From Nitrosarchaeum sp. (GTDB lineage: Archaea; Thermoproteota; Nitrososphaeria; Nitrososphaerales; Nitrosopumilaceae), in assembly GCA_021414105.1 (NCBI GenBank), contig JAIOPB010000048.1:1-38757 (forward strand): 38,757 bases of DNA, given 5' to 3'. Below, one piece after another: positions 1 through 38,757 of the stretch. The first letter of the stretch is position 1. Each line of letters starts with the position of its first letter. The position numbers and the translations under genes are program-made. Under the pieces are notes generated by a model, which was not told where the DNA came from, ran no database searches, and was given only the letters and a program-made list of their open reading frames with translations.

Positions 1-531
1 ACAACAAAACAAGGAGAACCAATTCTTGCAGCATCAACAGATAGACTACACAATATTGCAGGGACATATGTCGGAAAAGATGATCCAATATGCCTAATCA
101 GAACACAAAAGAATTTTCCAGCAACAGAAGAAGTAGGTAGTGTGTTTAACAATCCACACTATGTTGCAGGAAACACAAGAGGAAGTCACAACATGCCACT
201 AATGCCAGTAAAACTAAACTCTGCAGCATCGATCAACTTTTGTATTCCAATTGTAGAGGCACTTGTCTTTAGCATGCACGATGGAAAACTGACAGGCCCG
301 TTTGATGGATTTTCAACTCCAGATTGGGATTACATACGAGAGATCGCAACAAAAAAAGCACTTGCAATGAGAAGCCAGGGATTCATTCACCCAGCTACAC
401 TTGTTCCATCAGAATTAGAATATGCTGAAGGATACAGAGCCAGAATAGAAATACTAGAAGCCAAGATGAAACCAATAGAGGAATCTGTTGCAAAGTCACA
501 AAAGAAAGAAAATTACGAAGATCCAGATTAG
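1..531 (+). CDS. fbp: Fructose-1,6-bisphosphate aldolase/phosphatase, C-terminal part (5' end outside window)
   Basis: Reading frame 1 is open from the first base and ends at TAG 529-531, giving the last 176 residues. The segment with NPHYVAGNTRGSHNMPLMPV, followed by a Phe-Asp-Gly-Phe stretch and a C-terminal helix, is characteristic of the archaeal class V bifunctional enzyme. In that family one active site condenses triose phosphates to fructose-1,6-bisphosphate and then dephosphorylates it to fructose-6-phosphate, making gluconeogenesis effectively one-way. The N-terminal metal-binding residues lie outside the window. The last 20 residues are charged and probably disordered. A gluconeogenic role fits an autotroph building sugars from fixed carbon. 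The family call is firm; the length and start cannot be judged here. Confidence 0.9.
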   Translation, partial: TTKQGEPILAASTDRLHNIAGTYVGKDDPICLIRTQKNFPATEEVGSVFNNPHYVAGNTRGSHNMPLMPVKLNSAASINFCIPIVEALVFSMHDGKLTGPFDGFSTPDWDYIREIATKKALAMRSQGFIHPATLVPSELEYAEGYRARIEILEAKMKPIEESVAKSQKKENYEDPD

Positions 532-590
532 AGAAAACATAACAAAATTGAGAAATAGTTAAAAGAAATTACAACATACCAAAATCACCC

Positions 591-1001
591 TTGCAGCGAA
601 TCTTGAAGGTTTTTGATTGGAAGACATACATCTTTACAGCCGTTGCAGTAATTTCATTTTCAAATTTTATGGCAGTATTATTTGGGCAAACCATACCAGC
701 AACATTTATGACATTTTTTAGATATGCTGGCGAGACAATAATTTTAGGAGCAGTGTTTTTGTTTGCACTGTTATGGCTGTTAAAGGCAAGACCACACAAT
801 CGTCCAAAGAGCTATTCAATAGTAGTCTTTGATGTGTATGGAAAAGAAAGCGAGATAAGCGACATCCGCACTGAATTTAAGACTCATGATGTAGCTTGGA
901 GCTTTATGAAACAGTACAAAAAATCATACCCATTATACAATTTTGCCATGGTATCAAAACTTTCAAAATCAGACAAGCCAACTATTTTCAGATACATCTA
1001 A
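591..1001 (+). CDS. Conserved-looking two-helix membrane protein of unknown function
   Basis: A 136-residue ORF with a TTG start at 591; the next Met in frame is at residue 26, inside the first hydrophobic segment, so TTG is the more sensible start. Hydrophobic segments at about residues 12-32 and 47-65 are followed by a soluble C-terminal part of roughly 70 residues. That part has an alternating strand/helix pattern and a Tyr-Ser-Ile-Val-Val-Phe-Asp-Val-Tyr-Gly-Lys core. I do not recognise the domain. It lies 59 bases after fbp and 39 before the ligase gene, all on the same strand, so it could be co-transcribed. A minus-strand ORF covering the same DNA is judged a shadow. Confidence 0.6.
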   Translation: MQRILKVFDWKTYIFTAVAVISFSNFMAVLFGQTIPATFMTFFRYAGETIILGAVFLFALLWLLKARPHNRPKSYSIVVFDVYGKESEISDIRTEFKTHDVAWSFMKQYKKSYPLYNFAMVSKLSKSDKPTIFRYI

Positions 1002-1040
1002 GATTCAGACTTTTATTCAGGATAATACAATAGAACTAAA

Positions 1041-2813
1041 GTGGAGTTTTCTATTCTAGCTGATGCATTTAGTAAAATGGAATCAACTACAAAGAGATTA
1101 GAGTTAACACAACATCTTGTGGAATTATTTGAAAAGACTCCACAAGATGTGATTTCAAGAATTGTTTATCTCTTACAAGGAAAATTAAGACCGGATTTTG
1201 AAGGAGTTGAATTAGGAGTTGCAGAAAAGCTGGCAATAAGAGCAATAGCAAAATCAGCAGGGTCTGACAACGCTGAAAAGAAAATTGAAGATGAGTACAG
1301 AAAAAGTGGGGACTTGGGACATGCAGCATCCAAAATTTTAGAGCAAAAGGAACAGACCACGTTTATGGTTCAAGATATTACAGTTGAGCGAGTTTATGAG
1401 AACTTGTTTACAATTGCAAAACTAGAAGGCTCAAAGACTCAGGACAGAAAAATGAAATACATTTCAGGACTACTCAACGATGCAAGTCCAGTTGAAGCTA
1501 AATTCATTCTAAAGATTTTACTTGGAACATTACGATTAGGCATTGCAGAAAATACAGTAATGGATGCACTTGCCATTGCGTTTACAAACAATAAGGAAAA
1601 TAGAAAAGTTTTGGAGCATGCATACAATGTATCAAGTGATCTAGGAAAGGTTGCAGATACCATTGCAAGTAAAGGATTGAAAGGCGTAGAAGAATTTGAA
1701 ATTAATTTGTTTAATCCCATACGACCAATGCTGGCAGACAGAGTAAAAAGCGAAGAAGAAGCAGTTGAAAAACTAGGAAGCAACTTTGCTGCAGAATACA
1801 AACTAGACGGAGAAAGAGTTCAATTGCACATTGAAGGAGAGAAAGTAGTATTATTTTCAAGAAGCTTGGAAAACATTACAAGCTATTATCCAGATATTGT
1901 AGAAAAAATTCCTAAAGCAATTCAAGCACAAAAAGTAATTTTAGAAGCAGAGGCAGTTGCAATCAATGAAAACACTGGAGAGTTTTTGCCATTCCAAGAA
2001 CTGATGCATCGAAGAAGAAAATATCAAGTAGAAAAAGCAGTGTCACAGTATCCAATCACTGTAAACTTTTTTGATATATTGTATCATGATGGAAAAAGCT
2101 GTTTGGAATTAGGATACAAAGAAAGAAGAAGTCTTTTGGAAAAAATTGTAAAAGAAGATGACTATGCAAAGCACATACCAATGACTATCATAAACAATCA
2201 AGACGACATTGAAGAATTTTTGGAAAATAGCATCAACTCTGGATGTGAGGGAGTGATGCTAAAGATGTTAGACAAACCATATCAAGCTGGCTCCAGAGGA
2301 AGTTATTGGCTAAAACTAAAACGAGAATACAGAAATGAACTTGGAGACAGTCTTGACCTTGTAGTAATTGGTGCATTTTTTGGAAAGGGTAGACGAACTG
2401 GAAAATATGGAACCTTGCTTTTAGCTTCATATGATTATGACACTGACATATTTACAAGCATATGCAAAGTTGGAACGGGATTTACAGATGAAGACTTGGA
2501 TCAGCTCTATCAGATTCTATCAGATAAAGTAACAATAAAGAAAAATCCAAGAATAGACAGTGAGATGGAAGCTGATGTATGGTTTGAGCCAGAACTAGTA
2601 ATTGAAGTGGTTGCATCGGAAATAACTCTGAGTCCAATTCACAAGGCAGCAAGAAATGAAATTAGAAAAGACACGGGATTGGCATTGCGATTTCCAAAGT
2701 TTACTGGAAAAATACGACTGGAAAAAGATGCAGAGGATGCATCAACTAATGAAGAGATAATGACGCTATTCAAAGGGCAGAAAAAAGTAGCTCATGACAA
2801 AAATTTAATGTAA
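1041..2813 (+). CDS. lig: ATP-dependent DNA ligase
   Basis: A 590-residue protein, the usual length of archaeal replicative ligases. It joins Okazaki fragments and repair nicks using ATP. The order of parts is an N-terminal DNA-binding helical domain (about 1-220), the nucleotidyltransferase domain and an OB fold. Motif I is EYKLDGERVQ, with the AMP-accepting lysine at residue 254. Further motifs are LEAEAVAI, the Phe-Gln-Glu-Leu-Met-His-Arg-Arg-Arg-Lys stretch, EGVMLK and WLKLKREY. The start is GTG at 1041; no nearer upstream start keeps a sensible N-terminus. The end (EKDAEDASTNEEIMTLF then a basic tail) is typical. All catalytic motifs are present and nothing looks degraded. Confidence 0.95.
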   Translation: MEFSILADAFSKMESTTKRLELTQHLVELFEKTPQDVISRIVYLLQGKLRPDFEGVELGVAEKLAIRAIAKSAGSDNAEKKIEDEYRKSGDLGHAASKILEQKEQTTFMVQDITVERVYENLFTIAKLEGSKTQDRKMKYISGLLNDASPVEAKFILKILLGTLRLGIAENTVMDALAIAFTNNKENRKVLEHAYNVSSDLGKVADTIASKGLKGVEEFEINLFNPIRPMLADRVKSEEEAVEKLGSNFAAEYKLDGERVQLHIEGEKVVLFSRSLENITSYYPDIVEKIPKAIQAQKVILEAEAVAINENTGEFLPFQELMHRRRKYQVEKAVSQYPITVNFFDILYHDGKSCLELGYKERRSLLEKIVKEDDYAKHIPMTIINNQDDIEEFLENSINSGCEGVMLKMLDKPYQAGSRGSYWLKLKREYRNELGDSLDLVVIGAFFGKGRRTGKYGTLLLASYDYDTDIFTSICKVGTGFTDEDLDQLYQILSDKVTIKKNPRIDSEMEADVWFEPELVIEVVASEITLSPIHKAARNEIRKDTGLALRFPKFTGKIRLEKDAEDASTNEEIMTLFKGQKKVAHDKNLM

Positions 2814-2881
2814 TTTATGCGCAAAAATTACAATCAATCATAGAGGATTTAAATTACCTGAACATATTTTGAAATCTAGAA

Positions 2882-3535
2882 ATGTATAGCGGAGAGCTTG
2901 AAGTTCAAGCAAAAAGAAAGGCTATAGCAGTTTTACAAGACGAAATCAACAGAATTTTAAATGCGGCCAGAGAACTTGCAACACTACCAGACCTGATGAT
3001 GAAAAAAGACAAGACAGGTATCAAAAATTCACTTGAGCAAATATCAACTATCGAAGAAGAAGTGGAAAATCTTAGAAGAAAAATCACTAGGGAAGTAGCT
3101 GACGTCGGAGGTTTGATCATGAACAGAGAGAACCTTCTCAATACAGCATACACAATGGATGAGATTGCAGGTTACATCACCGGAATAGCATTCAAGCTTT
3201 CTAACATCAAGATAACGACACTAAAAAGTGCAAAGCTGGACGAAGATATCACAAAGTTGATTGAGTTGGTAGTAGACGAAGTTTACAAACTAAATGAGAT
3301 CATACGTAGTCTAAACACCAATACTGCTAATGCAATTGAACTAGCACAAGAAACACAAAAGATAGAACGTGAGATAGACGTCAAATATAGACAGGCAACA
3401 ATCAAGCTTTTATCAGAAGTTACAAACACCAAAGAACTATTGCTGATAAAAGACGTAATTGAGGGAATTGAAGAAATGTCAGACAAATGTCAGCGTGTCT
3501 CAGATTCTTTCATACTACTAGCATTGAGTCTATAA
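2882..3535 (+). CDS. DUF47/PhoU-like phosphate transport regulator
   Basis: An all-helical protein of 217 residues with long amphipathic heptads and the pattern of the DUF47 family, which resembles PhoU. One internal segment reads TAYTMDEIAGYITGIAFKLS and the C-terminus reads DVIEGIEEMSDKCQRVSDSFIL; such Glu/Asp-rich segments are where PhoU-like proteins hold metal. Members often partner PiT-type phosphate permeases, but no permease is adjacent here. It lies 68 bases after the ligase gene, with an ATG start directly after an AT-rich stretch. The family assignment rests on pattern recognition; the exact substrate or partner is not visible. Confidence 0.75.
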   Translation: MYSGELEVQAKRKAIAVLQDEINRILNAARELATLPDLMMKKDKTGIKNSLEQISTIEEEVENLRRKITREVADVGGLIMNRENLLNTAYTMDEIAGYITGIAFKLSNIKITTLKSAKLDEDITKLIELVVDEVYKLNEIIRSLNTNTANAIELAQETQKIEREIDVKYRQATIKLLSEVTNTKELLLIKDVIEGIEEMSDKCQRVSDSFILLALSL

Positions 3536-3635
3536 ACCACATCCATTTTTTTACTTTAAAATTTTTATCTTATTTTGCAAAAAAAATTAGCTATAACCAA
3601 GATAGTTTGTCTCAGAGAAGTTACATTACGTAAAA

Positions 3636-3743
3636 ATGAAAAATATAACAGAGAAGCAAATAAAGAAAATTAAACAGAGAGTAATTGAGGCTTGCAAAAA
3701 TGACTCGGGTCATACAGTGAAGTTATGCGCAGATTCAGAGTAG
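3636..3743 (+). CDS. Possible 35-residue basic small protein
   Basis: An ATG-to-TAG ORF of 35 codons in the 243-base gap between the DUF47 gene and endA. It begins with a Lys/Ile-rich amphipathic helix-like stretch and contains two cysteines (residues 20 and 31). A T-rich stretch (3541-3575) lies upstream and could be the end of the previous transcript. There is no recognisable domain. It could be a real small protein or chance; the remaining gap shows nothing else. Confidence 0.25.
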   Translation: MKNITEKQIKKIKQRVIEACKNDSGHTVKLCADSE

Positions 3744-3778
3744 AGAATTCATATACACAGATTATTTAAAAAAGCTAG

Positions 3779-4315
3779 ATGCGAACAGAACTAATTGAAA
3801 ATAGAATCATCGTATGGAATATTGAAGATTCACGCAAATTATTTAGCCATGGGTATTACGGTAAACCAATTGGAATTCCAAAACCAAAACCTGAAGAAAT
3901 CAACGTTCCATTAATTTTAGACCTCATAGAAGGACTGTACTTGCTTGAGAATAAAAAAATCACCATTTACAAATCAAATCAAAAGATCACAGTTGAAGAG
4001 ATGACAGAAAAATGTAAAAAAGAATATCATGATTTTGATAAAAAATATCTAGTATACAAAAACTTTCGAGACAAAGGATATGTGATTAATCCAGGAATAA
4101 AATTTGGATGTGATTTTGCAGTGTATGAGAAAGGACCTGGCATTGATCATGCACCATTTTTGATTCAGGTGTATAACAGAAACGACCCAATCACATCAAC
4201 TGGAATTGTTTTGGCAGGAAGACTTGCAACCACAGTAAGAAAGCAATTCATCTTGGCAATACCAAGAGGAAAAGATAAAGTGGATTTTCTTGCGTTAGAC
4301 TGGTGGAAAGCTTAG
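3779..4315 (+). CDS. endA: tRNA-splicing endonuclease
   Basis: 178 residues, the size of the archaeal homodimer or homotetramer-forming EndA. It cuts the bulge-helix-bulge at exon-intron junctions of precursor tRNA. The catalytic triad is visible: Tyr116 in GCDFAVY, His124 in GPGIDHAPF and Lys155 in ATTVRK, almost the positions known for the Methanocaldococcus enzyme (115, 125, 156). The N-terminal half is a short degenerate domain, and the motif LVYKNFRDKGYVINPGIKFG is typical. An AT-rich TATA-like stretch (about 3759-3770) lies close to the ATG, implying a very short or absent leader. Confidence 0.95.
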   Translation: MRTELIENRIIVWNIEDSRKLFSHGYYGKPIGIPKPKPEEINVPLILDLIEGLYLLENKKITIYKSNQKITVEEMTEKCKKEYHDFDKKYLVYKNFRDKGYVINPGIKFGCDFAVYEKGPGIDHAPFLIQVYNRNDPITSTGIVLAGRLATTVRKQFILAIPRGKDKVDFLALDWWKA

Positions 4316-4689
4316 ACGTTTTTTATGTGACCAGCTATTCTATCATAAATCTCAAAGAGCTCTTTTGTAATTCCAAACTCTAGATGATTCTTCCATTTGT
4401 TTCGAATTCTAATGGCACCATCAGTTGGCTCTATGTAGATTGTAGCGTCAGAGATGGATTGTTTTGCAATCATCTCATTTAGTGTGCTGTCCTCATTGAG
4501 CTTTTGTGCAAGACTACCGCTGCCATTCCATTCTACTTTAAGAATTGTTTTTGATGAAAAATGTCCTTTTGTTGTAAGTTTAGTGGTAGCAACGTAGTTT
4601 ACTCCATGATCAGTTTGCTTTCTGACAATAAAGTGTGCTTGGTATCTATCAAACGCACCCCATGGCATTGGATTTGGATCTTGCATCAT
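4312..4689 (-). CDS. Conserved-looking protein of unknown function (125 aa)
   Basis: A 125-residue soluble protein with alternating strands: YQAHFIVRKQTDHGVNYVATT, then KTILKVEWNG, then ATIYIEPTDGAIRIRNKWKNH. This suggests a small beta-rich fold with a C-terminal helix. I do not recognise the family. Its ATG overlaps the TAA of the upstream gene by one base (TAATG), so the two are very likely translationally coupled. Its 3' end overlaps the end of endA by four bases on the opposite strand. No catalytic signature is visible. Confidence 0.6.
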   Translation of the reverse strand: MMQDPNPMPWGAFDRYQAHFIVRKQTDHGVNYVATTKLTTKGHFSSKTILKVEWNGSGSLAQKLNEDSTLNEMIAKQSISDATIYIEPTDGAIRIRNKWKNHLEFGITKELFEIYDRIAGHIKNV

Positions 4690-4934
4690 TATCCCTTTTG
4701 AATAATTTGAATCACGTCAATATTAGAACTCTTAACATCAAGACAACCTTTGTTTGTCATCATTCTAGGAGTATGAGAAAAATATCTACTGTAATAATCA
4801 CCTTTTTCAACATCATCAGTTCCAATTTGTTTTGATTCGGAATCAACTCCGATCTTTTTTAGCATATCAGAAAATTTCTCAGGCCAAGATTGTAAGATAA
4901 ATGTGTCTGGCTCTGAATCATGCATGAAAGACAA
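4689..4934 (-). CDS. Small protein of unknown function, coupled to the next gene
   Basis: Up to 81 residues with a TTG start at 4934; an ATG three codons inside (4925) is an equally possible start. The sequence is soluble and charged, with a Trp-Pro-Glu-Lys-Phe segment, an Asp/Glu-rich middle (IGTDDVEKGDYYSRYF) and a Cys near residue 63. No family is recognised. It heads a two-gene unit with the 125-residue protein via a one-base stop/start overlap. The 149-base gap to the dehydrogenase gene at 5084 must hold divergent promoters. Confidence 0.5.
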   Translation of the reverse strand: MSFMHDSEPDTFILQSWPEKFSDMLKKIGVDSESKQIGTDDVEKGDYYSRYFSHTPRMMTNKGCLDVKSSNIDVIQIIQKG

Positions 4935-5083
4935 AAAACCATACCCACAAATAAAGATATCAAGAAATTATTTGCTCATAGAGATCAGGATTAGAGCAAC
5001 ATTGGAAAGGGATCTTGACAATATCTAGTAGATTAAACATAATATCTAAGTAATGAACACATTACAAAATTGTTAATAAAAAT

Positions 5084-6106
5084 ATGAAATGTGTTAGAAA
5101 AAATCAAACATCAGGAGTTAGTCTTGTAGATGTTCCAGAACCAACATGTGGAGATGGCGATGTGTTAATAAAAATGAAATCATGTGGAATATGCGGATCA
5201 GATTTAGGAAACATATTTGGAGATTCATGCAGACCATCATCCAAGCTTGGACATGAAGTTACAGGAGTCATTGTAAAAAAAGGTAGCAATGTTAAAGAAT
5301 TTAATTTGGATGACAGAGTGTTTGTACATCATCATTCACCTTGTAATAATTGTCATTATTGTAAACATGGAAATCAGACAATGTGTGAAAACTATGTTGA
5401 ATGTTTAGAGCCTTGTGGGATGTCTGAAAAATTTCTGATTCCTAAATGGAATATCAAACATGAAAGCTTGATCAAAATTTCAGATACTATGAGTTTTGAG
5501 GAAGCATCACTAATTGAACCACTAGCATGTTGCATTAGATCTTGGAAGAAAATTTCTTTTTCAAAAAATGATTCGGTGCTAGTATTTGGAGCAGGACCGA
5601 TTGGAGTCATGCATGCAATGTTAGCAAAACACTATGGATTTGGAAAGATATTTTGTGTAGACACTAATGAATTTAGATTAAATTTCTGCAAGGAGGCAAA
5701 TATTGGCATTCCATTGAAAGGAAATGAGTCGGATATTAGTGAAAAAATCAAGATATACACGGATAACTTGGATTTGATCATAATTGCCACTTCACAGACA
5801 GAAGTTGTTCATGATGCAATTAATTTAGTAAGAAAGGGGGGCACGATTCTTTTGTTTGGGGAACCAAGCAAAGAGTGTGAATTAAAAATAGAGCTGAGCA
5901 AGATATATTCAAAAGAAATTTCAATTATTCCAAGCTATGCTGCTTCAACAGATGAGATAAGAGAATCATTTGAAATTATAAACAATAAATCAATTAACAT
6001 TAAGCAGTTAATAACACATAAAGTTTCCATTCAGGATATCACAAAAGCTCTGAATTATGCTAGAACTGGAGATGGTGTGATGAAAGTCATCATTACAAAT
6101 GAATAG
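5084..6106 (+). CDS. Zinc-dependent medium-chain alcohol/polyol dehydrogenase
   Basis: 340 residues of the MDR superfamily, closest in pattern to sorbitol, threonine and related polyol dehydrogenases. Catalytic zinc ligands are probably Cys37 (CGICGSD), His57-Glu58 (GHE) and Glu145 (IEPLACC). The structural zinc loop has Cys87, Cys90, Cys93 and Cys101. The Rossmann motif is VFGAGPIG (167-174), and Asp193 at the end of the second strand favours NAD(H) over NADP(H). The substrate cannot be read from sequence. The gene converges on the ebo-like operon with only 13 bases between stops, so a link is possible but unproven. An oxidation or reduction of a cyclic or linear polyol would fit the neighbouring isomerase-like proteins. 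Confidence 0.85.
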   Translation: MKCVRKNQTSGVSLVDVPEPTCGDGDVLIKMKSCGICGSDLGNIFGDSCRPSSKLGHEVTGVIVKKGSNVKEFNLDDRVFVHHHSPCNNCHYCKHGNQTMCENYVECLEPCGMSEKFLIPKWNIKHESLIKISDTMSFEEASLIEPLACCIRSWKKISFSKNDSVLVFGAGPIGVMHAMLAKHYGFGKIFCVDTNEFRLNFCKEANIGIPLKGNESDISEKIKIYTDNLDLIIIATSQTEVVHDAINLVRKGGTILLFGEPSKECELKIELSKIYSKEISIIPSYAASTDEIRESFEIINNKSINIKQLITHKVSIQDITKALNYARTGDGVMKVIITNE

Positions 6107-6119
6107 TGATTAAAAATTA

Positions 6120-7469
6120 TTACAAGATTGAATCATTTGGAAGAGAATAACTACAGTTAAAGAATTTCAATATGGTTGGTGCTATTTGAGTGACATCTAT
6201 GAGATCAGTTTCTTTTTTTGGCTTGATAGACATTCCAAATATAGGTAGAGTATCAGTATTTTCACTATCAAACACACCATGAGAGCCTTTGATCAAAGAA
6301 ACATCATGAGAAATTCTTTTAGTCACTGAATCGAAAAATAATTCGAGTGGATCATAGCCAGGTTTTCGATGAATGTCAACGCTAAAAGTAAATGATGGGG
6401 CATGATTTTCATCTTCCCACCAATAATAATTAAACCAGCAGTTATCCTTTGCGTATAAAATTAACTCACCGCTTCTTGGATGATTTATGTTTAATTTTAT
6501 TTGAGATTTTTTATCAAGAATTCTTGCAATATTTTTTTCTTTTTTGAAAATTGAAGTAACGACATCATCATAGCCGAATTTTATAAAAACATGTGCCATC
6601 TGATGATCAACCATTGCAAACGCATTGCTGTTTTCAAAATCAATGTATTCTTTTCCCAGTATATTTCGAATGGAAAGTAAACCCTTTTGGCGTAGAAGTA
6701 TGTTTGGAGACAAAGAGTGGGTCACTTCATTAAATCCATATTCAGAGTGAATCATTATTTCATATTCGTTGTCAAGCTTGTTGGTATCAAGAAAATCTAA
6801 CAAATCTCCAATCATATTATCAATCTCAACTAAACTCTGCTTGAATTCATTACTTTGAGGACCATGCTTTTGTGCGGAATAATCCAAGTGGGGTAAATAT
6901 ACAAGTACCAAATCGGGGCTGTGTTTTTTTATTGTATACATTGACGCATCAATTATCCATCGGCTAGACTTGATTGATGCAAATGGACCCCAATACCATT
7001 TGAGATCAAATTCCCCTAGATGTTGAGCAATTTCCTCATAATAATGGACAGGTTTTGAATAACACCACATGATAGTTTTGTCTTCTAGATGAAGTGGCTT
7101 TGGAGTAATAACAAAATCAGAATTTGTGTAAAGAGAATTTTGCCAGAAAAGTACAGCTGTTTTTAATTTTGGGTTTGTTTTCTTTAAAATATCCCAAATT
7201 CTTGGCTTTTGAACCAAACTGTCATACTGTTCCCAGAATGAAACTTGTTTTGTATCTCTATCATAGAATCCATTTGAAATTATGCCATGATCAGCTGGAT
7301 AGTATCCTGAAGTAATCGAAGATTGGACACTACATGTTACTGCAGGAAAAGAAGGGATCATAGGAGAACAAAATCCTTTAGTAAAAATTTTTGAGATGTT
7401 AGGAAGCAAAACATCATCAAATGAATTTTTTGTTAATCCTACAACATTAATCACAATTAATTTTTTCAT
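6120..7469 (-). CDS. Alkaline-phosphatase-superfamily phosphodiesterase/pyrophosphatase, EboF-like
   Basis: 449 residues of the nucleotide pyrophosphatase/phosphodiesterase type. The nucleophile is probably Thr45 in PSFPAVTCSVQSS, followed by TSGYYPADHGIISNGFYD. The metal-binding regions deviate from textbook enzymes: LDYSAQKHGP where DxxGHxxGP is usual, and SEYGF where SDHG is usual, while GSHG near the C-terminus is kept. As I recall, EboF proteins of the bacterial ebo cluster show the same DYxxQ and SEYG variants. There is no signal peptide or membrane helix. It is the last gene of the operon, 50 bases after the UbiA gene. It may hydrolyse a prenyl or nucleotide phosphoester made by its neighbours; the substrate is unknown. 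Confidence 0.8.
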   Translation of the reverse strand: MKKLIVINVVGLTKNSFDDVLLPNISKIFTKGFCSPMIPSFPAVTCSVQSSITSGYYPADHGIISNGFYDRDTKQVSFWEQYDSLVQKPRIWDILKKTNPKLKTAVLFWQNSLYTNSDFVITPKPLHLEDKTIMWCYSKPVHYYEEIAQHLGEFDLKWYWGPFASIKSSRWIIDASMYTIKKHSPDLVLVYLPHLDYSAQKHGPQSNEFKQSLVEIDNMIGDLLDFLDTNKLDNEYEIMIHSEYGFNEVTHSLSPNILLRQKGLLSIRNILGKEYIDFENSNAFAMVDHQMAHVFIKFGYDDVVTSIFKKEKNIARILDKKSQIKLNINHPRSGELILYAKDNCWFNYYWWEDENHAPSFTFSVDIHRKPGYDPLELFFDSVTKRISHDVSLIKGSHGVFDSENTDTLPIFGMSIKPKKETDLIDVTQIAPTILKFFNCSYSLPNDSIL

Positions 7470-7519
7470 TTAATTATTCAAGACACTTTCTAACTTAAAA
7501 ATAAACCATTCATACTAGG

Positions 7520-8374
7520 TTATGTCAAGTATAGCTTTCGTAAAATAATATACGCGGGAAATATCATAGATATTGTTACTATTGCAAAAATAATATTGGA
7601 AAAAGCCATAACCAATATTCCATCTAAAATAGGAATGGAAAGCAATTGAATCGTCACAATTTTTTGTGTGGTCTTGGGAGATTTTTCTGTGAAAATCATC
7701 CAAGGGATATAACTAACAACAACAAAGATTCCAAGAATTAGCCAATGAGTAAATCCCATATCATGTGTTAAAATTACAACATAAACTATAGTGAATAAAA
7801 CAAGGATCAAATTAGCAATTTTTGCTTTTCTAGAATAACCATAACTCTCAGTTTTTGCAAGAATGCTAATTCCTGCTACAAAAATGGCAATTGGAATAGA
7901 CACCCAAATAATTTCAAAATTAAAAATGACTGTACTTGAGCCTAAAATTACATTCAAAAATCGTATAGACGAGAGATTTAGAATTCCAAGAATTTTGATG
8001 TTTTTTAGTTTGATATCATATGCAAATATGAGAATAGTCATAATGACAGATATGATTACTGCTTGGAATCCAACAAAAAATGCAGAAATATTTGCTGCAG
8101 CTAATAATGCAAGACCAAGACATAACGCTGTTTTTCTTGAGATTTTTCCTAAAGGAAGCGGTCTGCCCGGTCGTTCATTTTTATCTATATTGTAATCAAA
8201 ATAATCATTTAATGTCATTCCAGCTAAAAATAAAAAACCTGAAATTGTAAGAAGTGGAAATAAAACAAACCAATCACCAACAAATTCTGAATATATGAAA
8301 AAACCTAAAAAAACATTTGAGAGAGCAGTAAATATTCCTGGAAATCGCACTAGCTGAAAATAGGATTGTATCAT
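7520..8374 (-). CDS. UbiA-family prenyltransferase, EboC-like
   Basis: 284 residues, largely hydrophobic, with about eight or nine membrane helices. The first Asp-rich prenyl-diphosphate site is MTLNDYFDYNIDKNERPGRP, the pattern NDxxDxxxD followed by RPGRPLP. The second site is a reduced YDIKLKNI. Such enzymes attach a prenyl chain to an acceptor inside the membrane; archaeal members include digeranylgeranylglyceryl phosphate synthase. The company of TatD-like, EboE-like and phosphodiesterase genes argues for the EboC role instead. Its ATG overlaps the stop of the EboE-like gene upstream by four bases, a tight operon link. The acceptor is not known. Confidence 0.85.
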   Translation of the reverse strand: MIQSYFQLVRFPGIFTALSNVFLGFFIYSEFVGDWFVLFPLLTISGFLFLAGMTLNDYFDYNIDKNERPGRPLPLGKISRKTALCLGLALLAAANISAFFVGFQAVIISVIMTILIFAYDIKLKNIKILGILNLSSIRFLNVILGSSTVIFNFEIIWVSIPIAIFVAGISILAKTESYGYSRKAKIANLILVLFTIVYVVILTHDMGFTHWLILGIFVVVSYIPWMIFTEKSPKTTQKIVTIQLLSIPILDGILVMAFSNIIFAIVTISMIFPAYIILRKLYLT

Positions 8375-9195
8375 TTTAGATTAAGAGAATGTATGAATTG
8401 CATTGCCTCTTTAGCGGCATTTTCTGGAGTATCTAGATAAGGGTATAATTCGAGTGTAACGTAATTTCTATAATCAATATCATTAATTGCATCAAAAACT
8501 TTTTTGAGATCAATTGCCCCATGACCAGGAATCAAATGTTTATGTTCTCTTGATTCTGCAATGTCTTCTAAATGAATATGATCTATAAAATCTGCAAGAG
8601 TTTTAATTAATTTATCAGGTCTTTCACCTACACAAAAAAAATGACCCACATCAAAATTAAGGCCAAGATATTTTGTATTGAATCTGGAAATAAAATTTAG
8701 AAATTGTGAGGAATTTTCAATTAGCAGACCAGGTTCCGGTTCGATTAAAAGCTTTACACGATTTTTTTCTGCCACATCAATAACCTCGTTTAAGCCGTCA
8801 TAAAATAATTCTAATCCTTCTTTTTCAGACAATCCCAAAAGGGGCCCTCCCGGTTCCGTAGAAACAGTTTTCACTCCAAGTTCCTTGGCTAATTCTAAAC
8901 AATATTTGGTATGTTGTATTCTAGCATTGCGTTCGTTTGGATTTTTTTCAATCCATGAAGGGTGATGAAAATCATTAACAGCACACATCATAAATCCATT
9001 TAGATTTGAGATCTCCATTTGGTTTTCGCGTAATGTTTTTTTTATAGAATCAATTTTTTTAGCAGACAGTGGTGGAAATGCATGTGGCATATCACACATT
9101 AATTCAATTGCAGTATAGCCTACAGAAGAAATCGAACGTATGCTGTCTTCGATAGAATAATTTCTATATGCATTTGTACTGAATGAGAATTTCAT
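8371..9195 (-). CDS. Sugar phosphate isomerase/epimerase-like TIM barrel, EboE-like (copy 1)
   Basis: 274 residues of the xylose-isomerase-like/AP-endonuclease-2 superfamily. Candidate metal ligands are Glu in LLIEPEPGLL, Asp and His in LNFDVGHFF, His in DHIHLED and Glu in VTLELYPY. The N-terminus MKFSFSTNAYRNYSIEDSI is shared with the paralogue two genes upstream. The family includes isomerases, epimerases and hydrolases, so the reaction is not fixed by sequence. It is nine bases downstream of the TatD-like gene and overlaps the UbiA gene by four bases. In the ebo cluster one such protein (EboE) occurs; here there are two. Confidence 0.85.
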   Translation of the reverse strand: MKFSFSTNAYRNYSIEDSIRSISSVGYTAIELMCDMPHAFPPLSAKKIDSIKKTLRENQMEISNLNGFMMCAVNDFHHPSWIEKNPNERNARIQHTKYCLELAKELGVKTVSTEPGGPLLGLSEKEGLELFYDGLNEVIDVAEKNRVKLLIEPEPGLLIENSSQFLNFISRFNTKYLGLNFDVGHFFCVGERPDKLIKTLADFIDHIHLEDIAESREHKHLIPGHGAIDLKKVFDAINDIDYRNYVTLELYPYLDTPENAAKEAMQFIHSLNLK

Positions 9196-9204
9196 GCGAT
9201 TGAT

Positions 9205-9999
9205 CTATAAGGGAATATAATTTTTTGATTGTTTAAAAAAATTATTGGGATTATGAAAAAGTAATTTGTCAATCTCTGTTTTACTAAAACCATCTTTTTC
9301 CATTTGGATTGCAGTCTTTGGCACACTTAGAGGATCTGATATTCCCCAATCTGCAGAGCTGTTGATCAAAATTCTATCAGTGCCGTATTTTTTTAGCATG
9401 TTAACTGCTCTAATTGGACTTACTTTGGTATGTGGGTAAACAGTTATTCCTGCCATCACATCATAAGATAAAGAAAGTTCTATTGTTTCTTCAGTATTAT
9501 GATCCATGATAATTCTTGATTCGGTGGCATTACAGTTTTTTATAATATCAAGTGTTTTTTTTGTTCCTTCTACTTTATTGACATGTGGAGTATGAATAAT
9601 AACTGGCATTTTAAGTTCCTCAGCCATTATCAATTGTTGCGTAAACACTTTTTCTTCTTCTTTAGTAATCATATCAAATCCTATCTCGCCTACTGCTACA
9701 ACTCCTTCCTTACTAAGATAATCACCCATAACATTTAGTGATTCACTGGCAAGTTGTGAATTATTGGCTTCTTTTGGATTTACAGAGATGGCACAATAAT
9801 GATTTATGCCAAATTCTTTTGCTCGTGTTCTTTCAAAATTTATCAAATAATTCCAATAATCAACTAGTGTTTGTGATGAAGTGCGTGCTTGTCCGAGCCA
9901 AAATGAAGGCTCTATAACAGTCTTAATCCCAGATAAACTCATTTTTTCATAATCATCTGTTGTTCTAGAATACATGTGGATGTGAGGATCAACAAACAT
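9205..9999 (-). CDS. TatD-like metal-dependent hydrolase, EboB-like
   Basis: 264 residues of the amidohydrolase/TatD type. Metal ligands appear in order: HIH near the N-terminus (His6, His8), Glu in VAVGEIGFD, His in PVIIHTPH, His in IIMDHNTEE and Asp in INSSADWG. The arrangement of strands and helices matches a TIM barrel. TatD proteins are often nucleases, but this divergent branch within an ebo-like operon probably acts on a small molecule. It overlaps the upstream EboE-like gene by 11 bases. The start is ATG at 9999 with the metal-site HIH close behind, so the start is secure. Confidence 0.85.
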   Translation of the reverse strand: MFVDPHIHMYSRTTDDYEKMSLSGIKTVIEPSFWLGQARTSSQTLVDYWNYLINFERTRAKEFGINHYCAISVNPKEANNSQLASESLNVMGDYLSKEGVVAVGEIGFDMITKEEEKVFTQQLIMAEELKMPVIIHTPHVNKVEGTKKTLDIIKNCNATESRIIMDHNTEETIELSLSYDVMAGITVYPHTKVSPIRAVNMLKKYGTDRILINSSADWGISDPLSVPKTAIQMEKDGFSKTEIDKLLFHNPNNFFKQSKNYIPL

Positions 10000-10828
10000 G
10001 ATTTAACATCAAATTCTTTAGGTATGTAAAAGTAATCTTTGCTGCATACTCTGGATTTTTTGAGTATGTATAAAGTTCAGCAGTAAGAAATCCTTCATAA
10101 TTAATCTCTTTTAGTGATTTGTACATAGCAGAAAAGTCAATGTTTCCTAAACCAGGAATCAGATGATAATGGATGTTATTTTTACAATCACTTATGTGTG
10201 TATGAAGAATTTTTTTCCTAAATTTTTTAATAATTTTAGATATATCTTCACCTAAAACAGCTGCATGACATACATCGAGGTTTAATCCAATATTATTAAA
10301 TTGAGAAACGATACTAGATACATCATGTGAATTTTCAAGTAGCAGGCCAGGTTCATATTCTATTGCTATTGAAATATTTTTTGTTTCAGCAAACGATGCA
10401 AGTTCAGTTAAAGATTTTTTAAAATTACGTAGGTGAATAGATTTTTCGGATTTAGGGGAAATTCCAGAAGTGATACATATACTTGGAGATTCTAAAATGG
10501 AGGCTAGTTCAATTGCTTGTTTAGTGTAGTTTAATCTCCATTGTCTAAGTTTTTCATTTTTATTTGAAAGTGATGGCTCAAATTTTTCTATTATAGCATT
10601 TCGGTCATACCAACCTACTACAGTATTGACATTTAGATTTGCTACTTTGAGTTTATTTTTTTTAAGACAATTTTTTATTGTAGACAAATATTTTTTATTT
10701 AACGGTAAGAAGGCATGAGGTACATCAAGGACAAGTTCCACTCCGTCGTAACCAATGTTTGATATAGATTCTATACAATATAACAACGATTTTTCAGTAA
10801 ATGCATTTGTGCTAAAGCCAGTCTTCAA
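9989..10828 (-). CDS. Sugar phosphate isomerase/epimerase-like TIM barrel, EboE-like (copy 2)
   Basis: 279 residues, paralogous to the protein at 8371-9195: both start MK-[FT]-[SG]-FSTNA and share DVPHAF/DMPHAF, EPGLL-[IL]-ENS, LN-[FL]-DV-[GC]-H and LIPG-[HL]-G. Likely metal ligands are Glu in IAIEYEPG, Asp and His in LNLDVCHAA, His in LHTHISD and Glu in LTAELYTY. The start is a TTG at 10828 that follows directly on the TAA of the 48-codon ORF with no gap. The two copies differ enough to act on different intermediates or form a heteromer. Function beyond the superfamily is inference. Confidence 0.83.
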   Translation of the reverse strand: MKTGFSTNAFTEKSLLYCIESISNIGYDGVELVLDVPHAFLPLNKKYLSTIKNCLKKNKLKVANLNVNTVVGWYDRNAIIEKFEPSLSNKNEKLRQWRLNYTKQAIELASILESPSICITSGISPKSEKSIHLRNFKKSLTELASFAETKNISIAIEYEPGLLLENSHDVSSIVSQFNNIGLNLDVCHAAVLGEDISKIIKKFRKKILHTHISDCKNNIHYHLIPGLGNIDFSAMYKSLKEINYEGFLTAELYTYSKNPEYAAKITFTYLKNLMLNHVC

Positions 10829-10975
10829 TTACTTTTCATTAAGAGCGGCTAGTAGATTTTCCTTTGCTTTTGTAATTTTTTTGGGATCAATGTATGAATT
10901 TGGGAGTAGGATCTTAGCTGCTTCCCATACCAAATTCTCTATCATAGCCATTTTATTGTGTTCTTCTTTGGACAT
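10829..10975 (-). CDS. 48-residue ORF leading the ebo-like operon
   Basis: An ATG at 10975 gives 48 codons ending TAA at 10829, immediately abutting the TTG start of the EboE-like gene. The product is a charged helical peptide with the stretch IENLVWEAAKILLPNSYIDP and a Lys-rich end. Its position, perfect abutment and helix-like composition support a real gene. Bacterial ebo clusters start with EboA, a larger protein, and I cannot claim homology. The 140-base region upstream, shared with the divergent SDR gene, contains AT-rich promoter-like DNA (10990-11030). Confidence 0.5.
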   Translation of the reverse strand: MSKEEHNKMAMIENLVWEAAKILLPNSYIDPKKITKAKENLLAALNEK

Positions 10976-11115
10976 ACAAAATAAAATTATTTGAATCTTT
11001 TAACTTTTTCATTATTTAATCATATTAAATCGAGTTTTTCGTTAAGACCTATACCATATGTATTTTCTCCAAAATACTCTGTTAACAATCCAATTAAATA
11101 ATACAAAAGTTTCGT

Positions 11116-12999
11116 ATGTCTATGCTGAAATTTCAGGGTAAAGTTGCTCTAGTAACAGGCAGTGGAACTGGAATTGGACAAGCTATTGCTAAAAAATTTA
11201 TTGAAAATGGTGCCAGTGTGATTATTTTAGGTAGAAGACGAGAGCCATTAGAAGAAACATCAGTAATGCTAAAAGAAATAATTTCCAAAGTAAATAGCGG
11301 TGCATTTGTAAGAATTTTCTCCGGTGTTGATGTAAGCGATGAAGTTGGAATTAATGAGATGTTTGATACGCTAAAAAAAGAAAACCTGACAGTTGATTAT
11401 GTAATTAATAATGCAGGAGTTTCAGGACCTGTCACTTGCTTTGCAAATGCACCACTGGATGAGTTCAAAAGTACAGTGGATATTCACCTGACTGGAACAT
11501 TTTGGGGCTCAGTCCAAGCACTAAAAGTAATGAAAGAAAATGGAAAGATTGTCACAATTTCAACATTTTTCACAGAAGAAAGACCACTTGAGCAAAGACC
11601 GTATAGATTTAGAAGCCCATACACTGCATCACAAGGTGCAAAAAATAGACTAGTGGAAGCAATGTCTTGGGAGTTAACAGATAAAAAAATCATATCAATC
11701 GGAACAAATCCAGGTCCAGTACATTCAGATAGAATTTACAAGACAGTATATCCAAAAGCTGCGGCAGAATTTTTACGAGTAAGTGGTTTTGAGGACCTAA
11801 CACCAGTTCAAGTCGATGCTGCAAACAAGGAACTATTACCATTATTAGGCGAGGATCAAAATATAATTAAAAACGGAATTGTAAAAGCTGCACAAAAACT
11901 ATCAAAGGATAATGGGAAAGATATTGCAAAACTAACTGCTACTCTTGGCAATCTATTAAATAAAATTCAAAGCATTGCAGAAAAAGTTCAAAACAACACA
12001 TCACATATGATTGCAGACAAACAATTTTTAGCGCAAGGACAAGTTGCAGAATCAGTTTTGAATTTATGTGATGAACAAATTGCAAAAATTCTAAACGGCA
12101 AAATAATTCCAGGAGACAGAGTATTTTATCCAGTTAAACCACACATTGGTACCACCACACCAGGTGTACACCAACCAGACTTTACTGGAAGATCAATAGT
12201 ATTTACAATAGATGCAACTGAAAAATCAGATGCAGTGAGAGTAGAATATCTGGCACAACATGTTACAAAAAACGGTGGCAAAGTTGCATGTTTTATCTCT
12301 GAATCAACTCCAAAAGAATTACAAGAATACATTAGTGGAAAATTCCATTCCCACATAGTAAATCTCAAGAATCCAGATGAAGTCCAGAGATGGCTAAATA
12401 CTGCAAAGACTAATCTTGGCAGCATATTAGCAGTAATCCATATCACAGGAAAACTGCCAAACATTGCAAAACTAACAGAACTATCAAGGGCAAAATGGCA
12501 GGAATTAATTGAAAAATTCATCACAACCCCTGCCATAGTTGGACAAAGAGCACTAGAGCAGTTTGTTCCTGGGGGAGACAAGGATCCGCGATTATACAAA
12601 GATGCAAGAGGTGCCATGATGATAATCGGACCAGATTTGCCATCTGGTGCAAAAGTTACAGGACTACAAAGAGCACAAGTGGAGGTATTTCGCGGAGCAC
12701 TAAGACCATTTACAACTACAGTAAACCAAGAACTAAGCGATGTACTTGATTCAAAGATCAGAATATTCTCAATATTTCCAGGTTCAGTTACGGGAGTAGA
12801 ACCAAACAACGAGAGAATTGCCCAAGCGTTGAATTTCCTAGTATCGGATAATGCGGCATCTTCATCTGAAGTCACATTTTGTGTTGATGAATCAATATCT
12901 AAAATTTTCCAGAATAAAAAATGCGTTTCTAGAAGACATACAAAATACAAAACAAAAACTAGTTTCAGGCAGAGCCATCCTATCAAGAATGGAGGGTGA
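11116..12999 (+). CDS. Tandem short-chain dehydrogenase/reductase (two SDR halves)
   Basis: The first SDR domain (1-260) has TGSGTGIG (14-21), NNAG, and SPYTASQ with Tyr169. The usual lysine of YxxxK is Gln173, with a lysine three further on. A helical linker follows, then a second, degenerate SDR-like half (about 360-605) without a nucleotide-binding glycine motif. This functional-plus-degenerate layout is known from each half of the bifunctional malonyl-CoA reductase of Chloroflexus. A role in 3-hydroxypropionate or acyl-CoA chemistry is therefore possible, but only by analogy. The last 20 or so residues are oddly basic and probably come from a frameshift near 12926; the natural end would then be about residue 605. 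A TATA-like stretch lies near 11091-11102. Confidence 0.8.
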   Translation: MSMLKFQGKVALVTGSGTGIGQAIAKKFIENGASVIILGRRREPLEETSVMLKEIISKVNSGAFVRIFSGVDVSDEVGINEMFDTLKKENLTVDYVINNAGVSGPVTCFANAPLDEFKSTVDIHLTGTFWGSVQALKVMKENGKIVTISTFFTEERPLEQRPYRFRSPYTASQGAKNRLVEAMSWELTDKKIISIGTNPGPVHSDRIYKTVYPKAAAEFLRVSGFEDLTPVQVDAANKELLPLLGEDQNIIKNGIVKAAQKLSKDNGKDIAKLTATLGNLLNKIQSIAEKVQNNTSHMIADKQFLAQGQVAESVLNLCDEQIAKILNGKIIPGDRVFYPVKPHIGTTTPGVHQPDFTGRSIVFTIDATEKSDAVRVEYLAQHVTKNGGKVACFISESTPKELQEYISGKFHSHIVNLKNPDEVQRWLNTAKTNLGSILAVIHITGKLPNIAKLTELSRAKWQELIEKFITTPAIVGQRALEQFVPGGDKDPRLYKDARGAMMIIGPDLPSGAKVTGLQRAQVEVFRGALRPFTTTVNQELSDVLDSKIRIFSIFPGSVTGVEPNNERIAQALNFLVSDNAASSSEVTFCVDESISKIFQNKKCVSRRHTKYKTKTSFRQSHPIKNGG

Positions 13000-13270
13000 A
13001 TTTACTAGACTGAGTCAAATTTACGGAAATCACATCATATTTGTTGGAACTGATGGAGATTCAAAGTGGGAGAATAGAAGTAGTAGATTCCTAAAGCCAT
13101 TATACACAGATGAGGTATTGAAGATAAAATTTACCATATCTGCAAAAGAAGACATAGATGAGGAGTTTGGGAAAATTGCAATAGACTGCGAAGGAACAAA
13201 GCAAGATGGAGAGATCGTAGTAATAACAAAGAGAAACTGGTATCGAATCAAAAAAACAGTGTCAATATAG
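12921..13270 (+). CDS. Possible MaoC/hot-dog-like protein, probably frameshifted at its 5' end
   Basis: Frame 2 encodes a convincing protein through to TAG 13268-13270. It runs FLEDIQNTKQKLVSGRAIL, then LKPLYTDEVLKIKFTIS, then a strand with DCEGTKQDGEIVV. The start FxEDI...VSGR and the end, strand-turn-strand with NQDGEVV-like text, resemble MaoC-type hot-dog hydratases. The usual Asp/His dehydratase motif is not visible. ATG at 12921 is out of frame with this by one base; adding one T in the run 12926-12928 would give MRFLEDIQ and also end the SDR at a TAG overlapping it. Without a correction the only starts are ATG 12887 (113-base overlap) or ATG 12989 (truncated). The fold call is tentative. 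Confidence 0.5.
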
Positions 13271-13325
13271 GTGTTCACTAATGAAAACAGGAATTTTTTA
13301 AATAATATGATATCAAGAACATCAT

Positions 13326-13613
13326 ATGTATGATGAACTCATCAACAAAGCACTAATCACACTAGCAGTGGAAAATGCTCTTCTTAAAATGGGATTACCT
13401 GAGTTAGAGTTAGTTACATTTAGACTAAAACAAGACCATCAATGTGAAATTTCTGATTGCCTGAAATACCCTCAATATCTCAAAGAGACATTGTGGGATT
13501 TATTTGGCAATTCATATTATGACATATTGCAATCAATACAGGAAACATTACAAAAAACTACAATGGAACAACCTTTGATGGATTTTCTTACTGTTTTAGA
13601 TGATCATTCATGA
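13326..13613 (+). CDS. Small thaumarchaeal NitrOD5-like domain protein (copy 1)
   Basis: 95 residues made of a single compact helical domain: LITLAVENALLKMGLPELELVTFRLK, a short acidic/Cys segment (CEISDCLKYPQYL) and LWDLFGNSYYDILQSI. It is clearly paralogous to the protein on the opposite strand at 14442-14723. I recall this pattern from a short archaeal output-domain family named NitrOD5, but cannot verify the name. The stop overlaps the ATG of the downstream membrane protein by four bases (ATGA), suggesting coupled translation and a functional link, perhaps sensing or signalling. Confidence 0.7.
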   Translation: MYDELINKALITLAVENALLKMGLPELELVTFRLKQDHQCEISDCLKYPQYLKETLWDLFGNSYYDILQSIQETLQKTTMEQPLMDFLTVLDDHS

Positions 13614-14413
13614 AGACACGCTTTGATACACTAGAAAACAAAAACTATCTGTTACTTGCATTAGTCGGAGCAGTAGTAGTATTTCTTGTTGGAAATATAG
13701 CTAATCAAGAAGAATTTCCTATCGCTGAAGACTTGTATATGACAGACTTGCTTTTCATAATATTTCCGGGCATTGTTGTTGTATTTGGGTTGATGCTAGT
13801 ATTCAGATACGGATTACGTGGAAATCATGGCATATCTTGGGTCTTGTTCACGCTAGCCATTGCCAGTTGGTATGTAGGAGATATGACCTACAAGTATGAT
13901 TACAAATATGATCTTGAAGATCTTTCAACATTAACAAGTGATTTTTTTTATATTATTGGATATCCTCTATTCTTTGGATTTACAATATTTTATCTCAAGC
14001 CTAGAAAACGAATCATTTCAAAAAAGATGGTTCTGGCTGCATCGCTTGTTTCAATCTTGTTTGTTATTCCGACTCTTTATTTCACATTTAATGGAGAGTA
14101 TCAGCTAGAGGAACTAACGATATTTCTTTATGCGATTTATCCGATATTGGATGGAGTTATTCTAATTCCTTCAATTATTGCCACGTTTCTTTTCTTTAGA
14201 GGACAAGTTAATCTACTGTGGTCATTAATTCTAATTGCTACCATACTGTTCATAATAGCAGATACATCATATCTTATCTTTTCAGTAGAAGAAACTTACT
14301 ATCCGGGACATCCTGTCGATATATTGTTTGTCTGGTCATACATCCTCTATGCATTTGGAGCATTAAGTCATATCAGACTATACAAAAAAAGAAAAACAGA
14401 ATTGGATACATGA
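13610..14413 (+). CDS. Multi-pass membrane protein of unknown function (7-8 helices)
   Basis: 267 residues with about seven or eight hydrophobic segments separated by short loops: roughly 13-31, 45-66, 76-92, 110-128, 139-160, 170-195, 203-224 and 238-258. Conserved-looking polar features are WYVGDMTYKY after the third segment and a Tyr-rich acidic loop. The layout resembles sensor-type integral membrane domains without an output domain. Since it is translationally coupled to the small helical domain gene before it, the pair could form a sensor and its output partner; this is inference. No transporter signature is seen. Confidence 0.65.
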   Translation: MKTRFDTLENKNYLLLALVGAVVVFLVGNIANQEEFPIAEDLYMTDLLFIIFPGIVVVFGLMLVFRYGLRGNHGISWVLFTLAIASWYVGDMTYKYDYKYDLEDLSTLTSDFFYIIGYPLFFGFTIFYLKPRKRIISKKMVLAASLVSILFVIPTLYFTFNGEYQLEELTIFLYAIYPILDGVILIPSIIATFLFFRGQVNLLWSLILIATILFIIADTSYLIFSVEETYYPGHPVDILFVWSYILYAFGALSHIRLYKKRKTELDT

Positions 14414-14441
14414 TTAACACTTTGAATTATCAGATAATGAT

Positions 14442-14723
14442 TTAATTTTCTATAATTTGGATAAATTTTTGTATTGGTTCTTCATTGATTGATTTATCAA
14501 AAACTCTACGCATTGTATACACAATATCTGAATATGCATCTCCAAATAATTCATACAATACTGTTTTGAGATATTCCGGATGATCAAAAACATCTTCAGT
14601 AGTTATTCCAAAATTTTCTTTTAATTTTGTTTTAACCTTGTCAAGTTCTGGAGGGCCCATATCAAGAAGCGCATGTTCTACTGCAACTTGAACTAATTCT
14701 CTATATGCTTGCTGATCATGCAT
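14442..14723 (-). CDS. Small thaumarchaeal NitrOD5-like domain protein (copy 2)
   Basis: Paralogue of the protein at 13326-13613. Shared pattern: VAVEHALLDMGPPELDKVKTKL, then DVFDHPEYLKTVLYELFGDAYSDIV. The longest ORF starts at 14771, but the first 16 residues are unlike the paralogue. An ATG at 14723 gives MHDQQAYRELVQVAVEHALL, matching the length of copy 1, so I chose it. The gene converges on the membrane protein gene with 28 bases between stops. The pair flanks that membrane gene in opposite orientation, as a duplication with inversion would leave. Confidence 0.65.
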   Translation of the reverse strand: MHDQQAYRELVQVAVEHALLDMGPPELDKVKTKLKENFGITTEDVFDHPEYLKTVLYELFGDAYSDIVYTMRRVFDKSINEEPIQKFIQIIEN

Positions 14724-14829
14724 GATGTGACATATGGTGGAATAACGGATAAAGTTTATGTCATGATGCATAGTGACAATCTAATAATTTTGTAGTAATG
14801 GTTTAATGCAATAATCAGATTCATACAGT

Positions 14830-14919
14830 ATGAGCCTAGATTGTAACTGTACCATCAATGAATATGGAGAATTACTCCAAGAATGTGACGGACATAGAGA
14901 AGCTAATTTTATGAAATAA
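14830..14919 (+). CDS. Possible 29-residue cysteine-rich small protein
   Basis: ATG at 14830 to TAA at 14917-14919. The product MSLDCNCTINEYGELLQECD ends in a His-containing basic tail. A CxC pair, a third cysteine and a nearby histidine could form a metal site, a pattern common in small proteins of this lineage. It is too short for statistics and I know no family. It lies in the 396-base gap between the small helical protein and the TauE-like gene, which otherwise holds an RNA-like structured segment. Confidence 0.4.
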   Translation: MSLDCNCTINEYGELLQECDGHREANFMK

Positions 14920-14934
14920 AGTTGTCTCGTTTTG

Positions 14935-15050
14935 ATTTTATGATGCCCCCTCAAAAGTGGAGGCAAATGAAATGTGCTAACTAGTTTATGTGAGCTATTT
15001 GGCTTCCAGCTAACACCGCGAGATGTCCCTGACTCAATGAGTGCCAAATA
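14935..15050 (-). ncRNA. Candidate structured RNA between small genes and the exporter gene
   Basis: A segment richer in G+C than its surroundings. An 8-bp outer pairing joins 14996-15003 to 15043-15050, with a stacked ACTC/GAGT hairpin (15032-15035 with 15039-15042). On the minus strand a second hairpin (14959-14964 with 14945-14950, one G-U pair) is followed by AT-rich DNA and could end the transcript. A TATA-like stretch (15061-15072, minus sense) lies the right distance upstream. The covering ORF at 14781-15053 looks non-protein. No known RNA family is recognised and the strand is inferred from the TATA-like box. Confidence 0.35.
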
Positions 15051-15119
15051 CAAACCACAGTATTAAAAAACAAAGATAAAAAAAAATCACCGATTGGTAA
15101 ACACTATTTACAATATGCT

Positions 15120-15902
15120 TTATCCACCAATTAACATATTCTCAGATGCAGAATCAAAAAATAATTTAATCGCAGCTATAATTATTATTGCTGAAACTAG
15201 AATTTGCAGAGATCGTTCTGTGATATCCAGAGAGATACGTGCGCCGACTATTCCGCCAACAAAAGCACCTGCAGCTAATAGACCAGCTTGGAGAAAATCA
15301 GGATGACCCAACATACTATGAGTAATAATTCCAGATAGAGAGGCAAAGAGCAAAATGAATTGCGATGTAGGTGCTGCCTTTTTCATAGTCATTCCAATTC
15401 CGACTACCATTAACGGCACAAAGACAATTCCTCCACCTATTCCAAAAAATGATGAGATTATTCCAGCAAAAAAGCTTGCAGCCATGACAAAGACAATCAT
15501 TTGCTTTGTGAGATTTTTTTCTTTGGTCTCTATTTTTTTTTTCATAAAGATATAGACTGCAGATGAGATCAACACAAATCCAAATAGTATCTTGAATATT
15601 CCAGGGGTTACATCACTGGATAGATATGCCCCTAAAACAGTTCCAGGAATGCTCAAGAGTCCAAGCTTTAATCCAAGTGAATAATTGATTCGTTTTTGAC
15701 GCGAATATGAAACTGTAGAGCCAACTGCATTACTAAAAGCTGCAAAAAGACTATTGCTTGCAGCTAGTGTTGGTGAAAAACCAAAAAATGTCAAGACAGG
15801 TACAACTATGATTCCACCACCAAGACCTATTATAGAGCCAAGTATTCCAGCTGCAAACCCAAGCGGGATTAACCATAATTGATCAATCATCATAATCTCC
15901 AT
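15120..15902 (-). CDS. TauE/SafE family sulfite/organosulfonate-type exporter
   Basis: 260 residues with about eight membrane helices in two related halves. Each half begins with a glycine-rich motif: GSIIGLGGGIIVVPVL (about 21-36) and SFFGIGGGIVFVPL (about 160-173). This duplicated GxGGG..VP pattern defines TauE/SafE permeases, which move sulfite, sulfonates or other small anions by an ion gradient. The substrate cannot be told. The start is probably ATG 15902, although ATG at 15893 or 15890 would also keep the first helix. Nearby genes give no metabolic hint. Confidence 0.88.
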   Translation of the reverse strand: MEIMMIDQLWLIPLGFAAGILGSIIGLGGGIIVVPVLTFFGFSPTLAASNSLFAAFSNAVGSTVSYSRQKRINYSLGLKLGLLSIPGTVLGAYLSSDVTPGIFKILFGFVLISSAVYIFMKKKIETKEKNLTKQMIVFVMAASFFAGIISSFFGIGGGIVFVPLMVVGIGMTMKKAAPTSQFILLFASLSGIITHSMLGHPDFLQAGLLAAGAFVGGIVGARISLDITERSLQILVSAIIIIAAIKLFFDSASENMLIGG

Positions 15903-15930
15903 CCATACACATTCTGTGCATATCTTGAAT

Positions 15931-16674
15931 TTAGTTGGATATTATGAATTTCCAAAGATATCCTTCGGTGTTTGTAGTTACTTCTAAGAGTAGTTGTTTT
16001 TGAGCCAACCCGCTAATCTGGGAGTTGCTAGTAGTGCTCTTACCCTCCAAATGATGAGATTTTGCAGCATCAATCCAAGCAGAGACGGACTCAAGATTAC
16101 CAGGTTTTTTGTCCTGCCAGCAATCACACACAAGTGATTCCACCATGACTTGATAAGTTGTCTTTATAGAATCAATCTGGGACAGGTATGGGTCTGTTTG
16201 GATTATTCCCAATACAACATTGGGAGAATTCACACTACCAATCATGTGAATATTTCCAAGAAAATTACCATCTGAATCTTCTAGTTCTGTTGATGTACAG
16301 TATTCAATTGAATTTTGTTTTTCATTATCACCATAGAAAGTACAATATTTTGCAATAGAAGCCCCTGAGATTTTTAATGCACTAGACATGGAGATTCCTT
16401 TTGCAGCAAGGGATGATTTCATAAGAGAGTTTGAATCAACATATGAAAAATTAATTGGTGTGATGAGTTTAGTTGGAACTGCAGTGTTGTTAGTTGGAAT
16501 GGCAGTTTCATTTGTGGGGTTTTCTCTGATTGGAATTGGTTCAATTATTGGTTTTTCATTTATTGGTTTTTCAGTTACTGTGATTGGCTTTTGATTAATG
16601 GGAACTAGTATAGTCATTAGAATTATTGCAATAGCAATTCCAGAAATAACAGGTATGAGAATTTTCTTGTTCAT
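15931..16674 (-). CDS. Membrane-anchored extracellular protein with Pro/Ile-rich spacer
   Basis: 247 residues. An N-terminal hydrophobic anchor (about 5-25) is followed by a low-complexity spacer (about 27-65) built from short repeats of the type EKPI/NEKPII/ENPTNETAIPTNN, then a globular domain of about 180 residues. Four cysteines are spread over the domain: KYCTFYG, EYCTS and CDCW. They may form disulfides outside the cell. The repeat is visible in DNA as repeated gattggttttt-like units. Its function is unknown. It is 43 bases downstream of the DUF192 gene on the same strand, so the pair may be co-transcribed exported proteins. Confidence 0.6.
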   Translation of the reverse strand: MNKKILIPVISGIAIAIILMTILVPINQKPITVTEKPINEKPIIEPIPIRENPTNETAIPTNNTAVPTKLITPINFSYVDSNSLMKSSLAAKGISMSSALKISGASIAKYCTFYGDNEKQNSIEYCTSTELEDSDGNFLGNIHMIGSVNSPNVVLGIIQTDPYLSQIDSIKTTYQVMVESLVCDCWQDKKPGNLESVSAWIDAAKSHHLEGKSTTSNSQISGLAQKQLLLEVTTNTEGYLWKFIISN

Positions 16675-16717
16675 TTTATTTGGTTGAATTATTATTATAA
16701 CATAAGGTTTTGCAATT

Positions 16718-17209
16718 CTAAATGGAAATTATATTTAGCTTTGAGTCTTTTGTAATGTGAAATTTATCTACAAATCCAGAAGTCACTTCTAAAATGTATA
16801 ATGCCTCACCATCAGGGGTGATGCTTTGGCAGGCCATAGTTTCAAGTGCGGTCTTGCATGGAGGAATATCTTTTTCTATATGGATAATGTTGCCGTCTTT
16901 ATCAAACCAGATCATATCTAGTGGAAATTGCATGTTTAGCATCCAAAGTGAGTAAATTCCTGCATTGTCAAAAACAAAGATCATTCCTTGGTTGTATGGT
17001 AGCTGATCCTGAAACATCAAGCCTCTGACACGTCTTGGCTCTGTATCGGCAACTTGTACCTCTAATGGAATATTATCTATTTTGATAGTGCCTCTTGGAA
17101 ATTCGACTGATTCGAGCTTGCTGTCACTTGGAATTGACATTATTCCTACAACTCCAATGATTGCAGCAGCTATTACCACTGGAACTAGAATCTGGGTTCG
17201 AGTTGCCAT
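16718..17209 (-). CDS. DUF192 family exported protein
   Basis: 163 residues: an N-terminal membrane anchor or signal (about 7-27), then the DUF192 domain. Family hallmarks are EVQVADTEPRRVRGLMFQ, MIFVFDN, LWMLNMQFPLDMIWFD, the Pro-Pro-Cys with downstream Cys (IPPCKTALETMAC) and ALYILEV. Its biochemical role is unsettled in general. The two cysteines in the middle loop may form a disulfide in the extracytoplasmic location implied by the anchor. The ATG at 17209 directly precedes a basic-hydrophobic signal, so the start is secure. Confidence 0.85.
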   Translation of the reverse strand: MATRTQILVPVVIAAAIIGVVGIMSIPSDSKLESVEFPRGTIKIDNIPLEVQVADTEPRRVRGLMFQDQLPYNQGMIFVFDNAGIYSLWMLNMQFPLDMIWFDKDGNIIHIEKDIPPCKTALETMACQSITPDGEALYILEVTSGFVDKFHITKDSKLNIISI

Positions 17210-17296
17210 GAAAAGAGTAATTTTTTCCTTTTAAAATACATTGTATTGGGTATTACCAAAGATAACCAGATCGTTTTTAGAGGTTTTTGTTTAAGG

Positions 17297-17602
17297 TTAT
17301 CGTCCTTTTTGACTAAATCCAGGAATGATTTTAAAGTTAAATGCAGAAGATGTTTGAAATTTTTTACCTGCTTTTTCCTTTTTTGATTCAGTGTTTGTGT
17401 ACCCTTCAATTTTGAAAATCTTGTCTACATGTGGTTTGGCTTTTTTATCCGTGTAAATGATGTTTGTTGGAGAAGTTTTTTTCTCTGCCTTTTTCTTTTT
17501 GGATTTTTCAGTATCTGCCGGGTTTTTTTGTGTCCATTTGATGTTGCCTGTGCCTGACAAAGAAGATTGTTCAAGCATATAATCACCTAATGATTTTCCC
17601 AT
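17297..17602 (-). CDS. Lysine-rich protein of unknown function (101 aa)
   Basis: A soluble, low-complexity protein with about a quarter lysine, including KSKKKKAEKKTS. A start MGKSLGDYMLEQSS and a C-terminal FNFKIIPGFSQKGR look conserved-type ends around a disordered middle. There are no cysteines or motifs. It could bind nucleic acid or ribosomes; nothing in the sequence proves it. Another minus-strand ORF (17185-17409) overlaps it in a different frame and is treated as a shadow because it is equally lysine-rich by frame shift. Upstream DNA is AT-rich. Confidence 0.55.
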   Translation of the reverse strand: MGKSLGDYMLEQSSLSGTGNIKWTQKNPADTEKSKKKKAEKKTSPTNIIYTDKKAKPHVDKIFKIEGYTNTESKKEKAGKKFQTSSAFNFKIIPGFSQKGR

Positions 17603-17902
17603 ACTCTTTCATTATTACTATGAACATAAGCGTATGGATCTAGAATCCATTTCCAATCTTAAAATAAATACGTCACAAACTACTTTTTAGCATGATAAAT
17701 AGGATTAGCTACTCAGATGTAGGCAAAGACTACTTAATCTGCAACTGCAAAAACAGTCGATGAATTGATGGTCCAAATAATAATTCAGATCAAAAATGAA
17801 CATAAAGAAATAGAATGAATACTGAAAATATCTCAAAAACAAAATCACTGATCAAAGAGATTAGCTAATAATCCTAGAAACTTAAGGATTTAGGAAAACT
17901 AA
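17603..17902. other. Intergenic region with no supported gene
   Basis: 300 bases of AT-rich DNA. The only reading frame of note is a 23-codon plus-strand ORF at 17692-17763 with a Cys-x-Cys near its end, too short to support. The first copy of a 22-bp direct repeat starts at 17878. No stable hairpin, tRNA or operator was seen. Confidence 0.5.
17878..17899. repeat. 22-bp direct repeat, copy 1
   Basis: AAACTTAAGGATTTAGGAAA plus AC occurs here and again, identical, at 17991-18012 (113 bases between starts). Each copy lies just downstream of a minus-strand stop codon: this one follows the 22-residue ORF at 17903-17971, the other follows the gene at 18025. It may be a duplicated 3' end or processing signal. 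Confidence 0.8.
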
Positions 17903-17971
17903 CTACTTTTTGGATTTAGCGTTATCTCGTGCCTTTGTTCTTTTTTTCGCTTTGTTTGATGTTTTACTCAT
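17903..17971 (-). CDS. Possible 22-residue highly basic peptide
   Basis: ATG at 17971 to TAG at 17903-17905, encoding MSKTSNKAKKRTKARDNAKS followed by two lysines. Ten of its 22 residues are Lys or Arg. It lies between the two copies of the 22-bp direct repeat, whose copy 2 is upstream of it. Such short basic peptides occur as ribosome- or nucleic-acid-associated proteins, but chance cannot be excluded. The repeat arrangement is the main reason to list it. Confidence 0.35.
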   Translation of the reverse strand: MSKTSNKAKKRTKARDNAKSKK

Positions 17972-17990
17972 CAATTTCTAAATTTTGTAT

Positions 17991-18012
17991 AAACTTAAGG
18001 ATTTAGGAAAAC
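17991..18012. repeat. 22-bp direct repeat, copy 2
   Basis: Identical to the copy at 17878-17899. It sits between the stop of the 83-residue gene (18025) and the start of the 22-residue basic ORF (17971), so it may serve as both 3' end of one and leader of the other. Confidence 0.8.
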
Positions 18013-18024
18013 AGAGTTTAGAAT

Positions 18025-18273
18025 CTAGTTTCCATCAAGAATTGATTGAAGTTTTTCTATGACAATATTATGAATTATGATTTCCATTGGAACTGATGAA
18101 TTAGTTACTATTTGTTGATTGTCTTTAATTGCTTTTTGTAATCTTTCTCTAATTTCTTGATCTTCAAAGATTTGCTGTCTCAATGAAAATGCTTCTTTTT
18201 GGTTCTTGACATAAATTTGGAGCCAATAATAACCTGTTTGACTATCGTCTATTTTTATTTCAGTTATCTTCAT
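18025..18273 (-). CDS. Small protein of unknown function (82 aa)
   Basis: The ATG at 18273 gives MKITEIKIDDSQTGYYWLQI, continuing with an amphipathic helix (KNQKEAFSLRQQIFEDQEIRERLQKAIKDN) and ending in a hydrophobic strand and helix. A TTG at 18288 would add five residues; the ATG is preferred because the beta strand starts right after it. The domain looks like a small alpha/beta fold. No family is recognised. The gene is followed by the second copy of the 22-bp repeat. Confidence 0.5.
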   Translation of the reverse strand: MKITEIKIDDSQTGYYWLQIYVKNQKEAFSLRQQIFEDQEIRERLQKAIKDNQQIVTNSSVPMEIIIHNIVIEKLQSILDGN

Positions 18274-18350
18274 AGCATTATTTCTCAAATTACTATTTTA
18301 ACTATAGTTTGCCAAATCAAAATGCCTCTAAGAAATACCACAGAATTACT

Positions 18351-18464
18351 TTACTCTGTTTTGAATTTCAAATTACAAGTGGGACAAAACCAAGATACTG
18401 CCTCACCTTGTTCTCGAAACATCATTCCAGAACATTTAGGACACTGTCCAATTTCCTCGCTCAC
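18351..18464 (-). CDS. 37-residue zinc-ribbon protein
   Basis: A GTG start at 18464 gives MSEEIGQCPKCSGMMFREQG, then a Trp-Phe and CPTCNLKF, ending KTE at TAA 18351-18353. The two CPxC knuckles 16 residues apart are a clear single zinc ribbon. Proteins of this size may be transcription or translation accessory factors. The plus-strand ORFs covering the same DNA (18199-18492 and 18309-18638) are shadows. The 77-base gap to the 82-residue gene downstream leaves their transcription independent or joint. Confidence 0.7.
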   Translation of the reverse strand: MSEEIGQCPKCSGMMFREQGEAVSWFCPTCNLKFKTE

Positions 18465-18529
18465 AAATTTTCTAAATTTAGTACAGACATAAGTATTTCA
18501 AAAAATAACACAAAGACAAAAAAGAATAC

Positions 18530-18648
18530 AACGAGGAAACAATGGAAATTCAAAACGAATTTTGAGTGCTTCCACCCTTTTCGTCTCTTTTCCTTACTGT
18601 TCTCCAGCTATGACAGTTCCTCGTCGGGTATGCTATGACTGGATGATA
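18530..18648 (-). ncRNA. Weak candidate structured RNA
   Basis: A patch of higher G+C (about 18565-18645) in very AT-rich DNA. It carries two copies of GCTATGAC (18607-18614 and 18632-18639) framed by CCAG and CTGG. In minus sense it is followed by TCAAAA-TTCG-TTTTGA, a six-pair hairpin with a UUCG loop (18551-18566). No open frame there looks like protein. The strand is guessed from the hairpin and upstream AT-rich box. Confidence 0.25.
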
Positions 18649-18810
18649 TTAAAGTTATTCTAGATAATTATATTACATTTGTCAGGAAAAAGATAATATT
18701 TTCAAATAAATGTAAAAATAGCAAGTGAAAGTCAATACTTACAATTTTTAATAGAAAATATATCAAAAATTATATTAAATAAAGATCAACATCATAAATT
18801 TTCATGTTAA
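18649..18810. other. AT-rich intergenic DNA
   Basis: About 160 bases of extreme A+T content between the two RNA candidates. No ORF, hairpin or repeat of note was seen; it probably holds promoter elements for the flanking transcripts. Confidence 0.5.
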
Positions 18811-18821
18811 TTTTTAAATAG
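18811..18821 (+). promoter_or_regulatory. TATA box for the 18842-18973 RNA
   Basis: TTTTTAAATAG lies about 26 bases before the first predicted base of the RNA candidate, the normal archaeal TATA-to-start distance. No protein-coding start follows on this strand, which supports a non-coding transcript. Confidence 0.55.
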
Positions 18822-18841
18822 TTGAACTTATTATACATACC

Positions 18842-18973
18842 ATGTCGATAAGTGTTTCGACTGAATAAACTGCGTGACCCTGCAGAACGAAAAAGGCAAT
18901 CAGGCGTTTAACGTCCTGACCACGAGAGGAAATCTCTCTATGTTCTGCAATTAAGGGTTACGCCTTTTTGTTT
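18842..18973 (+). ncRNA. Candidate free-standing structured RNA (multi-branched)
   Basis: A markedly G+C-richer island with nested pairings read by eye. A 5' hairpin pairs 18844-18848 with 18857-18861. A 10-bp closing stem pairs 18872-18881 with 18954-18963. It continues as a 7-bp stem, 18882-18888 with 18942-18948, across a five-base bulge. Inside are two hairpins, 18900-18907 with 18911-18919 (three-base loop, one bulge) and 18924-18928 with 18934-18938 (GAAAU loop). The 3' end runs into a U-rich tail (18965-18973). AAAAAGGC at 18890-18897 can also pair with GCCTTTTT at 18962-18969, as a pseudoknot or switch. No coding frame exists and no known family (5S, SRP, RNase P, tRNA) fits. The next plus-strand gene is 1.7 kb away, so a cis-riboswitch is unlikely. 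Confidence 0.6.
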
Positions 18974-18975
18974 TC
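18965..18975 (+). terminator. U-rich terminator of the RNA candidate
   Basis: TTTTTGTTTTC follows immediately after the closing stem. Archaeal RNA polymerase stops on such T-tracts. Confidence 0.5.
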
Positions 18976-19146
18976 CAGAATCAAAATCAGATCATATTAA
19001 ATGATAAAATGATGTATTTTATCTCGAGATTCTACAAACTGTATGTTTGTCATTCTAGCAAAGACAAGAATCTCAAAATAATTGAATATATTTCTAAAAA
19101 TAATAATTAAAGATCTATTTTTATGCTAGAAATGCGTAATAGTATT

Positions 19147-19265
19147 TGGAAAGCTGACACAATTTCCTATTGTCAAATGTTGGCATCAGTTTGCTGGCCT
19201 TTGCTTACTGCAGGGCTATGCAAAGGTTGATCCGCAAAAGTCAGCTTCCCACCTTTACAATAGGA
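19147..19265. ncRNA. Second candidate structured RNA
   Basis: Another G+C-richer island without a reading frame. A closing stem pairs 19148-19158 with 19240-19249 (one bulged A). Inside are a hairpin 19159-19163 with 19169-19173 and a 7-bp stem 19198-19204 with 19220-19226. The bases 19165-19173 can instead pair with 19257-19265 (nine pairs), an alternative to the first hairpin. AT boxes that could be promoters exist on both sides, so the strand is left open. It lies 44 bases beyond the stop of the minus-strand MFS gene and could be part of that mRNA's 3' end. Confidence 0.4.
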
Positions 19266-19308
19266 TTTCTAAATTAGCACAATTCAAAAAACAAATTTTA
19301 AAATACAA

Positions 19309-20583
19309 TTAGAGATCAACATCTTGGGTTTCTCTGCTAAGTAGTGTGGGTATTATTAGAATTATTGCACCAATTATAATATTGATGCCAAGTGCAATAG
19401 GAATCATTTGTTTTGGAACACTAGACATTAGATATAATGCAATTAGTGGAGACCAAGAACCAAAAATCAATCCAGCGTTATATGAAAATCCTGCAGCGCT
19501 GTTTCGTATCTGGGTTGGGAATCTTTCTGAAAAATATGCAGGGATGGGTCCTGATGCAGTTGATATGACAAATGCAAATACTATAACATACAATACCAAC
19601 CCATAGACATTATCTAAGATTGCACTTGCAAGTGGAATTGAAATCAATATAGAAGCAAATACAAAAAGGAGCATTGACTTTTTTCGCCCAATTTTTTGCG
19701 ATAGCCAGCCAGTAAGAATCATCCCAACCCAAGATGATGCAGTAGCATAAATCATAATTAGCGCTATTTGCTCTTTTTGAAAATTACCAAATTGTTCCAG
19801 ATATGTAGGCAAGATGCTAATTGAACCATGATACATGTAGACAAGGCCAGTCATTATTGCGGCACAGAGTAAAAACTCCTTTCGATGTATTCCAAAAACA
19901 ATGCTTCGAAGTGGGGTCTTTTCAAGCCCATTTTCTTTGTTCTTTTTTATCCATAATGGGGATTCAGCCATGCTGAGTCTTACAAAAAGTGCAACAAAGC
20001 CTGGAATTATGCCTGTAAAAAAGAGGATTCGCCAACCAAATTCCTCAAAGAGATGTCCTGGAAAAATAATAGTTATGATTTGAAACGATATTGCAGCCAA
20101 AAGAAAGCCAAATGAGAATCCACTCTGCAAAAAACCAGACAGCAATCCTCTTTTCTGTTTTGGAATGCTTTCAATTGTCAGTACAGCACCGCTGCCCCAC
20201 TCACCACCAGCAAAGATTCCCTGAATTAGACGAACCAGTATCAAAAGAATTGGTGCCAATACTCCAACAACTGCATATGTTGGCAACAGTCCAACTGCAA
20301 ATGTTGCAACAGAAAATCCTAGTATTGTAATAATCATAGATTTTTTTCTACCAAACTTGTCGCCATAAATTCCAAAAATCACAGAACCAAGCGGTCTCAT
20401 TATTAGTGTGACTGTATATGATGCAAATGTTGCAAGTATACTAAACACAGGATCCTGAGATGGGAAAAATAATTGGCTAATCGAAGGAACAACTAAAAGC
20501 ATCAACACAATGTCGTATCCATCCAAAGACCATCCAAGAAATGAACCGATGGCAATTTTTTTCTGAGCTACAGTTAAACTCAA
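19309..20583 (-). CDS. MFS transporter, metabolite:H+ symporter type
   Basis: 424 residues with 12 membrane helices. Family signs are GWSLDGYDIVL in the first helix, RPLGSVIFGIYGDKFGRKKSM (the loop 2-3 motif of the major facilitator superfamily), GIFAGGEWGSGA in helix 4 and the repeated motif GWLSQKIGRKKSM in the second half. The Gly-Tyr-Asp in helix 1 and the loop signature recall the carboxylate/aromatic-acid symporters (sugar-transporter-like PF00083 group). The substrate is probably an organic acid or amino-acid-like solute, not determinable here. An AT-rich TATA-like box (about 20598-20612) precedes the ATG. Operon partners are absent. Confidence 0.88.
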   Translation of the reverse strand: MSLTVAQKKIAIGSFLGWSLDGYDIVLMLLVVPSISQLFFPSQDPVFSILATFASYTVTLIMRPLGSVIFGIYGDKFGRKKSMIITILGFSVATFAVGLLPTYAVVGVLAPILLILVRLIQGIFAGGEWGSGAVLTIESIPKQKRGLLSGFLQSGFSFGFLLAAISFQIITIIFPGHLFEEFGWRILFFTGIIPGFVALFVRLSMAESPLWIKKNKENGLEKTPLRSIVFGIHRKEFLLCAAIMTGLVYMYHGSISILPTYLEQFGNFQKEQIALIMIYATASSWVGMILTGWLSQKIGRKKSMLLFVFASILISIPLASAILDNVYGLVLYVIVFAFVISTASGPIPAYFSERFPTQIRNSAAGFSYNAGLIFGSWSPLIALYLMSSVPKQMIPIALGINIIIGAIILIIPTLLSRETQDVDL

Positions 20584-20685
20584 TAAAATATTTTCAGTCT
20601 AGTTGTATATAGGCTTAGATTTTAAAATAGAAAATAAAGTTCACATGGTAGAAATAGAGAAACACCTGAACAAATAGAATAAGGC

Positions 20686-21075
20686 ATGCCAGAAATTAAT
20701 ATCAAAGAATATGAAAAAAGATGCCAGGACATACTGGAAGATGACGAAGTAAGATTTGCAGGATTATTAGACGAATTTGGGAAACTACTTGCTGGAGGGT
20801 ATAAACAAAATATCAACCCAAGGTTGACAGAAGAGCAGCATGATTCAGTGCGTAAAGAATTGGCAAGTAGAGTTGCAAAAAGAAAAAAATACGACATAGA
20901 ATTGGGGCATGTGAAATATTCTGCATCTCGCAGAGAACATGTTGTAATAATGAGTTTTCCAATTTATGAAAAAGTAATAATGATAGTGGCAGAACCGCAC
21001 GTAAACATTGACAGATTGGCATTTAGAATAATAGAAAAACTAGGAAGTCAATGGGGCGAGTTTTTTGGAAAATAA
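20686..21075 (+). CDS. Small alpha/beta protein of a thaumarchaeal family (paralogue 1)
   Basis: 129 residues starting MPEINIKEYEKRCQDIL. The pattern, a helix, VRFAGLLDEFGKLLAGGY, a long helical insertion, then strands GHVKYSASRREHVVIMSFPI and VIMIVAEPHVNI and a terminal helix, resembles roadblock/LC7-like folds. It shares order and key positions with the 126-residue protein at 28766-29146. I recall such proteins only as an uncharacterised archaeal family. They may act as small signalling adaptors, as roadblock proteins do with GTPases, but no GTPase is adjacent. Confidence 0.65.
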   Translation: MPEINIKEYEKRCQDILEDDEVRFAGLLDEFGKLLAGGYKQNINPRLTEEQHDSVRKELASRVAKRKKYDIELGHVKYSASRREHVVIMSFPIYEKVIMIVAEPHVNIDRLAFRIIEKLGSQWGEFFGK

Positions 21076-21123
21076 ATTTCAGAGTTTAAAAGAATTGTAA
21101 TTTTCAATATGAATATTTAGCAA

Positions 21124-21468
21124 CTACATCACAGTGCTTTTGAAATCATTTATTGTGGAAATAGTATGCTTTGTCTCATGACCAATATCATGAATAGTTG
21201 CACCGTTGTATTTTTTTTCAAGAATTTTTCCAGTTGCCATTAGCGCTATGCCTATCGGAGTAGTCACTGGTTCTGGAGCTAAAACTAGAGCCACCCCAAT
21301 TTTTTGCATCTTTTTTCCTGGCGATGATGCCTTTTGTAAAGATCTCATAGATCTAGCAGTTCCTTTATCATCTATCTTTGACATATCTGTGTATAGAGAG
21401 GCTCTTCTTTTAGCAGAATCAGAAACCTTGCGTAGTTTTTCTAGCCGTATCTTTAGATGGTCAACCAT
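21124..21468 (-). CDS. Protein of unknown function with glycine/alanine hydrophobic hairpin
   Basis: 114 residues. A basic N-terminal helix (MVDHLKIRLEKLRKVSDSAKRR) and a charged middle precede a hydrophobic Gly/Ala/Pro stretch, GVALVLAPEPVTTPIGIALM, about 20 residues long, then a His-rich helical end (HDIGHETKH). The hydrophobic part could be a buried or membrane-dipping hairpin. No family is recognised. It stands alone between the small alpha/beta protein and the MntR-like regulator. Confidence 0.5.
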   Translation of the reverse strand: MVDHLKIRLEKLRKVSDSAKRRASLYTDMSKIDDKGTARSMRSLQKASSPGKKMQKIGVALVLAPEPVTTPIGIALMATGKILEKKYNGATIHDIGHETKHTISTINDFKSTVM

Positions 21469-21598
21469 GACAGTTAGTCATTTAGAAAAAATTAGTTAAG
21501 ATTCAATGATCAATATCGATTACCGACAAGTCAATAAAGAGTAACTAGGAATAAGGGACATCCAATTATACTAGGTTTAGATTAGATACAAAGACACA

Positions 21599-22063
21599 TT
21601 GAAGACAAAAAATTCCAAGAGACTAGAGTCAATTAAGGCAGCTCATCAGTCAAGAAGAGCAAGCTACAGTACAAGAATGGAAGACTATCTAGAGGTAATT
21701 TCAGAATTGGTGGAATTAAAAGGGTATGCTACAACGTTGGATATTTCACGATACATGAATGTAAGTGCACCAAGTGTTACAAAGATGCTACAGAGATTAG
21801 AAGAAAACAAACTATTAGAATATGAGAAATATCATGGGATTAATCTGACAGATAAAGGCATGCAAATAGCTTATGAGATAAGACAAAATCACGGAATTTT
21901 GTTGGAGTTTTTTGAGATTTTAGGGGTAAATCATGAAACTGCAAATAAAGATACAGAGGGAATTGAGCATCATTTGAATCCAAAAACAATAAAACAATTA
22001 AGAAAATTCATTACATTTCTAAAATCAAACCCAAAAGTTTTAGAGAATTTTAAAAATCCTTGA
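21599..22063 (+). CDS. MntR/DtxR-family metal-dependent transcription regulator
   Basis: 154 residues, without the C-terminal SH3/FeoA domain. A winged helix (TTLDISRYMNVSAPSVTKMLQRLEENKLLEYEKYHGINLT) is followed by the dimerisation domain. All six metal ligands of Bacillus MntR are matched with a constant offset of 21: Asp29, Glu32, His98, Glu120, Glu123 and His124 here for 8, 11, 77, 99, 102 and 103 there. Metal preference is therefore probably Mn2+ or a similar ion. The TTG start adds a basic 21-residue N-terminal extension; ATG 21677 would instead start at MEDYLE. The 3' end overlaps the PIN-KH gene by 14 bases, convergent. Likely targets, metal transporters, are not in the window. Confidence 0.85.
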   Translation: MKTKNSKRLESIKAAHQSRRASYSTRMEDYLEVISELVELKGYATTLDISRYMNVSAPSVTKMLQRLEENKLLEYEKYHGINLTDKGMQIAYEIRQNHGILLEFFEILGVNHETANKDTEGIEHHLNPKTIKQLRKFITFLKSNPKVLENFKNP

Positions 22064-23864
22064 GAAATATTTGAATGTCACTTTGAGATGATGCAAGTTT
22101 CATAAGAGTTCTTGAAGCCTCAGAGCGTTTAGGAATTAGTATCTCACCTTTTTTGCCAATTCTGACAGATGTCACATATTTGTCATGCACATAGATATCA
22201 GCGTGCATTGAAGAATATTCTCTGCCAACAGTTAATGATAATGCAGTTTTGGATTCTGAAAAAATAAATGGCAAATCACCAGATGAATTGGCAGAATGAG
22301 AATTTTTTTCAACAACATCGATGTGAATTTTAAGTAATTTTTCAATCTCGTTTATGTTAGAACCACCCTTACCAATAATGGAGGGTATTGATTGCTTGTC
22401 AACTAGAACTTTTACTTTATTATCAGATAGTATCTCAACTTCTACTCTAGGATCGAATTTCCTAAAAATATCACGGATTTTGTCTTCGGCAAGTTTCTCG
22501 ATTCCAACTTTATGCACTCTTTTTGAGACTGGAACTATAACATTTTCTTCACCAAAAGTATAGATTTCATGCTCTAGTACATTATCGGCAAAATTCCTAA
22601 TTTCAATTACAGGTCTTGCCAAGTCAGATTCAGTCATACCGGTTGGAACTTTTACTACAAGCTCCAAATCATAGATTTTACCAATATGACCATCTTTGAC
22701 AAAAACTACAGTATCTATAACATTTGGAATTATTCCAAGCTCGATTTTTCCAATAAAACGTTGTATTGCATCCAAAGGAGAGTTTGCATGTACAACACCA
22801 ACCATCCCCACACCAGTTAGTCTTAGATCAGCAAATGTACGAAAGTCTTCTCGTCTTCGTACTTCATCAAAAATTGTATAATCAGGGCGAACCAATAATA
22901 AAATATCAGCACTGTTATCAAAGCTGCCATCTAGTTTTGTGTATTGTGTGATTCCAGGATCCACTTGCAAATCACGCGGAGATTCAAATGTTTTTACAAT
23001 CTTTCCTGTGTGATGGTAAAAATTAGCTAGACTTGATGCTAGAGTACTTTTTCCAGATCCTGGAGGACCAGAGATTATAATTCCCTCTGCCCTATCAGAA
23101 AATCTCTTCATCAACGCTTCAGATATTTCATAATCATCGAGGGTTAATTTCACAATAGGATGAACTATTGTGATTTCAAATGCTTCAGAAAATGGGGGGT
23201 AAGTAATGGCAATTCGATAATCATTGTACTGAATTACAGATGCACCAGTCTTTGAGATTTCTACTGTGCTTGAATCAAAAGTTGTAGTCTCTAAAATTTG
23301 AGAGGATATGAATTGCAGATATTCTTTGGTAAGAATTTCATCACCTAGTTTTGTCAGATTAAAAGAACCGGGTTTTCCTTTTTTTGCCATTGGAGGCATG
23401 TTTTCTTTAAGATGTACACTCATTGTTTCAGAATCAAAAAATTTTAAAAATTCCAAAACAAGGTTTTTAGAAATAGGTTTTACAAATACGGATTCCAGTC
23501 CTTCTGCCTGCGCCACTAAATGTTGGACATGATCTGAGGTGTAAAGAATAGCCTGATTTTGTTTTGCTGCATCTTTAATTATCGCGTCAATTCTGCCGGC
23601 ACCTGCCATACGAATATCCTCAGAGGTAGGATGAGCGCCATGTATTGTTATAACCAAACCAAAGTTATGTGATATGTCTTTGAGTTTTTTTATCCCTTCT
23701 AGTCCGATAAATCCCTGTTCCTTTTTCTGAGATGCTTGAGATTGTAATTCATCAAAAACTGCCTGAGGTATTATAATTTCAGAATTTTGAATATGTCCAG
23801 ATTCAATCTGGGCAATCAATTGACCATTAATTATGATACTTGTATCAACAACAATCTTTGACAA
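22050..23864 (-). CDS. PIN domain-KH domain ATPase (archaeal PilT/VirB11-like)
   Basis: 604 residues. Order: PIN nuclease-like domain (about 1-130, with VVDTSIIINGQ), a linker, a secretion-type ATPase with Walker A GPPGSGKST at residues 266-274, and later a KH domain with IPSIIGKGGSNINEIEKL and a C-terminal extension. This architecture is a well-known archaeal family of unknown role, probably RNA-related because of PIN and KH. The start is TTG at 23864; VVDTS follows directly. It is the last gene of an operon with CheY- and HPt-like genes (37-base gap). Confidence 0.9.
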   Translation of the reverse strand: MSKIVVDTSIIINGQLIAQIESGHIQNSEIIIPQAVFDELQSQASQKKEQGFIGLEGIKKLKDISHNFGLVITIHGAHPTSEDIRMAGAGRIDAIIKDAAKQNQAILYTSDHVQHLVAQAEGLESVFVKPISKNLVLEFLKFFDSETMSVHLKENMPPMAKKGKPGSFNLTKLGDEILTKEYLQFISSQILETTTFDSSTVEISKTGASVIQYNDYRIAITYPPFSEAFEITIVHPIVKLTLDDYEISEALMKRFSDRAEGIIISGPPGSGKSTLASSLANFYHHTGKIVKTFESPRDLQVDPGITQYTKLDGSFDNSADILLLVRPDYTIFDEVRRREDFRTFADLRLTGVGMVGVVHANSPLDAIQRFIGKIELGIIPNVIDTVVFVKDGHIGKIYDLELVVKVPTGMTESDLARPVIEIRNFADNVLEHEIYTFGEENVIVPVSKRVHKVGIEKLAEDKIRDIFRKFDPRVEVEILSDNKVKVLVDKQSIPSIIGKGGSNINEIEKLLKIHIDVVEKNSHSANSSGDLPFIFSESKTALSLTVGREYSSMHADIYVHDKYVTSVRIGKKGEILIPKRSEASRTLMKLASSQSDIQIFLKDF

Positions 23865-23901
23865 ATTTTCTATCAGTTTTTAAATGAATCTAGACCCTAA
23901 A

Positions 23902-24267
23902 TTACTTTGCCAAAATATCAGAAATGGCTTTCAAGACATTGTTAAAGTCAAATGGTTTTGAGATAAAAGAAGAAGCACCAGAATCCAAACATTGTTGGAT
24001 TATTTTTTGATCATCGCTGGCAGTAATTAGTATTATTTTGGCAGCTGGGTTTTGCGCAATGATTTCTTTGACAACTGTAAGTCCATCTTTTTTAGGCATT
24101 GCCAAATCTAAAAGTAACAAATCAGGGTGCAATTGCGGAAACAGTTCTACAGCTTCTGCACCGTCTTTTGCTTCTCCTACTATAGTATAATCACCAATGG
24201 TCAAGATATCTTTTAGAACTAGTCTAATGGCATCAGAATCATCTGCAATCATAATGTTTCCCATCAT
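23902..24267 (-). CDS. CheY-like single-domain response regulator
   Basis: 121 residues, one receiver domain. Acidic pocket Asp9-Asp10, phosphorylation site Asp54 (LLLLDLAMP), conserved Thr82 (ILITAS) and Lys104 (SKPF) are all visible. It has no output domain, so it must signal by binding other proteins, as CheY does. It lies 35 bases after the HPt gene and before the PIN-KH gene. The divergent histidine kinase is the obvious phosphate source, by inference. Confidence 0.93.
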   Translation of the reverse strand: MMGNIMIADDSDAIRLVLKDILTIGDYTIVGEAKDGAEAVELFPQLHPDLLLLDLAMPKKDGLTVVKEIIAQNPAAKIILITASDDQKIIQQCLDSGASSFISKPFDFNNVLKAISDILAK

Positions 24268-24302
24268 ATTATCTTACGATCCCATATAATTAAAAATATG
24301 TA

Positions 24303-24662
24303 TCAGGAAAGAGCAGAAGACAGGTTGGAAATCCTTTGTTTTATTTTATCCAAATTATAATCTGTACAGGTCATTGATTTTTTCATTTCATCAGCTGCAA
24401 TTATTAGCGATTCAAGTATTTCATCTACAACAATACCAGTCATAATTTTTTTTAACAGAGAGTCAAGCAATGCAGACAGACTCCCTAAATCTTCTTTTCC
24501 CATCATTGGAGCCAATCCTTTAATTTTATGAGTTGATTTTTGAATTTTTGCTGCATTTGCAGACACATCATGACTACTTTGACAGGAATTTAGAATATTT
24601 TGAATTTCGGAGATTTCATTATTAATTTCAGCGGTGGCAACTTGGAGAAATTCATCAGACAT
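24303..24662 (-). CDS. HPt domain protein (phosphotransfer)
   Basis: About 119 residues from ATG 24662 (MSDEFLQVATAEINNEISEI). The motif STHKIKGLAPMMG, with His45, is the phosphoacceptor sequence of HPt/CheA P1 domains. The rest is helical. An upstream ATG at 24686 would add eight residues but lies inside the shared TATA region, so the inner start is preferred. As a free HPt it could pass phosphate between the adjacent kinase and receiver. No other domain is present. Confidence 0.85.
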   Translation of the reverse strand: MSDEFLQVATAEINNEISEIQNILNSCQSSHDVSANAAKIQKSTHKIKGLAPMMGKEDLGSLSALLDSLLKKIMTGIVVDEILESLIIAADEMKKSMTCTDYNLDKIKQRISNLSSALS

Positions 24663-24686
24663 GTAGATTAATTTAATAAAATTCAC

Positions 24687-24702
24687 CCATTATTTTTATA
24701 CC
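24687..24702. promoter_or_regulatory. Shared TATA region for divergent HPt operon and histidine kinase
   Basis: CCATTATTTTTATACC reads GGTATAAAAATAATGG in reverse. It is about 25-35 bases from both the HPt ATG (24662) and the kinase GTG (24724), so one AT box may serve both directions and link their expression. Confidence 0.45.
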
Positions 24703-24723
24703 CTATGCTAGATTTCAGATACT

Positions 24724-26607
24724 GTGAAGATTATCAATAAAACGTACCTACTAGTGGCAATTCTAATTGTAGCTGCAATCATCAATTTGACATTACTTTA
24801 TCAGTCAGAACAAATAGACAACTCCCAATCACATTCTATTATCAAAACAGGAGATCTTAAAGTACAAACAGAATCTATTTCAGGATTAGCTGTATCTGTG
24901 GCAAACGGGAATATAGAGGATAAAGATAATTTAGATAAAGAGATAGAAAACGCAAATTCAGTTCTCACCATGTTAAAAAATGGTGGGTCAATTAATGGAC
25001 AAACAATACAAAAAATTCCATCTTCAATAACATCAGACTATAATAAAGTGATAACATCGTGGAATACATATAAAGAAAAAGCATTGAATGTAGAAAAAAC
25101 ATCAGTTTTTGATAAAGAAGCAACAAATGCGATGAATTACGTACTGCAAAAAAATAGCGAGCTAATTTTAACAACAAATTCTTTATCTAAAGAACTATCA
25201 GATTTAGGAAGAGACTACAACAGACATAAAGAAATTGCCACCGAGTTAGAAAATTCTGCAAAAGAAATTGGTCAGTTGACTTTGTTAATTTCAATTGGTG
25301 AAGAAGAAAATGCACAAGAAAAATTGAAAAAAGAAAGAGTAGCATTTGAAGTAGGTCTACGAAAATTATTGGGCATCTCAACAAAAGAACTAGATGTAAA
25401 AAGTATAGGACAAGAACATGAAGAGTTAATCCAAATTCCAAGAGAAAATTCAAATGAATTACGAAAACTAGATCCATTGTGGGAAGCACTACAACCCAAA
25501 ATTGGCATTCTTGAAGAAAGGGCATTATTATCCCCAAATTTCAATTCAGCAAAAAATGAGATGAATGTTGAAAAGTTAGTTCTATTTTCAGATATCGATA
25601 ATTTATTGAATTCTTGGAATGCTCAAATGGCAAAAGAAGGTAACCAAGAACAATTAATCATTCAGATTTTATTAATAATAGATATCGCAATATTCTTTTT
25701 AGTACTTTATGTCATTAGACAATCTCTGTTACCTCTAAGATTAATCACAGATGCACTCTCAGGAATTAAAGAAGGGGCATATGGTGAAAAAATAAAATAT
25801 ACAAAAGCAGACGAGGTGGGAAAATTAGCAAATACATTTAACATAATGTCAGATACAATTAAAGAAAAAGAAGAACAAGCCAAAAAAACAGAAATTGCAA
25901 AAGATGAATTCCTAGCAATGATTACTCATGAATTAAAAACTCCATTAGTTCCTATTCAAGGATATGCAGATATTTTACTGAGTGAGCATTTAGGAAAATT
26001 GACAGACAAACAAAAAGAGAGAATAAGCATAATCAAATCCAGTTCAGAAACATTACTGGCATTAATATCAGATTTACTTGATGCTCAAAAACTAGAATTA
26101 GGTCAGCTTAAAATTAGAAAAGAAAATGCCAACATAAAAGATACAGTTACAGATACAATAAAATTATTTTTGCCACAAGCACAGAAAAATAAAATAGAGA
26201 TCATTTCAAACGTACAGGATCTCTTAATAGAACATGATCCAGAGAGGATAAAGCAAGTAATAACAAATCTAATCAAAAATAGTTTGACTGCAGTGGCACC
26301 AGAAAAAGGAAAAATAGAGATATCAATGAAAGACCTCCCCCAAGAGATTCAAATTAGCGTAAAAGATAATGGCATTGGCGTTCCAATAGATAAACAAAGT
26401 AATCTATTCAAGAAATTTTATCAGGTGGATGCAACGCTAACAAGGGAAAGGGGTGGAAGTGGCTTAGGATTGTCAATATGTAAAGGCATAATGGAAAATC
26501 ATGGTGGGACAATTACCGTAAAGAGCACACCAAATCAAGAAACAATATTTACTTTTACACTGCCAAAAAAAGCAGAGTTGGGAAAATCTCCAATTGGACT
26601 TGCTTAA
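24724..26607 (+). CDS. Membrane-bound sensor histidine kinase
   Basis: 627 residues from GTG 24724. Membrane helix 1 (about 7-25) and helix 2 (about 316-336) enclose a 290-residue, mostly helical extracytoplasmic sensor domain rich in Lys/Glu. HAMP follows (about 337-390), then the dimerisation helix with phosphoacceptor His402 (MITHELKTPLVPIQGYADIL). The ATPase domain has the N box QVITNLIKNSLTA, DNGIGVP and RGGSGLGLSICKG. The signal is unknown. The kinase is divergent from HPt, CheY and PIN-KH genes, which are its likely partners. Nothing is truncated. Confidence 0.93.
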   Translation: MKIINKTYLLVAILIVAAIINLTLLYQSEQIDNSQSHSIIKTGDLKVQTESISGLAVSVANGNIEDKDNLDKEIENANSVLTMLKNGGSINGQTIQKIPSSITSDYNKVITSWNTYKEKALNVEKTSVFDKEATNAMNYVLQKNSELILTTNSLSKELSDLGRDYNRHKEIATELENSAKEIGQLTLLISIGEEENAQEKLKKERVAFEVGLRKLLGISTKELDVKSIGQEHEELIQIPRENSNELRKLDPLWEALQPKIGILEERALLSPNFNSAKNEMNVEKLVLFSDIDNLLNSWNAQMAKEGNQEQLIIQILLIIDIAIFFLVLYVIRQSLLPLRLITDALSGIKEGAYGEKIKYTKADEVGKLANTFNIMSDTIKEKEEQAKKTEIAKDEFLAMITHELKTPLVPIQGYADILLSEHLGKLTDKQKERISIIKSSSETLLALISDLLDAQKLELGQLKIRKENANIKDTVTDTIKLFLPQAQKNKIEIISNVQDLLIEHDPERIKQVITNLIKNSLTAVAPEKGKIEISMKDLPQEIQISVKDNGIGVPIDKQSNLFKKFYQVDATLTRERGGSGLGLSICKGIMENHGGTITVKSTPNQETIFTFTLPKKAELGKSPIGLA

Positions 26608-26677
26608 AGAAAACAAACTTTCTTAACTAAAATCACTCACTCTCTTGAAAAAATGGATTTTCTGCAAATAATTATTA

Positions 26678-26818
26678 ATGAGTAAAGAAAGCCATGAAAA
26701 TACAGAATTTTACGCAAATTGTGCCACATATTTTGAATTCTTGCGTAAAAAAGGAGACAGTGACTATAATTTTGAGGACGAATACTACTTTACCATGCCT
26801 GCAATATCAAATCATTAA
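26678..26818 (+). CDS. Possible 46-residue acidic small protein
   Basis: ATG 26678 to TAA 26816-26818. The product starts MSKESHENTEFYANCATYFE and ends in an Asp/Tyr-rich segment. Composition is protein-like and acidic with many aromatics. It is in the gap between the histidine kinase and the uracil-DNA glycosylase gene. No family is known to me. Confidence 0.45.
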   Translation: MSKESHENTEFYANCATYFEFLRKKGDSDYNFEDEYYFTMPAISNH

Positions 26819-26873
26819 GCAAACAGAAGACTTACGAACCATCAATTAGAGAAAATACACAGTAAATGAAAAC

Positions 26874-27467
26874 ATGAATTCTGAATTAGAGACAACAAGA
26901 CTAAAGGTAATAGAATGCACCAAGTGTGAACTTTCCAAGACTAGAACAAACGCAGTTCCAGGTAAAGGAAATTTTCAATCTGATGTGATTTTTGTCGGAG
27001 AAGCACCCGGTAGAAATGAGGATAAAAATGGGGAGCCGTTTGTTGGGATTGCGGGACAAAGGCTTAACCTTGCACTAGAGGGGGCGGGAGTATCAAGAGA
27101 ATCAGTATACATTACAAATATTGTAAAGTGCAGACCACCAAACAATAGAGTTCCAACAATTTCTGAAAGAAATACATGTCAGGATTATCTTCAAAAAGAA
27201 ATTTCTATAATAAAACCAAAAATAATATGCATTTTGGGAAATACTGCATTTAATTCAATTTTAGGGGGATCAGAGATTACAAAATACCGAGGTAAAATTG
27301 TAAAAAAAGACAAGCAGTTTTATTTTTTGACAGTTCATCCAGCTGCTACAATTTACAATCAAGAATTAATCAGGGTTTTAAAAGAAGACATTGTCAAATT
27401 ATTTGATTTGATCAGAGAGTTAAAAAATGGCAAACAAATTTCAGCAGACATTGACTATTCTGCCTAG
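26874..27467 (+). CDS. Family 4 (iron-sulfur) uracil-DNA glycosylase
   Basis: 197 residues. It removes uracil from DNA made by cytosine deamination. The iron-sulfur ligands are Cys15, Cys18, Cys86 and Cys102. The active-site motif is VGEAPGRNED (41-50), and VHPAATIYN with His155 is the second. The pattern is the type 4 UDG of thermophiles and archaea. The Asn of ITNIVKCRPP is typical. The last 41 bases overlap the start of the next repair gene, strongly suggesting coupled expression. Confidence 0.93.
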   Translation: MNSELETTRLKVIECTKCELSKTRTNAVPGKGNFQSDVIFVGEAPGRNEDKNGEPFVGIAGQRLNLALEGAGVSRESVYITNIVKCRPPNNRVPTISERNTCQDYLQKEISIIKPKIICILGNTAFNSILGGSEITKYRGKIVKKDKQFYFLTVHPAATIYNQELIRVLKEDIVKLFDLIRELKNGKQISADIDYSA

Positions 27468-28011
27468 AACGTTTTATTCGCGAGACACCATTACAGTTGC
27501 AAAAAGTCTACTAGGGAAAAAAATAGTACGAAAGATAGGCAAGCATGAGATTTCAGGAATAATCATAGAGACAGAAGCATATAGACATAAAGATGATCCA
27601 GCAAGCCATGCATTTAGAAAAATCACTGAGAGAAACAAAGTAATGTTTGATGAAGTAGGAAAGGCATATGTCTATTTCACATATGGAATGCATTATTGCT
27701 TTAATGTAGTTGCAAGAAATTCAAAATTCGATGCAGGTGCAGTTTTAATTCGTGCAATCATACCTGAAAAAGGAATAGAGATCATGGAGAAAAACAGAGG
27801 TACAAAGGACAGTAAAAAACTCACTGACGGTCCTGCCAAGTTAACGCAGGCATTAGGAATTACAAAAGAACACTATGGAGTAGACTTGACTACAGATTCA
27901 AAATTATTCATTATCGAAGGAGTAAAACCTAGAAAGATAATTCCAGGCCCCAGAATTGGAATAAAAAATGCAACAGACAAATTGTGGAATTTTAAAATAT
28001 CAATAAAATAA
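27427..28011 (+). CDS. 3-methyladenine DNA glycosylase (AAG/MPG family)
   Basis: 194 residues. Family motifs are LGKKIV, IIETEAY-R (the active-site Glu and Tyr area), DPASHAFRKITERNKVMFDEVGKAYVYFTYGMHYCFNVV and the DGPAKLTQALGI block with a following GPRIGI. It excises alkylated purines and hypoxanthine to start base excision repair. No iron-sulfur cluster is expected in this family. It begins inside the UDG gene (41-base overlap, different frame). The ATG at 27427 gives MANKFQQT before the conserved LPRTFYSRDT. Confidence 0.93.
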   Translation: MANKFQQTLTILPRTFYSRDTITVAKSLLGKKIVRKIGKHEISGIIIETEAYRHKDDPASHAFRKITERNKVMFDEVGKAYVYFTYGMHYCFNVVARNSKFDAGAVLIRAIIPEKGIEIMEKNRGTKDSKKLTDGPAKLTQALGITKEHYGVDLTTDSKLFIIEGVKPRKIIPGPRIGIKNATDKLWNFKISIK

Positions 28012-28020
28012 AACTAGAAT

Positions 28021-28653
28021 CTATTTGTCATTGCTTTCATCTAATGTCCATGGCGCAAATTTTCCTAAGATTCTTTGCCAATCTAATCGTAAAAGTAAAA
28101 CAACTACAGCAGTCATCATTGCACCAAAGATTATGATGCCAATATACACAGTAGTTACATCATTGACATTTTCAAGAAATGGTTCTACCAAAGAGAGACC
28201 AAGATGATGAGAGATAAGAACGATTGAATAACTAAGAACAATTTTACCAGTAAGTGTAGCAATGAAAAATCTTTTTGGGTTATATTTTGCCAGTCCTAAT
28301 GGAACATAGATTAAATCATCAGGAATTGGTGTTGCGGCAGCAACAAATGCAGCAGCAGCGCCATATCGCTTTACTAATCTTTCAAATGGTCGCATTCTCT
28401 TTCGAGTTTTTTCATTTAAAATATGCCGTCCTTCATAACTCACATAAAAAATAATTTGTTTTGCAACAGTTGCAGTTAATGCAGAAAGCAATGCTAGAAT
28501 ATGCAGATTAAATTGATCACCTACCGACATTGAAGCAAGTAAAAGAAAACCAGGTAATGGAATAAATGGAATTAAAGAACCAAAAAAATTAACAAGACCC
28601 AAACCAAGATACCCCACTTCAGGAGCAAATGGAAACAGTGCAGAAAAATCCAC
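28021..28653 (-). CDS. VTT (SNARE-associated/DedA-like) membrane protein
   Basis: 210 residues with about five or six membrane segments. The VTT pattern is seen in FFGSLIPFIPLPGFLLLASM, the cytoplasmic basic loop with RYGAAAAFVAAATPIPDDLIYVPLGLAKY, and a C-terminal anchor. These proteins are scramblases or transporters of lipids in other organisms, and the DedA branch is widespread. The substrate is unknown. It converges on the MPG gene with nine bases between stops. The start is ATG 28653. Confidence 0.85.
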   Translation of the reverse strand: MDFSALFPFAPEVGYLGLGLVNFFGSLIPFIPLPGFLLLASMSVGDQFNLHILALLSALTATVAKQIIFYVSYEGRHILNEKTRKRMRPFERLVKRYGAAAAFVAAATPIPDDLIYVPLGLAKYNPKRFFIATLTGKIVLSYSIVLISHHLGLSLVEPFLENVNDVTTVYIGIIIFGAMMTAVVVLLLRLDWQRILGKFAPWTLDESNDK

Positions 28654-28765
28654 AAATCACCCAGCCATCAAGCATTATTTAACAAAAGCGAACACAGCAT
28701 AGGAGGATTTGGCAAAAGATTATCTTCATAATCATTAAAATATCATCTTTTTACAACCAAAACAG

Positions 28766-29146
28766 ATGATCAAAAAAGAATACCCAAAAATTTGTGACGG
28801 AATATCAAGAATTAGCCCATATATCAGATTTGTAGGCATAATTGGACAGGGGGGAGATCTTTTGGCATACAAAAGAAGGCCAGATTTAAAACCACTTTTG
28901 GATGCAAAAAATACACAGTATCAATTTTCACATATTGCCATAAAAACAGATCTAGAGGGATTCTTTGATAAGAATCTTGGAGAAATTGAATTTGTTTGGG
29001 AAGAAAGAAAAAAAGTTCAAACAATATCATTTGCGATTAAAAAAGTTCGTGTTTGGATATCAATTGATAAAAAAGTAATTCGCTCAGAAATGCTAAGAAT
29101 AATTGATTCTTGCTTACCAATTGTAAAAAAATATGCTCAAGCATAA
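28766..29146 (+). CDS. Small alpha/beta protein of a thaumarchaeal family (paralogue 2)
   Basis: 126 residues. Related to the protein at 20686-21075: IRFVGIIGQGGDLLAYKRRP aligns with VRFAGLLDEFGKLLAGGYK, and EIEFVWEERKKVQTISFAIK aligns with the strand pair of the other, ending with a basic helix. It looks like a roadblock/LC7-type fold by pattern only. Its neighbours, a VTT protein and a coiled-coil protein, give no functional hint. Confidence 0.65.
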   Translation: MIKKEYPKICDGISRISPYIRFVGIIGQGGDLLAYKRRPDLKPLLDAKNTQYQFSHIAIKTDLEGFFDKNLGEIEFVWEERKKVQTISFAIKKVRVWISIDKKVIRSEMLRIIDSCLPIVKKYAQA

Positions 29147-29224
29147 ATTGTTCAAAACATATTTCACAACATAAGAAATCAGAGCAATCCTTAACTTTTT
29201 TAAAACAATTACTCCAAGAGAATC

Positions 29225-29524
29225 ATGGAAGAGATAGAGGAAATTCAGAATTTTGTTGACATGATAAACACAAGAAGTTCTGATTCAAAAGAGTATCAAA
29301 AAATGAAAATTGAAGAACTGAGTGCAGAGATTAGAGAAGCCATAAAATTTCAACAAGAATCATTTCAAAGGATTGAAGAATTTGAAGTGAAAGGAGGAGG
29401 ACATGACTTGATAAAATATGCAAAGATGATTTGTAAAAATACTACAGAAAGAGAAATATTAAAAATTCAAGAAGTTTATCTAAAAAAAATTGAAAAAGAA
29501 TATCTCAAATCAAATAAAAAATAA
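29225..29524 (+). CDS. Coiled-coil protein of unknown function (99 aa)
   Basis: 99 residues, nearly all helical, with a Glu/Lys-rich heptad pattern: EEIQNFVDMINTRSSDSKEY, IEELSAEIREAIKFQQESFQ, then a short GGGHDLIKYAKM break and a second helix. There are no motifs beyond a single Cys. The ATG at 29225 has a TATA-like stretch about 30 bases upstream (ACTTTTTTAAAAC). Its 3' end is one base from the stop of the convergent ABC ATPase gene. Confidence 0.5.
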   Translation: MEEIEEIQNFVDMINTRSSDSKEYQKMKIEELSAEIREAIKFQQESFQRIEEFEVKGGGHDLIKYAKMICKNTTEREILKIQEVYLKKIEKEYLKSNKK

Positions 29525-29525
29525 A

Positions 29526-30458
29526 CTACAGATCATCATATAACCAACATCTAACATAACCAGTTTTAGTTTTAAATTTTGGTGGGACTGTTTTACATTT
29601 TTCTATCGCAAGTGGACATCGTTCAATGAAACGGCATTCAGTTGGAGATTCTAAAAGACTAGGAGGTACACCTTTGATGTATTTAGGAGTGGGCCCTTTT
29701 AATTTTGGAATTGATTCTAAGAGTCCTTGGGTGTAAGGATGTTTTGGGTTTTGGTAGATTTCATGAGAAGAACCAAATTCAACCATATGTCCACCATACA
29801 TTATTCCAATTTTATCAGCAATTTCAGATAAGACTGCTAGATCATGGGTAATTAGCATAAAAGACATGCCATCTTTTTTGAGTTTTTTTAAGAGATTAAC
29901 AATTTGAGCCTGGATTAAAACATCAAGGGCAGTTGTAGGCTCATCTGCAATAACAAATTTTGGTTTTAGCAATAACGCCATAGCAATTATCACTCTTTGT
30001 TTCATTCCACCACTGAGCTCGTGAGGATATTTCTTTAAAACAACATCATTCAAACTAACAGAATGAATTGAATTTGCAATTGTCTCATCTAAATTACCAT
30101 TGAAATTATGTTGTTTTAGAATTTCAATGAATTGTTCTTTTATGGTAAATACAGGATCAAGCGAATTCATCGCTCCCTGAAATATCATTGATATTTTTTT
30201 CCATCTAAATTTCTCGGCGAATTCAGATTCTGAAATATCAAGTAGTGAATTACCGTCAAAAATGATCTCTCCATTTGTTGTACCTCCCAAAGGCATCCTA
30301 ACAATAGAAAGACCTAGAGTACTTTTACCACATGCGCTTTCTCCTGCAATGCCTATTGATTCGCCGTCGGCCAAATCAAAGTCTATGTCATCTACTGCAT
30401 ATACCGACCCTTTTGATGTATGATATTGAGCAGAAAGCCCATTTACAATTAAGACCAT
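29526..30458 (-). CDS. Oligopeptide/dipeptide ABC transporter ATP-binding protein (orphan here)
   Basis: 310 residues of the OppD/DppD type. Walker A is GESACGKST (39-47, with Ala where Gly is usual), the signature is ELSGGMKQRV, Walker B is FVIADEPTTALDV and the switch His is in LITHDL. The C-terminal oligopeptide-transporter extension has Cys-rich pieces around CRFIERCPLAIEKCK. It powers import of peptides or nickel-like ligands. No permease, second ATPase or binding protein is in the window, so its partner genes must lie elsewhere. Confidence 0.9.
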   Translation of the reverse strand: MVLIVNGLSAQYHTSKGSVYAVDDIDFDLADGESIGIAGESACGKSTLGLSIVRMPLGGTTNGEIIFDGNSLLDISESEFAEKFRWKKISMIFQGAMNSLDPVFTIKEQFIEILKQHNFNGNLDETIANSIHSVSLNDVVLKKYPHELSGGMKQRVIIAMALLLKPKFVIADEPTTALDVLIQAQIVNLLKKLKKDGMSFMLITHDLAVLSEIADKIGIMYGGHMVEFGSSHEIYQNPKHPYTQGLLESIPKLKGPTPKYIKGVPPSLLESPTECRFIERCPLAIEKCKTVPPKFKTKTGYVRCWLYDDL

Positions 30459-30539
30459 GTATGTAGTAGATCCAAACTAGAATTTTTGTTTTGCACTAGG
30501 GATATAAACAACTTGACAGAATGTAAAAAATCGATTCAA

Positions 30540-31055
30540 ATGAAACTGCCAATATGTAATTTTGATGCAAAAAATGCAGTACTTTGCCCAAAATGTGAGA
30601 GTAAGATAGAATCAGGAAGCATTACAAAAGTAGACGTTGATGCATCAATCAAACTAGCACAACTGGCCAAATCAAATCACATAATTGACAAATTTACACT
30701 TTATTCATGTAAAGAATTTAATGGAAACTTTGTGTTGTCTTTAGATAAAAATGACATTATGGTAATTAGACAAAGTCGTGTACTTTACAGATTACTTCAA
30801 GATCAATTTCAAGGCAAAATATGGTTAGTAGAAGCTGATGAAAATGACAAGAAATTCATAGAAGATCTCTTCTTTCCAACAAAAATTTTATCGATTAATT
30901 TGGTTTGGGCACCAGGGGGGGTACAAAAAACAAAGGCAGTCATATCTGGAAAATGGACACCCAGATTCCCAATTGACACAAACAAGGTCATCCAAATTGT
31001 CAAAAATGCCCGAAACCTTGACATTGAGATAGAATTTGAGGAGAAAAGAGCGTGA
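30540..31055 (+). CDS. Archaeal NusA-like protein with zinc-knuckle start and KH-like end
   Basis: 171 residues from ATG 30540: MKLPICNFDAKNAVLCPKCE, then SGSITKVDVDAS, and a C-terminal KH-like part with WTPRFPIDTNKVIQIVKNAR. I recognise this pattern as the archaeal protein annotated NusA-like that commonly starts with a zinc site; here one expected cysteine is Asp9, leaving Cys6, Cys16 and Cys19. A longer TTG start at 30486 would add an unrelated leader. It overlaps the longest aspS start and so is likely co-expressed with it. Function is probably RNA-related but unproven. Confidence 0.55.
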   Translation: MKLPICNFDAKNAVLCPKCESKIESGSITKVDVDASIKLAQLAKSNHIIDKFTLYSCKEFNGNFVLSLDKNDIMVIRQSRVLYRLLQDQFQGKIWLVEADENDKKFIEDLFFPTKILSINLVWAPGGVQKTKAVISGKWTPRFPIDTNKVIQIVKNARNLDIEIEFEEKRA

Positions 31056-31062
31056 GAATGAA

Positions 31063-32349
31063 TTGGGATTTGTTAAAACTCACAATATTTCAGAATTAAA
31101 TGCAGACATTATTGGAAAAGAGGTCGTATTAGGAGGATGGATTGAAGATCTTCGAAAATTAGGAAAGATGACATTTATCACATTACGTGATGCGTCAGGA
31201 ATTTCTCAGATAATAGTAAAAGGGGAATTAAATGACAGGCTAGAAGAGTTAAACCGTCAAAGCGTAATTAGTGTAAGAGGAATTGTACAAGAAACAAAGG
31301 CACGAGATTTTGATTTTGAGATAAAAGCAGATGAAATAGAAGTATTAGCAAAGGCAGTGCATCCATTACCAGTTGATCCAATTGGAAGAGTAGAAAGCAA
31401 CATCGATACAAGATTAAATCACCGTGCATTAGATATGCGAAACCAGAAAACCGCATCAATTTTCAAATTACGACATTATGTGTTAGAAATATTACGTAAA
31501 ACGTTAGCATCAAAAAAGTTTATTGAAATTACAACACCAAAAATAATTGGCAGTGCAAGTGAGGGGGGAGCAAATCTATTTTCATTGGATTATTTTGGTA
31601 AGACTGCATATCTTGCTCAAAGTCCACAGTTATACAAAGAACAAATGACAATAGGGCTTGAGAGAGTTTATGAAATTTCAAATTTCTATAGAGCAGAGAA
31701 TTCGCACACAGGTCGTCATCTTAGTGAATTTACAAGTGTAGATATCGAAGCTGCATTTATGGACTATAATGATGTAATGGATATTTTAGAATCACTAGTA
31801 ATGGAAGTGTACAAAGTTACATCAGAGAAATGTAAAAAAGAACAAGAAAACATAGGCCATACAATTGAAATTCCAACATCTCCTTTTGAAAGGATAACGT
31901 ACACTCAAGTAATTGATGAGCTAAAAAAAGTGGGTGAGAAAGTAGAATTTGGAGATGATTTGCTTGATTCACATTTAAGAATAATTGGAAAGAATCATCC
32001 AGGATTTTATTTTCTTATTGATTGGCCAATGAAGTTAAAACCATTTTACATAAGAGAAAAAGATGAAGATCCTAAATTATCACGCTCATTTGATCTTCAA
32101 TTTGGATATCTAGAATTGTCATCTGGTGGAACTAGACTACATAACTCAGAGATGTTAAAAACACGACTCAAAGAACAGGGTTTGGATCCAACTCAATTTG
32201 CAGATCATCTTAAGACATTTGATTGGGGAATGCCACCTCACTCTGGTTGGGGAATGGGATTAGACAGACTAATGACTACGCTTATTGGAATAGACAATGT
32301 AAGAGAAGTTGTACTTTATCCAAGAGATCCAGATAGATTAAGTCCATAA
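31063..32349 (+). CDS. aspS: Aspartyl-tRNA synthetase (possibly also for asparagine)
   Basis: About 428 residues from TTG 31063 (MGFVKTHNISELN); a TTG at 31036 would add nine residues and overlap the upstream gene. Class II features are an N-terminal OB fold binding the anticodon (WIEDLRKLGKMTFITLRD), motif 1 around KKFIEITTPKI, motif 2 with FYRAENSHTGRHLSEFTSVD, and motif 3 GMGLDRLMTTLIG. The archaeal/eukaryotic type is clear from length and HPLPVDPIGRVES. It charges tRNA-Asp. Many archaeal forms also charge tRNA-Asn; this cannot be decided by eye. Confidence 0.93.
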   Translation: MGFVKTHNISELNADIIGKEVVLGGWIEDLRKLGKMTFITLRDASGISQIIVKGELNDRLEELNRQSVISVRGIVQETKARDFDFEIKADEIEVLAKAVHPLPVDPIGRVESNIDTRLNHRALDMRNQKTASIFKLRHYVLEILRKTLASKKFIEITTPKIIGSASEGGANLFSLDYFGKTAYLAQSPQLYKEQMTIGLERVYEISNFYRAENSHTGRHLSEFTSVDIEAAFMDYNDVMDILESLVMEVYKVTSEKCKKEQENIGHTIEIPTSPFERITYTQVIDELKKVGEKVEFGDDLLDSHLRIIGKNHPGFYFLIDWPMKLKPFYIREKDEDPKLSRSFDLQFGYLELSSGGTRLHNSEMLKTRLKEQGLDPTQFADHLKTFDWGMPPHSGWGMGLDRLMTTLIGIDNVREVVLYPRDPDRLSP

Positions 32350-32390
32350 ATCAATTCAGATTTTTATTGCAAAGGAAATAACAACATTAT

Positions 32391-32639
32391 ATGATAGAAC
32401 AAACAGATGCAAAAAAAGTAGTAGAAGTAATAGGAAATAATCTGATTGGGGTATCACATGATTCCAATAGCTTTCAGAAATTACCAGATTCTTTTTGGGG
32501 TTATTTTGCAAGGGGCCATGACACAAAAGGGACATTTGGCGTAATAGTCACTTATTCTGAAAATGGAAACGATGTAGATGATCTAATCAAAATGTATGAA
32601 GAGTGGGTAAATAAAAATAAAAGTAAAGAAACCAAATAG
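32391..32639 (+). CDS. Small protein of unknown function (82 aa)
   Basis: 82 residues, MIEQTDAKKVVEVIGNNLIG then an aromatic strand region (FWGYFARGHDTKGTFGVIVTYSEN) and an acidic helix, ending KETK. No family is known. Its stop faces that of the zinc-finger-like gene one base away on the other strand, within a palindrome that also encodes KETK on that strand. Confidence 0.55.
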   Translation: MIEQTDAKKVVEVIGNNLIGVSHDSNSFQKLPDSFWGYFARGHDTKGTFGVIVTYSENGNDVDDLIKMYEEWVNKNKSKETK

Positions 32640-32656
32640 TCTACTTGGTTTCTTTT
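32624..32656. terminator. Inverted repeat between convergent genes, likely bidirectional terminator
   Basis: AAAGAAACCAA (32625-32635) and TTGGTTTCTTT (32645-32655) form an 11-bp perfect inverted repeat around the two stop codons. Poly-T lies at the end on either strand. It is inside both coding sequences. Confidence 0.6.
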
Positions 32657-32772
32657 AAGAGTTTTCTATACTCGTGACATTCCTTACAAATTGGCTTTCC
32701 CTTGTATTTTGGATTACCATCTGTAATTTTTAATGTGCCCTGATTTATTTTACAAATTACACAAACAACCAT
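32641..32772 (-). CDS. 43-residue zinc-binding small protein
   Basis: ATG 32772 to TAG 32641-32643. MVVCVICKINQGTLKITDGN leads to KPICKECHEYRKLLKETK. Two CxxC pairs 23 residues apart (Cys4/Cys7 and Cys29/Cys32) plus His33 make a zinc ribbon. Start and composition are convincing although the gene is short. No family is named. Confidence 0.7.
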   Translation of the reverse strand: MVVCVICKINQGTLKITDGNPKYKGKPICKECHEYRKLLKETK

Positions 32773-32849
32773 AATTAGACATTAGAATGAACAATTTATA
32801 AAAATTGGGAATTTTTTCAGGAGATACAAATTGTGGGGGAGTTCCCTTT

Positions 32850-33863
32850 TTAGAGCCTGTGGATAATTTCTTGGGTAAATTCAGATGTAGATTTATCTCC
32901 GCCAATATCTTTAGTTTTGACACCGCTTTTTACTAAATCAAAAATAACAGATTCTAGTTTTTTACCAACTGCAACACATTTTGAATCATTGTGTTTTGCT
33001 CCAAGCCAATCAAGCATCATTTTAATAGATAAGAGAAAGGATGAAGGATTTGCAATGTTTTTTCCTGCAATATCAAATGCAGCACCATGAACGGGTTCAA
33101 ACAATGCAAAATTATCACCAATGTTAGCAGCTGGCGCCATACCTAATCCACCTACAACTTGAGAGGATTCATCAGATAAAATATCACCAAACAAATTGGT
33201 AGTCACTATGACATCAAATTGTTCTGGTTGACGAATTAGATTCATAGCACATGCATCGACATACATTTGTTCAAATGAAATATCAGGATAGTTTTTTGCT
33301 ACTTCACTACAAGATTTTGCAAATAATCCATCAGTGAGTCGCATTACATTTGATTTGTGAACACATGTGACTTTTTTCATAGAGTTACGCTGCTTTGCGG
33401 TTTCAAATGCATATTTTGCAATTCTTTTTGAAGCATACTCTGAGATTATTCTTAATGCAACAGCAGAATCTCCCAAGCTAAATTCTTTACCAGTGTAAAG
33501 ATCCTCAGTATTTTCTCTAACAATTACCATGTCAATATCATCTCGTAATGCAGGCATGTGTGGGTATGATTTTGCGGGACGAATATTGGCATAAAGATCA
33601 AGAATACGCCTTAATACAACAATGACATCAGCTGCGCTCTCACCAACTGGAGCCTTTAAACAAGCATCAGATTTTTTGATTGTAGATATAGTCTCATCAG
33701 GAAGTGCTTTTCCAGTTTCTTTTAATGAAGAATCTCCTGCGCGTAATTTTGTGATATCAAATTTCAAATCTAATTTATCATTAATCGTATTCAAGATAGA
33801 TACTGCAGAATTAGAGAGTTCAGGTCCAATTCCATCACCAGTAATTAATGAGATTTTATACAT
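32850..33863 (-). CDS. leuB: 3-isopropylmalate dehydrogenase (isocitrate/isopropylmalate dehydrogenase family)
   Basis: 337 residues from ATG 33863 (MYKISLITGDGIGPELSNSA); a longer frame to 33980 adds an unlikely leader that crosses the promoter. Family features are GDGIGPE, the RRILDLYANIRPAKS arginine cluster, VRENTEDLYTG, VTTNLFGDILSDE and LFEPVHGAAFDIAGK. It oxidises and decarboxylates 3-isopropylmalate for leucine. The ENTED variant also occurs in isocitrate and homoisocitrate enzymes, so the substrate rests on the neighbouring leuA and ilv genes. An AT box (33886-33896) sits 27 bases before the ATG, consistent with leaderless mRNA. Confidence 0.82.
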   Translation of the reverse strand: MYKISLITGDGIGPELSNSAVSILNTINDKLDLKFDITKLRAGDSSLKETGKALPDETISTIKKSDACLKAPVGESAADVIVVLRRILDLYANIRPAKSYPHMPALRDDIDMVIVRENTEDLYTGKEFSLGDSAVALRIISEYASKRIAKYAFETAKQRNSMKKVTCVHKSNVMRLTDGLFAKSCSEVAKNYPDISFEQMYVDACAMNLIRQPEQFDVIVTTNLFGDILSDESSQVVGGLGMAPAANIGDNFALFEPVHGAAFDIAGKNIANPSSFLLSIKMMLDWLGAKHNDSKCVAVGKKLESVIFDLVKSGVKTKDIGGDKSTSEFTQEIIHRL

Positions 33864-33885
33864 AATCAAAAATAGTGTAAATGGG

Positions 33886-33896
33886 AATTTTAAATG
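33886..33896 (-). promoter_or_regulatory. TATA box of leuB
   Basis: In minus sense CATTTAAAATT, centred 27 bases before the leuB ATG at 33863: the distance predicts that transcription starts at or next to the start codon. Confidence 0.5.
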
Positions 33897-33929
33897 ATTG
33901 CTTAAAAAAGATAGTGCAAAGTCAGGAAG

Positions 33930-33940
33930 GTTTATGTTTT
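33930..33940 (+). promoter_or_regulatory. TATA-like box of the PII gene
   Basis: GTTTATGTTTT about 25-32 bases before ATG 33962, oriented toward the PII gene. Confidence 0.4.
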
Positions 33941-33961
33941 GTGGACAAAAAGCGGTAAAAG

Positions 33962-34294
33962 ATGTTGAAAATAGAGGCAATAATCAGGAGCTCAATGTTA
34001 CAAGATATTCAAGCAGTATTAGCAAAAAATGGAATACCAACTTTTTCAGTATATCAAGTACAGATAACAGGAATACACAAAGCACATAAAAGTTTGAGAA
34101 ATAAAACTAGTGATTTTATTCCAAAATCAAAGCTGGAGATTCTGTGTCCAGATAATGCAGGAGATGAAATAGTCAAAATAATTCAAGATACAGCCAGAAC
34201 AGGGGAAAAAGGAGATGGGATCGTATATGTCTACAAAATAAACAAATTAGTGAAAATCAGAAATGGGAACACAGACGAAAAGGCTTTATCATAA
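33962..34294 (+). CDS. PII-like nitrogen signalling protein
   Basis: 110 residues with the GlnB/GlnK fold: start MLKIEAIIRSSMLQDIQAVL, T-loop region HKAHKSLRNKTSDFIPKSKLEI, B-loop TARTGEKGDGIVYVY, and a strand with VKIRNG. These match PII, which binds ATP/ADP and 2-oxoglutarate and controls nitrogen uptake or assimilation enzymes. The tyrosine that enteric PII has in the T-loop is absent, so uridylylation at that site is not expected. It is divergent from leuB with a 98-base shared promoter region. No amt or glnA gene is in the window. Confidence 0.88.
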   Translation: MLKIEAIIRSSMLQDIQAVLAKNGIPTFSVYQVQITGIHKAHKSLRNKTSDFIPKSKLEILCPDNAGDEIVKIIQDTARTGEKGDGIVYVYKINKLVKIRNGNTDEKALS

Positions 34295-34300
34295 TAAAAT

Positions 34301-35818
34301 TTAGTACCCAATTTGTTTTTCATTGAACATTTTTTTGAGCATAATTCTGTTAATACCGTCAATCACTGCTTGAACGCTGGTAGTAACAATATCTTCACCT
34401 ATAGATTTTGCAGAGACACTGTTTCCTTGCGCATCTTCAACTCTGATTGTTACTTCACATAATGCAGTAGAACCGCCAGATATTGATGCCAAGCCATAGT
34501 CTTTGATTCTAAGTTCAGATATTTGTCCGGTGATTTTTTGAATGGCATTTAATGCAGCATCAACTGGACCAACGCCGTAATCAGTTCCGATAAAGTCCTT
34601 GCCATCAATGTTCAATTTAACAAATGCATAAGGCATTGTTCCAATTCCAGTAGATACGGAAAATCCAGTCAATTGGACAATTCGTTTGATTCCTTTTTCT
34701 CCTAGGATATTACTTGCAATAGAAAGGAGCTCAACATCTGTAATTTGTTTTCCTTGGTCACCAATAATTTTTATTTTATCAAGAATTTGTTTTGCCTGAT
34801 CATCTGTTGGGTGTATACCATATTCAGCAAGCATTGCATTCATACCATGAATTCCTGCATGTTTTCCAACTTGAAGCCATCTCTTTCTTCCAACTAATTC
34901 AGGACTTATTGGTTCATAGGTTAATGGATTATTCAATATGCCATGTGTATGTATTCCAGATTCGTGACCAAATGCATTATCACCAACAATTGCCTTGTTT
35001 GGTTGAACTTGAATGCCTACAGTTTTTGAGATAAATCTAGATGTTTCATAGAGTAATTCAGATTTAATTCCAGTTTCATATTTTTGATCATAAGGTAAGC
35101 ACTTTAAAGCCATAACAAATTCTTCCAATGATGCATTGCCTGCTCTTTCACCAATTCCGTTAATTGTGACATGAGCACATTGAGCACCTGCTCTTATTCC
35201 AGATAATGCATTGGCTACAGCCAACCCAAAATCATTATGACAATGAACACTAATTGGAAGTTTTGTAGCTTCAATTGCATCTTTAGTGATTTCTGCCATA
35301 TATTCCGGAGTGGCATAACCAACAGTATCAGGGATGTCGATTCTATCAGCACCTGCTTTTGCAACTTCACTAAATACATGTTTAAGAAAAGTTCTGTCAG
35401 TTCTTGTTGCATCTTCTGCAGAAAACTCTACTTGAAGCCCTCGAGATTTACCATATTCTACTGCCTCTATTGCTTTTTCAAGTGCTTGTTCTCGTGTCAT
35501 TTTGAGTTTATACTCTAAATGAATATCAGAAGTTGCGATAAAGGTGTGAATGTAGTTTAATCCTGCATCAACTGCAGCATCAATGTCTTTTTTATTAGTT
35601 CTAGCCAAACCACAGATATCAGAAGATAAACCTTCACTTGCAATCATCTTTACAGCTTTGAATTCACCGTCAGAGATTACTGGAAATCCAGCTTCAATTG
35701 CATCAACACCAAGTATGTCAAGTTTTTTTGCAATGGCAAGTTTTTGATCTGGAGATAGTGAAATACCAGGTGTTTGCTCGCCATCTCTTAATGTGGTGTC
35801 AAAAATTCTAATCCTCAT
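34301..35818 (-). CDS. leuA: 2-isopropylmalate synthase family protein (LeuA/CimA type)
   Basis: 505 residues. HMGL-like catalytic barrel: RIFDTTLRDGEQTPGISL with the metal-binding Asp, VHCHNDFGLAVANAL with two His, GIGERAGN, and Asn/His in DNAFGHESGIH. The C-terminal regulatory domain (about 385-500) probably binds leucine. Condenses acetyl-CoA with 2-oxoisovalerate; citramalate synthase (acceptor pyruvate) looks very similar and is not excluded. The start overlaps the ilvN stop by four bases, so leuA follows ilvB-ilvN in one operon. Confidence 0.85.
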   Translation of the reverse strand: MRIRIFDTTLRDGEQTPGISLSPDQKLAIAKKLDILGVDAIEAGFPVISDGEFKAVKMIASEGLSSDICGLARTNKKDIDAAVDAGLNYIHTFIATSDIHLEYKLKMTREQALEKAIEAVEYGKSRGLQVEFSAEDATRTDRTFLKHVFSEVAKAGADRIDIPDTVGYATPEYMAEITKDAIEATKLPISVHCHNDFGLAVANALSGIRAGAQCAHVTINGIGERAGNASLEEFVMALKCLPYDQKYETGIKSELLYETSRFISKTVGIQVQPNKAIVGDNAFGHESGIHTHGILNNPLTYEPISPELVGRKRWLQVGKHAGIHGMNAMLAEYGIHPTDDQAKQILDKIKIIGDQGKQITDVELLSIASNILGEKGIKRIVQLTGFSVSTGIGTMPYAFVKLNIDGKDFIGTDYGVGPVDAALNAIQKITGQISELRIKDYGLASISGGSTALCEVTIRVEDAQGNSVSAKSIGEDIVTTSVQAVIDGINRIMLKKMFNEKQIGY

Positions 35819-36297
35819 GCTCCACTCCTTTGCAAAGCCGCAACCCCTGTTCTTGCAACTTCGATTATTCCAAATGGTTTTGCCAATTCCTCAAAGGCTC
35901 TAATTTGATCAGGAGTGGCAGTTAACTCTACCATTATCGAATCCTTTCTAACATCATGTATTTTTCCACCATATGCATTTGCTAATTTGTTTACTTCCAT
36001 ACTATCATTAGCATTACTTAGTTTAATCTTAAAAATACTTAGTTCCCGATATACTGTTTTGTGTTCATCCAAGTGCTTTACTTCTAGTACATCAATCATT
36101 TTATCAAGTTGCTTTACTATTTGTTCAACTTGTTTTTCATCACCATATGTGGTAATAGTCATACGAGAATATTCTGGATTGTCAGTTACACCCACAGAAA
36201 TACTGTCAATATTGAAATTTCTGGATCTGAAAAGATGAGTAACCTTAAACAATATTCCAGGTTTATTTTCAACTAAAAGAGTAAGAATAGCCCACAT
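35815..36297 (-). CDS. ilvN: Acetolactate synthase small (regulatory) subunit
   Basis: 160 residues. An N-terminal ACT domain (LTLLVENKPGILFKVTHLFRSRNFNIDSISV) and a C-terminal half with VARTGVAALQR make the complete small subunit. It activates the catalytic subunit and mediates valine inhibition. It is nine bases after ilvB and overlaps leuA by four bases. ATG 36297 is the first start and gives a standard N-terminus. Confidence 0.93.
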   Translation of the reverse strand: MWAILTLLVENKPGILFKVTHLFRSRNFNIDSISVGVTDNPEYSRMTITTYGDEKQVEQIVKQLDKMIDVLEVKHLDEHKTVYRELSIFKIKLSNANDSMEVNKLANAYGGKIHDVRKDSIMVELTATPDQIRAFEELAKPFGIIEVARTGVAALQRSGA

Positions 36298-36306
36298 GGT
36301 AAATCA

Positions 36307-38004
36307 CTATGAAGGTAAAATCATATCCGCAAGAGAAGTTCCTGGTGCTACAAATGGCAATACATCTTCTTCAGGATCAATTGGAATATCAATTACTGTT
36401 GCAACGTCACTTTTCAATGCCGTTTTGATTGCCTTATCAAGTTCATCCATTGACTGTGCACGTATTCCTTGAGCTCCATATGATTCAGCTAGTTTTACAT
36501 AATCAGGACATTTTCCTTGATCAACTCCTATCATTCTTCTATTATAGAAAGTTCTTTGCCATTGTGCAACCATGCCCAATGTAAAATTATTTAAGAGAAA
36601 TACAATGACTGGGATATCTTCTAACACTGCAGTTGCAAGAGAATTTTCTGTCATGCTAAAACTACCATCTCCTGCAATGTCTACTACAGGAACATCAGGT
36701 CTTGCTACTTTGGCACCAATTGCCGCAGGAAATCCCCATCCCATAGTTCCAAGTCCAGTAGAACTAAAGAAAGTACCAGGTTGTATTACATCGTAAAATA
36801 GAGATGCCCACATTTGGTGTTGACCTACTTCAGTAGTTACAATAGATTCATGAGGTAATATTTCTCTGAGCTTTCTCAAGATTTTTGCAGCGCCCATTTC
36901 ACCTGGATGTAGTTTCAAATTTTCTTTCCAATACTCTTTGGTTTCTTTTACATGTTTAATCCAAGTATTTTCTTCAGTTCTTTTGATTGCTTTTTGCATA
37001 AGCATTTTCACCATAATTCTAAGTGATGCGCGTACATCACCAACTACTGCAACTGAGGTAGTTTGATTTTTACCAATTTCAGCTGGATCTACATCCATAT
37101 GAATAATTTTTAGTCTCTTTTCAAATGCTTCAAAGGTTCCAACAGATCTATCAGAAAACCTTGTACCTATTGCTAATACACAATCAGCTTCAGTCATCAT
37201 TTTGTTTGCCTCTGCGTGACCATGCATTCCAATTGGTCCCAATGATAATGGGTGATTCTCTGGAAACGCACCTTTTCCTTTGAAAGTAGTAACTACGGGA
37301 ATCATAAGTAATTCAGCAATAGATTGAAGTTCTGCAAATGCAGATGAGATGATTGTTCCACCACCAGCTAAGATAATTGGTCTTTCTGCACTAAGTAACA
37401 TTTCAATTGCTCTTTCAACATTTGCAATGTCAGGATTAGTCCATGGATGATAACCGCGAATTTTGAATTCGTCTGGAAAAATCATAGATGCTTCTTTTTG
37501 TTGGACATCTTTTGGAATATCAATAAGAACAGGTCCAGGGCGACCGGTTTCTGCAATGTAGAATCCTTTTCTAACTACCATTGGAATTTCATCAGGAGAT
37601 CTAGGTTGAAATGCATACTTTACAGCAGGATTGGCCATTCCAATAATATCACTTTCCTGAAATGCATCTTTTCCGATCATTGCCACTGGAACTTGACCAG
37701 TAACTGCAATCATAGGAGCAGAATCAGCTTGTGCAGTAGCAATTCCGGTTAGAATGTTAGTAGCACCAGGTCCAGATGTGGCAAAACATACACCAGGTTT
37801 TCTGCTGACTCGTCCAAATCCATCTGCCATATGTGCTGCAGATTGCTCATGTCTAACCAAGATGTGTCGAATATTACATCTAGCAAATTCATCATACATT
37901 GGAAGGTTTGCACCTCCGGGTAAGCCAAATACTTCTTTGACACCTTCTTTTTCCATAGCAACCATCAATGCTCTGGCACCTGTCATAGTTTCCATTTTAT
38001 TCAA
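36307..38004 (-). CDS. ilvB: Acetolactate synthase large (catalytic) subunit
   Basis: 565 residues, full length. Joins two pyruvates (or pyruvate and 2-oxobutyrate) in the first common step to valine, leucine and isoleucine. Features are the activating glutamate Glu53 (RHEQSAAHMADGFGR), ATSGPGATN, and the thiamine diphosphate motif beginning GDGSFSMTENSLATAV and ending NN. First gene of ilvB-ilvN-leuA. An ATG at 37995 is an alternative start. ilvC and ilvD are not in the window. Confidence 0.95.
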   Translation of the reverse strand: MNKMETMTGARALMVAMEKEGVKEVFGLPGGANLPMYDEFARCNIRHILVRHEQSAAHMADGFGRVSRKPGVCFATSGPGATNILTGIATAQADSAPMIAVTGQVPVAMIGKDAFQESDIIGMANPAVKYAFQPRSPDEIPMVVRKGFYIAETGRPGPVLIDIPKDVQQKEASMIFPDEFKIRGYHPWTNPDIANVERAIEMLLSAERPIILAGGGTIISSAFAELQSIAELLMIPVVTTFKGKGAFPENHPLSLGPIGMHGHAEANKMMTEADCVLAIGTRFSDRSVGTFEAFEKRLKIIHMDVDPAEIGKNQTTSVAVVGDVRASLRIMVKMLMQKAIKRTEENTWIKHVKETKEYWKENLKLHPGEMGAAKILRKLREILPHESIVTTEVGQHQMWASLFYDVIQPGTFFSSTGLGTMGWGFPAAIGAKVARPDVPVVDIAGDGSFSMTENSLATAVLEDIPVIVFLLNNFTLGMVAQWQRTFYNRRMIGVDQGKCPDYVKLAESYGAQGIRAQSMDELDKAIKTALKSDVATVIDIPIDPEEDVLPFVAPGTSLADMILPS

Positions 38005-38234
38005 TCAAATCAATCTCCATAATTTTAATGTGTTAAAACTCAGAGCACTTTTTACAGTACTAGATCAACTAGTAATAAGACACCCAATTTACCAGTTATC
38101 TTTGTGCTCATTGAAATTCAAATATAACATACAACTGATAATTAATAAAGATTCTCAAGAAATTACTAGTGTTTTTTGACGTGTCTAGTACAGAAGACTT
38201 AAACTGATAATTTTTCATATTTGAAATAACGATT
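38005..38234. other. Divergent intergenic region
   Basis: 230 bases between ilvB (minus) and the NTF2-like gene (plus). AT-rich with no hairpin or ORF worth listing; promoters for both genes should lie here. Confidence 0.5.
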
Positions 38235-38639
38235 TTGTCTGAAAATGAAGAAATTATTAGAATAATTGAAACGCTGTTTGAATCAGGAAAGACAAAGGAT
38301 TTTTCATCGCTTAGAGACATTCATCTCAATGATTCTAGATTTTCAAGTTTTAGTGATTTACCGCCATATGATCTAAAAGATTTTCAAACTACAGTAGAAT
38401 TAGAGGAATTAAAATTCATAAGTATTTCTGATTATAACTATCAAATTAAAAATCCAAAAATAAGTGTATTTGGAAATGCAGCCGTTGTAGCTTTGGAGTT
38501 AAATCAAAAAGGAATGCTAGTAGATACCAAAGCATACACAGGTGAACATATTTCAATTGAAGGCAGAGCAACTTTTGTGTTAGTTAAACAGCCAACATGG
38601 AAAATTGCACACATACATCTATCTAGAATAAAAAACTAA
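38235..38639 (+). CDS. NTF2-like/SnoaL-type small protein
   Basis: 134 residues from TTG 38235 (MSENEEIIRIIETLFESGKT). The pattern of helix-helix then curved strands, with FGNAAVVALELN, ISIEGRATFVLVKQPTWKIAHIHLS at the end, is typical of the DUF4440/SnoaL-like cone fold. It could be an isomerase-like or ligand-binding protein; catalytic residues are not definable. Its 3' end faces a converging gene with repeats just three bases away. Confidence 0.7.
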   Translation: MSENEEIIRIIETLFESGKTKDFSSLRDIHLNDSRFSSFSDLPPYDLKDFQTTVELEELKFISISDYNYQIKNPKISVFGNAAVVALELNQKGMLVDTKAYTGEHISIEGRATFVLVKQPTWKIAHIHLSRIKN

Positions 38640-38642
38640 AAA

Positions 38643-38757
38643 CTATTTTTTATTTGCTACTGGTTTGTGTTGTGGTTTGGTTTGAGTAGGTGGGTTTGAT
38701 TTGTGTTGTGGTTTGGTTTGAGTAGGTGGGTTTGATTTGTGTTGTGGTTTGGTTTGA
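38643..38757 (-). CDS. 3' end of a gene with proline-rich 12-residue repeats
   Basis: Only the last 37 codons are in the window. In the minus frame ending TAG 38643-38645 they read 12-residue units SNPPTQTKPQHK, then a tail KPVANKK-like ending. The frame is fixed by the stop and matches the 36-bp DNA repeat exactly. Pro/Gln/Lys-rich tandem repeats suggest an extended, possibly surface or nucleic-acid-binding tail. The rest of the protein is outside. Confidence 0.6.
   Translation of the reverse strand, partial: QTKPQHKSNPPTQTKPQHKSNPPTQTKPQHKPVANKK
38664..38757. repeat. 36-bp tandem repeat (2.6 copies)
   Basis: Identical units at 38664-38699 and 38700-38735 and a partial one at 38736-38757. 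The length is a multiple of three and the repeat is coding on the minus strand. Confidence 0.9.

Follow-up and report, generated by a model that had tools for sequence, protein, structure and literature searches.

A putative cyclase-free variant of the ebo gene cluster in Nitrosarchaeum and related archaea

In its eustigmatophyte and bacterial forms, including the EDB cluster in Pseudomonas, the ebo operon encodes related EboB, EboC and EboF proteins in a single packed operon, together with TIM-barrel partners of the xylose-isomerase superfamily. Its link to the movement of a sunscreen precursor, the scytonemin monomer, across the membrane rests on one cyanobacterium: in Nostoc, strains deleted for the whole cluster, or for any single one of the five genes examined (A, B, C, E and F), are reported to retain the monomer in the cytoplasm (PMC6282210). 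Bacterial EboC homologues (Ubi-297) are described as farnesylating 8-hydroxyquinoline-2-carboxylic acid in membrane fractions (PMC9235831), and some of the published ebo operons also lack eboD (PMC5133447). Among the matches listed in the open PMC literature, no title reports an ebo cluster in archaea.

The Streptomyces SCO3242-type cluster (L055) and the haloarchaeal plasmid clusters (L054 and L060) share with the locus studied here EboB, an EboC-type protein, EboF and short barrels, with the haloarchaeal gene order B-E-C-E resembling that of our locus. However, both types carry an inositol-3-phosphate synthase, and the Streptomyces cluster additionally has EboA and EboE. A third haloarchaeal cluster (L056) has no cyclase in the stretch read. 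In Paenibacillus (L080 and L085), the gene order E-B-E-C-F is the same as in our locus, and the EboC of L080 passes the curated EboC cut-off (269 vs 250 bits). Unlike in our locus, another barrel and a sugar phosphate cyclase of the AroB-like type come after these genes, and a custom HMM flagged no MDR dehydrogenase in either of the two loci.

The window, i.e., the whole stretch of 38,757 nucleotides of Nitrosarchaeum DNA analyzed, contains a locus that we interpret, with a probability of about 0.5 for the statement as a whole, as a cyclase-free archaeal ebo variant that would build a prenylated polyol lipid. Its ORF listing shows six packed minus-strand genes (6120–10975), whose tight spacing, noted in the original prediction, is confirmed by the coordinates (gaps of 50, −4, 9, −11 and 0 bases in ascending order). 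Two other genomes of the genus have all six genes in the identical order, the five large proteins being 81–91% identical and the small one 87% identical across 45 residues; as both genes and order recur, the arrangement is not due to chance. Gene-neighborhood comparison likewise showed the genes staying together in relatives, contrary to the refuting scenario set out in the original prediction, with some soil clusters being split. The GC content of the cluster, at about 30–33% per kb, lies at the low end of the window range (30–39%) and gives no clear transfer signal. Relative to the published ebo operons, the archaeal locus has no detected EboD cyclase or EboA, two short barrels in place of the ~400-aa EboE, and the addition of an adjacent dehydrogenase and a 48-aa protein.

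EboB (9205–9999, minus strand; 264 aa) is a TatD/amidohydrolase-type metal hydrolase (PF01026, 2.5e-16). Against plasmid records it recovers 56 matches, all in the below-60% identity band and all covering at least 80% of EboB; among the 25 listed of these 56, identity to bacterial and haloarchaeal EboB is 44–52%, and several of the plasmid matches adjoin an annotated EboA, EboE or cyclase. An alignment of eight rows shows H6, H8, E105, H136, H167 and D217, which we take to be the metal ligands, to be invariant. Together with a tree of 98 rows, built without a TatD outgroup, the identity to plasmid EboB bears out the ebo-family assignment of this protein. Of 400 genomes sampled across the order, 59 have EboB; its carriers at the family level comprise eight outside genus g9 and seven further ones within it. 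The nearest EboB to the window's group outside archaea comes from a bacterial MAG contig (L064).

EboC (7520–8374, minus strand; 284 aa) is a UbiA-like membrane protein (Pfam UbiA, 1.2e-20) whose best NCBIfam model is EboC itself (NF035940, 2.5e-42), at 145 bits, under the curated cut-off of 250. In the tree, 50 EboC proteins separate at 96/96 from 19 archaeal UbiA proteins of other kinds, three of which come from the window's own genome, and the 25 Nitrososphaerota EboC form one group (95/96). This tree excludes 12 of 62 EboC rows, which were near-duplicates or, in some cases, divergent rows from bacteria, along with L005, a short row from the own genome, and six of the 20 background loci L022–L041; a prior filter removed rows scoring below 120 bits or shorter than 220 residues. 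A conserved glutamate occupies its alignment column in 49/50 EboC vs 0/19 other archaeal UbiA; the contrast is less sharp when this motif is sought with a loose pattern (44/50 vs 3/19). Conversely, the C-terminal half carries a DxxGD-like motif in none of the 50 EboC vs 17 of the 19 others. In the rows examined, EboC shares with digeranylgeranylglyceryl phosphate (DGGGP) synthases and other archaeal members of the UbiA superfamily the first Asp motif, while lacking the second, and since the latter is absent, its prenyl donor may differ. Tree and diagnostic residues thus uphold the predicted ebo-family membership of EboC, and its separation from the other archaeal UbiA proteins runs counter to the refuting scenario of a placement among them. 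Within the genus, EboC is an accessory gene, present in three of 18 genomes.

EboF (6120–7469, minus strand; 449 aa; PF01663, Phosphodiest, 1.6e-61), a member of the alkaline phosphatase superfamily, shows, in the rows examined, changes in three or four of the seven zinc ligands of nucleotide pyrophosphatase, with the D54 position corresponding to the residue before a glycine in the alignment. This altered metal site is common to all 48 rows, bacterial and archaeal alike, and such a shared residue signature agrees with the predicted ebo-family status of the protein. In each of ten genomes, EboF is the sole protein to match PF01663 with an E-value of at most 1e-10, and it always lies within the cluster. 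On its residues and position, EboF is assigned to an ebo-specific phosphodiesterase lineage; with several canonical ligands changed, phosphate hydrolysis may be absent. Hence, EboB, EboC and EboF very probably descend with the bacterial Ebo proteins, which would make the operon a variant archaeal member of the ebo family.

The assignment of the two TIM barrels as EboE in the original prediction did not survive. E1 (9989–10828, minus strand; 279 aa with a TTG start; PF01261, AP_endonuc_2, 4.2e-35) and E2 (8371–9195, minus strand; 274 aa; PF01261, 5.2e-45) match the EboE model NF035939 with E-values of 1.9e-8 and 4.8e-9, but at only 33 and 35 bits, respectively, vs the cut-off of 250; moreover, bacterial EboE forms a separate clade in the barrel tree (100/100). 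On these two grounds an EboE identity was rejected for both. Both are short, xylose-isomerase-like barrels resembling keto-sugar epimerases, the best NCBIfam model of E1 being IolO (5.5e-28) and E2 matching the fructoselysine 3-epimerase model (1.2e-24). The groupings in the barrel tree are weak, including that of E1 with barrels of the Paenibacillus, haloarchaeal, L064 and L065 clusters (84/63). Four positions (E, D, H and E), presumably the metal positions, are kept in 40, 42, 41 and 40 of 43 short barrels, respectively. E1 and E2 match the short-barrel form of the cluster that is also present in Paenibacillus and haloarchaea, and the pair is located at the position taken by EboE in most bacterial clusters compared.

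The predicted absence of an EboD cyclase stands, none being found in the own genome and none over the cut-off in nine carrier relatives; put differently, none of ten carrier genomes of the order has a match over the cut-off, with one weak match below it, while 11 of 14 control genomes are positive. A custom HMM also detected no EboD in 41 Nitrososphaerota loci. Inositol-3-phosphate synthase has no match in the own genome and none over the cut-off in the ten carrier genomes (two weak matches lie below), in a search which only three of 14 controls passed. The EboA model (NF035938), which does detect EboA in clusters L052 and L055, matched none of the ten genomes and none of the control genomes, and a custom HMM found no EboA in the 41 loci. 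The full EboA-F set was not recovered, EboA being undetected in a genome search that had no positive control.

A zinc-type MDR dehydrogenase (5084–6106, plus strand; PF08240 and PF00107), missed in the original prediction, is convergent with the operon, with 13 bases separating its end and the EboF-type gene. An MDR dehydrogenase lies beside the EboF gene in 7/7 loci of the window's layout. The window's protein, paralogous to a dehydrogenase that nearly all relatives have, falls in a clade (99/97) inside a core archaeal family that 60 of 61 relatives possess; the genome holds a second copy, 48% identical, at another place. By itself, this dehydrogenase family is not diagnostic. Across the Nitrososphaerota, 24 of 41 loci have an MDR dehydrogenase beside the cluster, namely the seven of the window's layout and 17 of soil type, the two sets belonging to different subfamilies in a tree that carries a long-branch warning. 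These two subfamilies suggest that a dehydrogenase was recruited twice, with replacement of one by another being a possible alternative. The loci with no adjacent MDR gene are partly explained by contig ends and partly by a dihydroorotate-dehydrogenase-type pair that is found instead in some soil loci.

The first gene of the operon (10829–10975, minus strand) encodes a 48-aa protein and is a real conserved gene. It shows signs of purifying selection (dN 0.11 and dS 0.47 vs L042; dN 0.10 and dS 0.59 vs L043; dN/dS ~0.1–0.24 where computable), these being rough values from few sites. The gene immediately precedes the E1 gene in 7/7 loci sharing the layout of the window and, in L064, lies upstream of EboB, with the family so far being confined to window-layout clusters and one Acidobacteria MAG contig. 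Excluding one weak match with two stops, it is present in eight of 250 genomes of the archaeal family, the same eight that carry EboB outside genus g9. Comparison of the protein with EboA and EboG found no similarity, and a candidate relative in the haloarchaeal cluster L054 (E 1.6) was discarded as a short chance match.

Archaea make geranylgeranyl diphosphate for their lipids. We posit that the dehydrogenase might oxidize a polyol or sugar to a ketone and that the two barrels would epimerize beside that ketone, as their best-matching families are keto-sugar epimerases. EboB might hydrolyze an intermediate, while EboC would couple an isoprenoid with the polar head within the membrane via its single Asp motif, with geranylgeranyl diphosphate as the potential donor. 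EboF could then act on a phosphate-bearing group with its changed metal site, and the 48-aa protein may assist the complex as a small helper. That the product is a prenylated polyol lipid, which might serve as a carrier or an end product, is a tentative proposal, somewhat less probable than its negation.

An alternative is that the Ebo proteins assemble in the membrane into a complex that exports a small molecule, in line with the proposal for the scytonemin monomer in Nostoc, with EboC and EboF binding rather than catalyzing. We regard this as unlikely: retention of the monomer in the cytoplasm of the Nostoc deletion strains (PMC6282210) and the lack of canonical catalytic residues in EboC and EboF in the rows examined would fit it, but Ubi-297, an EboC, is described as prenylating in membrane assays (PMC9235831), the short barrels and EboB keep metal positions suiting catalysis, and no transporter was recognized beside the cluster within its partly annotated flanks. 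For the window cluster, a scytonemin-like export role would be an analogy only, not transferable by homology alone. Less probable still is that the cluster serves to break down a polyol or keto-acid of an inositol or uronate-like kind, with a dehydrogenase, a hydrolase and epimerases acting along the lines of the IolM/IolO pathway of Thermotoga. Of the two soil-type dehydrogenases tested, one has IolM as its best NCBIfam model (7.5e-42) and the other has it close behind in second place (5.1e-38); IolO is the top model both for the single soil-type E' barrel examined (1.5e-44) and for E1 of the window. However, all these scores are far under the curated cut-offs, L-threonine dehydrogenase models outscore IolM for the window dehydrogenase, and the pathway offers no role for a UbiA-like membrane protein or for EboF.

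That the UbiA protein is an ordinary DGGGP synthase with unrelated neighbors is very improbable. A DGGGP synthase (6m31, 1e-11) is the only solved relative of EboC at E 0.001, but the EboC tree placement contradicts this identity, which we rejected; in addition, the protein lacks the second Asp motif present in 17/19 other archaeal UbiA proteins and its distribution (3/18 genus genomes) is that of an accessory gene. Contamination of the bin with bacterial DNA would account for the patchiness of the cluster and for the origin of the nearest non-archaeal EboB from a bacterial MAG contig; it is rejected with a negligible residual probability, as the cluster is present in seven single-contig relatives (G014, G242, G313, G043, G366, G393 and G427) and the window flanks hold archaeal-type genes (a tRNA-intron lyase and a DNA ligase of the TIGR00574 family).

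Returning to the cyclase-free ebo variant, a broader and doubtful extension would be that the ebo scheme needs no cyclitol, starting in ammonia oxidizers from an open-chain polyol or sugar oxidized by a twice-recruited dehydrogenase, that EboC and EboF rely, family-wide, on a chemistry unlike that of canonical UbiA and nucleotide pyrophosphatase enzymes, and that an unknown class of archaeal prenylated membrane lipid results. The apparent presence of such a variant in about one-seventh of the sampled genomes (59/400) of the ammonia oxidizers' order would narrow down the contribution of the cyclase, and near relatives that have or lack the cluster are available for comparison. Finally, the residue changes in EboC and EboF advise caution against reading the family plainly as a prenyltransferase combined with a phosphodiesterase.

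The operon at 6120–10975 comprises, as the original prediction held, six tightly packed minus-strand ORFs (gaps of 50, -4, 9, -11 and 0 bases). In order of transcription these code for a 48-aa protein, a short TIM barrel (E1; 9989–10828), EboB, a TatD-type hydrolase (9205–9999), a second short barrel (E2; 8371–9195), the UbiA-like EboC and the alkaline-phosphatase-superfamily EboF. A plus-strand gene that had previously gone unmentioned, coding for a zinc-type MDR dehydrogenase (5084–6106), ends 13 bases from the EboF gene. Divergent and upstream of the operon lies the gene for a 627-aa protein (11116–12999), the N-terminal third of which is a short-chain dehydrogenase; no homologue was seen in two loci of the same layout (L042 and L043). 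The window corresponds to contig C43 in a 1.29-Mb genome (65 contigs, 91.6% complete), and its flanks include a tRNA-intron lyase and a TIGR00574-family DNA ligase.

The NCBIfam EboC model NF035940 is the best model for the window EboC (2.5e-42), which at 145 bits remains below its cut-off of 250. In a tree of 69 UbiA rows, 50 EboC proteins separate from 19 other archaeal UbiA proteins, three of them from the window's genome, with a support of 96/96, bearing out the earlier view of this protein as EboC-like; the 25 Nitrososphaerota EboC form one group (95/96). In a residue comparison of rows other than the Nostoc EboC, the first motif has all three of its aspartates in 50/50 EboC, while the second UbiA motif (searched for as D..[GAN]D within the C-terminal half) occurs in none of the 50 as against 17 of the 19 other UbiA proteins. 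Near the latter region, a glutamate column is occupied in 49/50 EboC versus 0/19 of the others. A PF01663 search returned a single match per genome at an E-value of 1e-10 or better in 10/10 carrier genomes, each being the cluster EboF gene. The EboF residues were read against D54, T90, D210, H214, D257, H258 and H363 of the Xanthomonas nucleotide pyrophosphatase, which we take to be its ligands: all 48 rows retain T90 and D210, and all show V, A or P at D54, Q or L at H214 and Y at H258, with D257 replaced by E in 39 rows and unchanged in 9. H363 is retained in 46/48, the other two rows being truncated, and the EboF alignment to 2gsn stops short of this position. Five further residues, D288, H289, H293, H367 and K369, are invariant across 17 rows and may form a relocated EboF site. 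The text of PMC5133447 has no mention of an active site, zinc, aspartate, or conserved or catalytic residues.

In the EboB tree, a group of 39 Nitrososphaerota rows plus one from an Acidobacteria MAG (L064) has a support of 92/87, not enough for a starred branch, and the haloarchaeal EboB is placed elsewhere. The nearest named relative of the window EboB is that of a Nitrosopumilus MAG (81%), and its closest solved relative is the uncharacterised protein AF_1765 (3guw, 3e-30). The host's family also includes genomes G313 and G242, whose proteins adjoin those of Nitrosotalea and Nitrosopelagicus in the EboB and EboC trees. The host is accordingly read as belonging to Nitrosopumilaceae, broadly defined.

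The two barrels had been described as EboE-like, a view that the data do not sustain: they score 35 and 33 bits against the EboE model (cut-off 250), keto-sugar epimerase models score better, and bacterial EboE stands apart at 100/100 in a tree of 53 barrels, the bootstrap of which had not settled. Since the barrels score far under the cut-off and bacterial EboE is separate in the tree, the window cluster is assigned to a short-barrel form. In the same tree, the E2 rows do not come together as a single group, and E1 has a weakly supported (84/63) affinity to barrels from Paenibacillus, haloarchaea, L064 and a further locus (L065). The Paenibacillus clusters (L080, L085) share the window's order E-B-E-C-F.

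The predicted lack of an EboD cyclase in the cluster was confirmed, with purpose-built HMMs detecting neither EboD nor inositol-phosphate synthase in any of 41 Nitrososphaerota loci. Searches with PF01761 (EboD-type) and PF07994 (inositol-phosphate synthase) found no match in the window genome, which is 92% complete, so that absence there is weak by itself; they also yielded nothing over cut-off in 10 carrier genomes, where weak matches to PF07994 (two) and PF01761 (one) fell below it. Seven of the carriers other than the window's are single-contig genomes, 98–99% complete. A cyclase of some other family is possible. On plasmids, EboB matches 56 of 72,556 records by tblastn, all in the <60% identity band (44–52% among the 25 matches listed). 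Ten regions chosen for variety rather than at random, eight from EboB and two from EboC matches, contain a cyclase in nine cases: an annotated 3-dehydroquinate synthase (EboD-type) in L051, L052, L053, L057, L058 and L059, and inositol-3-phosphate synthase in L054, L055 and L060, with L056 having neither within the stretch. The haloarchaeal plasmids L054, L056 and L060, which are large and typed non-mobilizable, carry B-E-C-E clusters, two of the three with inositol-3-phosphate synthase. Upstream of the ebo-like cluster of Streptomyces camelliae (L055:2084–11404) lies a ScyD/ScyE family gene, and downstream of it an aromatic prenyltransferase.

Among the Nitrososphaerota, a search with the window EboC matched 6 of 61 relatives, three weakly, one of the latter (G043) being a soil-type cluster; close homologues (81–82%) in two other genomes bring the count in the genus to 3 of 18 members, including the window. 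The EboC model gave ten strong matches (E-value 3.8e-37 or better) in two families among 398 phylum genomes, followed by a gap to 6.2e-28, and none of the 398 passed its cut-off. Of 400 genomes sampled from the order, 59 carry EboB: the window's family accounts for 15 and family f8, inferred to be Nitrososphaeraceae, for 44. Two of the 59 have many stops within the match (G552:C102:18806–19516 and G574:C370:1653–2282, possibly decayed copies). The compared loci are the best 80 of 189 EboB relatives, retrieved with patterns that had been built on Nitrososphaerota rows, and the sample therefore leans to close kin. The 41 counted as Nitrososphaerota are the window, nine identified by handle and 31 by name (L074 placed by sequence), with L047 and L068 counted as loci of the same genome. 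The window's layout (48-aa, E1, B, E2, C, F, dehydrogenase) recurs in 7/7 loci (the window, L042, L043, L044, L061, L062 and L063), with a convergent dehydrogenase in five of them and a co-directional one in L062 and L063. The soil and Nitrosotalea layout combines B, E2, C and F with a different barrel, E', often alongside a dehydrogenase, and its genes are split in some soil genomes (L046, L048, and L047 with L068, parts of one contig ~90 kb apart). The G242 cluster is flanked by two genes that have neighbouring homologues in G001, the cluster of which is ~5 kb from them, and none of the six other loci compared contains a close homologue of the window flanks (L062 and L063 give weak matches below 30%); this suggests that the cluster has moved.

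Among the loci searched, the 48-aa HMM has matches only in the seven with the window's layout and in L064, a contig from an Acidobacteria MAG; the EboB of L064 and that of this layout group are sisters (100/94). Across 250 family genomes the gene is found in eight, precisely the eight family EboB carriers outside genus g9; a ninth match (G652) is weak and has stops. In G588, G660, G674 and G707 it is found ~845 bases upstream of EboB, with one barrel gene in between. The one of the seven g9 carriers that was read, G313 (L045), has the soil layout. The 7.4-kb L064 contig encodes E, the 48-aa relative, B, E2 and C (796–4499), reflecting either inter-domain transfer or a misbinned contig.

An MDR gene is near the cluster in 24 of the 41 loci, and in an unrooted tree (37 rows, with a long-branch warning) these fall into two subfamilies: the seven copies of the window's layout are one clade (99/97) inside a group (100/100) shared with eight core paralogues, and another group (100/100) consists of the 17 soil-type copies. 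Core relatives occur in 60/61 genomes, which makes the family a common one and the cluster copy, 48% identical to its genomic paralogue, a specialised duplicate. Two different dehydrogenases adjoining a cluster without its cyclase give the best hint that the pathway needs an oxidation step. A counter-argument is that in some soil loci, which have no MDR gene, a gene pair takes this place; the larger gene of the pair, divergent beside EboB, is of the dihydroorotate-dehydrogenase type by Pfam in both tested loci (L067:6755–8489 and L068:7723–8676; partner ~275 aa), and six further soil loci have a pair of the same sizes. A gene of 331–335 aa follows E' in L067, L070, L072 and L081, the sole copy tested (L067) being PF10017.

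Among the titles listed by searches of open PMC papers, none describes an archaeal ebo cluster; PMC5133447 and PMC6282210 each use the word 'archaea' twice, and the passages shown deal with lipids and other UbiA proteins. The analysis demonstrates the operon's ebo descent, gene content and residue changes, the lack of recognisable ebo-type cyclases, and dehydrogenases of two subfamilies. PMC6282210 derives an export role from gene deletions in Nostoc, not from archaeal work, and PMC9235831 describes Ubi-297, an EboC from Maribacter, as farnesylating quinoline acids in membranes, with R145A having similar activity. Ubi-297, bacterial rather than archaeal, is the one biochemical anchor for the proposed mechanism. 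We posit that a polyol might be oxidised, with epimerisation, hydrolysis, prenylation and phosphate handling as the other steps, and that the end product would be a prenylated polyol lipid.
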